DNA of 64,000 bases from Dokdonella fugitiva. GTDB lineage: Bacteria; Pseudomonadota; Gammaproteobacteria; Xanthomonadales; Rhodanobacteraceae. Below are positions 1 through 64,000 of this stretch, piece after piece. The position numbers and the translations under genes were made by a program. The notes beneath the pieces were generated by a model. It had not been told where the DNA came from. It saw only the letters and a program-made list of their open reading frames with translations, and made no database searches. Numbering within the stretch: position 1 is the stretch's first letter; each line of letters begins with the position of its first letter. The stretch spans positions 372,001-436,000 of the forward strand of contig NZ_JACGXL010000003.1 of assembly GCF_014138265.1 (NCBI RefSeq), given 5' to 3'.

Positions 1-3000
1 GCGAAGATGCCGACCGCGTCCAGGTCGGTCGCGCTGTCGTTGGTCGCGTTCACGTCGATCGCACCGACGGGCGCGGCTGCCGTCGCCGTGTTCGACAGCG
101 GCTGCTCGGGCAACGCGGGCACGCTCGCCTGCAGCACGTAGACGACCCGGCCACCCGCGGGAATGCCGACGACGTCGTCGATGCCGCCGCTGCCGCTGGC
201 CGTGCAGGTCGCCCCCGCGTCGGCGACGCAACTCCATTGCGCATCGAACAGGCCCGGCGGAAGCGGATCGGACACGCGTGCGCCGAGCGCATCGCTGACG
301 CCGTCGTTGCGCACGGTGAGCGTGTAGTCGACGAGCCCGCCACCCGCGACGAAATCGGTGCCGTCGTCGAGCGAGACGGCAAGATCGACCGCAGGCGCGA
401 CCTCGATCGCGACGTTCGCATCGGCGAACTCGCGTCCGTCCGTGACGTGCAGCGTGAACGTCGCGATGCCGGTCGCGCTGCCGAGCGGGATGAACGTGAA
501 GCTGCCGTCGGCGAGCACGGTCGCGGTGCCGCTCACACCCGCCGTCTCGTTTTCACCGATATTGGTGACGCTCAGGCTGTCGCCGTCCGGATCGCTGGCT
601 GCGGACAGCAGGCCGTGTGCGGCATCGACGTGCAGCGTCACGCCCGCGGCCGCGCGGTACACCGGCACGGTCACGACGGGCAGCCGGTTCACGTGATGGA
701 CGACCTGCGCGCTGCTCGCCGCATAGTTGCCGTCACCCGGGTAGGTCGCGGTGAGCGTGCGTTCGCCGCGTGTGGACAGCACCAGCGAACAACTCGTCGC
801 GCCCTGGGGAATCACACAGGCATCAACGCCATCCCCGACCGTGATCGATCCCGTCGGCATGCCGGAACCCGGGCTCGACACGCTGAGCAGTGCACGGACG
901 TCGACAGGCTCGGCCGGCGCCGAAGGATCGGGCGCGTGGTCCGCTATCGACGTCACGGTCACCGCCGGCTGCACAATGAAGGCGAGCGGCACTGACGCGC
1001 TCGGCGCGTAGGAGGAGTTACCGACGAAGCGAGCGACCACGTCGTGGCGCCCGTCAGCCATGAACGCGATGGCGCAGCTGCCATGGCCCTGCGCATCCAC
1101 GGGGGCAATGCAGGAGTCGCTGCCGGCGCTTACGAGAACATCCCCTTCCGGAACACTGGCGCTCGGCGCCGTGGTCGCTGCGCTGAACGAGAAGACCACC
1201 GCCTGCCCGACCACCGACTCCGCCGGCGCGGCTGCGTCGATCGCGATGTTCGTCGACGCCGCGTCGACCTGCAGCACGACATCAGGGGAACTGCCCGGCA
1301 GGTAATGGGCGTCGCCGGGAAAGTCCGCGCGCAGAACGTATGAAGCGGCTGCCGGCAAGGTCAATTCGCAGTGCGCATGCCCGGTTTCGTCGACGAGCGC
1401 GGAACAACCGAGGGTGCCATTGCCCATCGCCACGGTTCCCTGCGGCGTTCCCGCGCCCGGCGCTGCGACCGACACTCGGGAGTCGAGCGACACCCGCTGT
1501 CCCACCACGACCGAAGGCAACGCGTCCATCGCCACGACGGTATCCGCCTTGCCGACCATCGCCGTGATCGACGTTGCGCTCGCGCTGGCGTCCGCGCTGC
1601 CCGCATAGGCGACTGAAACGACGCGGCTGCCGACGGTCGCGGGCACGAAGCCGCAGCTTGCGATGCCATGCACAACCGGCGCGCTGCAGGACTGCATGCC
1701 GTCATCGAACGTGACCAGGCCTTCCGGTTCGATCGACGCCGGCGCGACAGCGGCAAGCTGTGCGGTGTAGACGACATCTTCTCCCCACACCGAGGCATCG
1801 GGCGACTGGAATGCGGTGAGGCTCGTCTCCGCCGGACCAACCTGGTGCGTCGTCGTCGCCGCATTGGAATCGAATGCAAACGTGTCGGCCTCGTAGCGCG
1901 CGGTGAGCGTGCGCAGTCCCGCGTGCAGCGAGCGCAGCGTGCACGAAGCGGCACCAGCGACGACCGCGACCGGGCCGCACTGCTGCCCCTGGTCGTCGGC
2001 GACCGAAACAACGCCGGTCGGGCTGCCCGAAGCAGCCGTCACGCGCAATCTCACCTCGTAGTCGGCGCCGACGACCGTCGACGCCGGCGTCACGGAGAGT
2101 ATCGTCACCACCGTGGACGGATCGAAGAGTTCCGTCGCGGAAATGTACTGGCCGACACCGTTGCCGCCGACGATGAGCACCTTGCCGGACTCCAGGAGCG
2201 TTGCAGTGTGTTCTCCTCTTGCCGTCGCCAGCCTTCCCGCCGGCATCCAGCGGGCGAGCGTCGGGTCGTACATTTCGGCGCTGTCCCGGCGCAGCCACGT
2301 TTCATCCTCACTGTAGCCGCCCACGGCGAGTACCCTTCCGGATGGCAACGTGGTTGCCGTCGCATGACCTCTGCCCGCGGCAAGCGAGGCGCCTTGCGAC
2401 CAGGTATTGTCGGGCGCGTGAAGAACGTCGACACGGGACACCGCATGGCCATTGCCATCGCCGCCGCCGACGAACATGACATCGCCGTTCGACAACAGGG
2501 CCAGCGCGGAGGTGTCCATCGGCAGCGGCCGTGGATCGATCGATGCCCAGGTATTGGATACCGGTTCGTACGTCGAAGCCGTGCTGGACCCGATCGAGAG
2601 AACCTTGCCGGAACCGAATGCGATGGCGCGATCGACTCCGGTGTTGCTCGGCAGCTGCACGGGGGCCGACACGGTGTTCGTGCCGGGATCGTAGATCTGG
2701 TAGTGCGCCACGTTGTAGTAGCCGACCAAAAGGACTTTGCCGGTCGACAGCAACGTCGCAGAGTACAGCCCTTCCCTGCTCGCGAGGTCCGGACCGGACG
2801 ACCAGCTGTTCGCGAGCGGATCGTAGATCACGGTACTTGTCTGTATGAAACCGTCCCTGAACCCGCCGGCGATCAGCACCTTTCCCGAGGGAAGCAGCGT
2901 CGCGGTATGCCCATACCTGGAGAGGGGCATGGAAGCCACGTCGATCCAGTCGTTGATTGCAGGATCGTAGACTTCGCAATTCTTGAGGGTGATCGGGTTC

Positions 3001-3200
3001 CGATTGCCGATTCCGCCGACGACCAATACCTTGCCGGACAGCAACCGGGTCGCCGTGTGCTCGTATCGACCGAAGTGCAAGGCACCGGCGCTCACGAAGC
3101 CGTCCGACCATGCCGGCTCCGCCGACAGGAAGAGCATGCACGCAACGATGCGAACGAGGAGGGGAACGCCCCTGCCCCTGTCGAAGCAGGACTGACTCAT
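1..3200 (-). CDS. Secreted Kelch-repeat / Ig-like repeat surface protein (3' end beyond window)
   Basis: The frame stays open from an ATG at 3200 to the window's left edge, giving about 1066 codons without a stop. An AGGGG ribosome binding site lies 4 bases upstream of the ATG. The N-terminus has a hydrophobic signal segment (residues ~11-30). It is followed by about six Kelch-type blades (roughly residues 35-330), each with a 'HTATLLPSGKVLIAGG'-like core. Next come several bacterial Ig-like repeats with paired cysteines (about 350-750), a cadherin-like Ig module near 800-900 and a DUF11-type module near 940-1040. This order suggests an exported or cell-surface adhesin-like protein with a beta-propeller head; the ligand is unknown. 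The final visible residues, 'DAVGIFA', may begin the C-terminal tail seen in three other proteins of this window. Family assignment is by motif reading. Confidence 0.85.
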   Translation of the reverse strand, partial: MSQSCFDRGRGVPLLVRIVACMLFLSAEPAWSDGFVSAGALHFGRYEHTATRLLSGKVLVVGGIGNRNPITLKNCEVYDPAINDWIDVASMPLSRYGHTATLLPSGKVLIAGGFRDGFIQTSTVIYDPLANSWSSGPDLASREGLYSATLLSTGKVLLVGYYNVAHYQIYDPGTNTVSAPVQLPSNTGVDRAIAFGSGKVLSIGSSTASTYEPVSNTWASIDPRPLPMDTSALALLSNGDVMFVGGGDGNGHAVSRVDVLHAPDNTWSQGASLAAGRGHATATTLPSGRVLAVGGYSEDETWLRRDSAEMYDPTLARWMPAGRLATARGEHTATLLESGKVLIVGGNGVGQYISATELFDPSTVVTILSVTPASTVVGADYEVRLRVTAASGSPTGVVSVADDQGQQCGPVAVVAGAASCTLRSLHAGLRTLTARYEADTFAFDSNAATTTHQVGPAETSLTAFQSPDASVWGEDVVYTAQLAAVAPASIEPEGLVTFDDGMQSCSAPVVHGIASCGFVPATVGSRVVSVAYAGSADASASATSITAMVGKADTVVAMDALPSVVVGQRVSLDSRVSVAAPGAGTPQGTVAMGNGTLGCSALVDETGHAHCELTLPAAASYVLRADFPGDAHYLPGSSPDVVLQVDAASTNIAIDAAAPAESVVGQAVVFSFSAATTAPSASVPEGDVLVSAGSDSCIAPVDAQGHGSCAIAFMADGRHDVVARFVGNSSYAPSASVPLAFIVQPAVTVTSIADHAPDPSAPAEPVDVRALLSVSSPGSGMPTGSITVGDGVDACVIPQGATSCSLVLSTRGERTLTATYPGDGNYAASSAQVVHHVNRLPVVTVPVYRAAAGVTLHVDAAHGLLSAASDPDGDSLSVTNIGENETAGVSGTATVLADGSFTFIPLGSATGIATFTLHVTDGREFADANVAIEVAPAVDLAVSLDDGTDFVAGGGLVDYTLTVRNDGVSDALGARVSDPLPPGLFDAQWSCVADAGATCTASGSGGIDDVVGIPAGGRVVYVLQASVPALPEQPLSNTATAAAPVGAIDVNATNDSATDLDAVGIF

Positions 3201-3389
3201 ATGGCCCCTGTGAAGCGCGAAACACGGCTCATCCGCGCCGCATCGTCCCACACTGCGGCATGGGGGACCGCTTCAAGCCACTGATTCGCGCCCTCTTGGC
3301 GGGATGTCGATCGTTCGGTCCGGGCAGGCGTGCGTTCAATGCGGCGACTCATCCAAAGGGTCCGCACGGCACGAAAGACAGCGGTCCAT

Positions 3390-4652
3390 TCAGCGTCCCG
3401 CCGCGCGCGCGGCGAGGACATGCCGCAACGCACCGACGCCGCTCACCAAGGAGAGCGCCGCGCCGCGCAACGCGGCGACCGGCTCGCTCGCGGAACCGTA
3501 TACGCGCTCGATCGCGTCGAACCCGCGCGCGGCAAGCGTGTTGTCGCTGCGGCGCTCGCGCTCGTAGCGGCGCAGCACGTGTTCGGCGCCGAGGTCGCTG
3601 CCGCGTTCGCGCGCGGCGCGCAGCACGCGGCGCAGGCAGGCGACGTCGCGCAGGCCGAGGTTCATGCCCTGGCCCGCGAGCGGATGCACGACGTGCGCGG
3701 CGTCGCCGGCGAGCACGCCGCGTCCTTCGACGTAGCGTTCGGCGAGACGCAGGCGCAGCGGGAACGCGGCGCGCGGTGTGGTGGCGGTGATCGCGCCGAG
3801 GCGGAAATCGAACGCACAGCCGAGTTCGGCACGGAACGCGTCGTCGTCGAGCGCGAGCACGCGCGCGGCTTCCGCGTCGGGCAGCGACCAGACGATCGAA
3901 CAGCGACCGTCGGCGAGCGGCAGGAACGCGAGCGGACCGCCCGGCTGGAAGCGCTGCCACGCGGTGCCTGCGTGCGGACGTTCGGTCGCGACGTGCGCGA
4001 CGACCGCGCGCTGCGCGTAGTCGCGCCCTTCGAACGGAACGCCGAGGCGCGTGCGCACGGACGACTCGGCGCCTTCGGCGGCGACGAGCACGCGCGCGCG
4101 CAGGCGCGTGCCGTCGGCGAGTGTCGCGGTCACGCCGCTGTCGCTGTCCTCGATGTCGGCGACTTCGCCGGGACAGTGCATCCGCACCCCCGTGGGAGCG
4201 GCGGAAGCCGCGATGCTTCTTGCGGGGTTCGCGGCAGGAGCATCGCGGCTTCCGCCGCTCCCACAAAGGCGGTCTTCGTGCAGCGCCCGCCACAACATGG
4301 ACTGGACGAGCTTGTTCTCGACGATCCAGCCGAGCGCGGCCTCGCCCTGCTCGGCCGCGTCGAAATGCAGCTCGCCCGGCGCGAGCGCGTCCCACACGTG
4401 CATGTGCCGGTACGGGCCGATGCGCGCCGCCGCGATCGCCGCCCAGGCACCGAGGTCGTCGAGCAGCGCGCGCGCATCCGGCGCGAGCGCGACGACGCGC
4501 AGGTCGACCTCGTCCTCGGCGCGCCACGGTTTCGGTTCGCGCGCCTCGACCAGCGCGACCTCGAAGCCGTCGCGCGCGAGGGCGAGCGCGAGCGCGCCGC
4601 CGACCGCGCCCGCGCCGACGACGATGACGTCGAACTCGCCGCGCCGGCTCAC
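3390..4652 (-). CDS. FAD-dependent ubiquinone biosynthesis hydroxylase (UbiH/UbiF/UbiI family)
   Basis: The 420-residue flavoprotein monooxygenase hydroxylates the ring of ubiquinone precursors. The N-terminal dinucleotide fold reads 'VVGAGAVGGALALALA' (residues 11-26). The second FAD motif is 'GDAAHVVHPLAGQGMNLG' near residue 320. The family's internal 'GADGA.S' motif appears as 'AAEGAES' (191-197). The start overlaps the stop of the upstream hydroxylase gene by 4 bases, so the two are probably co-transcribed and translationally coupled. Residues 130-154 are encoded by an inverted pair of REP-like palindromes (4192-4264) and do not look like family sequence; the frame is preserved. Which ring position it acts on (UbiF, UbiI or another) cannot be decided from the sequence alone. 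Confidence 0.88.
   Translation of the reverse strand: MSRRGEFDVIVVGAGAVGGALALALARDGFEVALVEAREPKPWRAEDEVDLRVVALAPDARALLDDLGAWAAIAAARIGPYRHMHVWDALAPGELHFDAAEQGEAALGWIVENKLVQSMLWRALHEDRLCGSGGSRDAPAANPARSIAASAAPTGVRMHCPGEVADIEDSDSGVTATLADGTRLRARVLVAAEGAESSVRTRLGVPFEGRDYAQRAVVAHVATERPHAGTAWQRFQPGGPLAFLPLADGRCSIVWSLPDAEAARVLALDDDAFRAELGCAFDFRLGAITATTPRAAFPLRLRLAERYVEGRGVLAGDAAHVVHPLAGQGMNLGLRDVACLRRVLRAARERGSDLGAEHVLRRYERERRSDNTLAARGFDAIERVYGSASEPVAALRGAALSLVSGVGALRHVLAARAAGR
4192..4264. repeat. REP-like palindromic pair inserted in a coding sequence
   Basis: A direct unit at 4192-4216 beginning GTGGGAGCGGCGGAAGCCGC faces its exact inverse at 4240-4264, with a 23-base spacer. Each unit contains a GCGGC-GGAA-GCCGC hairpin, and the whole can fold into one long cruciform. 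The same unit occurs at 49039-49110, 61670-61763 and 62349-62443. Here it lies inside the ubiquinone hydroxylase gene and adds about 25 codons without breaking the frame. Confidence 0.93.
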
Positions 4653-5860
4653 GGCCGCAACCCGAGCATCGACGCGTCGCCGCGGAACCCCATGCCGCGC
4701 AGCGCGAAGCGGCGCTTGAGCGCGGAGCTGCGTTCGAGCGCATGGAAGCCGAGCGAGCGCAGCACGCGCAGCGGCAGCAGGTCGTGGCCCATCAGGCGCA
4801 CGAGGTCGTCGCTGAACGCGGTGGTCGCTTCGCGATCGGCCGCGCGACGCTCGACGTGGCGATCGAGCAGTGCGGCATCGCCCGGATCGCTGCCGCGCGA
4901 CGCCGCGTCGCGCAGCAGTTCGGCGAGCGTGAGTGCGTCGCGCAGGCCGAGGTTGAAGCCCTGCGCGCCGAGCGGGTGGACGGTCTGCGCCGCGTTGCCG
5001 ACGAGCACGCTGCGCGCGGCGGTCGTGCGCTCGGCGAGCGCGCGCGCGAGCGGGTACGGCTTGCGCCGGCCCGGGCGCGAGAAACGCCCCGCGCGCCAGC
5101 CGAAGCGTTCATGCACGAACGCGAGGAACGCATCGTCATCGAGTGCGGCGACGCGCGCCGCGTCGCCGGCCGGCACGCTCAGCACGAGGCCGGCGCGGCG
5201 TTCGCCGAGCGGCAGCAGCGCGACCGGACCCGAATCGGTGAAACGCTCGTAGGCGAGCCCGTCGAGCGCCTTCTCGGTCGTCAGCGTCGTCACGAACGCC
5301 GCCTGCGCGTAGTCGTGGCGCTGCACGCCGATGCCGAGCGCACGGCGCACGAACGACTCGCTGCCGTCGGCGCCGACGACGAGGCGCGCGCGCACGTGGC
5401 GCGTCGCGTCGCCATCGCGCAAGGTCGCGTCGACTGCGTCGTGCCGCGTCGCGAGCGCGATCGCCTGCGCCGGCGCGATGCGCAGCAGCGCGCGGCAGCC
5501 GTCGAGCCGGCGCAGCAACGCGTTGCCGAGTTCGCGTGCGGGCAGCACCGCGCCGAAGTCGCGCATCCCGAGTTCGGCCGCGTCGAGGCGCACCGCGCCG
5601 AAGTCGCCGCGACGACTCACGTGGATGCGCCGGATCGGCGTGAGCGGCGTGCCGGGTTCGAACACGCCGAGCGCGCGCAGCGCGTTCACGCTCGCCTGGG
5701 CGAGCGCGAGGTTGCGCTCGTCGTAGCTCGGCTGCAGCTCGACGCGCGGCGGCACGGCTTCGGCGAGCGCGACGACGAGGCCGGCGCCGTCGAGCGCGAT
5801 GGCGAGGCTGGCGCCGACGAGGCCGCCGCCGACGATGAGGACATCGAGGTCGCTGTTCAC
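4649..5860 (-). CDS. ubiH: 2-octaprenyl-6-methoxyphenol hydroxylase (UbiH family)
   Basis: The FAD-dependent aromatic hydroxylase of ubiquinone biosynthesis has 403 residues from a GTG start. It opens with 'DVLIVGGGLVGASLAIAL', carries the canonical 'GADGSESFVRR' motif near residue 165, and has the late FAD motif 'VGNAAQTVHPLGAQGFNLG' near residue 285. The GTG at 5860 puts the Rossmann fold 5 residues from the N-terminus, as is usual for the family. An ATG at 5881 would add 7 residues and cannot be excluded. Its stop overlaps the start of the second hydroxylase by 4 bases. The divergent gene at 5964 leaves about 100 bases for both promoters. Confidence 0.88.
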   Translation of the reverse strand: MNSDLDVLIVGGGLVGASLAIALDGAGLVVALAEAVPPRVELQPSYDERNLALAQASVNALRALGVFEPGTPLTPIRRIHVSRRGDFGAVRLDAAELGMRDFGAVLPARELGNALLRRLDGCRALLRIAPAQAIALATRHDAVDATLRDGDATRHVRARLVVGADGSESFVRRALGIGVQRHDYAQAAFVTTLTTEKALDGLAYERFTDSGPVALLPLGERRAGLVLSVPAGDAARVAALDDDAFLAFVHERFGWRAGRFSRPGRRKPYPLARALAERTTAARSVLVGNAAQTVHPLGAQGFNLGLRDALTLAELLRDAASRGSDPGDAALLDRHVERRAADREATTAFSDDLVRLMGHDLLPLRVLRSLGFHALERSSALKRRFALRGMGFRGDASMLGLRP

Positions 5861-5963
5861 CCCGCGATCATACCGGTGCATGCGCCGGCCCGGAACGCGC
5901 CCCGACGCGGCCGCACGCGTTCGGCTAAACTCCACGGCCTGCTTCCCAGGGCCCGAGAAACCC

Positions 5964-6614
5964 ATGACCGCCAGTTCCTCCCCCCTCGCCAAAGACCTGC
6001 GCCTCGGCCTGTTCCTGCTGCTCGGCCTCGTCATGGTCGCCACGCGCAGCCATCATTTCGACGCACTGCCGGATGCCTCGTGGGCAGTGTTCTTCCTCGC
6101 CGGCTTCTACCTGTCGCAGGGCAAGCCGGAGGAGCCGGTCACGCTCGCGGGCGGTTCGTTCCGCTGGGCGTTCCCGCTGCTGATGGCGCTCGCCGTCGCA
6201 ATCGACTACGCGGTCATCAGCGAGCAGGGCATCGATTTCTGGAGCCACTACTGCGTCTCGCCCGCGTACTGGTTCCTCGTGCCGAGCTACGCCGCGCTGT
6301 GGTTCGGCGGTGCCTGGCTGCGCGCACGCTACCGCGGCCTGCACCTGCGCGAGGGCGCGCTGCTCGTCGCCAGCGTCATGCTCGCCGCGAGCCTGTGCTA
6401 CCTGATCTCGAACGGCAGCTTCTACTGGATCAGCCCGAACGTGCCCGCGCGCAGCTTCGGCGGCTGGATCACCAACCTCGGCGACTGGTACCTGCCGTTC
6501 ATGCAGACGACGCTGATCTACGTCGGCATCGGCGCGGTGCTGCACGTCGCGACCACGCTCGCGGTGCATGCGCTCGGCGGCGCCGCGCAGCGTTCGCCGC
6601 AGTCGCACCGCTGA
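5964..6614 (+). CDS. Conserved multi-pass inner-membrane protein, function unknown
   Basis: The product of 216 residues has about five to six hydrophobic helices: near 12-25, 36-50, 67-82, 90-110, 122-142 and 175-200. No catalytic motif was recognised. It starts at the ATG preceded by a purine-rich stretch. It ends 29 bases before the cobalamin adenosyltransferase gene on the same strand, so a shared transcript is likely. A role linked to cobalamin is possible only by position. Confidence 0.75.
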   Translation: MTASSSPLAKDLRLGLFLLLGLVMVATRSHHFDALPDASWAVFFLAGFYLSQGKPEEPVTLAGGSFRWAFPLLMALAVAIDYAVISEQGIDFWSHYCVSPAYWFLVPSYAALWFGGAWLRARYRGLHLREGALLVASVMLAASLCYLISNGSFYWISPNVPARSFGGWITNLGDWYLPFMQTTLIYVGIGAVLHVATTLAVHALGGAAQRSPQSHR

Positions 6615-6643
6615 GCCGCGCACGCGACGCAACGGCCGGAACC

Positions 6644-7201
6644 GTGGGCAACCGCCTTTCGAAGATCTACACGCGCACCGGCGACGACGGCACCACCGGG
6701 CTCGGCGACGGCTCGCGCACGGCCAAGGATTCGGCGCGCGTCACCGCGTACGGCACCGTCGACGAGCTCAACAGCGCGGTCGGCATCGTGCTCGCCTGCG
6801 AGATCCCCGAGCGCGTGCGCGAGGTGCTGACCCAGGCGCAGCACGACCTGTTCGACCTCGGCGGCGAGCTGTGCATCCCGGGCATGGCGATGGTGCACGC
6901 CGACGACATCGAGCGTCTCGAGCAGGTGCTCGACGCATTCAACGAAGACCTGCCGCCGCTGAAGGATTTCATCCTGCCCGGCGGCGGCCTCGCTGCTGCG
7001 CATTGCCACCTCGCCCGCACGATCTGCCGCCGCGCCGAGCGCGAAGTCGTCACGCTCGCGCGCCACGACGCCGTGCGCGGCGAAGCGGTGCGCTACCTCA
7101 ACCGGCTGTCCGACCTGCTGTTCGTGATCGCGCGCGTGCTCGCGCGTGCATCCGGCCACGGCGAAGTGCTGTGGCAGCACGAACGGCGCAAGCGCGGATA
7201 G
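6644..7201 (+). CDS. Cob(I)yrinic acid a,c-diamide adenosyltransferase, PduO type
   Basis: The enzyme transfers the 5'-deoxyadenosyl group of ATP to cob(I)alamin to make coenzyme B12. The 185-residue protein begins at a GTG and has the ATP-binding N-terminal signature '[16 protein letters not shown]' (about residues 10-25). It also has the characteristic '[15 protein letters not shown]' helix near the C-terminus. Length and both motifs fit the PduO/CobO-like ATR family. It is followed closely by a run of tightly spaced genes (7223, 7411, 7893). Confidence 0.93.
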
Positions 7202-7222
7202 ACGCTGCCCACGGAGGCCGCC

Positions 7223-7414
7223 ATGCACACGCGCAGCTACGTCGTCGCCAGCGCGAGCGTGTTCGGCCTCGTCGCCCTCGTGCATGCGGTGCGCCTGTTC
7301 GAAGGCTGGGCGGCGCAGCTCGGTCCGTTCGCGATTCCGCCTGCGGCGTCGTGGCTCGCGCTCGCGATCACCGCATCGCTGTGCGTGGCCGGCTTCGCCA
7401 GCCTGCGCCGATGA
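7223..7414 (+). CDS. Small two-helix membrane protein
   Basis: The 63-residue protein has two predicted membrane helices (about 7-26 and 41-60). An '[27 protein letters not shown]' type loop region lies between them. Its TGA overlaps the ATG of the next gene by 4 bases, which supports it being translated. The function is unknown. Small proteins of this shape are common in proteobacteria. Confidence 0.7.
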
Positions 7415-7896
7415 GCGCACCGCGCAGCCGCAGCGTCGGGTCCGACGCGATCACGCCAGCGCAGGCGCTCGCATTCGTCGAACGCCACGGCATCGTGCTC
7501 GAGGCGGCGCGGCGCGGCGCGGTCCCGTCGCTCGCCGACGCGGTCGCAGGCGAAATGCTCGCCGGCAACTGGTGGGCGCATGCACACGGCAAGCGCATCT
7601 TCGCGGCGACGCGCGCGGTGCGCGAAGCACGCGACGTGCTCGTCTGCCGCCGCGTCGACGGCAAGGTCAGCTTCGTCCACGCGCGGTTGTGGCCTTCGCT
7701 CGTGCGGCTCGCCGGACGGTTCCCGCGCGAGCGGCTCGCGCGCCTGCGCGACGTGCACGGCGACGACGGTCGGCATCGCGTCGAGGAGGTCCCGTTCCCG
7801 GACTGGGTCGACGCGGCGACGCTCGCGGCCGGCCGGCGACTCGACGAGGGGGCCGCGTGCGCCGCGCTCGCCGGACTACCCGAGGCGTCCGCATGA
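7411..7896 (+). CDS. Conserved hypothetical protein
   Basis: The 161-residue soluble protein is rich in Arg and Ala. I do not recognise the family. A central stretch '[20 protein letters not shown]' followed by '[20 protein letters not shown]' looks like a compact alpha/beta domain that could bind nucleic acid, but that is only an impression. It is coupled to both neighbours by 4-base ATGA overlaps, upstream the two-helix membrane protein and downstream the deacetylase-like enzyme. It is therefore very probably translated. Confidence 0.72.
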
Positions 7897-8816
7897 ACGT
7901 CGCCCTCTACACCCACGCGAGCTGCCTCGCGCACGATCCCGGTCCCGGCCATCCCGAATCGCCGTCGCGCCTCGCCAGCGTGCTCGATGCACTCGACGAC
8001 GAACGCTTCGCCACGCTCGCGCGCATCGAGGCGCCGCGCGCGACGCGCGCGCAGCTCGCACGCGTGCATCGCGAACAGCACATCGACGACCTGCTCGCGA
8101 ACGCGCCGCGCAGCGGCTGGCTGCAGCTCGATCCCGACACGCTGATGTCGCCCGCGTCGGCCGAAGCGGCGCTGCGCGCCGCCGGTGCCGCCTGCGCGGC
8201 GGTCGACGCGGTCGTCGCCGGCGACGTGCGGCGCGCGTTCTGCGCGGTGCGCCCGCCCGGGCACCACGCGACGCCCGCGGGCGCGATGGGTTTCTGCCTG
8301 TTCAACAACGTCGCGGTCGCCGCCGCGCACGCGATCGCCGCGCATCGGCTCGAGCGCGTCGCGATCGTCGATTTCGACGTGCACCACGGCAACGGCACGC
8401 AGGACATCTTCTGCGGCGACGCGCGCGTGCTGTACGCCTCGACGCACCAATGGCCGCTCTACCCGGGCACCGGCGCACGGGACGAACACGGCGTCGGCAA
8501 TATCGTCAACGCGCCGCTGCGCCCGGGCGCGGGCAGCATCGAGTTCCGCGACGCCTGCATCCGCACCGTGCTGCCCGCGGTCGACGCGTTCGCGCCGCAG
8601 CTCGTGATCGTCTCGGCCGGCTTCGACGCGCACCGGCAGGATCCGCTCGCGAGCCTCGAGCTCGAAACCGACGACTACGCCTGGATCACGCGCCGCCTGG
8701 TCGAACTGGCGGGGCGCCATGCGGGTGGCCGGGTCGTCTCGAGCCTCGAAGGCGGCTACGACCTCGATGCGCTGCGCGCCTGCAGCGCCGCACACGTCGC
8801 CGCGCTCATGGAATGA
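7893..8816 (+). CDS. Histone-deacetylase-family zinc amidohydrolase
   Basis: The 307-residue protein is of the arginase/deacetylase fold that removes acyl groups from lysine or polyamine amides. Diagnostic motifs are present in order: 'RPPGHHA' near 126, '[12 protein letters not shown]' (zinc ligands Asp and His) near 160, and '[12 protein letters not shown]' (third zinc ligand) near 240. The start codon overlaps the upstream stop. The bacterial substrate is not known; acetylpolyamines or acetylated proteins are the usual candidates. Confidence 0.92.
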
Positions 8817-8904
8817 GGCCGCTCCACGCCCGGCAGCATCCGGTTTGCCGCCGGACGGCAGTTTGGGCAAGCTAGCGGTTCTGCTCCGCCACGAACGGAT
8901 TCCC

Positions 8905-11253
8905 GTGCTGCCCAGCCTCCCCGTCGCCGCCGGCCGGCGCCATCTCGCGCTCGCGATCCTGCTCGCTCTCGCGTTCTCGCCCGCGCACGCGGACGATGCG
9001 CCGTCGTGTCCGGCCGGGACGCTCAAGTGCCCGAAGAAGCCGGTCGACTGGGGCATGTGCGGCAAGAATGACCTGCTCGACTTCTACGTCGCCGGCCTGC
9101 CGACGACGGGCGACCGCCGCGCCGCACCGCGCGACGCGAGCGCGCTCAAGGTCAGCAGCAGCGACCAAAACCACTACGTGCTCGAGGGCAAGGCGGAGAT
9201 CCGCCAGCTCGACCTGTTCCTGCACGCCGAAAAGATCACCTACGACGCCGAGACGACCGATTTCACCGCGACCGGCCCGGTCACCTACCAGGATCGCGGC
9301 CTGCTGCTCTCGGCCGAGAACGCGAAGGGCAACACCGACCTCGACCAGTGCACGCTCGACGGCGTGCGCTATCAGCTGCTGCAGTCGCGTGGCAACGGCA
9401 TCGCCGAGGTGGCGATCGTCGACGACGTCGACCACGCGCGCCTCACGCGCGCGACCTACTCCACCTGCAACCTGCACGACCAGCAATGGGCGTTCGCCGC
9501 GCGCGAACTCGACCTCGACCGCGCCGAGGGCATCGGCCGCGCGCACGACGTCACCTTCCGCGTGCACAACGTGCCGGTGTTCTGGTTGCCGTACCTGCGC
9601 TTCCCGCTCGACGACCGCCGCGTCAGCGGCTTCCTCTATCCGACGATCGGCTACGGCGAGCGGCGCGGCTTCGACCTCACGTTGCCGTACTACTTCAACA
9701 TCGCGCCGAACTACGACGCGACGCTGTCGCCGCGCATCATGACCGAGCGCGGGCTCATGCTCGGCGGCGAGTTCCGCTACCTCACCGACAGCAGCAGCGG
9801 CACGTTCAACGCGGAATACCTCGCGCACGACAACCGCGCCGGCGAGGAGTCGCTCGAAGTCGGCGACAAGGTGCCGGACAGCCGCTGGTGGTACCAGTGG
9901 AAGGACGCGACGAGCTTCGGCACGAACTGGGGCGCGAACGTCAACCTCAACCGCGTCTCCGACGACCGCTACTTCGAGGATTTCGGCCGCGGCCTGTACA
10001 GCTCGGCGGTCGGCTTCCTGCCGTCGAGCGCCTACGTGAACGGCCACGGCTCGTGGTGGAACGCGTCGATCGGCGGCGACCAATACCAGATCACCGACCC
10101 GACCCTGCCGTCGCAGTACGAGCCGTACCGGCGCCTGCCGCGCATGACGTTCAGCGGCCAGCACCCGCTCGCCGGCCTGCTCGAAGGCGGCATCGACGCC
10201 GAAGCGGTCGCGTTCTCGAAGGACCACGCGCTCGACGGCCGCCGCGTCGACCTCTATCCGCACCTGGACCTGCCGATCGAGAGCGCCGCGTGGTTCGTGC
10301 GCCCCGAACTCGGCTACCGCTACACGAGCTACAGCCTCGACCACCTCGACCAGAGCGGCAACCCACTGCTGCAGGACCGCCATCCGAGCCGCGGCGTGCC
10401 GATCTTCAGCGTCGACAGCGGCCTCGTGTTCGAGCGCTCGCTGACCATCGCCGACGAGGCGTACACGCAGACGTTCGAACCGCGCGCGTACTACCTGCGC
10501 GTGCCGTACCGCGACCAGGACGACCTGCCGGTCTTCGACACGCAGGAAGTCCCGTTCAGCTTCAGCCAACTTTTCCGCAGCAACCGCTTCGTCGGCGCCG
10601 ACCGCCAGATGGACGCGAACAACCTCTCGCTCGCGCTGACGACGCGCTTCCTCGAGAACGCGACCGGCGTCGAGCGCCTGTCGGCGAGCATCGGCGAGAT
10701 CCGCTATTTCGACGACCAGCGCGTTCAGCTGCCGGGCGCGCATCCGACCGATTTCGGCGGCTCGACCTACGCCGGCGAGATCGACCTGCACCTCAACGAT
10801 CGCTGGCGCATCGTGCTCGACCAGCAATGGAACCCGAACACGCACCAGACCGACCTGTCGACGTTCTCGCTGCAGAACCGTTTCGGCGACGGCGGCGTCG
10901 TCAACTTCTCGTACCGCTACCGGCGCGATTTCCTCGAGCAGGTCGACGTGTCGACCGCGATCCCGCTGACGCCGAGCTGGCGCCTGATCGCGCGCGAGAA
11001 CTACGCGCTGAACGACCCGCTCGCGAGCGCGACCGATCCGCACGGCCGCGACGGCCGCACGCTGGAACGCTTCATCGGCATCGAGCACGACACCTGCTGC
11101 GTCGCCTGGCGCGTGATCGCCCGGCACTGGATCCGCAGCGTGAACGGCGAGGCCGACAACGCGATCTACTTCGAGCTCGAGTTCAAGGGCGTCGGCTCGA
11201 TCGGCCAGCAGACGGACTCCTTCCTGCGCCGTGGTATCCTAGGTTATCAATGA
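8905..11253 (+). CDS. lptD: LPS-assembly outer-membrane protein LptD
   Basis: The outer-membrane barrel inserts lipopolysaccharide into the outer leaflet together with LptE. The GTG start at 8905 gives 782 residues with a signal peptide ending near 'SPAHA'. An OstA/LptA-like N-terminal domain (about 80-200) contains 'VLEGKAEIRQLD' and 'YDAETTDFTATGPV'. It is followed by a long beta-barrel. N-terminal cysteines and an adjacent CysCys pair near the C-terminus ('EHDTCCVAWR') match the disulfide-forming cysteines known in E. coli LptD. Downstream surA encodes the chaperone for this barrel. Confidence 0.94.
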   Translation: MLPSLPVAAGRRHLALAILLALAFSPAHADDAPSCPAGTLKCPKKPVDWGMCGKNDLLDFYVAGLPTTGDRRAAPRDASALKVSSSDQNHYVLEGKAEIRQLDLFLHAEKITYDAETTDFTATGPVTYQDRGLLLSAENAKGNTDLDQCTLDGVRYQLLQSRGNGIAEVAIVDDVDHARLTRATYSTCNLHDQQWAFAARELDLDRAEGIGRAHDVTFRVHNVPVFWLPYLRFPLDDRRVSGFLYPTIGYGERRGFDLTLPYYFNIAPNYDATLSPRIMTERGLMLGGEFRYLTDSSSGTFNAEYLAHDNRAGEESLEVGDKVPDSRWWYQWKDATSFGTNWGANVNLNRVSDDRYFEDFGRGLYSSAVGFLPSSAYVNGHGSWWNASIGGDQYQITDPTLPSQYEPYRRLPRMTFSGQHPLAGLLEGGIDAEAVAFSKDHALDGRRVDLYPHLDLPIESAAWFVRPELGYRYTSYSLDHLDQSGNPLLQDRHPSRGVPIFSVDSGLVFERSLTIADEAYTQTFEPRAYYLRVPYRDQDDLPVFDTQEVPFSFSQLFRSNRFVGADRQMDANNLSLALTTRFLENATGVERLSASIGEIRYFDDQRVQLPGAHPTDFGGSTYAGEIDLHLNDRWRIVLDQQWNPNTHQTDLSTFSLQNRFGDGGVVNFSYRYRRDFLEQVDVSTAIPLTPSWRLIARENYALNDPLASATDPHGRDGRTLERFIGIEHDTCCVAWRVIARHWIRSVNGEADNAIYFELEFKGVGSIGQQTDSFLRRGILGYQ

Positions 11254-11255
11254 CT

Positions 11256-11273
11256 TGCCGGCGCAAGCCGGCA
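11256..11273 (+). other. Hairpin in the lptD-surA gap
   Basis: A perfect 7-bp stem (TGCCGGC/GCCGGCA) closes a GCAA tetraloop three bases after the lptD stop. There is no T-run, so it is more likely an mRNA stability or partial attenuation element than a full terminator. Confidence 0.6.
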
Positions 11274-11368
11274 CCGCCCACGACGCTCCCGGAACCAATC
11301 GGCAGCGCCGGGGTCGATCCGACATCCCTCGCTTTCGCGGCGCCGCCAGCGCCTTATCCGGAACTCCC

Positions 11369-12694
11369 ATGAACCGAACCCTGACCGGCCTCGCCCTCGC
11401 CTTCGCCCTGCTGACCCCGGTCGCCACGCCCGCATTCGCGCAAGCGGTCCCGAGCCAACCGATCGACCGCATCGTCGCGGTCGTCGACGAGGACGTCGTG
11501 CTGCAGAGCGAACTCGACCGCCAGGTCGCCGCGGTGACCCAGCAGTTCGCGAAGAACCCGCAGCAGCTGCCGCCGCACGACGTGCTCGAACGCCAGCTGC
11601 TCGACCGCCTCATCATGCAGAAGCTGCAGGTCGCGCGCGCCGATTCGACCGGCGTGAAGGTGGCCGACGCGCAGATCGACCAGGCACTCGGCACGATCGC
11701 GCAGCAGAACCACATGGATGTGAGCCAGCTGCGCGGTGCGATCGAGCGCCAGGGCATGAGCTACGACGGCTTCCGCGACAACGTGCGCGAGCAGCTCATC
11801 GTGCAGCAGCTGCGCCAGCGCGTCGCGCAGAGCCGCGTGCAGGTCAGCGACGCCGAGGTCGACAGCCTGATCAAGAACGGCAACCTGCATCCGGGCCAGA
11901 TGCACGTCGGCTACATCATGATCAACGTGCCCGACGGCGCGACGCCCGAACAGGTCGACGAGGCGCGCGCGAAGGCCGACGACGTCAAGAAGCAGATCGA
12001 CGGCGGCATGGACTTCGCCGCGGCGGCGATCCGCTACTCGAACGCGGAGAATGCGCTGCAGGGCGGCGACCTCGGCTGGCGCAGCGCGAACGAGCTGCCG
12101 CCGGCGATGGTCGACGCGGCCGACAAGATGCAGGAAGGCGAAGTGTCGACGCCGATCCGCGGCGCGAACGGCTTCCACATCATCAAGCTCATCGGCAAGC
12201 GCGATACCGCCACGCACATGGTCACCGAATACGAGGCGAGCCACATCCTCGTGAAGACGAGCGAACTCGTCACCAACGAGCAGGCCGAGAAGAAGATCAA
12301 CGAGATCCGCAGCCGCGTCGTCGGCGGCGAGGACTTCGCCAAGGTCGCCAAGGCGAGCTCGAACGACGAGCAGACCGCCGGCCTCGGCGGCGACCTCGGC
12401 TGGTTCGCCGGCGACGCCTACGGCACGAGCATCGCCAACGCGGTCAAGGACATGAAGCCTGGCGACATCTCGCAGCCGTTCCAGACCAACGCGGGCTGGC
12501 ACATCCTCAAGCTCGTCGACGTGCGCCAGACCGACAAGGCCGGCGAGATGCAGCGCGACGAAGCGAAGAACATGCTGTTCGGACGCAAGGCCGAGGACGA
12601 GTACGCGAGCTTCCTGCGCCAGCTGCGCAGCGAGGCGTTCATCGAAATCCGCCTGCCCGGCGGCGACGCCGCGACGGGCACGACGGGCGGCTGA
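11369..12694 (+). CDS. surA: Periplasmic chaperone / peptidyl-prolyl isomerase SurA
   Basis: The chaperone delivers outer-membrane proteins, LptD included, to the BAM complex. The 441-residue precursor has a signal peptide cleaved near 'PAFAQA'. An N-terminal chaperone domain (about 30-170) is followed by two parvulin/PpiC domains (about 185-285 and 295-400), each with the 'GGDLGW' signature. The start is the ATG at 11369, 116 bases after lptD. The operon order lptD-surA-pdxA is the classical one. Confidence 0.95.
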   Translation: MNRTLTGLALAFALLTPVATPAFAQAVPSQPIDRIVAVVDEDVVLQSELDRQVAAVTQQFAKNPQQLPPHDVLERQLLDRLIMQKLQVARADSTGVKVADAQIDQALGTIAQQNHMDVSQLRGAIERQGMSYDGFRDNVREQLIVQQLRQRVAQSRVQVSDAEVDSLIKNGNLHPGQMHVGYIMINVPDGATPEQVDEARAKADDVKKQIDGGMDFAAAAIRYSNAENALQGGDLGWRSANELPPAMVDAADKMQEGEVSTPIRGANGFHIIKLIGKRDTATHMVTEYEASHILVKTSELVTNEQAEKKINEIRSRVVGGEDFAKVAKASSNDEQTAGLGGDLGWFAGDAYGTSIANAVKDMKPGDISQPFQTNAGWHILKLVDVRQTDKAGEMQRDEAKNMLFGRKAEDEYASFLRQLRSEAFIEIRLPGGDAATGTTGG

Positions 12695-12705
12695 ACGCGC
12701 GCGGC

Positions 12706-13713
12706 ATGAGCCTGCCGCGCCTCGCGCTGACCGCCGGCGAACCCGCCGGTATCGGTCCCGAACTCGTCGCGAAACTCGCCGCGAGCGACCTCGCGGCCGA
12801 CCTCGTCGCGATCGCCGATCCCGACCTGCTCGCGCGCAGCGCGCGCGCGGCTGGCATCGAGCTGTCCCTGCGCGCGTACGACGGCACGGCGATCGCCGCG
12901 CGCACGCGCGGCGAGCTGCGCGTGATCGCGACCGCGCTGTCGGCACCGGCGACGCCGGGCCGCCTCGATCCGCGCAACGCGCCGTACGTGCTCGCGACAC
13001 TCGCGCGCGCCGCCGACGGCGCCGCGAGCGGCGAGTTCGCCGCGATCGTGACCGCACCCGTGCACAAGGGCGTCGTCAACGACGCCGGCATCCCGTTCAC
13101 GGGCCACACGGAATTCTTCGCCGCGCGCGCGCGCCGCGACGTCGTCATGATGCTCACCGCGCCCGGCGACGCGCGCAACGGCGGCGACCTGCGCGTAGCG
13201 CTCGCGACGACGCACCTGCCGCTCGCGGCGGTACCCGCGGCGATCACGCGCGCCGGCCTCGTGCAGACCCTGCGCATCCTCTGCGACGACCTCATCGCGC
13301 GCTTCCGCATCGCCGCGCCACGCGTCGCCGTGCTCGGCCTCAACCCGCACGCGGGCGAAGGCGGCCACCTCGGCCGCGAGGAGATCGAGGTGATCGCGCC
13401 GGCGATCGGCCAGCTGCGCGCGGCCGGCTTCGACGTGCAAGGCCCGATTCCCGCCGACACCGCCTTCGTGCCGATCCAGCTGCAACGCTACGACGCGGTG
13501 CTCGCGATGTACCACGACCAGGGCCTGCCCGTGCTCAAGCACGCCGGCTTCGGCCACGCCGTCAACGTCACGCTCGGCCTGCCCTACCTGCGCACTTCGG
13601 TCGACCACGGCACCGCGCTCGACCTCGCCGGCGCCGACCGCGCCGATCCGGGCAGCCTGTTCGCCGCGACTCACCTGGCGCTGTCGCTCGCGAAGGAAGA
13701 GCGAAAAGACTGA
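12706..13713 (+). CDS. pdxA: 4-hydroxythreonine-4-phosphate dehydrogenase PdxA
   Basis: The enzyme oxidises 4-phosphohydroxy-L-threonine in pyridoxal-phosphate synthesis. It has 335 residues. The N-terminal 'TAGEPAGIGPEL' and the metal and substrate motifs 'TAPVHKG', 'GHTEFFA', 'NPHAGEGG' and 'MYHDQGLPVLK' are all present. It begins 11 bases after surA. In the usual operon rsmA comes next; here a divergent pair of genes and a repeat-rich segment intervene. Confidence 0.95.
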   Translation: MSLPRLALTAGEPAGIGPELVAKLAASDLAADLVAIADPDLLARSARAAGIELSLRAYDGTAIAARTRGELRVIATALSAPATPGRLDPRNAPYVLATLARAADGAASGEFAAIVTAPVHKGVVNDAGIPFTGHTEFFAARARRDVVMMLTAPGDARNGGDLRVALATTHLPLAAVPAAITRAGLVQTLRILCDDLIARFRIAAPRVAVLGLNPHAGEGGHLGREEIEVIAPAIGQLRAAGFDVQGPIPADTAFVPIQLQRYDAVLAMYHDQGLPVLKHAGFGHAVNVTLGLPYLRTSVDHGTALDLAGADRADPGSLFAATHLALSLAKEERKD

Positions 13714-13715
13714 AA

Positions 13716-13815
13716 ACCGAAGGAAAGCAGAATTGGGGGAACACGGAGTACTCCGTGTTCAAATCTCCAGTTGCTTTTTCCTTCCTTCGTGTCCTTCGTG
13801 TTCAATCTTTGCTCT
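13716..13815. repeat. Dispersed CCTTCGTGT-type repeat with a perfect 22-bp palindrome
   Basis: This AT-richer segment between pdxA and the LysR gene contains a perfect palindrome at 13739-13760 (GAACACGGAGT and its inverse). It also holds two copies of the 9-mer TCCTTCGTG (13783-13801 region). The same 9-mer forms the tandem array at 49941-50012. Its last bases form the 3' end of the LysR gene. Confidence 0.7.
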
Positions 13816-14695
13816 CGCGGCGCTTCCCGAGCGAACCCAGGAACGCACGCAACGTAGCGCCACGCCAGCGCGTGCGGTGGACGAGCAGCGCGAGGCGGCG
13901 TTCGAGCGCGAGGAACGGCGTGTGCAGTGCGACGAGGCGGCCGTTCGCGATCGCGTCGCCGATCGCGACCGCGGGCAGGCAGGCGATGCCGAGTCCGGCG
14001 ATGACCGCTTGCTTGATCGCTTCGCTCTGGCCGAGCTCGAGCGCGACGTCGAGCGGACCGAGCGCCCCGCGGCCGGCCTCCTCGAACAGCGAACGCGTCG
14101 CCGAGCCGGTCTCGCGCAGGATCCAGCGCCGGCCGCGCAGGTCGTCCGCGCGCAGGCGGCGCCGGCGTGCGAGCGGATCGTCGGCGCGCACGCACACCTT
14201 GAGTTCGTCGCGGCGCCAGTCGATGCGTTCGACCTCGGCGTGTTCGAGCGGTCCTTCGATGCAGCCGACGTCGAGCCTGAAGTCGAGCACGCCGGCGAGC
14301 ACCTGGGCGCTGTTGGCGACGCGCAGGCGCACCTTCACCTGCGGCTGCGCCGCGATGAATTCGCCGAGCAGGTCGCCGACGAGGTAGTTGCCGACCGTGT
14401 TGCTCGCGCCGACCGCGAGCGTGCCGGCCGGCGCGTCGCCGGCGAGCGTGCCGAGTTCGCGCAGGCGTTCGACGATTTCCCGCGCGCGCGGCAGCAGCGC
14501 GCGACCGCGCTCGTTCAGGCGCAGGCGCTGGCGGCCGCGATCGAACAGCGGCGTGCCGAGCAGGCGCTCGAGTTCGGCCAGCGCCATGCTCGCCGCGGGC
14601 TGGCTCAGGCCGAGCTGGCCCGCCGCGGCGCGCACGCTGCCGGCGTCGACGATCGCAGCGAACACCTCGAGTTGGCGCGGACTGATCGCTATCAT
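13802..14695 (-). CDS. LysR-family regulator (CysB/YeiE-like), divergent from yeiH-like gene
   Basis: The transcriptional regulator of 297 residues has an N-terminal winged helix-turn-helix (about 5-60, 'ISPRQLEVFAAIVDAGSVRA', 'AAGQLGLSQPAASMALAELE'). An effector-binding type 2 periplasmic-fold domain follows (about 90-290). In E. coli the LysR gene yeiE lies divergent from the transporter gene yeiH, and the same arrangement is seen here. It probably controls the gene at 14766. The pair sits inside the lptD-surA-pdxA-rsmA operon, which suggests a later insertion. Confidence 0.9.
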   Translation of the reverse strand: MIAISPRQLEVFAAIVDAGSVRAAAGQLGLSQPAASMALAELERLLGTPLFDRGRQRLRLNERGRALLPRAREIVERLRELGTLAGDAPAGTLAVGASNTVGNYLVGDLLGEFIAAQPQVKVRLRVANSAQVLAGVLDFRLDVGCIEGPLEHAEVERIDWRRDELKVCVRADDPLARRRRLRADDLRGRRWILRETGSATRSLFEEAGRGALGPLDVALELGQSEAIKQAVIAGLGIACLPAVAIGDAIANGRLVALHTPFLALERRLALLVHRTRWRGATLRAFLGSLGKRRESKD

Positions 14696-14765
14696 CAGGA
14701 TTAATTATAATGCGTATCGATATTATCGATTTTCATTATCCAAGGTGGCTGCCCAGAATGCCGGC
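14696..14765. promoter_or_regulatory. Divergent promoter/operator between LysR gene and yeiH-like gene
   Basis: The 70-base gap is strikingly AT-rich for this genome and contains ATCGAT-ATT-ATCGAT at 14716-14730, a dyad that fits a LysR binding site. The TAATTATAAT run at 14702-14711 could supply a -10 element. No binding evidence exists beyond sequence and position. Confidence 0.6.
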
Positions 14766-15758
14766 ATGCGCCTCCCCTGCCTGTTCCCCGGCCTCGCCGT
14801 CGCCCTGCTGCTCGGCCTCGCCGGCGTCACCCTCGCGGCACTGCCCGCGCTCGCACGCATGCAGCTGTCCGCGCTCACGCTGGCGATCGTGCTCGGCATG
14901 CTGCTCGGCAACGTGGTCGGCGATCGCCTGCCGGCGACGTTCGCACCGGGGATCGCGTTCGCGCAACGCAGCCTGTTGCGCACCGGCGTCGTGCTGTACG
15001 GGTTGCGCATCAGCTTCCAGCAGATCACGGCGATCGGCCCCGGCGCGCTCGCGCTCGATCTCGCGGTCGTCGGCAGCACGCTCGCGCTCGGACTGTGGAT
15101 CGGCCGACGCTGGCTCGGCCTCGATCGCGACACCGCGCTGCTGACTGCCTGCGGCAGCGCGATCTGCGGCGCCGCCGCGGTGCTCGCGACCGAGCGCGTG
15201 CTGCGCGCCGAGCCGGGCAAGGTCGCGATCGCGATCGCGAGCGTCGTGCTGTTCGGCACGCTCAACATCTTCCTCTACCCGCAACTCTACCCGCACCTCG
15301 GGCTCGCGCCGCTCGAATTCGGCGTCTACGCGGGCGCGACCGTACACGAAGTCGCGCAGGTGGTCGCGGTCGGCAACGCGATCGGACCGCAGGCGACCGA
15401 CACCGCGGTGATCGTCAAGCTCACGCGCGTGCTGCTGCTCGTGCCGTTCCTGTTCCTGCTCGGTGGCTGGCAGGCGCGCCGCGGCGGCGAGCGCGGCGCG
15501 ATCAGCGTGCCGTGGTTCGCGCTCGCGTTCGTCGGCGCGTGCGCGTTCAACTCGCTCGTCGCGCTGCCGCCGACGCTGCGCGCGCGCCTGCTCGATCTCG
15601 ACACGCTGCTGCTCGCGACCGCGATGGCTGCGCTCGGCCTGGAGACGCGCTTCGCGCGCGTGCGCGCGCTCGGCCCGAAACCGCTGCTGCTCGCGCTGCT
15701 GCTGTTCGGCTGGCTCGCGATCGGCGGCTACTGGCTCACGCGCTGGCTGGTCGGCTGA
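14766..15758 (+). CDS. YeiH-family (UPF0324) putative sulfate/anion exporter
   Basis: The integral membrane protein of 330 residues has about ten hydrophobic helices. Family hallmarks are 'RTGVVLYGLRISFQQI' (about 79-94), 'CGSAICGAAAVLAT' near 130 and 'GATVHEVAQVVAVGNAIG' near 190. The family is annotated as a putative sulfate exporter, but its substrate is not firmly established. It is transcribed away from its likely LysR regulator and ends 46 bases before rsmA on the same strand. Its promoter may therefore also drive the distal part of the split operon. Confidence 0.9.
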   Translation: MRLPCLFPGLAVALLLGLAGVTLAALPALARMQLSALTLAIVLGMLLGNVVGDRLPATFAPGIAFAQRSLLRTGVVLYGLRISFQQITAIGPGALALDLAVVGSTLALGLWIGRRWLGLDRDTALLTACGSAICGAAAVLATERVLRAEPGKVAIAIASVVLFGTLNIFLYPQLYPHLGLAPLEFGVYAGATVHEVAQVVAVGNAIGPQATDTAVIVKLTRVLLLVPFLFLLGGWQARRGGERGAISVPWFALAFVGACAFNSLVALPPTLRARLLDLDTLLLATAMAALGLETRFARVRALGPKPLLLALLLFGWLAIGGYWLTRWLVG

Positions 15759-15804
15759 CGCGCTCGCCCTGCTGGGAGCGAGTGCGCTCGGCTACGATAC
15801 GCAC

Positions 15805-16614
15805 ATGCACGAGACCCACGCCCCGCACCTCCACAAGAAGCGCTTCGGCCAGCATTTCCTGCACGACGCCGGCGTGCTCGCGCGCATCGTGCAGGCGATC
15901 GCGCCGAAAGGCGGCGACCGCGTCGTCGAGATCGGGCCCGGCGACGGCGCGCTGACCCTGCCGCTGCTGCGCGCGCTCGGTCGCCTCACGGTGATCGAAC
16001 TCGACCGCGACCTCATCCCGCGCCTGCGCGCGGCCGCGAACGGCGTCGGCGAGCTCGAGATCGTCAATGCCGACGTGCTCTCGGTCGACCTGCGCCGGCT
16101 CGCCGGCGACGCGCCGCTGCGCGTGGTCGGCAACCTGCCCTACAACATCTCCTCGCCGATCCTGTTCCACTGCATCGAGCAGATCGACGCGATCCGCGAC
16201 ATGCACTTCATGCTGCAGAAGGAAGTCGTCGACCGCATGGCCGCCGCGCCGGGCAGCAAGGTGTACGGACGCCTGTCCGTGATGCTGCAGCTCGCGTGCC
16301 GGGTCGAGCCGCTGATCGAGGTGCCGCCGGCCGCGTTCCGCCCACCGCCGAAAGTCGATTCGGCCGTCGTGCGGCTGCGCCCGCGTGCGCCGGCCGAGCG
16401 CCCCGACGCGGACCCCACGATGATCGAACGCGTCGTGAAGGCCGCGTTCGGCCAGCGCCGCAAGACGCTGTCCAACGCGCTGCACGGCCTGCTCACGCCG
16501 GAACGGATCGACCTCGCCGGGGTCGACCCGCGCGCACGCGCCGAACAGCTGCCTCCGACGGCCTTCGTCGAACTTGCCCGAGTGGCCGGCCTCCCGGACA
16601 ATCGGCACCCATGA
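15805..16614 (+). CDS. rsmA: 16S rRNA (adenine1518-N6/adenine1519-N6)-dimethyltransferase
   Basis: The enzyme dimethylates two adjacent adenines near the 3' end of 16S rRNA (KsgA). The 269-residue protein has the 'KRFGQHFLHD' N-terminus, the SAM motif 'EIGPGDGALTLPLL' and the catalytic 'NLPYNISSPILFH' motif. Its stop overlaps the apaG start by 4 bases. The ATG at 15805 was chosen because it places the 'KKRFGQHFL' motif at the usual distance from the N-terminus. Confidence 0.96.
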   Translation: MHETHAPHLHKKRFGQHFLHDAGVLARIVQAIAPKGGDRVVEIGPGDGALTLPLLRALGRLTVIELDRDLIPRLRAAANGVGELEIVNADVLSVDLRRLAGDAPLRVVGNLPYNISSPILFHCIEQIDAIRDMHFMLQKEVVDRMAAAPGSKVYGRLSVMLQLACRVEPLIEVPPAAFRPPPKVDSAVVRLRPRAPAERPDADPTMIERVVKAAFGQRRKTLSNALHGLLTPERIDLAGVDPRARAEQLPPTAFVELARVAGLPDNRHP

Positions 16615-16994
16615 CCGGCAAGAAGCCTTACGACATCACGATTTCCGTCAATACGCGCTTCCTCGACGACCAGTCGGCGCCGGCGGACAACCGCTACGCG
16701 TTCGCCTACACGATCACCATCGTCAACGAGGGCACGGTCGGCGCGCGCCTGCTGTCGCGGCACTGGATCATCACCGACGGCAACGGCAAGGTGCACGAGG
16801 TGCGCGGCGACGGCGTCGTCGGCGAACAGCCGTGGGTGCGCCCCGGCGACGACTACGAATACACCTCGGGCGCCGTGCTCGAGACCTCCCTCGGCACGAT
16901 GCGCGGCAGCTACCAGATGGTGGCCGACGACGGCACGCATTTCGATGCGATGATCCCCGCGTTCGTGCTCTCGATCCCCAGGACGCTGCACTGA
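16611..16994 (+). CDS. apaG: ApaG family protein (Co2+/Mg2+ efflux-associated)
   Basis: The 127-residue single-domain protein has a fibronectin-III-like fold. The family motifs 'NTRFLDDQS', 'YTITIVNEG', 'LLSRHWIITD' and 'GSYQMVADDG' all match. The biochemical role is not settled. The gene is almost always next to rsmA and apaH, as here. It overlaps rsmA by 4 bases. Confidence 0.95.
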   Translation: MTGKKPYDITISVNTRFLDDQSAPADNRYAFAYTITIVNEGTVGARLLSRHWIITDGNGKVHEVRGDGVVGEQPWVRPGDDYEYTSGAVLETSLGTMRGSYQMVADDGTHFDAMIPAFVLSIPRTLH

Positions 16995-17063
16995 CCATGG
17001 ACGCCGAACTCCGCAAGAACCCGCCCGCGCGCGTGCAGCGCCCCGCCGAGCCGGCGTGCTGAC

Positions 17064-17912
17064 ATGGCCGTCTGGGCCATCGGCGACATCCAGGGTTGCC
17101 ACGACGAACTGACTCGCCTGATCGACAAGCTGCGCTTCGATCCGGCGCGCGACACGTTGTGGTTCTGCGGCGACCTCGTCAATCGCGGCGGACAGTCGCT
17201 CGCGGTGCTGCGCGCGGTGAAGGCGTTCGGCGATCGCGCGATCGTCGCGCTCGGCAACCACGACCTGTCGCTGCTCGCGATCGCCGAACGCAAGCGCGAG
17301 GACCAGCAGCGCGTCAATCCCGAGCTGCGCGAGATCCTGTTCGCGCCCGATCGCGAGGAACTGCTCGGCTGGCTGCGCCGGCAGAAGCTGCTGCACGTCG
17401 ACCGCGCGCTCGACTTCGCACTCGTGCACGCGGGCCTGTTCCCGCGCTGGACGATCGCGCAGGCGGAAGAAATGGCGCAGGAGATCGAGGACAAGCTGCG
17501 CAGCGAAGGCTATCGGCGCCTGTTGAAGCAACTGTTCGGCAACAAGCCGGACCTGTGGACGCCGAAGCTGCGCGGCATCGACCGCTGGCGCGCCGGCATC
17601 AACGTGTTCACGCGCATGCGCTACTGCGACGTGCGCGGCCGCATCGGCTTCGGCGACAAGGGCGCTCCCGGCACGCAACGCCCGGGCCTGTACCCGTGGT
17701 ACGAAGTGCCGGGCCAGATGAAACGCGACGTGCGCATCGTCTGCGGCCACTGGTCGACGCTCGGCCGCTTCGCCGGCCTGGGCGTGCACGCGATCGACAC
17801 CGGCTGCGTCTGGGGCGGCTGGCTCACCGCGATGCGCCTCGACACCGAGGAACCCGAGTACGTCACGATCAAGTCGGACCGCAAGCCGGCGCCGGGCAAG
17901 GAGATGGACTGA
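17064..17912 (+). CDS. apaH: Symmetrical bis(5'-nucleosyl)-tetraphosphatase ApaH
   Basis: The enzyme hydrolyses Ap4A to two ADP and can act as an RNA decapping enzyme in enterobacteria. The 282-residue protein has the metallophosphatase motifs 'GDIQGCHDEL', 'GDLVNRG' and 'GNHDLS', plus the C-terminal 'CGHWSTLG'. It lies 69 bases after apaG and closes the lptD-apaH cluster. Confidence 0.95.
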   Translation: MAVWAIGDIQGCHDELTRLIDKLRFDPARDTLWFCGDLVNRGGQSLAVLRAVKAFGDRAIVALGNHDLSLLAIAERKREDQQRVNPELREILFAPDREELLGWLRRQKLLHVDRALDFALVHAGLFPRWTIAQAEEMAQEIEDKLRSEGYRRLLKQLFGNKPDLWTPKLRGIDRWRAGINVFTRMRYCDVRGRIGFGDKGAPGTQRPGLYPWYEVPGQMKRDVRIVCGHWSTLGRFAGLGVHAIDTGCVWGGWLTAMRLDTEEPEYVTIKSDRKPAPGKEMD

Positions 17913-17956
17913 CGCCGTCCGCCTCCCCTCGTTCACGGGATTGGAGAGACTCGCTC

Positions 17957-18355
17957 ATGAGAATCAAGTATGCACTGGTCGCATTGGCAGGTCTCTTTCT
18001 CGGTTCGGTGGCCGGCGGCGTCGGCGTCGCCTGGTTCTGCACGGACATGACGGCCCACATGATCGGCGCCGCATGGCGCGATGGCAGCCTCCACAGTCTC
18101 GGCGACACGACGCTCTACCTGCACCTGCTCGAAGAAGGCCGGACGGAATCGCTGCAGAAGTTACTGGTCGGCCGCCTGCAGGCGTCGACGATCTCCCTCG
18201 CGGCCGGCGCAGCGGACGGAGACGGCAATGCGCGCCTGTTGCGAAAACAGATCGAACTCGCCGGCCAGATCAAGTCGATACAGGCCGACGACAGCGATAT
18301 CGGCAGGATGGCTGCGGACGCACGCAAACGGATACTCGACGTTCCGCACCCGTAG
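17957..18355 (+). CDS. Hypothetical protein with N-terminal membrane anchor
   Basis: The 132-residue protein has one hydrophobic segment (about 4-28) that contains a glycine-rich 'GSVAGGVGVAW' turn and could be a membrane anchor or signal. The remaining soluble part is helical. No family was recognised. A GGAGAG ribosome-binding site lies about 9 bases before the ATG. It follows apaH by 44 bases on the same strand. Confidence 0.72.
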   Translation: MRIKYALVALAGLFLGSVAGGVGVAWFCTDMTAHMIGAAWRDGSLHSLGDTTLYLHLLEEGRTESLQKLLVGRLQASTISLAAGAADGDGNARLLRKQIELAGQIKSIQADDSDIGRMAADARKRILDVPHP

Positions 18356-18368
18356 GTCGAAGCGCCTA

Positions 18369-18505
18369 AGGGTGGGACGCAGCAGCGGCCAGTCCCACCG
18401 CGACCCTCGGGCTGCCACTACGCGACGTCGTGCGATCCGGACGGTGGGACTCGCGCCATGCGCCTCGCATCGACAGGGCGTTTTCGCGCCGCTGCGTCCC
18501 ACCCT
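18369..18505. repeat. Inverted repeat bracketing a 118-base non-coding unit
   Basis: AGGGTGGGACGCAGCAGCG at 18369-18387 is repeated inverted at 18487-18505 with one mismatch. Between them are further GTGGGAC/GTCCCAC pieces. The unit fills most of the 243-base gap between 18355 and 18599, and nothing else was seen there. It resembles a small non-autonomous repeat element but has no obvious target duplication. Confidence 0.65.
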
Positions 18506-18598
18506 ACGCGGCGCTCGCCGCCGGCGAAGTTCGTCGCGCGCACTGGCTTTTCGCCACAGCGGGTACCATCTGGGCGTTGCAGGACTCGAGGTGAGGTG

Positions 18599-18892
18599 AT
18601 GGCGACCACCAGGAAGAAGCGACTGGACGAGCTTCAGTTCTCGCTGGTCGCACGCGCGCTGGCGGAGCCTCGGCGTTACCAGATGCTGCGGGCGATCGGC
18701 GAGCATTCGAAGCCGATGCCGTGCTGCACCCTGCAGGAAACGCACAACATCAGTGCAGCGACCATTTCCCACCACATCAAGGAGTTGGAAGCCGCCGGAC
18801 TGATCCGCATCGTGCGCGAAGGCAAGTTCGCCCATCTGAGCGTGCAACGCGATGTCCTGCGCGCCTACCTCGATCAGTTGGCGGAAATCTGA
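18599..18892 (+). CDS. ArsR-family winged-helix transcriptional regulator
   Basis: The 97-residue protein is one winged HTH: '[16 protein letters not shown]' (about 21-36), a recognition helix around '[19 protein letters not shown]' (about 50-68) and a wing '[13 protein letters not shown]'. It has a GAGGTGAG ribosome binding site. A perfect 24-bp palindrome lies 42-65 bases after its stop and just before the dehydrogenase gene, so it most likely represses that gene. Metal-binding cysteine pairs typical of ArsR/SmtB are not obvious ('MPCCTLQ' is the only Cys pair). Confidence 0.9.
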
Positions 18893-18933
18893 CCACCCCT
18901 TGAAAGCAGTGCCCGAGCCCCCTTTTCGATACA

Positions 18934-18957
18934 ACGATTAGACAATTGTCTAATCGT
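18934..18957. promoter_or_regulatory. Perfect 24-bp palindromic operator
   Basis: ACGATTAGACAA is followed directly by its exact reverse complement. It lies between the ArsR-type gene and the dehydrogenase, 25 bases before the latter's ATG. Its AT content stands out from the flanks. The position fits an ArsR-dimer operator controlling the dehydrogenase. Confidence 0.8.
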
Positions 18958-18981
18958 CAATCCATTCTGAAAGGAACCAAC

Positions 18982-19731
18982 ATGAGCAAGCTGGCAGGCA
19001 AAGTGGCGGTGGTGACGGGCGCGTCGAAGGGCATCGGCGCGGGGATAGCGAAGGGGCTGGCTGCGGCCGGCGCATCCGTGGTCGTCAACTATGCGACGAG
19101 CAAGGAAGGGGCCGATCGCGTGGTCGCGCAGATCGAGGCCGATGGCGGCAAGGCCATCGCGGTACAGGGCGACGTCGCGAAGGCGGTCGACGTGCAGCGT
19201 CTTTTCGCGGAGACCAAGCGCGCGTTCGGCGCGGTCGACGTGCTGGTGAACAATGCCGGCGTCTACCAGTTCGCTCCACTGGAACAGGTGACCGAGGAAG
19301 AGTTCCACCGCCAGTTCAACACGAACGTCCTCGGCCTGCTTCTCGCGACGCAGGAAGCGTCGAAGCACTTCGGCGACGACGGCGGCAGCGTCATCAACAT
19401 CAGCTCCGTGGCGAGCCAGCTCGGGCTGCCCGGCTCGTCGGTCTACGCCGCCACCAAGGGTTCGGTGGACACCATCACGCACGTGCTGTCGAACGAGCTG
19501 GGGGCCCGTAACATCCGCGTGAACGCGATCAATCCCGGCGGTGTCGAGACCGAAGGCACGCATGCGATGGGCATCATCGGCAGCGACCTCGAGAAGGACA
19601 TGGTCGCGAAGACGCCGCTCGGCCGCATCGGGCAGCCGGACGACATCGCGTCGATCGCCGTGTTCCTCGCCTCGGCGGATTCGGGCTGGATCACCGGCGA
19701 GACCCTGCGGGCTTCCGGCGGGATGCGCTGA
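18982..19731 (+). CDS. Short-chain dehydrogenase/reductase (3-oxoacyl-ACP reductase-like)
   Basis: The NAD(P)-dependent oxidoreductase has 249 residues. The cofactor motif 'TGASKGIGAGIA' (about 12-23), 'NNAG' near 88, catalytic Ser in 'INISSVAS', and 'YAATKG' (Tyr and Lys) are all present. The C-terminal half has 'INPGGVETEG', typical of classical SDRs annotated as glucose or 3-oxoacyl reductases. The substrate is not predictable. An AAAGGAA ribosome binding site precedes the ATG. It is likely repressed by the upstream ArsR-type protein. Confidence 0.92.
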   Translation: MSKLAGKVAVVTGASKGIGAGIAKGLAAAGASVVVNYATSKEGADRVVAQIEADGGKAIAVQGDVAKAVDVQRLFAETKRAFGAVDVLVNNAGVYQFAPLEQVTEEEFHRQFNTNVLGLLLATQEASKHFGDDGGSVINISSVASQLGLPGSSVYAATKGSVDTITHVLSNELGARNIRVNAINPGGVETEGTHAMGIIGSDLEKDMVAKTPLGRIGQPDDIASIAVFLASADSGWITGETLRASGGMR

Positions 19732-19757
19732 TCCATCCGGCGCGCGACCTGCATGGC

Positions 19758-19774
19758 GCCTGCGTGCCGCAGGC
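19758..19774. terminator. Hairpin between convergent dehydrogenase and folA genes
   Basis: GCCTGC-GTGCC-GCAGGC lies in the 51-base gap between two genes that end toward each other, with short flanking complementarity. There is no T-run on either strand, so termination is inferred from position only. Confidence 0.45.
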
Positions 19775-19782
19775 ACCTTGCA

Positions 19783-20271
19783 TCAGCGCCTCGAATAATC
19801 GACGAAAGTCATGGCGAACGCATGCCGCACATCGGCGGCATGCAGTTCGCGCGCCGTTTCGACCCAATCGCGCGCATCGAACGCGGGGAAATGCGCGTCA
19901 GCGCCCTCGGCGATCGTGTCGACCCAGGTGAGATGCAGGTGCGTCGCGCGCGGCAACGCGAGCGCGTAGACCTCGCCGCCGCCGATCACCGCGAGCTCGC
20001 CTGCTGCACGCGCGAGATCGATCGCTTGGTCGAGCGAATGCACGACGAGCTGGCCCGCGTACGGCGCGACGTCGCCGCGCGTGAGCACGAGGTTGTCGCG
20101 CCCCGGCAGCGCGCGTCCGATCGCGAGCGCGGTCTTGCGCCCCATCAGCACCGGCCGGCCGAGCGTGAGCGCCTTGAAACGGCGCAGGTCGTCGGGCAGG
20201 TGCCAGGGCATCGCACCGTCGCGGCCGATCGCGAGCCGGCGGTCGAGCGCGGCGATCAACGAGATCTTCAT
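19783..20271 (-). CDS. folA: Dihydrofolate reductase
   Basis: The NADPH-dependent enzyme reduces dihydrofolate to tetrahydrofolate. The 162-residue protein starts 'MKISLIAALDRRLAIGRDGAMPWHLPDDLRRFK' in outline, with the acidic active-site residue in 'LPDDL'. It continues with 'LMGRKTA' and 'VIGGGEVY'. The chosen ATG at 20271 gives the family's normal N-terminus. It follows thyA by 121 bases on the same strand and works in the same folate cycle. Confidence 0.95.
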   Translation of the reverse strand: MKISLIAALDRRLAIGRDGAMPWHLPDDLRRFKALTLGRPVLMGRKTALAIGRALPGRDNLVLTRGDVAPYAGQLVVHSLDQAIDLARAAGELAVIGGGEVYALALPRATHLHLTWVDTIAEGADAHFPAFDARDWVETARELHAADVRHAFAMTFVDYSRR

Positions 20272-20392
20272 CCGCGTAGTGTGACGGCCCGGCCCGTGGA
20301 AGTCAGCGGGCGACTTCCGACACGGCATCGCACGCGCCGGTCGCGTCGAGGGGGCAGCGCCGCGCGGTTCCGCTGCATCGCCGACCGCATGG

Positions 20393-21187
20393 TCACACCG
20401 CGACCGGCGCCTTGATCGCCGGGTGCGGCGCGTAGTCGACGATCGCGACGTCCTCGTAGCGGAAGTCGAACAGCGAACGCACGTCGGGATTCAGCACGAG
20501 CTTCGGCAACGGTCGCGGTGCGCGCGAAAGCTGCTCGCGCGCCTGGTCGAAATGATTCGAATACAGGTGCGCGTCGCCGAGCGTGTGCACGAAGTCGCCG
20601 GGCGCGAGGTCGGTCACCTGCGCGACCATGCGCGTGAGCAGCGCGTAGCTCGCGATGTTGAACGGCACGCCGAGGAAGATGTCGCCCGAGCGCTGGTACA
20701 GCTGACACGACAGGCGCCCGTTCGCGACGTAGAACTGGAACATCGTGTGGCACGGCTGCAGCGCCATGCGCGGCAGGTCGGCGACGTTCCAGGCGCTGAC
20801 GATGAGCCGGCGCGAATCGGGGTTGCGGCGGATCTCGTCGACGACCCAGGCGATCTGGTCGATCGTGCGGCCGTCCGGCGCGGACCAGCTGCGCCATTGC
20901 TTGCCGTAGACCGGGCCGAGCTCGCCGTCCGCATCCGCCCACTCGTCCCAGATCGAGACGCCATTGTCCTTGAGATAACGCACGTTCGTCTCGCCACGCA
21001 GGAACCAGACCAGTTCGTGCACGATCGACTTGAGGTGCAGCTTCTTCGTGGTGACGAGCGGGAAACCCTCGGCGAGGTCGTAGCGCATCTGCCAGCCGAA
21101 CACGCTGCGCGTGCCGGTACCGGTGCGATCGGCCTTCTCGGTGCCGTGTTCGAGCACGTGGCGCAGCAAGTCGAGGTACGCGCGCAT
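20393..21187 (-). CDS. thyA: Thymidylate synthase
   Basis: The enzyme converts dUMP to dTMP with methylene-tetrahydrofolate. Its 264 residues match the E. coli length. The catalytic cysteine lies in '[12 protein letters not shown]', and '[13 protein letters not shown]', '[20 protein letters not shown]' and 'HLYSNH' are all in place. Its ATG shares one base with the stop of lgt, the classical lgt-thyA coupling. Confidence 0.96.
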
Positions 21188-22092
21188 CACGCCCCTCCTT
21201 CGGGCTTGGCCGTGCCTGCGTCCGGCATCGCCACCGAGTACAGGCGCGCCGTCGGCGCCGAACGCGAACGCCAGAGCAGGAACAGCCCGACGAGGATCAG
21301 CGGCAACGACAGGATCTGGCCCATCGTGAGCCAGTCGAACGCGAGGAAACCGAGCTGCACGTCGGGTTCGCGCACGAACTCGACACCGAAGCGGAAACAG
21401 CCGTACAGCAGCGCGAACAGGCCCGACACCGCGTAGCGCGGGCGCGGCTTGCGCGAGTAGAACCAGAGCACCGTGAACAGCACGATGCCCTCGAGGCCGA
21501 ACTCGTACAACTGCGATGGGTGGCGCGCCTCGTGCTCGAGCTGGCCCGCGAGGTACATCGCGTGCAACTCCTCGCGCGTCTTGTCGAGCGCTTCGAGCGC
21601 GCGCGGGAAGATCATGCCCCAGGCGACGTCGGTGTGTCGGCCCCAGAGCTCGCCGCCGATGAAGTTGCCGAGGCGGCCGAGGCCGAGGCCGATCGGTACG
21701 AGCGGCGCGACGAAGTCGATCGTGTCGAAGTAGTTCAGGCCGCGACGCCGCGTCCACAGCCAGCCCGCGACGAGCACGCCGAGCAAGCCGCCGTGGAACG
21801 ACATGCCGCCTTCCCAGACGCGCACGAGGCTGAGCGGATGCGCCACGAGCTCGGCCGTGTTGTAGAACACCATGTAGCCGATGCGCCCGCCGAGGATCAC
21901 GCCGAGCATGAGGTAGAAGCAGAGGTCGGAGAACTCGTCGCGCGTGACCGGCAGTCGCCCCGCCGCGAGCCGGCGCTGGCCGAGCCACCAGGCGATGCCG
22001 AAGCCGACGAGGTACATGATGCCGTACCAGTGCACCTGCACCGGGCCGAGCGAGAATGCGACGGGGTCGATGTCGACGAAATAGTGGGACAC
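21187..22092 (-). CDS. lgt: Prolipoprotein diacylglyceryl transferase
   Basis: The inner-membrane enzyme attaches diacylglycerol to the lipobox cysteine of lipoproteins. The GTG start at 22092 gives 301 residues beginning '[19 protein letters not shown]'. Seven or so helices are visible. The Lgt signature is '[14 protein letters not shown]', with '[11 protein letters not shown]' and 'HPSQLYE' also present. An upstream extension in frame is Arg/Pro-rich and unlike the family, so the GTG is preferred. Confidence 0.94.
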
Positions 22093-22335
22093 GAGGCGGC
22101 AGGCGAGCGGCGGATCTCCATTGTGCCCGGTCGGCGGTGGCGGCGCATCTTGGCGGACGACTCGCCGAGATGCGCGCCCGTTCTCGTTCCGGGATCTCCG
22201 ATGCCGCGCGCGCCACTCGCAGCGGCAGGCTGGCGGTTTCTTCCGCGACGGTTTCCGAGCGTCGCGCGGGTCGGCCACGGTTCGCCTTCACCCCCCCAGC
22301 GGTGCGTGCTAGCCTGCCCGCGAGGGGAAGGACAC

Positions 22336-22935
22336 ATGGCCCAGACGGACCTCACCGAGCTGCTCAACCGCGCGCAGGGCGGCGACGCCTCCGCGCGCGA
22401 AGCCGCGTTCGCCCAGATCTACGCCGACCTCAAGCGCATCGCCGCGGCCGAGCTCCGGCGCAACCCCGGCGCGACGCTCAACACCACCGCGCTCGTGCAC
22501 GAGGCGTACGCGAAGCTCGCCGCGCACCACGCGGGCGCGCTGGCGAGCCGCGCGCACTTCTTCAGCCTCGCCGCACGCGCGATGCGCCAGATCCTCGTCG
22601 ACCAGGCGCGCAGCCGACTCGCCGACAAGCGCGGCGGGCGCGAAGCGCATACCGGCCTCGACGGCGCGCACGAAATCGCCGACCGCCGCGCCGAGGAGCT
22701 GCTGCTCGTCGACGAAGCGCTCGACCGCCTCGCCGAGCACGACGAGCGCGCGGCGAAGGTCGTCGAATGGCACTTCTTCGGCGGCTTCACGTTCGGCGAG
22801 ATTGCCGCCGAGCTCGACTTGTCCGAGCGCACGGTGCGCAGCGACTGGGCGCTCGCGCGCGCCGTGCTCGCACGCGAACTCGGCCTCGGCGACGCCGTCC
22901 TTGCCGGTTCCGGCGCCGGATTGCGTAACGCGTAG
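22336..22935 (+). CDS. ECF-type RNA polymerase sigma factor (TIGR02999-like)
   Basis: The 199-residue factor has sigma region 2 around '[15 protein letters not shown]' and '[21 protein letters not shown]' (about 50-95) and region 4 around '[19 protein letters not shown]' (about 155-175). The wording '[10 protein letters not shown]' is characteristic of the ECF group found beside serine/threonine kinases in Xanthomonadales and Planctomycetes. A strong AGGGGAAGGA ribosome binding site precedes the ATG. The kinase follows 26 bases later. Confidence 0.92.
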
Positions 22936-22961
22936 CCAAAGGCATCACCGAGGGACCGCAC

Positions 22962-25811
<2,850 letters not shown>

Positions 25812-25850
25812 AAACCTGTCGGGTCGCTCGCGCGTCGTACCCGTAGAGCC

Positions 25851-25877
25851 GCGCGGCCGCGAGGGCCGCGGCCGCGC
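25851..25877 (+). terminator. 11-bp GC hairpin after the kinase gene
   Basis: GCGCGGCCGCG and its exact inverse enclose a 5-base loop, 40 bases past the stop. There is no T-run. It may slow transcription between the kinase and the secreted-protein gene at 26008. Confidence 0.45.
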
Positions 25878-26007
25878 GCACGGCTGGGAACGCAGCGATC
25901 ACGAAATTGCCGCTTTCGCCCCGCCGCTGCGTAACTGCCAGCGACGGTCGCGATGCGTGCACGGTGCGCGCCCGCGTGGACCGGCCCCGAACCCGAGGAG
26001 TTTCGCC

Positions 26008-27459
26008 ATGTTCCGCCCGATCATCGCCGCCACCCTGCTGCTCGGCGCCGCCACCTGCACCGCCCGCGACGGCGACCTCGACCTGCGCTTCGGCAGCGAC
26101 GGCAAGCGCACGATCGCCTTCGACCTGTCGACCAGCCGGCTCGACACCGCGATCGCCACGTTCGTCGATTCGGCCGGCCGCTACACCGTGGTCGGCTATG
26201 CCGACTACGGCTACGTCGGCTTCGTGCGCCTGCTGCCGGACGGCGAGATCGACGCGACCTTCGGCGGCGGCTACGTCACTCGACCGCTGCCCGCCAACGC
26301 GACCCCGACCGTCGCAGCGACGGACTTCGCCGGCCGCATCGTCGTCGGCGGCTACGCGATGAATCCGCTCGACCACGACCCGTTCGTCTGCCGCTATGCC
26401 GCCGACGGCACGCCGGACACGCAGGTCGGCCCGACCGGCTGTCGCATCGTGCCGGTCGACTACGCCGTGGATGGCGACGACCGCGTCAACGCCATCACGA
26501 TCGGCGAGAGCGGTTACATCTACCTCGCCGGATCGGCGCAGCGCACGGATCCGGGCGACTACGATTTCTTCGTGATGCGCCTGCGTGAGACCGACGCCGC
26601 GCCGGACACCGGTTTCGGTGGCGGTGACGGCATTCAGACGGTGCCGTTCGACCTCGACGGCAACCACGCCGGAGGCGACGACGACGGTGCGACGACCCTG
26701 CTGCTCGCCGGTACGTGGCTCTACGTCGGCGGCTACGCGTACACGAACGTGTTCTCCAACCACGATTTCGCGATCGCCAAGATGAACAGCGGCAGCGGCG
26801 CGCTCGACGCCACGTTCTGCCCGAACGCGACGACCTGCACCGGCAGCGAGGCCTACCAGGGCAAGCGCACGCTGACCTTCACGCAGACGGCGACACGCTT
26901 CGACGAACAGGTACGCGGGCTGAAGTTCGATCGCAACGGCTACCTCATGATGGCCGGCACTGCTGCGGACAACACCGGTGCCGACCTCATCCTGGCGCGC
27001 CTGCAGACCGACGGCGCGTTCCCCGCGCAGGCATTCGGCAACGAAGGCAACCACGTGCGGGGAACGCTGCTCGAGGACCTCACCGTCGGCGGCCTCGCGG
27101 TGGACTTCGACACCAACCGGATCCTCGTTTCCGGCTCGACTGCCAGCGCGCCTGACAGCGCGGATCCCGACCGCCTGCTCTGGGTCGGCCGTTTCCTCGC
27201 CGATGGCACCGCGGACCTGAGTTTCGCGACGGTCGGCGTGAACCCGAGCTGGATCAAGGCGGTCGCGTTCGAACACCACGACGACGCGCAGCCGACCGAC
27301 AACACCGGTGGCGCGCTGCTGATCGACCGCGGTCGCATCGTGCTCACCGGTTCGCGCCTGTGGCAGCGCGACGCCGGCAGTGGGCTGAACGACTACGACT
27401 TCGCGGTCGCGCGTTTCGAGGGCGACGCGATCTTCATCGACGGCCTCGACGGGTACTGA
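26008..27459 (+). CDS. Secreted delta-60-repeat beta-propeller protein
   Basis: The exported protein of 483 residues has a signal peptide ending near 'CTA'. It contains several delta-60-type repeats, each with a 'DGxLDxxFG' turn ('DGDLDLRFGSDGK', 'DGEIDATFGGG', 'DTGFGGGDG', 'DGTADLSFA') followed by a 'GGYA'-like strand, so a propeller fold is likely. The C-terminus reads 'AIFIDGLDGY', the tail shared with the proteins ending at 46382 and 59382. A CGAGGAG ribosome binding site precedes the ATG. The function is unknown. Confidence 0.85.
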   Translation: MFRPIIAATLLLGAATCTARDGDLDLRFGSDGKRTIAFDLSTSRLDTAIATFVDSAGRYTVVGYADYGYVGFVRLLPDGEIDATFGGGYVTRPLPANATPTVAATDFAGRIVVGGYAMNPLDHDPFVCRYAADGTPDTQVGPTGCRIVPVDYAVDGDDRVNAITIGESGYIYLAGSAQRTDPGDYDFFVMRLRETDAAPDTGFGGGDGIQTVPFDLDGNHAGGDDDGATTLLLAGTWLYVGGYAYTNVFSNHDFAIAKMNSGSGALDATFCPNATTCTGSEAYQGKRTLTFTQTATRFDEQVRGLKFDRNGYLMMAGTAADNTGADLILARLQTDGAFPAQAFGNEGNHVRGTLLEDLTVGGLAVDFDTNRILVSGSTASAPDSADPDRLLWVGRFLADGTADLSFATVGVNPSWIKAVAFEHHDDAQPTDNTGGALLIDRGRIVLTGSRLWQRDAGSGLNDYDFAVARFEGDAIFIDGLDGY

Positions 27460-27499
27460 TTCATCGCAGCGGTTCGGGCAATGCGCTTCGTGCGGGACC

Positions 27500-27522
27500 G
27501 GCGGCACGCCTCGCGTGCCGCC
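27500..27522. terminator. Hairpin between convergent genes
   Basis: GGCGGCACGC-CTC-GCGTGCCGCC forms a perfect 10-bp stem in the gap between the secreted-protein gene and rlmI, which end toward each other. It could serve both strands. There is no T-run. The rest of the 129-base gap shows nothing else. Confidence 0.5.
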
Positions 27523-27588
27523 CTACGCGGATCCATGCCCGTTCGCGCGACACCCGCATGCGGAAGCGGCGTACGTGCGCACGCCGCC

Positions 27589-28794
27589 CTAGGCGGGGAG
27601 CACCCGCAGAATGTAGCCCTTGAGATAGTCGGTCTCGGGGATCGCCGGGTGCACCGGGTGGTCCGGCCCCTGCTGCAGCGAGACGAGCATCTGCACCTGG
27701 CGGTCGAGGTGCCGCGCACCCTGCTGCACGCCGTCGAGCAGCGCCTGCCGCGGCATGTGGTGCGAGCACGAACAGGTCACGAGGATGCCGTCGCGCGCGA
27801 GCACCTGCATGCCGAGCTCGTTGAGTCGCCGGTAGGCGAGGCTGCCTTCCTTGAAGTCCTTGCGCCGCTTGATGAACGCGGGCGGATCGAGGATCACGAC
27901 GTCGTAGCGTTCGCGCGCCTCGCGCAACGCCTTGAGGTGGTCGAACGCGTCGGCGCGCAGCGCTTTCACGCGATTGGCGAGGCCGTTGCGCTCGATGTTG
28001 CGCGCCGTCGCCTCGACCGCGGCCGCCGAGGCGTCGACGCAATCGACTTCGCGCGCGCCGTACGCGCCCGCGCGGATGCCCCAGCCACCGAGGTAACTGA
28101 ACATGTCCAGCACGCGCTTGCCGGTCACGAAGCGCGCGAGCCCGTCGCGATTCTCGCGCTGGTCGTAGAACCAGCCGGTCTTCTGCCCACCGACCGGATC
28201 GACGCCGAACACGAGGCCGCCCTCCTTCGCGACGACCTCACCGCCATATTCGCCATGGCCGAGGTCGGCGTACATGGGCAACTGCTCCATCGCGCGGATG
28301 CCGGCGTCGTTCTTCCACCACACTTGGCGCGGCGCGAGCACCTTGACGATCGCGTCGGTGATCGCGTCCTTCTGCCGCTCCATGCCCGCGGTCGTGATCT
28401 GGCCGACGACGACGTCGCCGAAGCGGTCGAGCGTGAGGCCCGGCAGGCCGTCGCTCTCGCCGAACACGAGCCGGTAGTACGGCTCCGCGTAGAGCTGCTG
28501 GCGCAACGCGAGCGCGATGTTGAGGCGATGCACGATCAGCGAGCGGTCGAACGGATGCTCGAGGCCACGCACGACGAGGCGCGCGGCGATCAGCGAGTTC
28601 GGGTTCACGTAGCCGACGCCGATCGCCTTGCCGCGATGGTCGACGATCGCGACGACGTCGCCGGGCGCGAACTCGCCGAGCGGCGAGCGCGCGACGTCGA
28701 TCTCGTTCGAGAACACCCACAGGTGCCCGGCGCGCAGGCGCGCGTCCTCGCCGCGCTTGAGGTAGAGGGCGGGATACTCGATCGACTCGGACAC
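27589..28794 (-). CDS. rlmI: 23S rRNA (cytosine1962-C5)-methyltransferase RlmI
   Basis: The enzyme methylates C1962 of 23S rRNA. Its 401 residues from a GTG comprise an N-terminal PUA domain (about 5-80, 'LKRGEDARLRAGHLWVFSNE'), an EEHEE-like linker, and a Rossmann methyltransferase with 'VLDMFSYLGGWG' for SAM, 'DPPAFIKRRKDFKEG' and a cysteine motif 'VTCSCSHHM'. The start was chosen by family length. Confidence 0.93.
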   Translation of the reverse strand: MSESIEYPALYLKRGEDARLRAGHLWVFSNEIDVARSPLGEFAPGDVVAIVDHRGKAIGVGYVNPNSLIAARLVVRGLEHPFDRSLIVHRLNIALALRQQLYAEPYYRLVFGESDGLPGLTLDRFGDVVVGQITTAGMERQKDAITDAIVKVLAPRQVWWKNDAGIRAMEQLPMYADLGHGEYGGEVVAKEGGLVFGVDPVGGQKTGWFYDQRENRDGLARFVTGKRVLDMFSYLGGWGIRAGAYGAREVDCVDASAAAVEATARNIERNGLANRVKALRADAFDHLKALREARERYDVVILDPPAFIKRRKDFKEGSLAYRRLNELGMQVLARDGILVTCSCSHHMPRQALLDGVQQGARHLDRQVQMLVSLQQGPDHPVHPAIPETDYLKGYILRVLPA

Positions 28795-28877
28795 GGGATG
28801 GCCTGCGGCACGCGGAGCGGCGCACGGTAGCGCGCCGGCGCCGGCGCCACAACTCGGCGCGACGCGATGCCGCGGCG

Positions 28878-29351
28878 TCACGCGAGCCACGACGCGTCCC
28901 AGAACGGATACTCGCCGACGCGCCGGCACAGGCCCACGCGCACCGGCTCGCGCACGATCTCGCGCGCGATCGCCGCGCAGTCCTCGTCGGGCCGCACCGC
29001 GCGCTCGTGGCAGCCGCGCGCCCAGACCGCGCCGCTGCGGCCCGCGGCGAGGTTGACCGAGCCCGCCGCGACCGCCTTCAGCCGCGCGACGAGGATCGGC
29101 AGCGAATCGAGCCCGGCGAGCCGTACGAGGCCGTGCCAGCGATCCGGCAGCAAGGCCCAGCAGAGCAGCTGCGACGTGCGCCAGACGCGCGTTTCGCCGA
29201 ACGCGCGCGCGGCGGCGCAGGCGAGCGTCCAGTCGGCGAACGTCCTCGCGTGATCGAGAGTGGCGAAATCGACGCGGTAGATGCGTCCCTCGCCGAGCGC
29301 ATCGCATCGGCGGTCCGGTTTCACGTTTGCGGCGCAGCTCGGGGTGTCCAT
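28878..29351 (-). pseudogene. REP-associated tyrosine transposase (RAYT) homologue with lost active site
   Basis: The 157-residue reading frame aligns along its whole length with the RAYT at 61835 and has the same length. The HUH motif, HWH in the other copy, reads 'DRWHG' with Arg71 in place of the first His. The catalytic Tyr position reads Glu131 in 'AREIVREPVRVGL', where the intact copy has Tyr132 in 'ARYIIRNPVRAGF'. No REP units lie nearby. The frame is open but the enzyme should be inactive: either a decaying relic or a protein kept for DNA binding. Confidence 0.8.
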
Positions 29352-29467
29352 GCGGCGATCGTCGCAAGCGCCCGCGTGTGCGGCGACCGGCGACGCGCGC
29401 GCCCACCTGTACGAAATGCATGGCCGGGCGTGCGCGTCGTCGCCGGGTCGCGGCGTAGACTGCAGCC

Positions 29468-31486
29468 ATGAGCAACCGCCTCGCCGACGAAACGAGCCCG
29501 TACCTGCGCCAGCACGCGCACAACCCGGTCGACTGGTGGCCGTGGTGCGACGAGGCGCTCGCGACCGCGCGGCGCGAACGCAAGCCGATCCTGCTGTCGA
29601 TCGGCTACGCCGCGTGCCACTGGTGCCACGTGATGGCACACGAGAGTTTCGAGGACGAGGCGACCGCGGCGCTCATGAACGCGCTGTACGTGAACATCAA
29701 GGTCGATCGCGAGGAGCGGCCCGACATCGACAAGGTGTATCAGCTCGCACACCAGGCACTCGCGCGACGCGGCGGCGGCTGGCCACTGACGATGTTCCTC
29801 GGCGCCGACGACCTCGTGCCGTTCTACGCGGGCACGTATTTCCCCGAGATGCCGCGCCACGGCATGCCCGCATTCGCGCAGGTGCTGCGCGCGGTGCGCG
29901 CCTGGCACGACGACAAGCCGGACGAAGTCCGCGCGCAGAACGGCGCGCTCGCCCGCTTCCTCGCCGAACACGGCCGCGAGACGACGCATGCGGGCATGCT
30001 CGACGATGCGCCGGCGCGCGACGCGCTCGCACGCATCGCGCGCGGATTCGATCGCGACAACGGCGGCCATCTCGGTGGACCGAAGTTCCCGCACGCGAGC
30101 GAGATCGAATGGCTGCTCGCGCAGGGCGCCGATGCGCGCGAGATGGCGCACCGCACGCTCGCCGGCATGGCCGAGCGCGGCCTGACCGACCACCTCGGCG
30201 GCGGCTTCTTCCGCTATTGCGTCGACGAGCGCTGGGAGATCCCGCATTTCGAGAAGATGCTGTACGACAACGCGCAGCTGCTGCCGCAGTACGCGCGCGC
30301 GGCGCGCGTGTTCGGCGAGCCGGCGTTCGCACACGCGGCGAGCGCGTGCGCGCGCTGGCTCGAACGCGAACTGCAGGCACCCGAAGGCGGCCTGTGGAGT
30401 TCGTACGACGCCGATTCCGAAGGCGAGGAAGGCCGCTACTACGTCTGGCATCGCGACGACGTGCGCGCCGCGCTGGATGCCGCGGAGTACGCCGTCGTCG
30501 AACCGTTGTACGGACTCGACCGCGCGCCGAACTTCGAAGGCCATGCCTGGCACCTGGTCATGAAGCGGCCGGTCGTCGACATCGCGACGGCTCTCGGCCT
30601 CGGCGTCGGGGAAGTGGCGGCGCGACGCGCGACGGCCGAGGCGAAACTGCTCGCCGTGCGCGAACGCCGCGTGCGTCCCGGCCTCGACGACAAGATCCTC
30701 ACCGCGTGGAATGCGCTCGCGATCGCCGGTGCCGCGCGCGCGGCCCGCGACGTCGCGGATGCGCCGCTGCTCGCCGCGGCGGAACGCGCGCTCGACTTCC
30801 TGCATGCGAACGCCTGGATCGACGGTCGCCTGTACGCGTGCCACGCGAGCGGCCGCGCGCGCTTCGCGGCCTATCTCGACGATCATGCGTTCCTGCTCGA
30901 TGCGCTCGTCGCGATGCTGCAGCTGCGCTGGCGCGAGCGCGATCTCGCCTGGGCGATCGCCCTCGCCGATGCGCTGCTCGCGCGCTTCGAGGACCGCGAG
31001 CAGGGCGGATTCTGGTTCACCGCGCACGACGCGGAACCGCTGCCGCAGCGGCCGAAGCCGTTCATCGACGAATCGCTGCCCGCCGGCAACGGCGTCGCCG
31101 CGCGGGCGCTGCTCGCACTCGGTCACCTGGTCGGCGAGCCGCGCTGGATCGACGCGACCGAGCGCTGCCTGCGCGCGGCGTGGCCGACGCTCGCCGAACT
31201 GCCGCATGCGTGCTGCAGCCTGTTGCTCGCGCTCGGCGACCACCTCGAACCGCGCACGATCGTCGTGCTGCGCGCCACCGACGACGAAGCCACGCACTGG
31301 TGCACCGCAATCGAGCACGCGCGCACCACCGGCACCGCTCTCTGGCGCATCCCACCAGCGGTTACGCTGCCGGGCGTGCTCGCGCAGCAGTCGCACGCGC
31401 CGGGCGGAGTCGCCTACGTCTGCCGCGGGCTCCGTTGCCTGCCGCCGGTCACCGATCCGGCCGCGCTCGTCGCACATCTGGCTTGA
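29468..31486 (+). CDS. YyaL/SPATA20-family protein (thioredoxin-like DUF255 plus six-hairpin domain)
   Basis: The 672-residue protein has an N-terminal thioredoxin-like domain (about 1-165). Signature motifs are '[17 protein letters not shown]', '[14 protein letters not shown]' with a CxxC, and '[10 protein letters not shown]'. An alpha/alpha toroid domain like that of glycosidases and epimerases follows ('[13 protein letters not shown]', '[14 protein letters not shown]', '[13 protein letters not shown]'). The cellular role is not established. The ATG at 29468 gives the standard N-terminus. Confidence 0.92.
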
Positions 31487-31817
31487 GCCCGCCGCGTCCC
31501 GCAGGCATGGCCGCGCGCCGCCACGGCATGCTGCGTTGCAGTATGCACGGATACGTGAAATAGGCCTCAAGACTCATGCGTATCCGCTTCCAGACGGATA
31601 TGACATGGTGCTATGGTCCCATCGTTTTGTGTCGAAGGCCGGCACAGGACCGGTCCCCGTGATCCGGGCACACCCGGATCTTTCGCAAAACGAATCTCCC
31701 GCGCCGCCAAGAGAGGGGCTGCGCGACGAGACGGACGCGACCGGGGAGCAACGGAGCTTGCGACGGTGCCGCGGTGCGCCGCGGCGTTGCCAACGTCCTT
31801 GATGGGGAGATCAAATC
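31487..31817 (+). other. Long structured leader region upstream of the PKD/PPC gene
   Basis: These 331 bases hold no gene. TCGTTTTG at 31622-31629 pairs exactly with 31686-31693, enclosing a weaker CCGG...CCGG hairpin and a perfect GATCCGGG-CACA-CCCGGATC hairpin (31661-31680), so a three-way junction is possible. Further down, GGACG/CGTCC, CAACG/CGTTG and CCGCGG/CCGCGG pairs nest inside one another before the GGGGAGA ribosome binding site. No known riboswitch class was matched. It may be a regulatory leader RNA. Confidence 0.45.
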
Positions 31818-34634
31818 GTGAATTTCGAACTCGGTCTGCGGCGCAACCTGCTCGCCGCAGCGGCGCTCGCGATGCTCGGCGGCCTCACGCTGTCCGCCAC
31901 CGCATCGGCGTCCTCGTACACGCGACTGCCTCCGGACATGCAGCCGAACGCGGTCGTCAACGCACACGGCCAGACGATCGTCTACGGCATGTCCTACCAG
32001 AGCGACACGTCGCTGCCGCTCTACTACCTGCCCGAATGGAAGGGCGCCGTCAGCGAACGTTCGTCGGACGAACGCGAAGCAGCGGAGAACTGGCGCATCC
32101 CGGGCCACCATGTCGACGGCAAGGACCCGATCGTCCAGAACATCGGCCACGTGACCAATGCGGCGATGCCCGCACCGATCCTCAACTTCGACGGCATGGG
32201 CGTCGGCTCGTGCGGTTGCGCGCCGCCCGACACCAACGGTGAAGTCGGCCGCACGCAGTACGTGCAGATGACCAACGCGGGCTATCAGGTGTTCGACAAG
32301 ACGACCGGCGCCTCGCTGCTCGGCCCGCGTGCGACCTCGTCGATCTGGGCCGGCTTCGGCGGCGTCTGCGAGACGTCCGGCCACGGCGACCCGATCGTGC
32401 TGTACGACCAGATCGCGGACCGCTGGGTGATCACGCAGTTCGCCGGCGGCAGCACGATCACCGACGAGTGCATCGCGGTATCGACGAGCGCCGACGCGAC
32501 CGGCAGCTACAAGCGCTACGGCTATCACCTCGGTTCGGAGTTCTACGACTATCCGCACCTCGGCGTGTGGCCTGACGGCTACTACATGGCGATGAACGTG
32601 TTCAACACGGCCGGCACCGCCTACCTGCGTCCCCAGCCGTTCGCGTTCGATCGCGCCGCGATGATCGCGGGCGCGACCAGCGCCGCGTACGTGACCACGA
32701 CGTCGCTCGGCTCCAGCAACGCACCGCTGATGCCGGCCGACCTCGACGGCTCGACCCTGCCGTCGACGGGCGCGCCCGAGGTGTTCGTCGAGTATCCCGA
32801 CACCACCACGTACAAGACCTATCGCTTCCACGCCGACTACGTGACGCCGTCGAACACGACGTTCACGCTCGCCGGCAGCCCCGCCGCGGCCGCGTTCACG
32901 CAGCCGTGCGGCAGCACGTCGGCCTGCGTGCCGACCAAGGCCAGCTCGTCGAACTACCTCAATGCCCTCGACGACCGCCTGATGTTCCGCCTCGCCTACC
33001 GCAAGTTCAGCGACCACGAGTCGCTCGTCGGCAACTACACGGTGAAGGCGAACAACGTCGCGGGCATCCGCTGGTTCGAACTGCGCAACGGCACTTCGGG
33101 CACGCCGAGCGTGTTCCAGGAAAGCACCTACCAGCCCGACACCACCTGGCGCTGGATGGGCAGCGCGGCAATGGACGGCCAGGGCAACCTCGCGCTCGCG
33201 TACTCCGCCTCGAGCAGCACGATCAATCCGCAGATCCGCTACGCGGGCCGCCTCGCGGGTGACGCGCTCAACACGATCACGCAGACCGAAACGCACCTGT
33301 TCGACGGCGGTGGCAGCCAGACCGGCTCGGGCAACCGCTGGGGCGACTACAGCGACCTCACGGTCGATCCGGTCGACGACTGCACGTTCTGGTACACGCA
33401 GGAGTACTACGCCGCGAACGGCAGCTTCAGCTGGCGCACGCGCATCGGCAGCTTCAAGTTCGCCGGTTGCGGTGGTGGCGGCGGCAACGTGCCGCCGGTG
33501 GCGAACTTCGGCGTGACGACGAGCGGCCTCACCGCCAACTTCACCGACAGCTCCACCGACAGCGACGGCACGATCGCCTCACGCGCGTGGACCTTCGGCG
33601 ACGGCGGTACCTCGACCGCGACCAACCCGAGCCACACCTACGCCAGCGCGGGCACCTACAGCGTCTCGCTCACCGTCACCGACAACGGCGGCGCCACCAA
33701 CACCAAGACCACCTCGGTCTCGGTCAGCTCGCCGACCAACACGCCGCCGGTCGCGAACTTCAGCTTCACCACCAGTGGCCTCACCGCCACCTTCACCGAC
33801 AGCTCCACCGACAGCGACGGCACGATCGCCTCGCGCGCGTGGACCTTCGGCGACGGCGGCACCTCGACCGCGACCAACCCGAGCCACACCTACGCCAGCG
33901 CCGGCACCTACAGCGTCTCGCTCACCGTCACCGACAACGGCGGCGCCACCAACACCAAGACGAGCTCGGTCACCGTCTCCACCGGCGGCGGCAACGTGCT
34001 GCAGAACGGCGTGCCCGTCACCGGCCTGTCGGCGACCACCGGCACCAACACCGCCGTCTACACGATGGACGTGCCGGCCGGCGCGACCAACCTCGTGTTC
34101 GCGACCTCGGGCAGCAACGGCGACGCCGACCTCTACGTGAAGTTCGGCAGCGCGCCGACCACGTCGAGCTACGACTGCCGTCCGTACACGAGCTCGTCGA
34201 GCGAAACCTGCACGTTCGCGGCACCGCAGGTCGGCACCTACTACGTCATGGTGCGCGCGTACGCGAGCTTCACCGGCCTCAGCCTCACCGGCAGCTATTC
34301 GACCGGTGGTGGCGGCGGCACGGTGCTCACGAACGGCGTGCCGGTGACCGGAATCTCCGCGGGCCTGCATGCGTACTCGACCACGTACACGATCGTCGTG
34401 CCGTCGGGCCGCACCAACCTCACGGTGACGACCACCGGCGGCAGCGGCGACGGTGACCTGTACGTGCGCCTCGGCTCCGCGCCGACGACGTCGACGTACA
34501 CCTGCCGCTCGTGGGTGAGCGGCAACAACGAAACGTGCTCGATCAACTCGCCGGCGGCGGGCACGTACTACATCCGCATCTACGGCTACACCGCCGCCTC
34601 GGGCATCACGCTCAAGGCGACGTACACACCGTAG
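31818..34634 (+). CDS. Secreted protein with two PKD and two PPC domains
   Basis: The 938-residue exported protein starts at a GTG with a GGGGAGA ribosome binding site. It has a signal peptide ending near 'SATASA', a unique N-terminal region (about 35-555) rich in Trp, Tyr and paired Cys that resembles a propeller, and two nearly identical PKD domains (about 558-640 and 642-725). Two pre-peptidase C-terminal (PPC) domains follow (about 735-830 and 838-938). PPC domains commonly mark proteins exported by type II secretion. No protease motif was found, so the N-terminal part is unassigned. Confidence 0.87.
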   Translation: MNFELGLRRNLLAAAALAMLGGLTLSATASASSYTRLPPDMQPNAVVNAHGQTIVYGMSYQSDTSLPLYYLPEWKGAVSERSSDEREAAENWRIPGHHVDGKDPIVQNIGHVTNAAMPAPILNFDGMGVGSCGCAPPDTNGEVGRTQYVQMTNAGYQVFDKTTGASLLGPRATSSIWAGFGGVCETSGHGDPIVLYDQIADRWVITQFAGGSTITDECIAVSTSADATGSYKRYGYHLGSEFYDYPHLGVWPDGYYMAMNVFNTAGTAYLRPQPFAFDRAAMIAGATSAAYVTTTSLGSSNAPLMPADLDGSTLPSTGAPEVFVEYPDTTTYKTYRFHADYVTPSNTTFTLAGSPAAAAFTQPCGSTSACVPTKASSSNYLNALDDRLMFRLAYRKFSDHESLVGNYTVKANNVAGIRWFELRNGTSGTPSVFQESTYQPDTTWRWMGSAAMDGQGNLALAYSASSSTINPQIRYAGRLAGDALNTITQTETHLFDGGGSQTGSGNRWGDYSDLTVDPVDDCTFWYTQEYYAANGSFSWRTRIGSFKFAGCGGGGGNVPPVANFGVTTSGLTANFTDSSTDSDGTIASRAWTFGDGGTSTATNPSHTYASAGTYSVSLTVTDNGGATNTKTTSVSVSSPTNTPPVANFSFTTSGLTATFTDSSTDSDGTIASRAWTFGDGGTSTATNPSHTYASAGTYSVSLTVTDNGGATNTKTSSVTVSTGGGNVLQNGVPVTGLSATTGTNTAVYTMDVPAGATNLVFATSGSNGDADLYVKFGSAPTTSSYDCRPYTSSSSETCTFAAPQVGTYYVMVRAYASFTGLSLTGSYSTGGGGGTVLTNGVPVTGISAGLHAYSTTYTIVVPSGRTNLTVTTTGGSGDGDLYVRLGSAPTTSTYTCRSWVSGNNETCSINSPAAGTYYIRIYGYTAASGITLKATYTP
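33525..33972 (+). repeat. Tandem duplication of a PKD-encoding segment
   Basis: Two copies about 180 bases long, offset by 252 bases (84 codons), differ at only a handful of positions, mostly in third codon bases. This points to recent duplication or gene conversion inside the secreted-protein gene. Confidence 0.8.
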
Positions 34635-34651
34635 CCGGTCGTTCGGAATGG

Positions 34652-34862
34652 GGCGATCCATGGACGGATCGCCAGCGAGTCCGGCGCAAGCCGGACTCGC
34701 CGAGTCGAGAAGGACCCGACGATCGCGTCGCGTGAAGGCGAGCGGAACCCTCCGGTCGCCTTCATCCCCACACGGCGCGAGAGGGGTACAACGACAAGAA
34801 GGCCCTGGGGGCCACGACCACTTCTTACTACTCCCGGCCGCAGCAATGCGGCTTTCTTTTTT
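34652..34862 (+). ncRNA. Run of hairpins ending in an intrinsic terminator (3' UTR or small RNA)
   Basis: Five consecutive stems follow the secreted-protein gene: an 8-bp stem at 34652-34673, an 11-bp stem with GCAA loop at 34675-34700, a 13-bp stem with one mismatch at 34733-34764, a GGCCC/GGGCC stem at 34801-34813 within an AAGAAG/CTTCTT pairing, and the terminator at 34837-34862. No reading frame of note lies here. It could be a long processed 3' UTR or an independent RNA. It resembles no class I know. Confidence 0.5.
34837..34862 (+). terminator. Rho-independent terminator
   Basis: GCCGCA-GCAA-TGCGGC is followed by TTTCTTTTTT. This is the clearest plus-strand intrinsic terminator in the window. 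It isolates the secreted-protein transcript from the diguanylate cyclase gene at 34982. Confidence 0.9.
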
Positions 34863-34981
34863 CTCGCACGCGACAGCAACGTCGTCCCCCACCCGACGCG
34901 CCCGTCGAGCCCGTTCAGGTTCGCCGCGCGGCGATCCGCGCATCCTCCGGCATAATCGGATCAAGGGTGCGGTCAGGGGTC

Positions 34982-37900
34982 ATGTCGAGAGTCGTCGTTA
35001 TTTCCTTGCTGCTGGTGTTGTTGCTCGGGGCGCGATCCGCCGTGGCGGCGCCCGCGGTCGAACCGCTCGACCTGTTCGACATCGGCGCGCCGTCGTTCAC
35101 GAACTTCTCGACACGGGACGGCGTGCCCGCGACCGTCACGGTCGCGACCCAGGTCGACCGCGACGGTTTCGTCTGGCTCGCTTCGCCAGCCGGCGTCTAT
35201 CGCTACGACGGGCGCCACTGGGCCGCGAGCGCCGATCCCGGCATGGATCGATCGGTCGACAGCCTCTGGCGCGACGCGGAAGGAACCTTGTGGGCGGCAT
35301 TCCGCGAAGACGGCCTCGCGCGCTACGACGGCGCGCACTGGCACGTCGAGAATCGCGCGAGCGGCCTGCCCTCGCAGCAGATCCGCCGCTTCGCCGAAAC
35401 CCGCGACGACGCCGGTCGCGTGCACCTGTGGGCGCTCAGCTGGGACATCGGCCTGCTCGAACATCGCGACGGCCGCTGGATCGCGGACCCGGGCAACGCA
35501 CAACTGCCGTCCGGCGCGATCCTCTCGATGGCGCAGACCCGCCGCATCGGCGGACGCCCGCGCGAATGGGCCGGCAGCGGATCGAACGGGCTGTGGTTCC
35601 GCGAAGACGGCGGCGCGTGGCAGCGCTACCGCGCCGACGGCTTCGACCCGGGCCAGGTCGAATTCCTCTACGCGACGGAGCACGCCGGCCGCGAAGAACT
35701 GTGGATCAGCGTGTTCGCGACCGGCCTCTGGCGCCTGACCGGCGACGGCCTGCGCGCGTGGACGCGCGAGCGGGGCGAGCTGCCGACCAACGACATCTAC
35801 GACATCGGCGAGACGCCACTGCCCAACGGCGACCGCGCACTGTGGGTGTCCTCGCGTTCGGGGCTCGTGCGCATCATCGGCGAGCATGCGCAGGCGTTCG
35901 ACCGCCGCCACGGCCTGCCCGCGGACGCCGTGCGCGGCCTCAGCACCTGGCGCAGCCCGAATGGCGACGAGGTGCTGTGGCTCGCGACCGAAGCGGGTGT
36001 CGCGCGCACGATCGTCGGCGCGAACCAGTGGCTCACCGCGTCGCTGATGGGCATGCACGCGACCGGCGTGTTCGCGGTGCGCGTCGAAGCCGACGGCCGC
36101 GGCGGCGAACGCCTCTGGGTGGGCTCGAGCGACGAAGGCATCGGCCTGTTCGAACAGGGTCGCTGGCGCACCTTCAGCCAGGCCAACGGCGCGCTGCCCG
36201 ATTCGAGCGTGCGCCTGATCACCGAAGCGCCGGACGAGCACGGCGTGCCGACGCTGTGGGTCGGCCTGCGCTACGGCCACCTGCTGCGCGCACGCGGCGG
36301 CCCCGTGTTCGAGCCCGTCGACACGCCGTGGCGCAAGCGCACCGAAGAAGCAGTGACCGCACTGCTCGCGACGACGCGCGACGGCCGCCACGAACGCTGG
36401 GTCGGCACGCGCACGTCCGGACTGTATCGCTGGCGCGACGGCCGCTGGGACGCGGCGGGGCCGCCCGGCGTCGTCGCGCCATGGCGCGTCGGCACGCTCG
36501 TCGAGCAGCACGTCGGCGCACGCGGCTGGCTGTGGGCGACCACGAACCAGGGCCTCGCGCGCTACGACGGCGCGCAGTGGACCCTGCTCGGTCGCGACGC
36601 CGGCCTGCCCGACCTCGAGCTCATCGGCGCGGACCTCATCGCCGCCGCGGACGGCACGCCGGTCCTGTGGATCGGCACGACGAGCGCGGGCATCGTGCGC
36701 CTCGACGTCGCCGACCCGCAGCACCCGTGCGTGCTCGCGGACGCGCTGCCGCCGCCACCGGATTCGACCGCGTACAGCGCGCTGCAGGATCATCAGGGAC
36801 GCATCTACGTCTGCACCAACAATGGCGTGCAACAGCTCACGCCGCAGGCGCACGGATACACCTCGCGCGTGTTCACGCGCCGCGACGGCATGGTGCACGA
36901 CGAGTGCAACCGCAACGCGCAGTTCGTCGATGCGCACGACCGCTACTGGACCGGGACGCTCGGCGGCCTGACCGTGTACGACCCGCAGCGCGCGGCGCAG
37001 GACACGCAGCCGAAGGCGCTGCGGCTGATCGGCCTGCGCCTCGACGAACGCCCGGTCGAAGGGGCGTCGCTGCACGTCGCGCCCGGCGCGCACGAAATCG
37101 CGATCGACTACGCGCTGCTGTCGTGGCAGCGCGAAGGCGAATCGCGTTACCGCTCGCAACTGCTCGGCTACGAGGACGTACCCGGCGAATGGACCGCGCA
37201 GAGTTCGCGCACGTTCAACGCCCTCGCGCCGGGTCGCTACCACCTGCGCATCGAAGGCCGCGACTACGCCGGCAACGTCAGCACGCCGCTCGACGTGCCG
37301 ATCGAGGTCGAGGCGCGCTGGTGGCAGGAGGCCTGGGCACGCGTCGCCGGCGCGGCGGCGCTCGTGCTGCTCGGCTACGCGGCGGTGATGCTGCGCGTGC
37401 GCATGCTGAAGGTGCAGCGGCGCGAACTCGAGCAACGCGTCGCCGCACGCACGCTCGAACTCAACGAGGCGAACGCGCGCCTGCTCGAGCTCTCCTACGT
37501 CGACGCGCTGACCGGCCTCGCCAACCGGCGCCGCCTGCTCGAAACACTCGAACGCGATCCCGTGCGTGCGCGCCAGGCCGCATTGATCCTCGTCGACGTC
37601 GACCACTTCAAGGCCTACAACGACCGCCACGGCCACCCCGCCGGCGACGAGGCGCTGCGCGCGGTCGCGCGCGCGCTGCGCGACGGCGCGCCGCCCGAAG
37701 CGCTCGTCGCGCGCTACGGCGGCGAGGAATTCGCCTGCCTGCTGCCGGACGCGGACGCGACCACCGGGGTCGCGCTCGCCGAGCGCATCCGCGCCGCGAT
37801 CGCCACGCGCGACATCGCGGTGCCGGGCACGTCGCAGGTCCGCCGCGTGACGATCAGCGCGGGTGTCGCCAGCGCGATGCTCGCGAGCACCGCGGACGCG

Positions 37901-37993
37901 CACGCGTTGCTGCGCGATGCCGACATCGCGCTGTACCAGGCCAAGCGCGACGGCCGCGACCGCGTGCGCAGCGCCGACGACCGCGTGCCGTGA
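34982..37993 (+). CDS. Periplasmic-propeller membrane diguanylate cyclase (Reg_prop/Y_Y_Y/GGDEF)
   Basis: The 1003-residue sensor likely makes cyclic di-GMP. A signal/anchor helix (about 3-22) is followed by a long series of two-component-regulator propeller blades (about 40-680, repeated 'GxxWLxxxxGLxRYDG'). A Y_Y_Y domain (about 690-780, 'YRSQLLGYEDVPGEW') and a membrane helix near 790-812 come next. After a short coiled coil, the GGDEF domain (about 840-1000) has the active-site 'RYGGEEFACLL' and 'DVDHFKAYNDRHGHPAGD'. No inhibitory RxxD is obvious. The ATG at 34982 is preferred over an upstream GTG. Confidence 0.9.
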   Translation: MSRVVVISLLLVLLLGARSAVAAPAVEPLDLFDIGAPSFTNFSTRDGVPATVTVATQVDRDGFVWLASPAGVYRYDGRHWAASADPGMDRSVDSLWRDAEGTLWAAFREDGLARYDGAHWHVENRASGLPSQQIRRFAETRDDAGRVHLWALSWDIGLLEHRDGRWIADPGNAQLPSGAILSMAQTRRIGGRPREWAGSGSNGLWFREDGGAWQRYRADGFDPGQVEFLYATEHAGREELWISVFATGLWRLTGDGLRAWTRERGELPTNDIYDIGETPLPNGDRALWVSSRSGLVRIIGEHAQAFDRRHGLPADAVRGLSTWRSPNGDEVLWLATEAGVARTIVGANQWLTASLMGMHATGVFAVRVEADGRGGERLWVGSSDEGIGLFEQGRWRTFSQANGALPDSSVRLITEAPDEHGVPTLWVGLRYGHLLRARGGPVFEPVDTPWRKRTEEAVTALLATTRDGRHERWVGTRTSGLYRWRDGRWDAAGPPGVVAPWRVGTLVEQHVGARGWLWATTNQGLARYDGAQWTLLGRDAGLPDLELIGADLIAAADGTPVLWIGTTSAGIVRLDVADPQHPCVLADALPPPPDSTAYSALQDHQGRIYVCTNNGVQQLTPQAHGYTSRVFTRRDGMVHDECNRNAQFVDAHDRYWTGTLGGLTVYDPQRAAQDTQPKALRLIGLRLDERPVEGASLHVAPGAHEIAIDYALLSWQREGESRYRSQLLGYEDVPGEWTAQSSRTFNALAPGRYHLRIEGRDYAGNVSTPLDVPIEVEARWWQEAWARVAGAAALVLLGYAAVMLRVRMLKVQRRELEQRVAARTLELNEANARLLELSYVDALTGLANRRRLLETLERDPVRARQAALILVDVDHFKAYNDRHGHPAGDEALRAVARALRDGAPPEALVARYGGEEFACLLPDADATTGVALAERIRAAIATRDIAVPGTSQVRRVTISAGVASAMLASTADAHALLRDADIALYQAKRDGRDRVRSADDRVP

Positions 37994-38017
37994 CGTCGCC
38001 GCGCCGGTCGGCGCGAC

Positions 38018-39991
38018 TCAGCCCGTGAAACCGATGCGCGCGTGCGTGCCGTCGCAGAACGGCTTGTTCGCGCTGCCGCCGCAACGGCACAGGCGCACGT
38101 CGGTCACGCGGCTCACCATGCGGCCGGTACCGCTCACGATCTCGAGGTTGCCGCGCACGTGCAGTGGACCGTTGCGCTGCGGTTCGATCGCGAGCGGGCC
38201 GTCGCGCTGCGGCAGCATGTCGGTCTGGCTCGTCGTCGGCGGCTCGCCGGTCGCCGCGAACGCGACGTCGTGGTGGCTGCCGTCGCAGAACGGCTTGTTC
38301 TTCGACGCGCCGCAGCGGCACAAGGTCGCGCGATAGCCGGCCGGCTTGCCGTCGATGACGAGCTCGGCGTGGAACGCGTACGGTCCGGCCTCGCGCACGC
38401 GCGCGAGGTTGACCGGCGGCGCCGGCTCGTCGGGCTTGCCGTCCTTGCGCGTGTACCGGATCGCGCCGGACGGGCACGCGTGCGCGACCTCGACGAGGCG
38501 GTCGACGCCGAGCGTTTCCGGATGCAGCCACGGCCCCTGCACGTTGGCGAGGAACACCGTCGGCGCGCCGGTCACGCAGAAGCGCGCATGGATGCAGCGC
38601 TTGCCTTCGTAGATGAGCGTCACGTCGTCGGCTTCGACCACTTCGATCGCGGGCGCAGCCGGCGTCGCGGGCGCGGACGGAGCGGCCGCAGGTGCGCTCG
38701 CCGGCGTCGCGGCGATGTCGCGCGGCGGCGCGGTCGCGCCGAGGTCGAACCCCGCCAGCGCGCGTGCGGCGAGCCCTGCGATCACCTCGTTGGCCGCCTT
38801 CGCGCGCGCATGCGGCTGCACGGCGAGCGCTTGCGCCGCGTCGGCGATCTGTTCGAAGCGCTCGCAGAACATGCGGCGCGCCGACGGTCCCGGCGGCAAC
38901 GCCGCGGCGTCGCGCAACGCGATGAACGAGACGCCCGCGTTGACGTTCGAACCCGGCGCCGCCGGCAGGCGTGCGGCGAGTTCGGCGAGCGGCACGAGTG
39001 CGTGCATGAGGCCGATCGCGAGGTCGATCGAGAGATTCTTGTCGGCGTCGCCCGAGCGCACGGCGTACGCGTACGCGAGCAGGCGCAGCATGAGGCCGTA
39101 GCAGCTGCTCGCGAGGTCGACCACGGCGACCGCGGTCGGGTCCTCGATGCGCACGCGGCCTTCCGCGCGCGGCGGACTGCGCAGCACCGGGTTCGTCGCG
39201 GCCGGGAACGCGGGCCGGAAATCCGCCGCCTGCGCGCACAGCTCGGCGAGCTCGCGGCGGATCGCCGCGAACTTCTGGTAGTGCGAGCCTTCCACGTGGC
39301 TCGGCGCACCCTCGCCCTGCGTCACGATCGCGTTGAACGCGGCGAGCGCGGTCTTCGAGCAGATCACGCGCGCGGCGTTCGGCAGCCCGGCTTCCGCCGC
39401 GGTCAGCTGCAGCGCGGGGTCACCGCAGAATGTCGTCGCCTCGCCCCACTGCTCGACGAGGTCGCGCAGGCCCTGGCCGATCGCCTCGTAGAACGCGCCG
39501 ACCGTGTCGTAGTCCATCGCCATCGGCGTGATGCGCTTGCCCGGTGCGCCGCGCGTGAACGCGCGTTCGAGCGCGAAGCCCTCGCCGTCTGCCTCGTCCG
39601 ACCCCGCGGGCCGCTCGAGGAAGATGAAATGCTGCAGCGTCGCCGCGTCGAACGGCGCGAGCTTGACCACGACGCTCGCCGGCAGCGCGCCGGGATCGAG
39701 CGGCAGGTTGAAGCGGCCGATGCGCGGCGCGCCACCGAGCGCGGAGGTGATGTTCCACACCGCCACGAGATGGCCCATTTCCTCGATCGCGACCTGCAGC
39801 AGCACGTCACGCCAGCGCCGCGTCGCCTCGAGCTGCGCCGGCGCGAGGCCATCGGCGGCGTCGGTCTTGAGCGAGAACGCCGCGTAGAGGTACGTGCACA
39901 TGAGGCAGTGCTCGAGCTCGGCCGCCTCGTAGAGCTGGTGAAGCACCTGTTCGCGGCTGCTCTTCGTTTCACGGTCACTGAGGCGGGTCAT
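38018..39991 (-). CDS. Fusion of ferritin-like domain, 4Fe-4S-like domain and two CDGSH iron-sulfur domains
   Basis: The 657-residue protein begins with a ferritin-like helical domain of the VioB/RebD type (about 15-240, 'ELEHCLMCTYLYAAF', 'EEMGHLVAVWN'). A second helical part follows (about 290-400), then an Ala/Pro linker (about 420-450). Next is a Fer4_19-like domain ('CIHARFC', 'ACPSGAIRY', about 465-530). Two CDGSH domains end the protein, with 'CRCGASKNKPFCDGSH' and 'CRCGGSANKPFCDGTH'. The combination suggests iron-dependent redox chemistry; the substrate is unknown. It is apparently a single-gene unit. Confidence 0.88.
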   Translation of the reverse strand: MTRLSDRETKSSREQVLHQLYEAAELEHCLMCTYLYAAFSLKTDAADGLAPAQLEATRRWRDVLLQVAIEEMGHLVAVWNITSALGGAPRIGRFNLPLDPGALPASVVVKLAPFDAATLQHFIFLERPAGSDEADGEGFALERAFTRGAPGKRITPMAMDYDTVGAFYEAIGQGLRDLVEQWGEATTFCGDPALQLTAAEAGLPNAARVICSKTALAAFNAIVTQGEGAPSHVEGSHYQKFAAIRRELAELCAQAADFRPAFPAATNPVLRSPPRAEGRVRIEDPTAVAVVDLASSCYGLMLRLLAYAYAVRSGDADKNLSIDLAIGLMHALVPLAELAARLPAAPGSNVNAGVSFIALRDAAALPPGPSARRMFCERFEQIADAAQALAVQPHARAKAANEVIAGLAARALAGFDLGATAPPRDIAATPASAPAAAPSAPATPAAPAIEVVEADDVTLIYEGKRCIHARFCVTGAPTVFLANVQGPWLHPETLGVDRLVEVAHACPSGAIRYTRKDGKPDEPAPPVNLARVREAGPYAFHAELVIDGKPAGYRATLCRCGASKNKPFCDGSHHDVAFAATGEPPTTSQTDMLPQRDGPLAIEPQRNGPLHVRGNLEIVSGTGRMVSRVTDVRLCRCGGSANKPFCDGTHARIGFTG

Positions 39992-40139
39992 GCGGGCTCC
40001 GGCGCGTCGGCGCGATGTGCGGACGACGATGCGTCCGCGGCGTGGCTGGCGTGCGGACTCTACGCCGCGACCACGTGCGAGGACAATCGGACCTTGGACG
40101 CTTGCGGCGACGCGTTCGTGACCGGCCCGGCGTCGCGAC

Positions 40140-40523
40140 TCAGCGCGGGCCGGACGGTACCTCGCGCGCCCACGCCATCGCCGCCTCGCGCTGCGCCGGT
40201 GCGAAGCAGCGCATCTCGGTGTGCGACAGCATCGCGTCCTCGACGCCCGCGATCGCCGCGATCCACGGGCGATCGGTCACGATCGCGCAACGCGCGTAGC
40301 GGCCGAGCTCGCCGAAATGGCCGAACGCGTAGCGCATGTCCTTCGCCAGCGCGTCCAGCGTGATGCCGCCGTGGCGCGTCATGTCGCAGAACAGGTTGAT
40401 GCGCGGCTGCGTCGCGAGGCGACGTTCGACTTCGCCGACGCAGACGTCGAAATCCTCGCCGCTGAGCAGGCCGTCGAAGCGGAATGCGGCCAGGTGCGGT
40501 GGCGCGGGCAGTATCGCGATCAT
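40140..40523 (-). CDS. STAS-like (SpoIIAA-like) domain protein
   Basis: The 127-residue protein has an alpha/beta pattern 'FRFDGLLSGEDFDVCVGEVERRL' and 'INLFCDMTRHGGITLDALAKDM', ending 'AIVTDRPWIAAIAGVEDAM'. This matches the SpoIIAA-like family (PF11964) in outline. Such proteins may bind lipids or nucleotides; no role is known here. Confidence 0.72.
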   Translation of the reverse strand: MIAILPAPPHLAAFRFDGLLSGEDFDVCVGEVERRLATQPRINLFCDMTRHGGITLDALAKDMRYAFGHFGELGRYARCAIVTDRPWIAAIAGVEDAMLSHTEMRCFAPAQREAAMAWAREVPSGPR

Positions 40524-40635
40524 GGCGCTCCCTAGCTGCAATGCATGCCGACCGTGGGCCACGACTATCGTGCGGCGCGCATGACTGGCAGCCGAATGGC
40601 CGACGCCCGGCCGCGCGCCGATGGTCCGCGAGGCT

Positions 40636-41022
40636 TCAGGCCGCAGCGATCGCTTCGACTTCGAGCTTCCATGCCGGTTCGAGCAGGCGGCAGCAGACCA
40701 CGGTCGACGCGACGCGATGACCGGCGAGTCGTTCGGCGCGGATCCGCCCGTTCGCGTCGTCGTACTGCGGATCGGCGAGGTAGGTGCGCAGCGAAACGAG
40801 GTTGCGCACGCCCATCCCGGCCGATTCGAGGATCGCGCCGATGTGCCGCCAGATCAGCTCCGCCTGCTCCTCGAACGACTCCGGCATCGTGCGTCCGTCC
40901 TGCTCGAAGCCGTTGAGGCCGCTGATGAACAGCAGCCGCGTGCTTCCGGCGACTTCCAGTGCGTGCACGTAGCCGCGGTACGGCGGGAACAGCGAGGAAG
41001 GTTCGCGTGCGATCGTGTCCAT
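40636..41022 (-). CDS. RidA/YjgF-family protein
   Basis: The 128-residue protein belongs to the Rid family, which hydrolyses reactive enamine/imine intermediates. It has 'LFISGLNGFEQDGRTMPESFEEQAELIWRHI' in outline, 'LVSLRTYLAD' and a C-terminal 'VEAIAAA'. The arginine of 'RTYL' occupies the site of the conserved substrate-binding Arg only approximately. It belongs to a divergent subfamily, so the substrate is open. Confidence 0.85.
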   Translation of the reverse strand: MDTIAREPSSLFPPYRGYVHALEVAGSTRLLFISGLNGFEQDGRTMPESFEEQAELIWRHIGAILESAGMGVRNLVSLRTYLADPQYDDANGRIRAERLAGHRVASTVVCCRLLEPAWKLEVEAIAAA

Positions 41023-41119
41023 CCGGCCTCCTGGGACTGCATGGGCGCGGGCGACCGTCGTGCGGCCGGACGCGCCGGGCCCGCGAGTGTGTCACGCCGG
41101 GTCCCGCGCTGCGATGCCG

Positions 41120-41446
41120 TCACTGCGCCGGCGGCAACAGGTTGGCGTCGCGCACGACGCGCCATGCACCATCGGCCTGCTTGCGCAGGATCGTCAGCGC
41201 GCTGCCCGAGCGCGCGAGCGCATCGCCTCCGGAACGCGCGCGGACGCGCACGTCGAGCTCGGTCCAGCAGTAGGCGAGATCGCCGCAGGCCACGACCTCC
41301 CGCACCTGTCCGGACGAGTCGATGCGGTGCGTGGTCAGCAACGTGCGCAAGCCCTGCTCGAATGCGTCGCGGCCACGCATCGGCGCGTGACCCGCGACGA
41401 GGAAGACGACGTCCGGCGTCATCAGCCCGAGCACCGTTTCGACATC
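41120..41446 (-). pseudogene. SnoaL-like/SgcJ-family protein, 5'-truncated
   Basis: The reading frame encodes most of a SnoaL-like (DUF4440) domain: 'VLGLMTPDVVFLVAGHAPMRGRDAFEQGL' in outline, 'CGDLAYCWTELDV' and 'ILRKQADGAWRVVRDAN'. Upstream codons still read 'ERWHRATAEGDVET' in frame, which matches the family's first helix, but no start codon precedes them. A TGA stop lies 8 codons before 'ERWH'. Translation could begin only at a GTG (41446) or an ATG (41434), which drops the first helix. The gene has probably lost its 5' end beside the acetamidase gene. Confidence 0.65.
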
Positions 41447-41512
41447 GCCTTCGGCGGTCGCGCGATGCCAGCGCTCGACGCGTCGAAACGCTCACACCGG
41501 TCGCCAACCACG

Positions 41513-42811
41513 TTATCGCGCGCCGCGCGCCAACGGTGCGAGCAGCGCCTTGTCGAGCTTGGCCGCGACACCGACGCTGCGGCCGGCAAGGTTCGCGATG
41601 CGGTACTCGACCGCGCTGCCGAGCACCTGCGCGCTTTCGGACAGATCGAGGCCGTAGTCCTCGCGCAGCCACTCGACCAGGCCCGTGGTCGCCGCGCGCA
41701 CCGCTTCGTCGAGCGAACCGGCCTGGCCGAGCACCATGATCTGCGTCGCCGACTCGACGCGCGGCGACGAAGGCGCCTTGCCGTGCACGACGTCGATGCG
41801 GAACTCGACGTCCATCGACGTTTCGAGCGCGTACTGCGACGTCTCGCCGTCGCCCTGCCGCGCGTGCGCATCGCCGAGGTAGAGCAGCGCACCGGGCTGG
41901 TACACGGGCAGGTACACGGTCGCGCCTTCGGTGATTTCGTTGAAGTCCATGTTGCCGCCGGAGCGGCCGGTATCTCCGGTGGAGAGCGGTGCGGACCCGA
42001 ACGGCGGCGCGACCGCGAGTCCGCCGAGCATCGGCCGCAACGGCACTTCGAAATGCCGCAGCCGTTCGCCCGGCGCCTGCGGTCGCGCCGTGCCGCGCCC
42101 GCGGTCGAGCAGCCAGCGCACCGGCTTGCCGAGGCCGCGCGCTTCGGCGGCGAGACCCGCGCCGAGCGCGCGACCGACGATGGCATCGAGGCTGTCGGCG
42201 AAGTCGCGGTCCGGGCGCAAGCGAACGATGTGCACGACGAGCGTGTCGCCGGGTGCGGCACCGTCGACGTAGAACGGCCCCGTCTGCGGATTGCCGAACA
42301 GCGCACGCGTCTCGTCGTGCGCATCGACGCCGCCGGAGTCGACCGTCCGCGTACGCACGGTGTCGCCGGGCCAGATCGTGAGCACGGGCGCGCGATGCGG
42401 CGAGAATTCGTTCGAGAACGTGGTCGGCTCGAACGTGACCGTGCGCGGCGCGCCCGCCGGTCGCTCGGCAACGCGCCGCGCGGTGAACGCGTGGCGCACG
42501 CGACGCCCGGCATGGTTGCTGTCCGGCCAGTCCGCCATCCCGCGCATCGCGTCGCCGCTGCGTTCGCCGTCGAACGCGTACGCCGACCCGTCGGTGGCCT
42601 TCACGCGGAAGCGGATCGCGTCGCCGTCGCGCTCTCCCGCGAGCGGATCGCCGTCGAACGTGCCGCTCAGCGTGCCCCCGTCGCGCTGCCACTCGAGCAG
42701 CGCGTAGCTCGGGTTGCCCCAGAGGTCGGTCGTGACGAGCCAGCGCTCGCGCGGCGGCGAGGCCGCGAGCGCGAGCGCTGGAATGCAGAGCAAAGCGAAA
42801 AGCATGCGCAT
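41513..42811 (-). CDS. Exported acetamidase/formamidase family protein
   Basis: The 432-residue protein has a signal peptide ('MRMLFALLCIPALALAA'), an N-terminal extension (about 20-110) and an FmdA/AmdA domain (about 120-425). Family motifs include 'PGDTVRTRTVDSGG' near 150, 'GPFYVDGAAPGDTLVVHI' and 'GDAHARQGDGE'. Members hydrolyse short amides; an exported version with an extra N-terminal domain is less usual. The substrate is unknown. Confidence 0.88.
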   Translation of the reverse strand: MRMLFALLCIPALALAASPPRERWLVTTDLWGNPSYALLEWQRDGGTLSGTFDGDPLAGERDGDAIRFRVKATDGSAYAFDGERSGDAMRGMADWPDSNHAGRRVRHAFTARRVAERPAGAPRTVTFEPTTFSNEFSPHRAPVLTIWPGDTVRTRTVDSGGVDAHDETRALFGNPQTGPFYVDGAAPGDTLVVHIVRLRPDRDFADSLDAIVGRALGAGLAAEARGLGKPVRWLLDRGRGTARPQAPGERLRHFEVPLRPMLGGLAVAPPFGSAPLSTGDTGRSGGNMDFNEITEGATVYLPVYQPGALLYLGDAHARQGDGETSQYALETSMDVEFRIDVVHGKAPSSPRVESATQIMVLGQAGSLDEAVRAATTGLVEWLREDYGLDLSESAQVLGSAVEYRIANLAGRSVGVAAKLDKALLAPLARGAR

Positions 42812-42933
42812 GGCGATGTCCTCGGTCGGGTCACCACCGGATGCCCGGAAGCGGCGCAGCGTCGCACGGCGTCACTCGCCGCCGCCGATCCACGTGCGCT
42901 TCGAGCGCGCAACGATCGACGATCGGCTCGATC

Positions 42934-43137
42934 TCAATGACACGGATAGCGGTCGCGGATGTGCTCGCTGTAGTAGCCGCCCTTCGACCCGGCCTGCAGC
43001 AAGCCGTCGAACACGCTGCGCGGCACGTTGCAGAAATCGTAGGTATTGCCTTCGACGAAGCGGATCTTCATGAGACGCGTCGCAGCGTCGTAGCCGACCG
43101 CTGCGATCGCGGAGGAATGTACGGCAATCATGTCCAT
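42934..43137 (-). CDS. KTSC-domain small protein
   Basis: The 67-residue protein matches the KTSC domain (PF13619): 'SSAIAAVGYDAATRLMKIRF', 'GNTYDFCNVPRSVFDGLLQAGSKGGYY' in outline, and 'HIRDRYPC'. The domain often occurs fused to lysyl-tRNA-synthetase-like or phage proteins, and alone as here. The function is unknown. The AKR gene ends just 3 bases upstream, so the two are probably co-transcribed. Confidence 0.85.
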   Translation of the reverse strand: MDMIAVHSSAIAAVGYDAATRLMKIRFVEGNTYDFCNVPRSVFDGLLQAGSKGGYYSEHIRDRYPCH

Positions 43138-43140
43138 TCC

Positions 43141-45385
<2,245 letters not shown>

Positions 45386-46285
45386 ATGAACCGGCCGAAC
45401 TACAACGACCTGCTCGCCTTCGTCGCGATCGCGCGCGAGCGCAGCTTCACGCGGGCGGCGGCGCGCCTGGGCGTGTCGCAATCGGCGCTCAGCCACACCG
45501 TGCGCGGGCTCGAAGCGCGGCTCGGACTGCGCCTGCTCACGCGCACCACGCGCAACGTATCGACGACGCAGGCGGGCGAGCGCCTGCTGCAGACGATCGG
45601 CCATCGCTTCGACGAGATCGACGCCGAACTCGCCGCGCTGAGCGCGTTGCGCGACAAGCCCGCTGGCATCGTGCGCATCACGGCCGCCGAGGACGCGCTC
45701 GAATCGGTGCTGTGGCCGAAGCTCGCGAAGCTGCTGCCGAAGTATCCGGACATCCAGGTCGAGTTCGACGTCAGCGCGAGCCTCAGGAACATCGTCGCCG
45801 ACCGCTTCGATGCCGGCGTGCGCCTCGGCGAACAGGTCGAGAAGGACATGATCGCGGTGCCGATCAGCGCCGACATGCGCATGGCCGCGGTCGCGTCGCC
45901 GGCCTACTTCGCCCGGCGCAAGCCGCCGAAGACGCCGCGCGACCTCACCGGCCACGCCTGCATCAACCTGCGCCTGCCGACGTCGGGAGGGCTCTACGCG
46001 TGGGAGTTCGAGCGCCGCGGGCGCGAGACGAAGGTGCGCGTCGACGGCCCGCTCGCGTTCAACAGCACCTCGCCGATCGTCGTCGCCGCGCTCGCCGGCT
46101 TCGGCATCGGCTACCTGCCGGAGACGATGGTGCGGGCACAGCTGGCCGCCGGACGCCTCGTGCGCGTGCTCGAAGACTGGTGCCCGCCGTTTCCCGGCTA
46201 TCACCTGTACTACCCGAGCCGGCGCCAGCAGTCGCCGGCGCTCGCGGTGATCATCGGCGCGCTGCGCCACGACGGCGCGCGTTGA
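45386..46285 (+). CDS. LysR-family transcriptional regulator
   Basis: The 299-residue regulator has an N-terminal HTH (about 5-62, 'RSFTRAAARLGVSQSALSHT') and a substrate-binding domain of the CrgA/YhaJ-like type ('NIVADRFDAGVRLGEQVEKDM', 'GFGIGYLPETMV'). The start ATG at 45386 gives the standard N-terminus. It probably regulates the divergent adh/akr genes in response to an aldehyde or electrophile. Confidence 0.92.
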   Translation: MNRPNYNDLLAFVAIARERSFTRAAARLGVSQSALSHTVRGLEARLGLRLLTRTTRNVSTTQAGERLLQTIGHRFDEIDAELAALSALRDKPAGIVRITAAEDALESVLWPKLAKLLPKYPDIQVEFDVSASLRNIVADRFDAGVRLGEQVEKDMIAVPISADMRMAAVASPAYFARRKPPKTPRDLTGHACINLRLPTSGGLYAWEFERRGRETKVRVDGPLAFNSTSPIVVAALAGFGIGYLPETMVRAQLAAGRLVRVLEDWCPPFPGYHLYYPSRRQQSPALAVIIGALRHDGAR

Positions 46286-46346
46286 GCGTCCGCCGCGGCG
46301 CGACACGACGGCGCCACGGCCGCCGCATCGCATGCCTTCCGGGTGC

Positions 46347-46372
46347 GCCGTGCGCGCGGATGCGCGCACGGC
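46347..46372. terminator. Hairpin between convergent LysR and glycine-rich genes
   Basis: GCCGTGCGCGC-GGAT-GCGCGCACGGC is a perfect 11-bp stem in the gap where the two genes end toward each other. It lacks a T-run, like most gene-end hairpins in this window. Confidence 0.5.
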
Positions 46373-46381
46373 CGCGATGCT

Positions 46382-47374
46382 TCAAAGCTGGCCGTCGAAG
46401 CCGTCCATGAAGATCACGTCGCCCGAGTTGTAGCAGAGCTCGATCTTGCCGTCGCCGGATTGCACGCCCTGCTCTTCGACGGGGCTGTCGAGCGTGGAGC
46501 TGAAGTTGCTGCCGCCGGCACCGCCGCCGCCGGCACCCTTGTCGTTGCCCGAACAGCCCGTGGTGCCGGCGGAGCCACCGCCACCGCCACCGCCGCCGAG
46601 CAGGCCGCCACCGCCTCCGCCGCCACCCGGAATGCTGCCGAACGTGAAGCAGCAGCAGGTTTGGCCGGCACCGCCGACGCCGCCGTTGAGGTCGATCGTG
46701 GTCGCACCGGGCGCGCCGAGGAACCCGCCGCAGCCGGCGCCTGCGGCACCGCCGGTCGCGCCGACGCCACCGGCGCCACCGCCGGCCACGCCGCCCGATG
46801 TCGGTGCGTCCGCACCGTTGCCGCCGTTCGCGCCGCTGTTGCCGCCCGCGCCACCGGTAATCGAGACGTCCGACTCGCAACCGCCGCGGCCGCCGCCGCC
46901 GCCACCGGCCGCAACCACGATGCGGAAGCCAGGATCGGTGCCGCCGACGCGAATGTCGGTCGCACCGCCACCGCCGCCCGCGTTATCGCTGCCGTTGCCG
47001 CCGCCGTTGAACCCGCCGGCTGGCGCCGTACCGGCGCCGCCGATGAACAGGTTCATGTCGAATCCGCCGGCGGGGATGAGGTAGTTGCCACTGACTTTCG
47101 CGCCGAGGCCGGCGGCACCGCCGGCCGTCGCGCCGCCGCCGTAGGCACCATCGGCTCCGACAGCGCCCTGTGCGCCGTAGACGGCAAGGACCGGACTGCT
47201 CTGGATGTCGGCAGGCACGGAAAAGACCTGCATTGCGCCCGTGTAGGTGAAGGTCACGTGGTCGCTCGCGTGACTGCAGGAAACGACCGGAAGCGGGGTC
47301 GGTACTCCCGCAGCGGCCACGCACGGCAAAGCGGCGGCGACGCAACCCGTCAGAATCAGCGTTCTCATACGCAT
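46382..47374 (-). CDS. Secreted glycine-rich protein
   Basis: The 330-residue exported protein has a signal peptide ending near 'VAAA'. A short beta-rich segment ('FTYTGAMQVFSVPADIQSSP') is typical of glycine-rich domain proteins. About 230 residues follow in which Gly and Ala dominate, with runs of up to nine Gly. Cysteines are scattered, including a 'CCC' near 240. It ends 'VIFMDGFDGQL', the tail shared with two other secreted proteins here. The function is unknown. Confidence 0.82.
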   Translation of the reverse strand: MRMRTLILTGCVAAALPCVAAAGVPTPLPVVSCSHASDHVTFTYTGAMQVFSVPADIQSSPVLAVYGAQGAVGADGAYGGGATAGGAAGLGAKVSGNYLIPAGGFDMNLFIGGAGTAPAGGFNGGGNGSDNAGGGGGATDIRVGGTDPGFRIVVAAGGGGGGRGGCESDVSITGGAGGNSGANGGNGADAPTSGGVAGGGAGGVGATGGAAGAGCGGFLGAPGATTIDLNGGVGGAGQTCCCFTFGSIPGGGGGGGGLLGGGGGGGGSAGTTGCSGNDKGAGGGGAGGSNFSSTLDSPVEEQGVQSGDGKIELCYNSGDVIFMDGFDGQL

Positions 47375-47643
47375 GGTGCTCTCCCTATCGGATAACGGCG
47401 ATGACCAACGAGCGCGCGGGGGATGGCCCCCGGCACTGCGTTGTCCCTATGACAACGGCCCTATCGATAACCCCCCCGTTGCACACCCACTGCAACACGC
47501 GGTTCCACCGCGGCGCGGGATCCGCGCGTGACGATCATGCGCCTTCGCGGAAGGCACCGCAAATCGCAAATAAAAAGGGAAAAGTGAACGGTGGAAGCAG
47601 GGAAACGAGCCGGGATCCACCGCCGGCGGGACGCGCCTCGGCG

Positions 47644-48126
47644 CTACAGCAGCACCGGCCGGTCGGGCAGCTCGTCGGGGTTGCGTTCGCCGTTCGCGGG
47701 GAAATGCCGGGCGAGCAGTTCGCCGACCGCGGCGACCCCTTCGAGGGCACCGTGCTCGTAGTCGCCCTTGCGGAAATAGTCCTGCATGAGCGCGCAGATC
47801 GGCACCCATTCGTGCTCGGGGATTTCCCGGGCGACGCCGCGATCGGCGACGATCTCGATCGCGTGGTCGGCGAGCAGCAGGTAGATCAGCACGCCGGTGT
47901 TGCGTTCGGTGTTCCACACGCGCAGGCGCGCGAAGACTTCGTGCGCGCGGTCGCGTGCACGGCGTCCGCGCACGACGTCGGCGAACGGCAGGCTGCCTTC
48001 GACCGCGAACACGATCTCGCCGTGGTGGCGATGTTCGCTCGCCGAGATCGCGTGCTGGATCGCGTCGAGACGCGCGGGCGGGAAGCGCCGCTTCGCGGAG
48101 ACGAACAGATGGCGGATCACGCGCAT
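47644..48126 (-). CDS. TPM-domain protein
   Basis: The 160-residue protein has a TPM fold: 'AISASEHRHHGEIVFAVEGSL', 'VFARLRVWNTERNTGVLIYLLLADHAIEIVAD' in outline, and 'VPICALMQDYFRKGDY'. It has no signal peptide or membrane segment, unlike its neighbour. The start lies 1 base after the stop of the upstream TPM gene, so they are coupled. TPM proteins with LemA form a widespread set of unclear function, possibly linked to envelope or photosystem-like assembly. Confidence 0.88.
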   Translation of the reverse strand: MRVIRHLFVSAKRRFPPARLDAIQHAISASEHRHHGEIVFAVEGSLPFADVVRGRRARDRAHEVFARLRVWNTERNTGVLIYLLLADHAIEIVADRGVAREIPEHEWVPICALMQDYFRKGDYEHGALEGVAAVGELLARHFPANGERNPDELPDRPVLL

Positions 48127-48127
48127 G

Positions 48128-49024
48128 TCACCAGCTCCCCGAGGCGCCGCCGCCGCTGAAGCCGCCGCCGCCGCCGCTGAATCCGCCGCCGCCGAGGCCG
48201 CCACCGCCGCTCCAGCCGCCACCGCCGCCGCCGAAACCGCCCCAGCCGCCGCGGTTGGCGAAACCGCCACCGCCGCCGCCACCGCCGAGCAGGCCGAAGA
48301 CGAGGCCGAACACGCCGAGGCCGACCCCGAGCGGCAGCAGGCCGCTGATGAACCAGCCGATGCCGCCCGCGCCGAGGCCGACGATCGGCGCGCGCATGCC
48401 GGCCGGCGCACCCCCGAACAGGCCGCGCAGGAACAGCGCGGCGAACCATGCGGCGATGATCGCGGGCGCGAAGCGGTCGCCGCTCTCACCGGCGTTGCCG
48501 TGCTCCTCCGTCAACGGCGGCGGCAACGGCTCGTCGTTGATGAGCTTGGTCAGCGCACCGAGCGCGTCGTGCACGCCGCCGTAGTAGTCGTTGCCGCGGA
48601 AGCGCGGCGCGACGTACTCGCGGATGATGCGCGCGGCGGCCGCATCGGGAATCGCGCCTTCGAGCCCCTTGCCGACCTCGATGCGCACGCGCCGGTCGTC
48701 CTTCGCGACGATGAGGATGACGCCGTCGTCGGTGCCCTTGCGACCGAGCTTCCACGCCTCGCCGACGCGGATGCCGTACTGCGCGATGTCCTCGGGTTGC
48801 GTGCTCGGCACGATCAGCACGCCGACCTGCGCACCCTTGGCCTTCTCCAGCGCGGCGAGTTCGTCCTCGAGCGACTGGCGCTGGGTGGGATCGAGCGTGC
48901 CGGTGTAGTCGCTCACGCGCGCGGTCAGCGCGGGGATCGCCTTGACGTCGCCTTCGGCGGCGGACGCGACCGCGCACGCCGCGAGCAGCGTAGCGAGGAA
49001 TGCAAGGGCGCGCAGTAGACGCAT
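48128..49024 (-). CDS. Exported TPM-domain protein with glycine-rich membrane tail (YgcG-like)
   Basis: The 298-residue protein has a signal peptide ('ACAVASAAEG'). The TPM domain (about 30-170) contains 'VSDYTGTLDPTQRQSLEDEL', 'QVGVLIVPST' and 'DDGVILIVAKDDRRVRIEVGKGLEGAIPD' in outline. A membrane helix pair follows near 190-250, then a tail of Gly/Ser/Trp/Phe repeats ending 'SGGGASGSW'. The ATG at 49024 is preferred to an upstream TTG. It is coupled to the next TPM gene; lemA lies upstream across a REP pair. Confidence 0.9.
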   Translation of the reverse strand: MRLLRALAFLATLLAACAVASAAEGDVKAIPALTARVSDYTGTLDPTQRQSLEDELAALEKAKGAQVGVLIVPSTQPEDIAQYGIRVGEAWKLGRKGTDDGVILIVAKDDRRVRIEVGKGLEGAIPDAAAARIIREYVAPRFRGNDYYGGVHDALGALTKLINDEPLPPPLTEEHGNAGESGDRFAPAIIAAWFAALFLRGLFGGAPAGMRAPIVGLGAGGIGWFISGLLPLGVGLGVFGLVFGLLGGGGGGGGFANRGGWGGFGGGGGGWSGGGGLGGGGFSGGGGGFSGGGASGSW

Positions 49025-49038
49025 CAAGGCGGGCTTTC

Positions 49039-49110
49039 GTGGGAGCGACGGCAGCCGCGATGCTCGTGCTTCGAATCGACGAACGGCATCGCGGCTTCCG
49101 CCGCTCCCAC
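49039..49110. repeat. REP-like palindromic pair between lemA and TPM gene
   Basis: A direct unit (49039-49063, with two differences from the consensus) faces a perfect inverse unit at 49086-49110 across a 22-base spacer. The pair fills nearly the whole lemA-TPM gap and could act as an mRNA hairpin within the operon. Confidence 0.9.
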
Positions 49111-49124
49111 AGGAGCCGGTCTGG

Positions 49125-49778
49125 TCAGTGCGCCGGTTCCGGCTGCGGCTGCGCCGGTTGCTGCTGCGGCGCAGGCTGCGGCGGCGCCGGCTTGCTGAAA
49201 TCGACCGTCGGCGCAGTCGAGATCTGCTTCTCGTTCTCGACCGAGAAATTCGCCTTCGCCTTGTAGCCGAACATCATCGCGGTGAGGTTCTGCGGGAACT
49301 GGCGCACGAACGTGTTGTAGTCCTGCGTGCTCTGGATGAAGCGGTTGCGCGCGACGGTCACGCGGTTCTCGGTGCCTTCGAGCTGCGCCTGCAGGTTCTG
49401 GAACAGGCCGTCCGCCTTCAGCTGCGGATAGTTCTCCGACACGACCATCAGTCGCGACAGCGCGCTGGACAGCTCGCCTTGCGCCTGCTGGAACGCCTTC
49501 ACCTTGTTCTCGTCGGTGAGGTCGTCGGCGGTGAGGTTCATCTGGCCCACCTTCGCGCGCGCTTCGGTGACCTTGGTGAAGACCTCTTCCTCGTGGGTCG
49601 CGTAACCCTTCACGGTGTTGACGAGGTTCGGCACGAGATCGGCGCGCCGCTGGTACTGGTTGAGCACCTCGGACCAGGCCGCCTTGACGCCTTCGTCCTT
49701 CGACTGGATCGCGTTGTAGCCGCAACCGGACAGCAAGCTCGATGCGACGAGCACGCACGCTAGCATCAGGTACCGCAT
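49125..49778 (-). CDS. lemA: LemA family lipoprotein
   Basis: The 217-residue protein has a lipoprotein signal with lipobox 'LLSGC' (Cys19), so it is membrane-anchored by lipid. Long helices follow: 'EVLNQYQRRADLVPNLVNTVKGYA', 'ARAKVGQ', 'LSSALSRLMVVSENYPQLKAD' and 'FRQFPQN'-like 'VRQFPQNLTAMMFGY'. The C-terminus is a Pro/Gln-rich tail (about 190-217). It is first in an operon with two TPM genes, the usual association. Confidence 0.93.
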   Translation of the reverse strand: MRYLMLACVLVASSLLSGCGYNAIQSKDEGVKAAWSEVLNQYQRRADLVPNLVNTVKGYATHEEEVFTKVTEARAKVGQMNLTADDLTDENKVKAFQQAQGELSSALSRLMVVSENYPQLKADGLFQNLQAQLEGTENRVTVARNRFIQSTQDYNTFVRQFPQNLTAMMFGYKAKANFSVENEKQISTAPTVDFSKPAPPQPAPQQQPAQPQPEPAH

Positions 49779-49940
49779 GGGACGCCCTCCCTCGTGAACG
49801 CTGCCTACACTGTGGAGCCGGACGCCGCCGCGCGCAAGGGGTGCGGCTATTGCCGCTCAGCAACGACACTGAAGATCAAGAGATTGAAACACGAAGGACA
49901 CCAAGGACACGAAGAAAGCAAGGAAAAACTCTTCCGCTCT

Positions 49941-50012
49941 TCCTTCGTGTCCTTCGTGTCCTTCGTGTCCTTCGTGTCCTTCGTGTCCTTCGTGTCCTTC
50001 GTGTCCTTCGTG
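49941..50012 (+). repeat. Nine-base tandem repeat, eight perfect copies
   Basis: TCCTTCGTG is repeated eight times without error (72 bases). Divergent copies of its inverse (CACGAAGGACA) lie at about 49890-49912, so the whole 49880-50020 segment can fold on itself. The same 9-mer appears at 13783-13801. A length-variable locus is likely. The surrounding gap (49779-50071) holds no gene. Confidence 0.92.
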
Positions 50013-50071
50013 TCGAAAGCTTCGCCTTACCTTAGCTTGGGTCTGCTTCCGCCTTGTCCTGATTCAGGCGT

Positions 50072-50833
50072 TCAAGCGCCATCCGTGCGCTGCGCGGCGC
50101 GTTCCTGGGCGCGCCGGCGGCGGCGCCGGCGGGCGAGCAGGTTGAGCGACTCGACTGCGGCCGAGAAGGCCATCGCGAAATAAAGGTAGGCGCGCGGCAC
50201 GTGCAGGCCGAAGCCGTCGCAGAGCAGCACCGCGCCGACGAGGATGATGAACGCGAGCGCGAGCATCTTGATCGTCGGGTTGCGGTCGATGAAGTTGCCG
50301 ATCGGATCGGCGATCGTGATCATCACGAGCACCGCGAGCACGATCGCGCCGACCATCGCCGGCAGCAGGTTCACCATGCCGACCGCGGTGATCACCGAGT
50401 CGAGCGAGAACACGATGTCGATGAGCGCGATCTGCGCGATCACCAGCGCGAAGCTCGCCGACGCCTGCGACGCCTGCTGGTCGGCGGGATCCTCGGTGAG
50501 CGCCTCCCAGATCTCCATCACGCCCTTCACGACGAGGAAGATGCCGCCGCCGATGAGCACGAGGTCGCGGATCGAGATGACCTGGCCGAACAGGCGGAAC
50601 AGCCCCGACGTGCGATCGTCCATGCGCGCGAGATGGGCGAGCGAGAGCAGCAGCAGGATGCGCGTGACGCAGGCGAATGCGAGGCCGATGCGGCGCGCGC
50701 TCGAGCGCCGCGCGGGCGGCAGCTCGCTCACCGCGATCGAGATGAAGACGAGGTTGTCGACACCGAGCACGATCTCGAGCGTCGCGAGCGTGACCAGCGC
50801 GATCCACGCCTGCGGGTCGGTGAGCAGTTCCAC
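50072..50833 (-). CDS. TerC-family integral membrane protein
   Basis: The 253-residue protein has about seven helices. TerC/YgjT hallmarks are 'EIVLGVDNLVFISI' (acidic residues in membrane), 'LLLSLAHLARM', and 'IDIVFSLDSVITAVGMV' near 140. These motifs are linked to metal (Mn2+) handling in related families. It starts at a GTG and lies 8 bases after dgkA on the same strand. Arg-rich C-terminal tail. Confidence 0.9.
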   Translation of the reverse strand: MELLTDPQAWIALVTLATLEIVLGVDNLVFISIAVSELPPARRSSARRIGLAFACVTRILLLLSLAHLARMDDRTSGLFRLFGQVISIRDLVLIGGGIFLVVKGVMEIWEALTEDPADQQASQASASFALVIAQIALIDIVFSLDSVITAVGMVNLLPAMVGAIVLAVLVMITIADPIGNFIDRNPTIKMLALAFIILVGAVLLCDGFGLHVPRAYLYFAMAFSAAVESLNLLARRRRRRRAQERAAQRTDGA

Positions 50834-50841
50834 GCGTCAGT

Positions 50842-51213
50842 TCAGCCGAGCCGCGGCCACAGGACCAGGCACCAGCAGAGCACGACGTTGGCCATCAGCA
50901 GCAGCACCGCCGCCGAGCCCATGTCCTTCGCGCGCCCGGCGAGTTCGTGGAACTCCGGACTCGCCTTGTCGACGATCGCCTCGATCGCGGAGTTGAGCAG
51001 TTCGGCCGACAGCACGAGCAGCAGGCTGCCGGTCAGCAGCGCCTTCTCGATCGGGCCGTGGCCGATCCACAGGCCGAGCGGGAAGAAGATCACGAACAGG
51101 TAGCCTTCGAGGCGGAACGACGCCTCGTACCGCCAGGCGGCGCGCAGGCCCATCATCGACCATTTGAAGGCACGGGCGATCTGGCGCGGGCCGCGCGGTT
51201 CGGTACTCGGCAT
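50842..51213 (-). CDS. dgkA: Diacylglycerol kinase (prokaryotic type)
   Basis: The small inner-membrane enzyme phosphorylates diacylglycerol released during envelope glycan synthesis. It has 123 residues and three helices. The catalytic signature is 'SAELLNSAIEAIVDKAS' followed by 'AGRAKDMGSAAV'. The gene is divergent from the PAP2 phosphatase gene at 51290, which acts on the reverse reaction type. Confidence 0.94.
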   Translation of the reverse strand: MPSTEPRGPRQIARAFKWSMMGLRAAWRYEASFRLEGYLFVIFFPLGLWIGHGPIEKALLTGSLLLVLSAELLNSAIEAIVDKASPEFHELAGRAKDMGSAAVLLLMANVVLCWCLVLWPRLG

Positions 51214-51289
51214 GGATGTCGTTCGAGGTCGGCGAATGCGGGCTATGATGCCATAGGCCGGCCATTGCCCGGCGCCCGACCGAGGACGA

Positions 51290-51952
51290 ATGGACCGCCG
51301 CCTGCTCGCCTGGGCCGTGCTCGCCGCGACGCTGTTCATGCTGCTCGGCTTCGCCGGTATCGACCGCCCGCTCGCCGAATGGGTGCGCGCGAGCGGGATC
51401 GAGAACGCAGCGCCCTTCGTGCTCGGCCTCGGCGCGCTCGACACCGTGGCCGGCATGCCGATCTGGTTCTGGCTCGCCGGTTGCGTCGCGCTCGCGCTCG
51501 GCGTGATCGGCTGGGCGGCCCGGCGCCACGCGCGCTGGCCGCGCGCGCTGCTCGCCGCGGGCGTCGTGCAGGTCGCGACCCTGCACACGATGAGTTTCGG
51601 CAAGGACCTGTTCGGCCGGTTGCGTCCGCACCAGCTGCTCGACGGCGGCGACTGGTCGCACGCGTGGCATGCGGGCGGCGTGTCGTTCCCGTCCGGCCAC
51701 TCGGCGTTCTACTTCGGCCTGCTGCTGCCGCTCGCCGCGGCCTGCCCGCGCGCGTGGCAGCGCGCGGTGCTGATCGCGATCCCGGTGTTCGCGATCCTCG
51801 CGCGCATCGACATGGCCAAACACTTCCTTTCCGACGTGTCGGCATCGGCACTGATCGCCGCGCTCTACGCGTTGCTCGCCGCGACGCTGCTGCGGCGCTG
51901 GCTGCCGGCGCCACGCGTCGCGACCGCGCGACCGTCCGTGTCGAACGCCTGA
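51290..51952 (+). CDS. PAP2-family membrane lipid phosphatase
   Basis: The 220-residue, roughly six-helix phosphatase has the three PAP2 motifs: 'KDLFGRLRPH', 'FPSGHSAFYFG' and 'ARIDMAKHFLSDV' (His and Asp). Likely substrates are phosphatidate, undecaprenyl diphosphate or a related lipid phosphate. It is divergent from dgkA. Its TGA shares one base with the ATG of the next gene. Confidence 0.92.
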   Translation: MDRRLLAWAVLAATLFMLLGFAGIDRPLAEWVRASGIENAAPFVLGLGALDTVAGMPIWFWLAGCVALALGVIGWAARRHARWPRALLAAGVVQVATLHTMSFGKDLFGRLRPHQLLDGGDWSHAWHAGGVSFPSGHSAFYFGLLLPLAAACPRAWQRAVLIAIPVFAILARIDMAKHFLSDVSASALIAALYALLAATLLRRWLPAPRVATARPSVSNA

Positions 51953-52275
51953 TGCGGCTGCGCCGGCATCCGCTTCGACGGCACGGCGTTCGACGCATGC
52001 ACAGGTCGAGCGCCACCCGCGGGCGGCGCATCGTGTCGCTCGTCGACGACGCGCGCGGCCGCGCCTCCGGCACGCCGACCGAGCGGCCCGGAGCGCGCGC
52101 ACTTCGCCCGACCCTCGACAACGCGCTGCGCGAAGCCGCACGCGCGAACCGCTGCGTGCCGCACCTGCAGGGCGGCGAACCGGTCACGTTCCGGGACCTC
52201 GTGCCGTACGTGTTCGGCGACGTCGACGCCGATGTCGAGGGCGCGCTCGCCGCTGCCGGCATCCGCCACACCTGA
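51952..52275 (+). CDS. Hypothetical protein
   Basis: The 107-residue frame begins at an ATG overlapping the phosphatase stop by one base. It is Arg-rich at the N-terminus and ends with a more ordinary segment, 'FRDLVPYVFGDVDADVEGAL'. No family was recognised. The overlap supports translation; the composition of the first half is weak evidence. An antisense frame of similar size exists but looks less protein-like. Confidence 0.45.
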   Translation: MRLRRHPLRRHGVRRMHRSSATRGRRIVSLVDDARGRASGTPTERPGARALRPTLDNALREAARANRCVPHLQGGEPVTFRDLVPYVFGDVDADVEGALAAAGIRHT

Positions 52276-52369
52276 GCGCATCGATCCGGCCGCGTAAAGC
52301 CGTGCAAAGGCGCGCCCGTGCGGCAGGAATGCGCAGGTCGGCGAACGCCCCGGACGCTATGCTTGCCGC

Positions 52370-53071
52370 ATGGCCCGCAACCGCATCCTGATCGCCGACG
52401 ACGACGAGGAACTCGCCCAGCTGCTGCGCGACTTCCTCACGCGCGAGGGTTTCGACGTCGTCATCGCGCACAACGCCGAAGCCGCGCTCGCGGCCGCGCG
52501 CGCGCAGGCGTTCGACGCGCTCGTGCTCGACGTGATGATGCCCGGCCGCTCGGGGCTCGACGCGCTGCGCGAGCTGCGCCGCGAGTCGGCCCTGCCCGTG
52601 CTCATGCTCACCGCGCTCGGCGAGGACATCGACCGCATCCTCGGTCTCGAACTCGGCGCCGACGACTACATCCCCAAGCCGTGCAACCCACGCGAACTCG
52701 CCGCGCGCCTGCGCGCCGTGCTGCGACGCGTGCGCGGCGAAGGCGGCGACACGCTGACCGACCTGCACAACGGGCCGATCTGGCTGCGCGCGGCGTCGCG
52801 CAGCGTGAGCGTGGACGGCCGGCCGCTGTCGCTGACCGCGACCGAGTTCGACCTGCTCGCGCTGCTGCTGCGCGAGGCCGGCCGCGTGGTCAGCAAGGAG
52901 CGCATCTCGCAGAGCGTGCTCGGCCGCCCGCTCGGCCCGTTCGACCGTTCGATCGACGTGCACGTGTCCAACCTGCGCCGCAAGCTCGGCGACGCACCCG
53001 ACGGCGGCTCGCCGATCACGACGATCCATCGCAGCGGCTACCTGCTGCGCCAGCTCGGCGACGCCGCGTGA
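52370..53071 (+). CDS. OmpR-family response regulator (CpxR-like)
   Basis: The 233-residue regulator has a receiver domain (phospho-acceptor Asp54 in 'LVLDVMMPG', 'IPKPCNPREL' with the conserved Lys) and a C-terminal winged helix ('LTATEFDLLALLL', 'DVHVSNLRRKLG', 'TIHRSGYLL'). It lies 19 bases before its kinase. The closest match in style is CpxR, which controls envelope stress genes. Confidence 0.92.
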   Translation: MARNRILIADDDEELAQLLRDFLTREGFDVVIAHNAEAALAAARAQAFDALVLDVMMPGRSGLDALRELRRESALPVLMLTALGEDIDRILGLELGADDYIPKPCNPRELAARLRAVLRRVRGEGGDTLTDLHNGPIWLRAASRSVSVDGRPLSLTATEFDLLALLLREAGRVVSKERISQSVLGRPLGPFDRSIDVHVSNLRRKLGDAPDGGSPITTIHRSGYLLRQLGDAA

Positions 53072-53090
53072 ACGCGGCCGAGGCACGGCC

Positions 53091-54473
53091 ATGATGCAGC
53101 GACTGTTCTGGCGCATCTTCGTCGCGTTCTGGATCGCCACGGTGTTCCTGCTCGTCGCGTTCTCGTGGGTCGCGACGAGCAACTTCGAAACCGAGAAGAT
53201 CCCCGGGCTCGACATCACGCGCCTGCAGGCGTCGATGGACGACCTGCTCGCGCGCACCGGACGCGAGCTGCGCCACGACGGCGTCGAGCCGACGCAGCAA
53301 TGGCTGCGCGCGGCGAGCGGCTTCGGCCCGGTCAGCGTCTACCTGTTCGGCCCCGACGGCCGCGAGCTGCTCGGTCGCTCGACTTCGGAAACGGTCGCCA
53401 ACGCGGCCTCGAGCGCGTTCGCGGCGCTGCCCGTCGGCGAAGTGCCGTACGGCGCGGTGTACAGCGCCGAGCGCCTGCGCGCGCGCTCGGTGCGCACGCG
53501 CGACAACGAGGTCTACGCCGCGGTCGCGACGCTCGAAGGCAGTTTCCTCTCGCGCCTCGCCTCGCGCCGACCGACCTGGTTCTGGCAGAACATGCTCGTC
53601 GCGATGGCGGTGAGCGCGGCGTTCAGCCTGCTGTTCGCCTGGTACGTCGCCGCACCGCTGCAGCGCATCCGCTCGAGCACGCACCGCTTCGCCGAGGGCG
53701 ACCTCGACGCGCGCGTCGGCCGCCTGCGCTTCGGCCGCAGCGCGGAGATCAGCGCGCTCGCGGCCGAGTTCGACGCCATGGCCGAACGCATCAAGGCGTT
53801 CATCGAGAGCCATCGCCGCCTCGTGCGCGACGTCTCGCACGAACTGCGCTCGCCGCTCGCGCGCCAGCGCGTCGCACTCGAACTCGCGCGCGGCGGCGAC
53901 GCCGCGCAGGTCAACGCGTCGCTCGACCGCATCGAATGCGAGTCGGACCGGCTCGAGGCGATGCTCGCGCAGGCGCTCGAACTGTCGCGCCTGGAAACCG
54001 CGAACGTCGCGATGGACGACCACGTCGAACTCGACACGCTGCTCGAGGATGTGATCACCAACGCCGACTACGAAGGCGTGCCGCGCGGGCGAAAAGTCAT
54101 GCTGCTCGAACGCGCGCGCCTCACCCTCACGGGATCGCACCAGGCGCTCTACAGCGCGTTCGAGAACGTGATCCGCAACGCGCTCGCCTACACCGCCGAC
54201 GGCAGCGCCGTCGGCGTGCGCCTCGCGCGCGTCGGCGCGTGGGCCTCGGTGCGCGTGCGCGACCACGGCCCGGGCGTGCCGGCGGGCGAGCTGTCGCGCA
54301 TCTTCGAGCCGTTCTATCGCACCGACACCGCGCGCGCGCGCTCGAGCGGCGGCACCGGCCTCGGCCTCGCGATCGCACGCCGCGCGATCGAACGCCATGG
54401 CGGCACGATCCTCGCGCTCAACGCCGAGGGCGGCGGACTGGACGTGGTGATCGAGTTGCCGGTCGGGCCCTGA
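53091..54473 (+). CDS. Membrane sensor histidine kinase (CpxA-like)
   Basis: The 460-residue kinase has two membrane helices (about 7-29 and 165-188) bracketing a periplasmic sensor of about 135 residues. It continues with HAMP (about 185-240), DHp with His250 in 'RDVSHELRSPLARQRV', and an ATPase domain with 'NVIRNALAYT', 'VRDHGPGVP' and 'GGTGLGLAIARR'. Two adjacent ATG codons start it (53091, 53094). It pairs with the upstream regulator. Confidence 0.93.
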   Translation: MMQRLFWRIFVAFWIATVFLLVAFSWVATSNFETEKIPGLDITRLQASMDDLLARTGRELRHDGVEPTQQWLRAASGFGPVSVYLFGPDGRELLGRSTSETVANAASSAFAALPVGEVPYGAVYSAERLRARSVRTRDNEVYAAVATLEGSFLSRLASRRPTWFWQNMLVAMAVSAAFSLLFAWYVAAPLQRIRSSTHRFAEGDLDARVGRLRFGRSAEISALAAEFDAMAERIKAFIESHRRLVRDVSHELRSPLARQRVALELARGGDAAQVNASLDRIECESDRLEAMLAQALELSRLETANVAMDDHVELDTLLEDVITNADYEGVPRGRKVMLLERARLTLTGSHQALYSAFENVIRNALAYTADGSAVGVRLARVGAWASVRVRDHGPGVPAGELSRIFEPFYRTDTARARSSGGTGLGLAIARRAIERHGGTILALNAEGGGLDVVIELPVGP

Positions 54474-54494
54474 CGGGCGGGCCTGCGCCGTGTC

Positions 54495-55088
54495 CTAGCG
54501 CCGCAGGTGCCCGATCGCAGGCAGATGCCCCGTCGCCACGGCCCATGCGACGATCACGAGATTGACGACGACGAATACCCAGAACACCACCTGGAACTCC
54601 GCCTTGCGCGACTTGTGGCGGAACACGTCCTGCGCGAGCAATGCCCCGGGCCAGCCGCCGAGCAGTCCGACCAGGTGCAGGGTCTGTTCCGCGGTGCGCC
54701 ACCGATCCGTCCGCGCAGCCCATTTGTCGATGCCGTACATCGCGAACGCGAGTGCGCTCGCCGCACCGTACGTCAAGGCCAGCACGACCGGCAGCCGTCC
54801 CGTCCAGGCGCCACCTGCGAGCACGGCCAATGCGACGAGGCCGACGAGGCTTCGCCACGGCACGTACCAGCGGCGCGACGCACGCACGAATCGCACCTCG
54901 GCCGCCTGCGGCCGGCGGCGTTCGTCGAATCGAAGCGCGTACGAAACCAGCGCGCCCTCGAAAGGTCGGGTGCCACGCCGATCGAAGGCCCGGACGTGGA
55001 GGAATGCACGTTCTCCACCGCCGTTCGGCACGACGAAACCGAAGCCGCGCGCATCGTTCCATTCGGTGATCCGTCCGACGAGACGCAT
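54495..55088 (-). CDS. Cold-shock domain fused to DUF1294 membrane domain
   Basis: The 197-residue protein has an N-terminal cold-shock/OB domain (about 1-66) with RNA-binding motifs 'ARGFGFV' and 'RAFLHV'. Two short helices (about 78-108) and a DUF1294 domain follow ('AMYGIDKWAA', 'LHLVGLLGGWPGALLAQ', 'RHKSRKAEFQ') with a final membrane helix. The combination is recurrent in proteobacteria; its role is not known. It is convergent with the histidine kinase gene. Confidence 0.9.
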   Translation of the reverse strand: MRLVGRITEWNDARGFGFVVPNGGGERAFLHVRAFDRRGTRPFEGALVSYALRFDERRRPQAAEVRFVRASRRWYVPWRSLVGLVALAVLAGGAWTGRLPVVLALTYGAASALAFAMYGIDKWAARTDRWRTAEQTLHLVGLLGGWPGALLAQDVFRHKSRKAEFQVVFWVFVVVNLVIVAWAVATGHLPAIGHLRR

Positions 55089-55153
55089 CCGTAACCCTTC
55101 CGGACTCGCTGGGGTGTCGGATTATCGCGCAGCGCCGCGGAATCGCGGCCTGC

Positions 55154-55666
55154 TCACCCCGTCGACGCCGGGCGCGCAAGCCGGCGCGCCGCGGCGCCGA
55201 GCAGCGCGCGCGAATACACGCGGTGGAAGCCGAGCAGCGCGCGGTAGGCGAAGGCGAGCCGTCGAGCGCCCGTGCGGTGATCGACGCGGGCGACGACGGC
55301 CGATCCGAAGTACAGGCGTGTACCGGTGCCGTCCGGCGCGGTCATGAGCCATGAACGCGTGCGGCCGCGGACGTCGGTCAGCAGCAGCTGGTCGGGCGCG
55401 GTCGCCTCGACCTCCCACGCCGCGAACGAGCGGCGTTCGCCGCGCGCGAGTTCGCGCGCCTGTGCATCCGTGGACGGGCGCGCGACGAGCCGAGCGAGCA
55501 GCCAGCGCTCGAGCTTGAACAGCCACGTCGTGTAGAACGCTTCGACGTAGGCGGCGTGGGCGACGTGGCCGTCGATCGTCGTCGAATAGGCGTCGGCGTA
55601 GGCGCCATCGCCGGTATAGCGACGCAACAGCGCCTGTCCGGGCAACTCGCAGGCTTGGATCGACAT
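55154..55666 (-). CDS. Conserved hypothetical protein (DUF2867-like)
   Basis: The 170-residue protein has the pattern 'TRSWLMTAPDGTGTRLYFGSAVV' and 'FAYRALLGFHRVYSRALLGAAARRL', which recalls DUF2867 or related SRPBCC-like proteins. This is a tentative match. A 25-codon reading frame ends 14 bases upstream and may be co-translated. No other neighbours suggest a role. Confidence 0.7.
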   Translation of the reverse strand: MSIQACELPGQALLRRYTGDGAYADAYSTTIDGHVAHAAYVEAFYTTWLFKLERWLLARLVARPSTDAQARELARGERRSFAAWEVEATAPDQLLLTDVRGRTRSWLMTAPDGTGTRLYFGSAVVARVDHRTGARRLAFAYRALLGFHRVYSRALLGAAARRLARPASTG

Positions 55667-55679
55667 GGCGCCCCCGGAC

Positions 55680-55757
55680 TCAATGCGCCTCGGCGAAGAA
55701 CGCATCGACCTGTTCGTCGATCGCCGCCGCCATGGCAGTGGTGGCTGCATCAGCCAT
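55680..55757 (-). CDS. Possible 25-residue leader or small protein
   Basis: ATG-to-TGA frame 'MADAATTAMAAAIDEQVDAF...' with an acidic helical end, immediately upstream of the DUF2867-like gene. It could be a small protein, a leader, or the leftover 5' end of a longer gene. No ribosome binding site is convincing. Confidence 0.3.
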   Translation of the reverse strand: MADAATTAMAAAIDEQVDAFFAEAH

Positions 55758-55869
55758 CGTGAAGGTCCCGTGCAGGCTCGTCCGCACCATCTTCCCACGA
55801 ACCGCGCCCGCCACGCCGAGGCGCACGCACGATGACGCGCAGCGCGCACGACCACCCTACAATGCACGG

Positions 55870-57156
55870 ATGACCGCATCGACCGCCATCCGTCGCGGCT
55901 TCTTCCAGCGCGCGCGCGGACTCGCCGAGACGCTCGCCTGGCTGCGCCTGTGCGCGGTCGCGGGACAGGCGCTCACGGTCGCCGTGGTCGCGTTCGGGCT
56001 GCGCATGCCGATCGCGCTCGGCCCGCTCGCGCTCGGCATCGGCGTGCTCGCCGCCTTCGCCGCGTTCGCGTTCTGGCGCCTGCGCCAACCGTGGCCGGTC
56101 ACGCTCGCCGAGGCGTTCGGCCACGTCGCGGTCGACATCCTCGTGCTCGCGTACCTGCTGTACTGGTCGGGCGGCGTCGAGAATCCGTTCGTCTCGCTGC
56201 TGGTGATGCCGATCGCGCTCGCCGCGGCCGCGCTCTCGCTGCGCTACGTCGTCGCGGTCGCGCTGCTCGCCTCGACCTGCTTCGTGCTGCTGATCGGCTG
56301 GCACGCGCCGCTGCCGTCGCTGCACGAGGTGCGCATCGCCGGCTCGGACCTGCACGTGATCGCCGTGTGCATCAACTTCGTCGTCACCGCGGTCGTGCTC
56401 GCATTCTTCATCGCGCGCCTGTCGCGCGCGTTGCGCGCGCGCGAGGCCGAGGTGCAGCGCGAGCGCGAACGCACCCTGCGCGACGAGGGCATCCTCGCGA
56501 TCGCGACGCAGGCCGCGGGCACCGCGCACGAACTCAACACGCCGCTGTCGACGATCCGCACCCTGCTCGCCGAACTGCAGCGCGAACGCGGGGGCGAACC
56601 CGCGCTCGCCGCCGACCTCGCCCTGCTCGCCGGCCAGGCCGAGCGCTGCCGCGACATCCTGCGCCAGCTGGTCGAGGTCGGCAGCCGTCGCCTCGCCGGC
56701 ACGCCCGAGCGCCTCACGCTGGCGACCTTCGTCGACGGCTGCGAGCACCAGTTCCGCCTGCTGCGCCCGGAGATCGCGCTCGACATCGCGTTCGACGGCG
56801 ACGCGGGCGAGCGCTACATCGAGGCGCCGCCCGACCTCAGCCACGCGCTGATCAACCTGCTCAGCAACGCCGCCGACGCCTCGCTCGCGGCGGGCTCGGA
56901 CGCGGTCGAGCTGCGCCTCGCGGCGACGCGCTCGCTGGTCGAGTTCGCGGTGCGCGACCATGGCCGCGGCATCGCCCCGGGCACGGGCGTCGCGTTCCGC
57001 ACGAGCAAGCGCGACGGCCTCGGCCTCGGCCTCGCGCTCGCCCACGCGACCGCCGAACGCCTCGGCGGCGAGCTGTCCGCGCACGCCGCCGACGGCGGCG
57101 GCCTGCGCCAGCGATTGCGCCTGCCGCTGCTGGCGAACGACAATCCACCGCGATGA
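55870..57156 (+). CDS. regB: Redox sensor histidine kinase RegB/PrrB
   Basis: The 428-residue kinase has six hydrophobic helices (about 25-190). The quinone-binding heptapeptide 'GGVENPF' is at 101-107, the phospho-acceptor His220 is in 'AAGTAHELNTPLSTI', and Cys260 in 'QAERCRDIL' lies exactly 40 residues on, as for His225/Cys265 of Rhodobacter RegB. The ATPase motifs are 'NLLSNAADAS' and 'GLGLGLALAHA'. By analogy it senses ubiquinone redox state. It overlaps regA by 4 bases. Confidence 0.94.
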   Translation: MTASTAIRRGFFQRARGLAETLAWLRLCAVAGQALTVAVVAFGLRMPIALGPLALGIGVLAAFAAFAFWRLRQPWPVTLAEAFGHVAVDILVLAYLLYWSGGVENPFVSLLVMPIALAAAALSLRYVVAVALLASTCFVLLIGWHAPLPSLHEVRIAGSDLHVIAVCINFVVTAVVLAFFIARLSRALRAREAEVQRERERTLRDEGILAIATQAAGTAHELNTPLSTIRTLLAELQRERGGEPALAADLALLAGQAERCRDILRQLVEVGSRRLAGTPERLTLATFVDGCEHQFRLLRPEIALDIAFDGDAGERYIEAPPDLSHALINLLSNAADASLAAGSDAVELRLAATRSLVEFAVRDHGRGIAPGTGVAFRTSKRDGLGLGLALAHATAERLGGELSAHAADGGGLRQRLRLPLLANDNPPR

Positions 57157-57701
57157 ACGACCCGCGCCCGCTCCTGCTCATCGACGACGACGCCGTGTTC
57201 GCGGCCGTGCTCGCCCGCGCGCTCGGTGCACGCGGCTTCGCGGTCGACACCGCGACCGACGGCGCGCGCGCACTCGCGCTCGCGCGCGAGAAGCAGCCCG
57301 ACTACGCGGTGCTCGACCTCAAGCTCGGCGCCGAGAACGGCCTCGCGCTGATCCCGGAACTGCTCGCGCTGCGACCGGACCTGCGCATCCTCCTGCTCAC
57401 CGGCTACGCCTCGATCGCCACCGCGGTCGAAGCGATCAAGCGCGGCGCGCACGACTACCTCGCCAAGCCGGTCGATGCGGACCAGGTCGTCGGCGCGCTG
57501 CTCGGCGACGGCAACAGCGAGGTCGAGCGCGCCGTGCCGGGGCACGCGCCGCCGCTCAAGCGGCTCGAGTGGGAGCACATCCAGCGCGTGCTCGCCGAAT
57601 GCGAAGGGAACATCTCCGAAGCCGCGCGACGGCTCGGCTTGCATCGCCGCACGCTGCAGCGCAAGCTCGCCAAGCGGCCCGTGCGCGAGGCGCACGACTA
57701 A
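57153..57701 (+). CDS. regA: Redox response regulator RegA/PrrA
   Basis: The 182-residue regulator has a receiver domain with Asp55 in 'AVLDLKLG' and a C-terminal Fis-type HTH ('HIQRVLAECEGNISEAARRLGLHRRTLQRKL' in outline, about 141-172). The HTH matches the nearly invariant RegA/PrrA/ActR DNA-binding helix. It is coupled to regB. RegA homologues adjust respiration and energy genes to oxygen. Confidence 0.95.
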   Translation: MNDPRPLLLIDDDAVFAAVLARALGARGFAVDTATDGARALALAREKQPDYAVLDLKLGAENGLALIPELLALRPDLRILLLTGYASIATAVEAIKRGAHDYLAKPVDADQVVGALLGDGNSEVERAVPGHAPPLKRLEWEHIQRVLAECEGNISEAARRLGLHRRTLQRKLAKRPVREAHD

Positions 57702-57736
57702 GACGCGGCCGCCGTGAAGCGCGGCGGCCCGTTCGA

Positions 57737-58205
57737 TCAGGCGCGATTCGCGGCCAGGCGCCGCACCGCCGCCGCACCGAGCAGCAGCACGCAGGCGAAC
57801 AGGCCATATTCGCCGAGCATCGACGCCGGCAGTGCCGCCGCGGGCGCCTACAAGGAGATCGTGAACGCCTGCACCGCGTCCGGCGTGGTGCCGTTGCTCG
57901 CGGTGATGGTCAGCGCATACGCGCCCGCAGCGGTCGGCACGCCGGAGAAACTGCCGGTGCCGTCGCCGTTGTCGACGAACGCGACGCCGGGCGGCAGCGC
58001 GACCGCGAGCGCGACCGCGATCGCCGGCGTCGGCGCAGCCGTGGTCGTGACGAGGAACGTCGACGGCACGCCGAGCGGGAAACCGACCGCTGCCGCGCTG
58101 GTGATCGCGGGCGCGAGCGTGCCGACGAGGTTGCCCGCGACGAACGAACGCGCGGGACCGCAGTCGCAGCACTCGCCCTGACCGAGGCCGGCGAGGTTGA
58201 TCGCG
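57737..58205 (-). pseudogene. Remnant of a surface protein: Ig domain plus IPTL-CTERM-like sorting tail with an amber stop
   Basis: Reading leftward, a He_PIG-type Ig domain ('APAITSAAAVGFPLGVPSTF', 'LPPGVAFVDNGDGTGSFSG', 'PTAAGAYALTITASNG') ends 'QAFTISL' and meets TAG at 57848-57850. The same frame then continues with 'LPASMLGEYGLFACVLLLGAAAVRR' in outline and stops at 57737. That tail has the proline, aromatic-Gly, hydrophobic helix and Arg-Arg plan of exosortase/IPTL-CTERM anchors. There is no credible start or N-terminal region. The 5' end was probably lost where the secreted-protein gene at 58315 begins. Confidence 0.65.
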
Positions 58206-58314
58206 AGCGCGTGTCTGTAAAGAGGCGCTCGTCCGTTTCGGTCGTGGAAGGGGCGTCGGCGTGGCCGGCGCACACCGCCGATTCCCGCCGTCCACCGGCA
58301 CACCGAGGTCCGCC

Positions 58315-59382
58315 ATGCGTCGTTCCACCCGTACGTTCCCGTCCTGCCTCGCCCTTGCCCTGCTCGCCCTGCCGGGCCTCGGCCACGCCTATTCCGCCTG
58401 TGTCGGCACGAGCCAGGAACTCGACGATGCGATGAGCCAGGCCGCGGCGACCAGCGACGCGTCCATCACGATCAAGATCCGCGAGGGCGCGTACGCGGTC
58501 GGCCCCGGCGTCTCGTTCTACCTCAATCTCACGCACTCGAACCAGACCGCGAACGTCAGCGGCGGGTGGAGCGGCGCGACCTGCGACGCGCACCACGCGG
58601 GTACGGCGGGGACGGTGCTGACCGGCTCGTCGGGTTCCGCGGCGCTGCAGCTGAACACGGGCATCTCCACGAGCGGCAACACGATCAATGCGACCGACCT
58701 GACCCTGCGCAACGCCCAAGGCATCCTCAACGACGCGGTCGGCGCCTGCCTGCACGTCCTGCTCAACGGCGGTGCGACGGCCCGCGTGTACCGCATGCGG
58801 CTCGACGGCTGCATCGGTGCGTCGGCGGCGATCCTCGACAACTCGAGTGGCGATCTCACCTTCGCCAACAGCGTGGTCCAGGGCGGCTACAACTCGGGTG
58901 CACCCGTGCGCTCGCTGAACAACAACGCCGCGGCGCGCTTCGCGCACCTCACGATCACCGGCAACACGGCGACCTCGTCGAGTCAGGAAGCGAGCGGGCT
59001 GGTCCTTCGCGCGGCAGCGAACCCGCCCAGCCAGATCACGCTCGACAACAGCATCGTGTGGGGTGGCATCGCGCCGGCTGGCATCCCCGACATCGCCACC
59101 GACGGTGCCGGCATCGTCTTCACGCGCGCGCACTACGACACGCGCAGCCACGTCAACGCGACCATCACGGACAATGCGCCGAGCCATGGCGATCCGGGGT
59201 TCCTGACGCCGACGCAAGCGCGCCTACGCGCCGATTCGCCGCTCGTCGACAGCGGCGTGACCCTCGCCATCGGCGGCAGCATGGACGCCGACGGCGATGC
59301 GCGCACGCAGGGCGCGGCCGTGGACGTCGGCGCCTACGAGACGAATCCCGACCGGATCCACGCCGACGGGTTCGATCGCTAG
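58315..59382 (+). CDS. Secreted parallel beta-helix-like protein (choice-of-anchor Q type)
   Basis: The 355-residue exported protein has a signal peptide ending near 'GLGHA'. The middle is rich in short 'N/G-xT-I/L' strand repeats, as in beta-helices. The C-terminal part, 'DPGFLTP...LRADSPLVDSGV' with 'MDADGDARTQGAAVDVGAYE' and a final 'RIHADGFDR', matches the choice-of-anchor Q plan followed by the shared DGFD tail. Its stop overlaps the convergent winged-helix gene. Confidence 0.83.
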   Translation: MRRSTRTFPSCLALALLALPGLGHAYSACVGTSQELDDAMSQAAATSDASITIKIREGAYAVGPGVSFYLNLTHSNQTANVSGGWSGATCDAHHAGTAGTVLTGSSGSAALQLNTGISTSGNTINATDLTLRNAQGILNDAVGACLHVLLNGGATARVYRMRLDGCIGASAAILDNSSGDLTFANSVVQGGYNSGAPVRSLNNNAAARFAHLTITGNTATSSSQEASGLVLRAAANPPSQITLDNSIVWGGIAPAGIPDIATDGAGIVFTRAHYDTRSHVNATITDNAPSHGDPGFLTPTQARLRADSPLVDSGVTLAIGGSMDADGDARTQGAAVDVGAYETNPDRIHADGFDR

Positions 59383-60464
59383 CCGTCGCCGGCGCTACGC
59401 GGCAGGCCGAGGAAGGTCGCGTAGCGCGCGGCCGCCGCGTCGAAGGCTTTCATCGCGGTCGCCGAGGGCGGTTCGAACCAGTCGGGCGCGACCTCGACCG
59501 CCACCTTCAAGAGCCTGCGTTTCCAGCCTCCCGCGATGCGACCGTCGACGAGCAATGCAGGCTTGAAGATGCCGTTGCCCGCGCGCGCGGCATGCGCGGC
59601 GTCGAGGAACGCGCCGCGATCCTGGTACGCGACCGTGTATTCGTCGTAGGCGGGCAGCAGGTGCACGCGTGCGTGCTTCGCCACGGCGCCGTCCTCCGCC
59701 GTGGGCACGTGCCAGTACGCGCGGCCCTCGACGTCGACGCGCTCGAGTCCGCCGCGCACGGCTTCGTGCGCAGCTGCGGCGTCCGCGGCGGCGAGGCCGG
59801 ACCACCAGGCGAAATCCTGCACGGTCGCCGGGCCGCGGCTCGCGAAATAGCGTCGCGCGAGTTCGGCCAGCGCATCCTCGCGCGAACGGCGCGCCGCCGG
59901 CGGCAGCCAGTCGTCGAGCAGCACGAACGTCTGCTGCTTGCCCACGCGCGCGCCGAAGCAGAGCACGCCCGCGTGCGCGAGCCACCAGACCACGTGCAGG
60001 CCGCGCGAGCCGGCGGTCGCGATGCGCGCATCGTCGAACGCCGCGTAGAGTGCCTCGCGCGTGAGCGCGCGGCCGCCGCCGAGCACGCGCTCGCACACCG
60101 TGCGCGCACCCTCGACGACGCGCTCGTCGACATCGAAATCATCCTTCAGGCGGCGCCGGCTGCGCTGCAAAAGGCGCGGCGCGAGCAGGTCGAGCAACCA
60201 GCGCAGGTCGTCCGCGGCGACGAAGTGCAACGTGCCGCGCAGCGGCCAGCTGCGCACGATGCGGCGCGCGGCGAGGGCCGCTTCGATCGTCGCCTCGCCC
60301 GCGCCCCGCACGCGCTGGCCGAGCGCCCACAGCGCGCCGAGGTAGTCCTGCGCCTGCACCGCGAGGTGCGCGGCGACCGCCTCATCGACCGTGGCGAAGC
60401 CGTCGCCGACGAGGCGCTGGCGACGCAGGCGCGCAGCGGGCAGGTCGAAACCGCGCCGCTTCAC
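59379..60464 (-). CDS. Winged-helix DNA-binding protein (YcaQ/AlkZ-like, HTH_42)
   Basis: The 361-residue protein (GTG start) has the HTH_42 plan: 'RLRRQRLVGDGFATVDEAVAAHLAVQAQDYLGALWALGQRV' in outline, 'RSWPLRGTLHFVAADDLRWL', 'AWWSGLAAADA' and 'LLPAYDEYTVAY'. Relatives include YcaQ, a DNA glycosylase for interstrand crosslinks, but the glycosylase QxQ-type motif is represented only by 'AVQAQD'. Activity is therefore likely but unproven. It lies just after the DUF3037 gene on the same strand. Confidence 0.88.
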   Translation of the reverse strand: MKRRGFDLPAARLRRQRLVGDGFATVDEAVAAHLAVQAQDYLGALWALGQRVRGAGEATIEAALAARRIVRSWPLRGTLHFVAADDLRWLLDLLAPRLLQRSRRRLKDDFDVDERVVEGARTVCERVLGGGRALTREALYAAFDDARIATAGSRGLHVVWWLAHAGVLCFGARVGKQQTFVLLDDWLPPAARRSREDALAELARRYFASRGPATVQDFAWWSGLAAADAAAAHEAVRGGLERVDVEGRAYWHVPTAEDGAVAKHARVHLLPAYDEYTVAYQDRGAFLDAAHAARAGNGIFKPALLVDGRIAGGWKRRLLKVAVEVAPDWFEPPSATAMKAFDAAAARYATFLGLPRSAGDG

Positions 60465-60862
60465 GTGCCGGGATTCCTTCGCGCGGGCGCCCGCACCATC
60501 GAGTCGAGCAGGCGCTCGAGCATCGTCGCGTGGTCGTCGCAGCGTCCGCTGTGCACGGGCGAGGTCTGGATCACCGTGCTGCGCGGTGCGACGAGCCAGC
60601 GGAATCGCTCGCGCGCGGGCAGGCGGCCGATCGGCCCCGCCTCGTCGCCGCCTGCGCAGATCGCGGCGAACGCGGCGAGGTGCGCGCGCACCGCGTCGAG
60701 ATCGACACCCGGGTCGAGCGCTCGCAGGCGCGCCTCGTCGAGTTCGATGCGCGCCTCGAGGAAGCCGCCCGCCTTGCACGACAGCACGACGCCCGCATTG
60801 ACGAACTCGCCGCGCTCGACGCGCGGCACGACGCGGATCACCGCATAGTCATACGCGTGCAC
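60461..60862 (-). CDS. DUF3037 protein, partner of the HipA-like kinase
   Basis: The 133-residue protein (GTG start) begins 'VHAYDYAVIRVVPRVERGEFVNAGVVL' in outline, the DUF3037 signature, and continues with 'DLDAVRAHLAAFAAICAGG'. It overlaps the 3' end of the HipA-like kinase gene by 14 bases and the winged-helix gene's start by 4. The function is unknown. The pairing with HipA-like kinases recurs in other bacteria to my knowledge. Confidence 0.85.
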   Translation of the reverse strand: MHAYDYAVIRVVPRVERGEFVNAGVVLSCKAGGFLEARIELDEARLRALDPGVDLDAVRAHLAAFAAICAGGDEAGPIGRLPARERFRWLVAPRSTVIQTSPVHSGRCDDHATMLERLLDSMVRAPARRNPGT

Positions 60863-61616
60863 GGAGCGCCTCCTCGGCGAACGCGCGCGGCGCTTCGAGT
60901 CGCCGGCAAAGATAGCTCGCGTACGCCTCGCGATGCTCCGCCACGCTCGCGAACGGCACGTCGCCACCGAGCCAGTCGTCGGGAATCGTCGCGACGATAC
61001 GCTCGATCGCATCGCGCGAGAGCAACGCGGCGAGGCGTTCGTCCGCCTCGCGCAGCTGCGTCGCGTACGACAGCAGCACGTGATCCTTGATGCGCGCGAA
61101 CGGATCAGCCGCGCGGGCGAGATAGCCGTCCCACGCATGATGGAAGTACAACGCGGCCCCGTGGTCGATGAGCCAGAGTTTGCGATGCCACACGAGCAGG
61201 TTCGTGTTGCGCGGCGTGCGGTCGACGTTGCTCGTGAACGCGTCGAACCAGACGACCGCGGACGCGAGCGCGGCATCCGGCTGGTCGACCACGGGATCGA
61301 ACGTGATCGATCCGGGCAGATAGTCGAGCGCGAGATTGAGCCCGCCGCTCGCGCGGATCAGGTGCTGGATTTCGGGATCGGGTTCCGTGCGCGCGAGGTC
61401 CGGATCGAGTTCGACGAACACGATCTCCGGCACCGGCAATCCGATCGCTCGCGCGAGCTCGCCCGCGACGAGCTCGGCGACGAGCGCCTTCGGCCCCTGC
61501 CCCGCGCCGCGGAACTTGAGCACGTACAAACCGGCGTCGTCGCCTTCGACGATCGCGGGCAGCGAGCCGCCTTCGCGCAAAGGCGTGACGTAGCGGGTGG
61601 CGGTGATGGTTCTCAT
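60849..61616 (-). CDS. HipA-like family kinase
   Basis: The 255-residue protein has a HipA-type kinase core: 'LYVLKFRGAG' with the ATP Lys, 'ELVAGELARAIGLPVPEIVF', the catalytic loop 'FDAFTSNVDRTPRNTNLLV' and the metal Asp in 'LWLIDHGAAL'. It lacks the N-terminal subdomain of full HipA and no HipB antitoxin gene lies near. It overlaps DUF3037 by 14 bases. The target is unknown. Full HipA toxins phosphorylate glutamyl-tRNA synthetase. Confidence 0.87.
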   Translation of the reverse strand: MRTITATRYVTPLREGGSLPAIVEGDDAGLYVLKFRGAGQGPKALVAELVAGELARAIGLPVPEIVFVELDPDLARTEPDPEIQHLIRASGGLNLALDYLPGSITFDPVVDQPDAALASAVVWFDAFTSNVDRTPRNTNLLVWHRKLWLIDHGAALYFHHAWDGYLARAADPFARIKDHVLLSYATQLREADERLAALLSRDAIERIVATIPDDWLGGDVPFASVAEHREAYASYLCRRLEAPRAFAEEALRARV

Positions 61617-61669
61617 GCGCGAAGGATACGGCATGCGCGTCGATTGATCGCTGGTGAAACGGCCAGAAA

Positions 61670-61763
61670 CATCGCGGCTTCCGCCGCTCCAACGGAAAGC
61701 TGCTTCGCCACATCTTCGCGGCGAGGCGACCGCTTTCTGTGGGAGCGGCGGAAGCCGCTCTTG
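61670..61763. repeat. Left REP cluster flanking the RAYT gene
   Basis: An inverse unit (61670-61694, one base changed at each end) and a direct unit (61739-61763) are joined by a 44-base spacer. The whole is an inverted, roughly 88% identical copy of the cluster at 62349-62443, spacer included. Confidence 0.92.
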
Positions 61764-61834
61764 CTCTCCATTCCTACAGTAACGCAGCCCGTTACTCGCT
61801 ATCCGGATCGTGAGCAAACGGCGACGCTGCACGC

Positions 61835-62308
61835 ATGCATCGAGCCGGCTTTCCCTCTCCAGGAACATCCGCGCTGCGCCGCGGCCGTCGATCCGAGCCT
61901 GGCCGGTGCTATCTGTTGACCTTCACCTGCAAGGCCCGCGCGCCACTGTTCAGCGACGCGACGATCGCCCGCGCAGCCGCCCGAACCCTGACCGAACGCC
62001 GCCTGTGGCGCGATTCGCACCTGCTCTGCTGGGTACTCATGCCCGACCACTGGCATGGATTGATCGAACTGTCCGCAGCCGAATCGCTGTCGACGCTCGC
62101 GACGCGGATCAAGGCGATCTCCGCTCGAACGGTCGCCGTTGCTGCAGAGCGAAGCGGGCCCGTATGGGCGAGCGGTTTCCATGATCGAGCGCTGCGCAAA
62201 GACGATGACCTCCTCACGGCTGCGCGCTACATCATCCGCAATCCGGTTCGTGCCGGATTCTGCGCTCGGGTGGGCGACTATCCGTACTGGGATGCAGTGT
62301 GGCTGTGA
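61835..62308 (+). CDS. REP-associated tyrosine transposase (RAYT), intact
   Basis: The 157-residue Y1-type single-strand transposase has its HUH motif as 'MPDHWHGLIEL' (His72, His74), catalytic Tyr132 in 'ARYIIRNPVRAGF' and the C-terminal 'GDYPYWDAVW'. It is expected to nick and mobilise REP hairpins. It sits between two inverted REP clusters (61670-61763 and 62349-62443), the arrangement called a REPtron in other gammaproteobacteria. A diverged, inactive paralogue lies at 28878. Confidence 0.93.
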   Translation: MHRAGFPSPGTSALRRGRRSEPGRCYLLTFTCKARAPLFSDATIARAAARTLTERRLWRDSHLLCWVLMPDHWHGLIELSAAESLSTLATRIKAISARTVAVAAERSGPVWASGFHDRALRKDDDLLTAARYIIRNPVRAGFCARVGDYPYWDAVWL

Positions 62309-62348
62309 GGGGCGTCATTTCGGTCGCAGCGTCGTCTCTGCTTGAAGA

Positions 62349-62443
62349 GCATCGCGGCTTCCGCCGCTCCCACAGAGAGCGGTCGCCTCGGCGCGAAGAT
62401 GCAGCGAAACAGCTTTCTGTGGGAGCGGCGGAAGCCGCGATGC
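62349..62443. repeat. Right REP cluster flanking the RAYT gene
   Basis: A perfect inverse unit (62349-62373) and a perfect direct unit (62419-62443) are joined by a 45-base spacer that is the reverse complement of the left cluster's spacer with few changes. It is the best-preserved cluster in the window. Confidence 0.94.
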
Positions 62444-62464
62444 TCTTGCTCTTCGTCCTCCACG

Positions 62465-62492
62465 AAAAAAGGGAGGGACCGAAGTCCCTCCC
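62465..62492 (-). terminator. Rho-independent terminator of the M3 peptidase gene
   Basis: On the minus strand, GGGAGGGAC-TTCG-GTCCCTCCC is followed by six T, 27 bases past the stop. The TTCG loop and 9-bp stem make it a strong terminator. Confidence 0.92.
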
Positions 62493-62518
62493 TCATATGC
62501 TGCGGGAAACGCGACCGC

Positions 62519-64000
62519 TTACTTCGCGGCCGGCGTCTCCTCCTTCAGGCCACGCTGTTCGAGCAGCGGCTCGACGCTCGGATCGCGGCCGCGGAAGTCG
62601 CGGTACATCTTCGCCATGTCCTCGGTGCTGCCGCGCGAGAGCACCATGTCGCGGAAGCGCTGGCCGTTCTCGCGCGTCATGCCGCCGTGCTCGCGGAACC
62701 AGTAGAACGCGTCGTGGTCGAGCACTTCGCTCCAGAGGTACGCGTAGTAGCCGGCCGCGTAGCCGCCGCCCCAGATGTGCGCGAAGTACGAGGTGCGGTA
62801 GCGCGGCGGCACTTCGTACATGTCGATCTTGAGGTCGTGCAGCGTCTTCTTCTCGAACGCGTCGACGTCCTGCTTGCCGGCGTCGGGCCCGAGCGAATGC
62901 CAGCTCATGTCGAGCAGCGCGGCGGCGAGGTACTCGGTCGTCGCGAAGCCCTGGTCGAACGTCTTGGACTTCTTGATCTTCTCGACCAGCTCGGCCGGCA
63001 TCGGCGCGCCGGTCTGGTAGTGCTTGGCGAAGTTCGCGAACACCTTCGGGTCGCTCGCCCAGTGCTCGTTGAACTGCGACGGGAACTCGACGAAGTCGCG
63101 CGGCACGCTGGTGCCGGACAAGGTCGGGTACTTCACGTTGGAGAACATGCCGTGCAGCGCGTGGCCGAACTCGTGGAACATCGTCGTGGCGTCGTCCCAG
63201 CTGATCAGCGCCGGCTGGCCCGCGGACGGCTTGGTGAAGTTGCAGACGTTGAACACGACCGGCTTGGTGCCGAGCAGGCCGGACTGGCCGACCAGGTTGT
63301 CCATCCAGGCGCCGCCGCGCTTGCTGTCGCGCTTCCAGTAGTCGGCGTAGAACAGCGCCATCGAGGTGCCGTCCTTGTCGAACACCTCGAATACGCGCAC
63401 GTCCGGGTTGTACACCGGGATGTCCTTGCGCTCCTTGAACGTGAGGCCGTACATCTGGTTGGCGGCGAAGAACACGCCGTCCTGCAGCACGCGGTTGATC
63501 TCGAGGTAGGGCTTGATCTGCGACTCGTCGAGGTCGTACTGCGCCTTGCGCACCTTCTCGGCGTAGTGCTGCCAGTCCCACGGCGCGAGCTTGAAGCCGC
63601 CCTTTTCCTTGTCGATGAGCGCCTGCATCGCGGCCGCCTCGCCGCGCGCCTTCGCGGTCGCCGCCGGCACCATGTCGGTCATGAGCTTCTCGGCGGCCTC
63701 GGGCGTCTTCGCCATCTGGTCGTCGAGCGTGTAGGTCGCGTAGTTCGGGAAGCCGAGCAGCTTGGCGCGCTCGGCGCGCAGCACCGCGAGGCGCTGGATG
63801 ATCGCGCGCGTGTCGTTCGCGTCGCCGTGCTCGGCGCGCATCGTCGACGCCGTGAACAGCTTCTCGCGCGTGGCGCGATTGTCGAGCGACACCTGCGCCG
63901 GCTGCTGCGTGGTGTTCTGCAGGGTGATCGCGTACTTGCCGTCCTGCTTGCGCGACTTGGCCGCGTCGGCCGCCGCGGCGATGTCGGCGTCGGAGAAGCC
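62519..64000 (-). CDS. M3-family metallopeptidase (peptidyl-dipeptidase Dcp/oligopeptidase type), 5' end beyond window
   Basis: The last 493 codons of a zinc peptidase that cleaves short peptides. The zinc motif is 'HEFGHALHG', followed by 'VEFPSQFNEHW' with the third ligand region, 'YRTSYFAHIWGGGYAAGYYAYLWSEVL' in outline and 'FRGRDPSVEPLLEQRGL' at the end, typical of Dcp. The start and any signal peptide lie to the right of the window. Confidence 0.93.
   Translation of the reverse strand, partial: GFSDADIAAAADAAKSRKQDGKYAITLQNTTQQPAQVSLDNRATREKLFTASTMRAEHGDANDTRAIIQRLAVLRAERAKLLGFPNYATYTLDDQMAKTPEAAEKLMTDMVPAATAKARGEAAAMQALIDKEKGGFKLAPWDWQHYAEKVRKAQYDLDESQIKPYLEINRVLQDGVFFAANQMYGLTFKERKDIPVYNPDVRVFEVFDKDGTSMALFYADYWKRDSKRGGAWMDNLVGQSGLLGTKPVVFNVCNFTKPSAGQPALISWDDATTMFHEFGHALHGMFSNVKYPTLSGTSVPRDFVEFPSQFNEHWASDPKVFANFAKHYQTGAPMPAELVEKIKKSKTFDQGFATTEYLAAALLDMSWHSLGPDAGKQDVDAFEKKTLHDLKIDMYEVPPRYRTSYFAHIWGGGYAAGYYAYLWSEVLDHDAFYWFREHGGMTRENGQRFRDMVLSRGSTEDMAKMYRDFRGRDPSVEPLLEQRGLKEETPAAK

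Follow-up and report, generated by a model that had tools for sequence, protein, structure and literature searches.

An in-frame REP pair in a loop of a ubiquinone hydroxylase gene of Dokdonella fugitiva, and different palindromes in REP-bearing linkers of other proteins in related species

Introduction

REPs are short mobile DNA palindromes whose usual place is between genes. Exceptions have been described, the closest of them by Di Nocera et al. (2013; PMC3733652), who reported intragenic REPs of the GTAG class whose host proteins have nothing in common, tRNA synthetases and RNA helicases being among them. More than half of these intragenic REPs are dimers or groups that encode 20-30 residues. 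The parts of that report drawn on here suggest flexible linkers or loops as their location, with neutral insertion among the readings offered, and put forward as a tempting idea a change of activity through some of the insertions that lie in repair genes. They also mention that X. campestris and X. oryzae carry different REPs at nearly the same point of recB. A second precedent is provided by the Rickettsia palindromic elements (RPEs), which also lie in frame in unrelated protein genes. RPEs were first described as about 150 bp long, in the portion of PMC10969869 considered here, and RPE-4 and RPE-6 have been counted among the short CGTC REPs (PMC3733652, same parts). Finally, long inverted repeats have been found in protein genes of nematomorph mitochondria, according to the part of PMC6649704 considered.

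Here we describe a REP pair in frame within an FAD hydroxylase gene of Dokdonella fugitiva, located in a stretch of 64,000 nucleotides that was analysed as a whole (the window). Like many of the GTAG-class cases, it is an intragenic dimer, one that encodes 25 residues. As far as the cited parts of that work go, the present case differs in that relics at the same site can be traced in sister species and in that unrelated palindrome families occupy the same loops. The likeness to RPEs is one of arrangement; in contrast to those elements, this GTGG-tagged pair has a host other than Rickettsia. At 73 nt it is shorter than the RPEs as first described, although length alone is no ground for exclusion given the short RPE families. 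The nematomorph repeats differ in lying in animal mitochondrial genes. In-frame intragenic REPs are therefore already known, and the occupation of the same loop by unrelated repeats is the less-described part. Among the matches listed in our literature search, no title or abstract opening dealt with unrelated palindromes in the same loops, beyond the recB remark in PMC3733652, and none dealt with REPs of Dokdonella.

Results

A REP pair lies in frame within a ubiquinone hydroxylase gene

The gene that carries the repeat (Table 1) encodes an FAD hydroxylase, as the initial annotation had proposed from the letters. In a profile search its product scored 425 bits against TIGR01988 (Ubi-OHases; curated cut-off 224.65) and 118.4 bits against PF01494, and its solved relatives are 4k22 (VisC) and 4n9x. 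Its neighbour, with which it shares four bases, is another hydroxylase gene (4649-6043), whose product lies above the cut-off of NF004356 (2-octaprenyl-6-methoxyphenyl hydroxylase) and below that of TIGR01984.

The REP pair reported in frame at 4192-4264 was confirmed by the complementarity of its arms, by its fold and by its copies across the genome. The two arms, of 29 nt each, are 97% complementary and 15 nt apart. Their make-up is GTGG-GA-GCGGC-GGAA-GCCGC-GATGCT, with both GTGG tags facing outward. The DNA fold of a 96-nt stretch that includes the flanks reached -44.8 kcal/mol, against a mean of -22.3 for its shuffles (z -8.4), and none of 200 shuffles equalled it. A single arm folds into a 5-bp stem, GCGGC/GCCGC, with a GGAA loop; this fold is weak when taken alone (z -2.1, equalled by 6 of 200 shuffles).

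The frame is open through the insert, and the REP-encoded part comprises residues 130-154 of the 420, both as first described. The position given for the insert, between 'LHED' and 'GVRMHCPGEV', also held, with the correction that the residues R and L intervene after 'LHED'. Because 73 is not divisible by three (25 codons need 75 bases), a few adjoining bases must have come with the insert or have been adjusted.

Table 1. Features of the window related to the REP family and the hydroxylase gene
Feature	Position	Strand	Remarks
UbiH/UbiF/VisC/COQ6-family FAD hydroxylase gene	3390..4652	minus	420 aa, GTG start, carries REP pair
25 codons of REP-derived, predicted disordered segment	4191..4265	minus	CGSGGSRDAPAANPARSIAASAAPT, residues 130-154
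REP arm 1	4192..4220	plus	core GTGGGAGCGGCGGAAGCCGCGATGCT, GTGG tag at outer end; in gene direction encodes the SIAASAAPT half
Spacer between REP arms	4221..4235	none	
REP arm 2, inverted	4236..4264	minus	encodes the GSGGSRDA half
REP pair (+-), same family	49039..49110		not classed as intragenic
REP pair (-+) upstream of RAYT gene	61672..61760		
REP-associated tyrosine transposase (RAYT) gene	61835..62308	plus	NF047646 129 bits, cut-off 80; REP pairs on both sides
REP pair (-+) downstream of RAYT gene	62352..62440		

The repeat belongs to a GTAG-class family accompanied by a RAYT gene

Within the window, a 26-base arm found seven matches with at most three mismatches, both arms of the host gene included, while 100 shuffles gave none. 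Across the 4.77 Mb genome and at the same tolerance, a 22-base core matched 75 times forward and 70 times in reverse (145 in all), against 2 matches for a reversed-pattern control. Both arms in the host gene equal this core with zero mismatches.

The family has the features of GTAG-class REPs. The host-gene arms start with GTGG and other genome copies with GTAG; in the cited parts of PMC3733652, degeneration of the tag to the GTRG type is described, with GTGG in most elements of one family. Each unit has a self-complementary stem of 5 bp, where the class has 5-13 bp. The copies are many and dispersed, often as inverted dimers (43 '+-' pairs in the census below), and a RAYT gene is flanked by the same REPs. 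This gene also scores above the cut-off of PF01797, for which it is the sole match in the Dokdonella fugitiva genome, and is the likely source of REP mobility.

Beside it, a minus-strand ORF (60849-61868) that had no match in an NCBIfam search crosses the upstream REP pair with its 5' part, so that translation may in fact begin only after the repeat.

Six genes of the genome carry in-frame REPs

We then took a census in the D. fugitiva genome (G000), covering 40 stretches around REP places plus the window, 562 kb in total. This census is incomplete, as the sample holds 126 REP arms with at most three mismatches, against 145 genome-wide. Arms with at most four mismatches were grouped into elements, and the 77 elements examined include 43 '+-' pairs, 6 '-+' pairs and 24 single arms. 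Coding sequence was called with a home-made caller seeded with four window genes, two of them supported by a profile match; the other two we take to be an LptD-like ORF and a deacetylase-like ORF. An earlier coding model, trained on the longest ORFs, yielded implausible codon preferences and was dropped. A coding-flank threshold of 0.25 missed hrpB and metG, which were spotted by eye, and the census used 0.1.

The caller assigned seven elements to in-frame positions in genes and one to a frame-shifted position, and 69 were not classed as intragenic. Since coding scores cover about 80% of the sequence examined, this mostly non-intragenic placement fits the loss of most insertions into genes. 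The frame-shifted call (L098:7064-7212) has weak coding scores and a stop. One of the in-frame calls, L107, is a single arm with 4 mismatches, too weak to be counted as an intragenic REP. The six genes with in-frame REPs are those of the Ubi hydroxylase, bioA, murL, icmF, hrpB and metG. In bioA one of the arms has 4 mismatches. In metG one arm was found by rule; the second, of a TTCAG type that exceeds the mismatch limit, was identified by eye.

Taken modulo 3, the outer lengths of the 43 '+-' pairs divide into classes of 16, 14 and 13, so the element itself is not built for frame-keeping. In the six genes, the arginine-rich frames WERRKPRC and HRGFRRSH are used by none of the 12 arms, and five of the six reverse arms read IAASAAP.

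Decayed REP pairs mark the same hydroxylase loop in two relatives

We scanned 16 genomes of the genus, of which 13, G000 included, have an alignable Ubi orthologue; G002 and G012 (no match) and G003 (fragments only) were left out. Outside the loop, the 12 congeners are 72-89% identical to the window protein. In the loop, two congeners (G015 and G006) have decayed REP pairs, three (G010, G013 and G008) have non-REP segments of similar length, and seven are short, with 21-33 nt in the loop interval versus 99 in G000. The inserts of G015 and G006 score as REP-derived, with none of 500 base shuffles reaching either the single-arm or the two-arm score.

The segments of G010, G013 and G008 (99, 93 and 87 nt) show no convincing REP similarity. 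Of 500 shuffles of each, 68, 151 and 10, respectively, attained the two-arm score, and the three segments were on this ground rejected as decayed REPs. Non-repetitive segments of the same length in all close homologues, the observation that the initial annotation had named as speaking against its reading, thus occur in three of the 12 congeners. The presence of such segments at the same site suggests that the loop may have grown by other means. The core pattern matches nowhere in G010 and once in G008, which speaks for the explanation that we prefer, as the Ubi segments of these two are not REP-like. It matches 200 times in G013, and the lack of a REP in the Ubi loop of G013 despite these copies counts against that explanation.

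Outside the genus, the long segment is absent from all 17 orthologues of other genera in our set, beyond which there were nine further matching genomes. It is likewise absent from 79 of 80 loci in a wider scan (the best 80 of 537, a few of them the same records as congeners), the exception being L131. On these absences we rejected the reading of the segment as an old family feature.

As read from the alignment, the flanking conserved codons lie 16 and 13 nt from the element ends in G000, G015 and G006 alike; internally, the G015 insert is 6 nt longer. The equal flank distances favour one ancestral insertion. Our tree was built without icmF of G007 and G003 and hrpB of G008 and G002, and G011 had no match for icmF. 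In it, G000 and G015 group as sisters with support 1.00, while the nodes that link them to the G006 clade have 0.14 and 0.26. Because the G000 copy is flawless and those of G015 and G006 are decayed, a renewal or a second insertion is likely, if unproven. The G000 copy may have been renewed after the split from G015, or it may stem from a separate insertion event at this very position.

Different palindromes occupy the same loops of other proteins

Beyond Ubi, we compared the loops of murL, icmF, hrpB and metG across the genomes. In the first three, some of the relatives have other in-frame palindromes, several of unrelated families, while metG has relics only. The MurL loop holds a REP in G000, a REP that differs in type and has near-perfect arms in G015, a GTAGGAG palindrome in G006 (seen from the fold), several copies of CCCTCCCCTTCAAGGGGAGGG in G013 and CCCGCGAAAGCGGG in G003; the other 11 genomes have no palindrome there by the looser rule given below. 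The G006 palindrome reads an arginine-bearing frame (..RSRLQRSYRG). In the IcmF loop, REP pairs of differing type are present in G000 and G006, and G009, G013 and G004 carry a GGGGTCAGAGTCA or GGGGACGGAGTCA palindrome. The palindrome is less perfect in G014 and decayed in G005 and G015, the latter having a decayed GGGGTCAGAGTC at the position that a fresh REP pair takes in its sister G000. The IcmF loop is short in G008 and G010, and no palindrome was found by rule in G001, G002 and G012; G007 and G003 (not comparable) and G011 (no match) did not enter this comparison. The HrpB loop has a REP in G000, CCCTCCCC in G013, a smaller palindrome in G006 (fold only) and a one-arm relic in G015 (by eye), with none in the remaining genomes by the strict rule. 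The MetG linker has a two-type REP pair in G000 and G015, identical at 72 of 72 nt, a decayed REP of another type in G006 and half of a CCCTCCCC element in G013. CCCTCCCC occurs at 145 places of G013, on both strands, and CCCGCG has 88 matches in G003. GGGGTCAGAGTCA has 1-7 matches in five of the 16 genomes, and several of these matches are the very copies in icmF, so that it represents a low-copy family.

Palindromes were then counted by a strict rule (arms of at least 16 with at most 1 mismatch), with second pieces of split genes left out and with the five loops as defined in G000 plus 12 residues on each side. The five genes of the congeners contain 11 such palindromes, against 2.0 on average after codon shuffling. 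Seven fall in the five loops, which make up 4.75% of residues, and four in other linkers. The corresponding binomial value of 1.5e-7 is overstated because some of the insertions were inherited. All seven loop palindromes are in icmF, murL and hrpB, with none in the Ubi loop of congeners by this rule and none in metG by either rule. A looser rule (arms of 14, G000 included) gave 13 in the loops and 19 elsewhere. Several of the 19 look like chance matches in GC-rich codons, as the loop palindrome of G011 hrpB probably is.

The metG identity between G000 and G015 sits in an identical run of 149 nt within a mosaic gene that has a run of 89 nt elsewhere. At residues ~451-570 of these two copies (L262 and L263), identity in 45-nt DNA steps drops to 0.42-0.62; elsewhere it is mostly at least 0.84 (lowest 0.64), and the far edge of this divergent part lies just before the REP-bearing linker. 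This pattern suggests recombination. The metG linkers of G010, G009, G013 and G001 (L267, L273, L266 and L277) read variants of NPQSPIPNPG, and in G010, G009 and G001 their DNA consists of short tandem repeats, with AATCCCC or AATCCCG as the type of unit.

Further repeats were observed at other linkers. In icmF of G006 (L225), an in-frame GGGGTCAGAGTCA palindrome at residues 114-141 encodes RGQSHFS..KNDSDP, and an in-frame CGTTCGTCCTGAGG repeat covers residues 512-547 of the aligned ORF. In hrpB of G013 (L210), a second linker at ~249-276 carries a REP pair of the window type that encodes CGSGGSRDA..SRLPPLPQ; near this place hrpB of G006 has a different, shorter palindrome. Near residue 484, the icmF gene of G008 (L227) contains the palindrome CTCCCGCTTGCGGGAG, whose arms are separated by two unread bases (NN); the assembly probably has a gap here, within the gene.

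The inserts are predicted to lie in low-confidence loops

AlphaFold2 models of the Ubi hydroxylase, built with 15 sequences, had a mean pLDDT of 78.2 for the best of five and 50.1 for the worst, a wide difference among models. Residues 129-153 fall below 50, between a helix (113-130) and a strand (156-159), as do other short stretches. The MurL models, built with 16 sequences, ranged from 76.8 for the best to 57.9 for the worst; here the REP segment lies within residues 120-148, which are below 50 together with four other stretches. The low values at the inserts may partly reflect the few sequences aligned there. The models thus place the REP residues of the hydroxylase in a low-confidence loop leading from helix to strand, in keeping with the tolerant loop proposed initially, and the roughly 25 amino acids that the REP adds are probably floppy.

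Discussion

We consider it likely that a REP insertion mobilised by RAYT was kept in the hydroxylase gene through its open frame and the tolerance of a disordered loop, and that it would be neutral. Our model suggests that a GTAG-class REP pair, most likely mobilised by RAYT, inserted into the Ubi loop between a conserved helix and a conserved strand, in an ancestor common at least to G015 and probably also to G006. The insert would have been kept because its net length preserves the frame, it contains no stop, and the loop would tolerate about 25 extra, mostly small residues. Most REP insertions into genes would be lost, while frame-keeping ones in disordered linkers would survive, decay and possibly be succeeded by others. 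We hypothesize that the same filter acted on the five other in-frame REPs and on the further palindromes that related species have in these linkers.

A tolerance filter alone would gather survivors in the same loops, and for this reason we regard as unlikely a second explanation, in which insertion itself is biased to palindrome-bearing loops by transposase targeting, repeat-repeat recombination or template switching, with replacement in place. Such a bias could account for the share of strict palindromes found in the loops, for the decayed palindrome in the IcmF loop of G015 where G000 has a fresh REP pair, and for the Ubi junctions that coincide in three species. However, four of the 11 strict palindromes lie in other linkers, and none in the Ubi or metG loops of congeners.

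It is improbable that the REP-derived peptide was co-opted, as a flexible linker of set length or for partner binding, and is kept by selection. Selection for function, one of the initial suggestions, was not supported: relatives lack, shorten or alter the segment, which is missing in seven of the 12 Ubi congeners, and in G015 the palindrome is largely lost. The avoidance of arginine-rich frames would fit co-option, with a rough chance of (2/3)^12, about 0.008, for arms that are not independent. Tolerance predicts it too, however, and the murL palindrome of G006 does read an arginine-bearing frame. The identity of the metG REP in two species could likewise point to selection, but it is part of a longer identical run in a mosaic gene.

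The segment might instead be excised after transcription or bypassed in translation, giving a protein without it. The palindrome could form a strong RNA hairpin, and the initial annotation drew an analogy with a splicing-like reading, its only other ground. The frame is open in G000, G015 and G006, and the listed Ubi matches (one-frame ORFs) are free of stops, which excision would not require; we find removal very improbable. In-frame stops were flagged in 10 of the 16 murL matches (taken as the gene's own stop), in icmF of G007 and in the hrpB piece of G002. An assembly error or a frameshifted pseudogene is hardly credible, as a single frame suffices to align the protein with its orthologues over the whole length and REP relics lie at the same place in two other genomes.

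Returning to the tolerance of the loop as the preferred explanation, a tentative and rather doubtful extension is that in this genus a few linkers are long-lived landing sites, in which REP, GGGGTCAGAGTCA, CCCTCCCCTTCAAGGGGAGGG and CCCGCGAAAGCGGG replace one another in frame beyond what tolerance would give. If this were true, intergenic repeats would steadily supply core enzymes with new linker sequence.

The locus shows a route by which repeat DNA enters core enzymes without breakage of the frame, and the sister species allow insertion, decay and replacement at the same loops to be dated and tested. In the predicted proteins of this group, strings such as GSGGSRDA, SIAASAAPT, PPLQGEGRGGDG, GQSHFS and SRLRGNDE may be derived from repeats and not be a protein-family signal.
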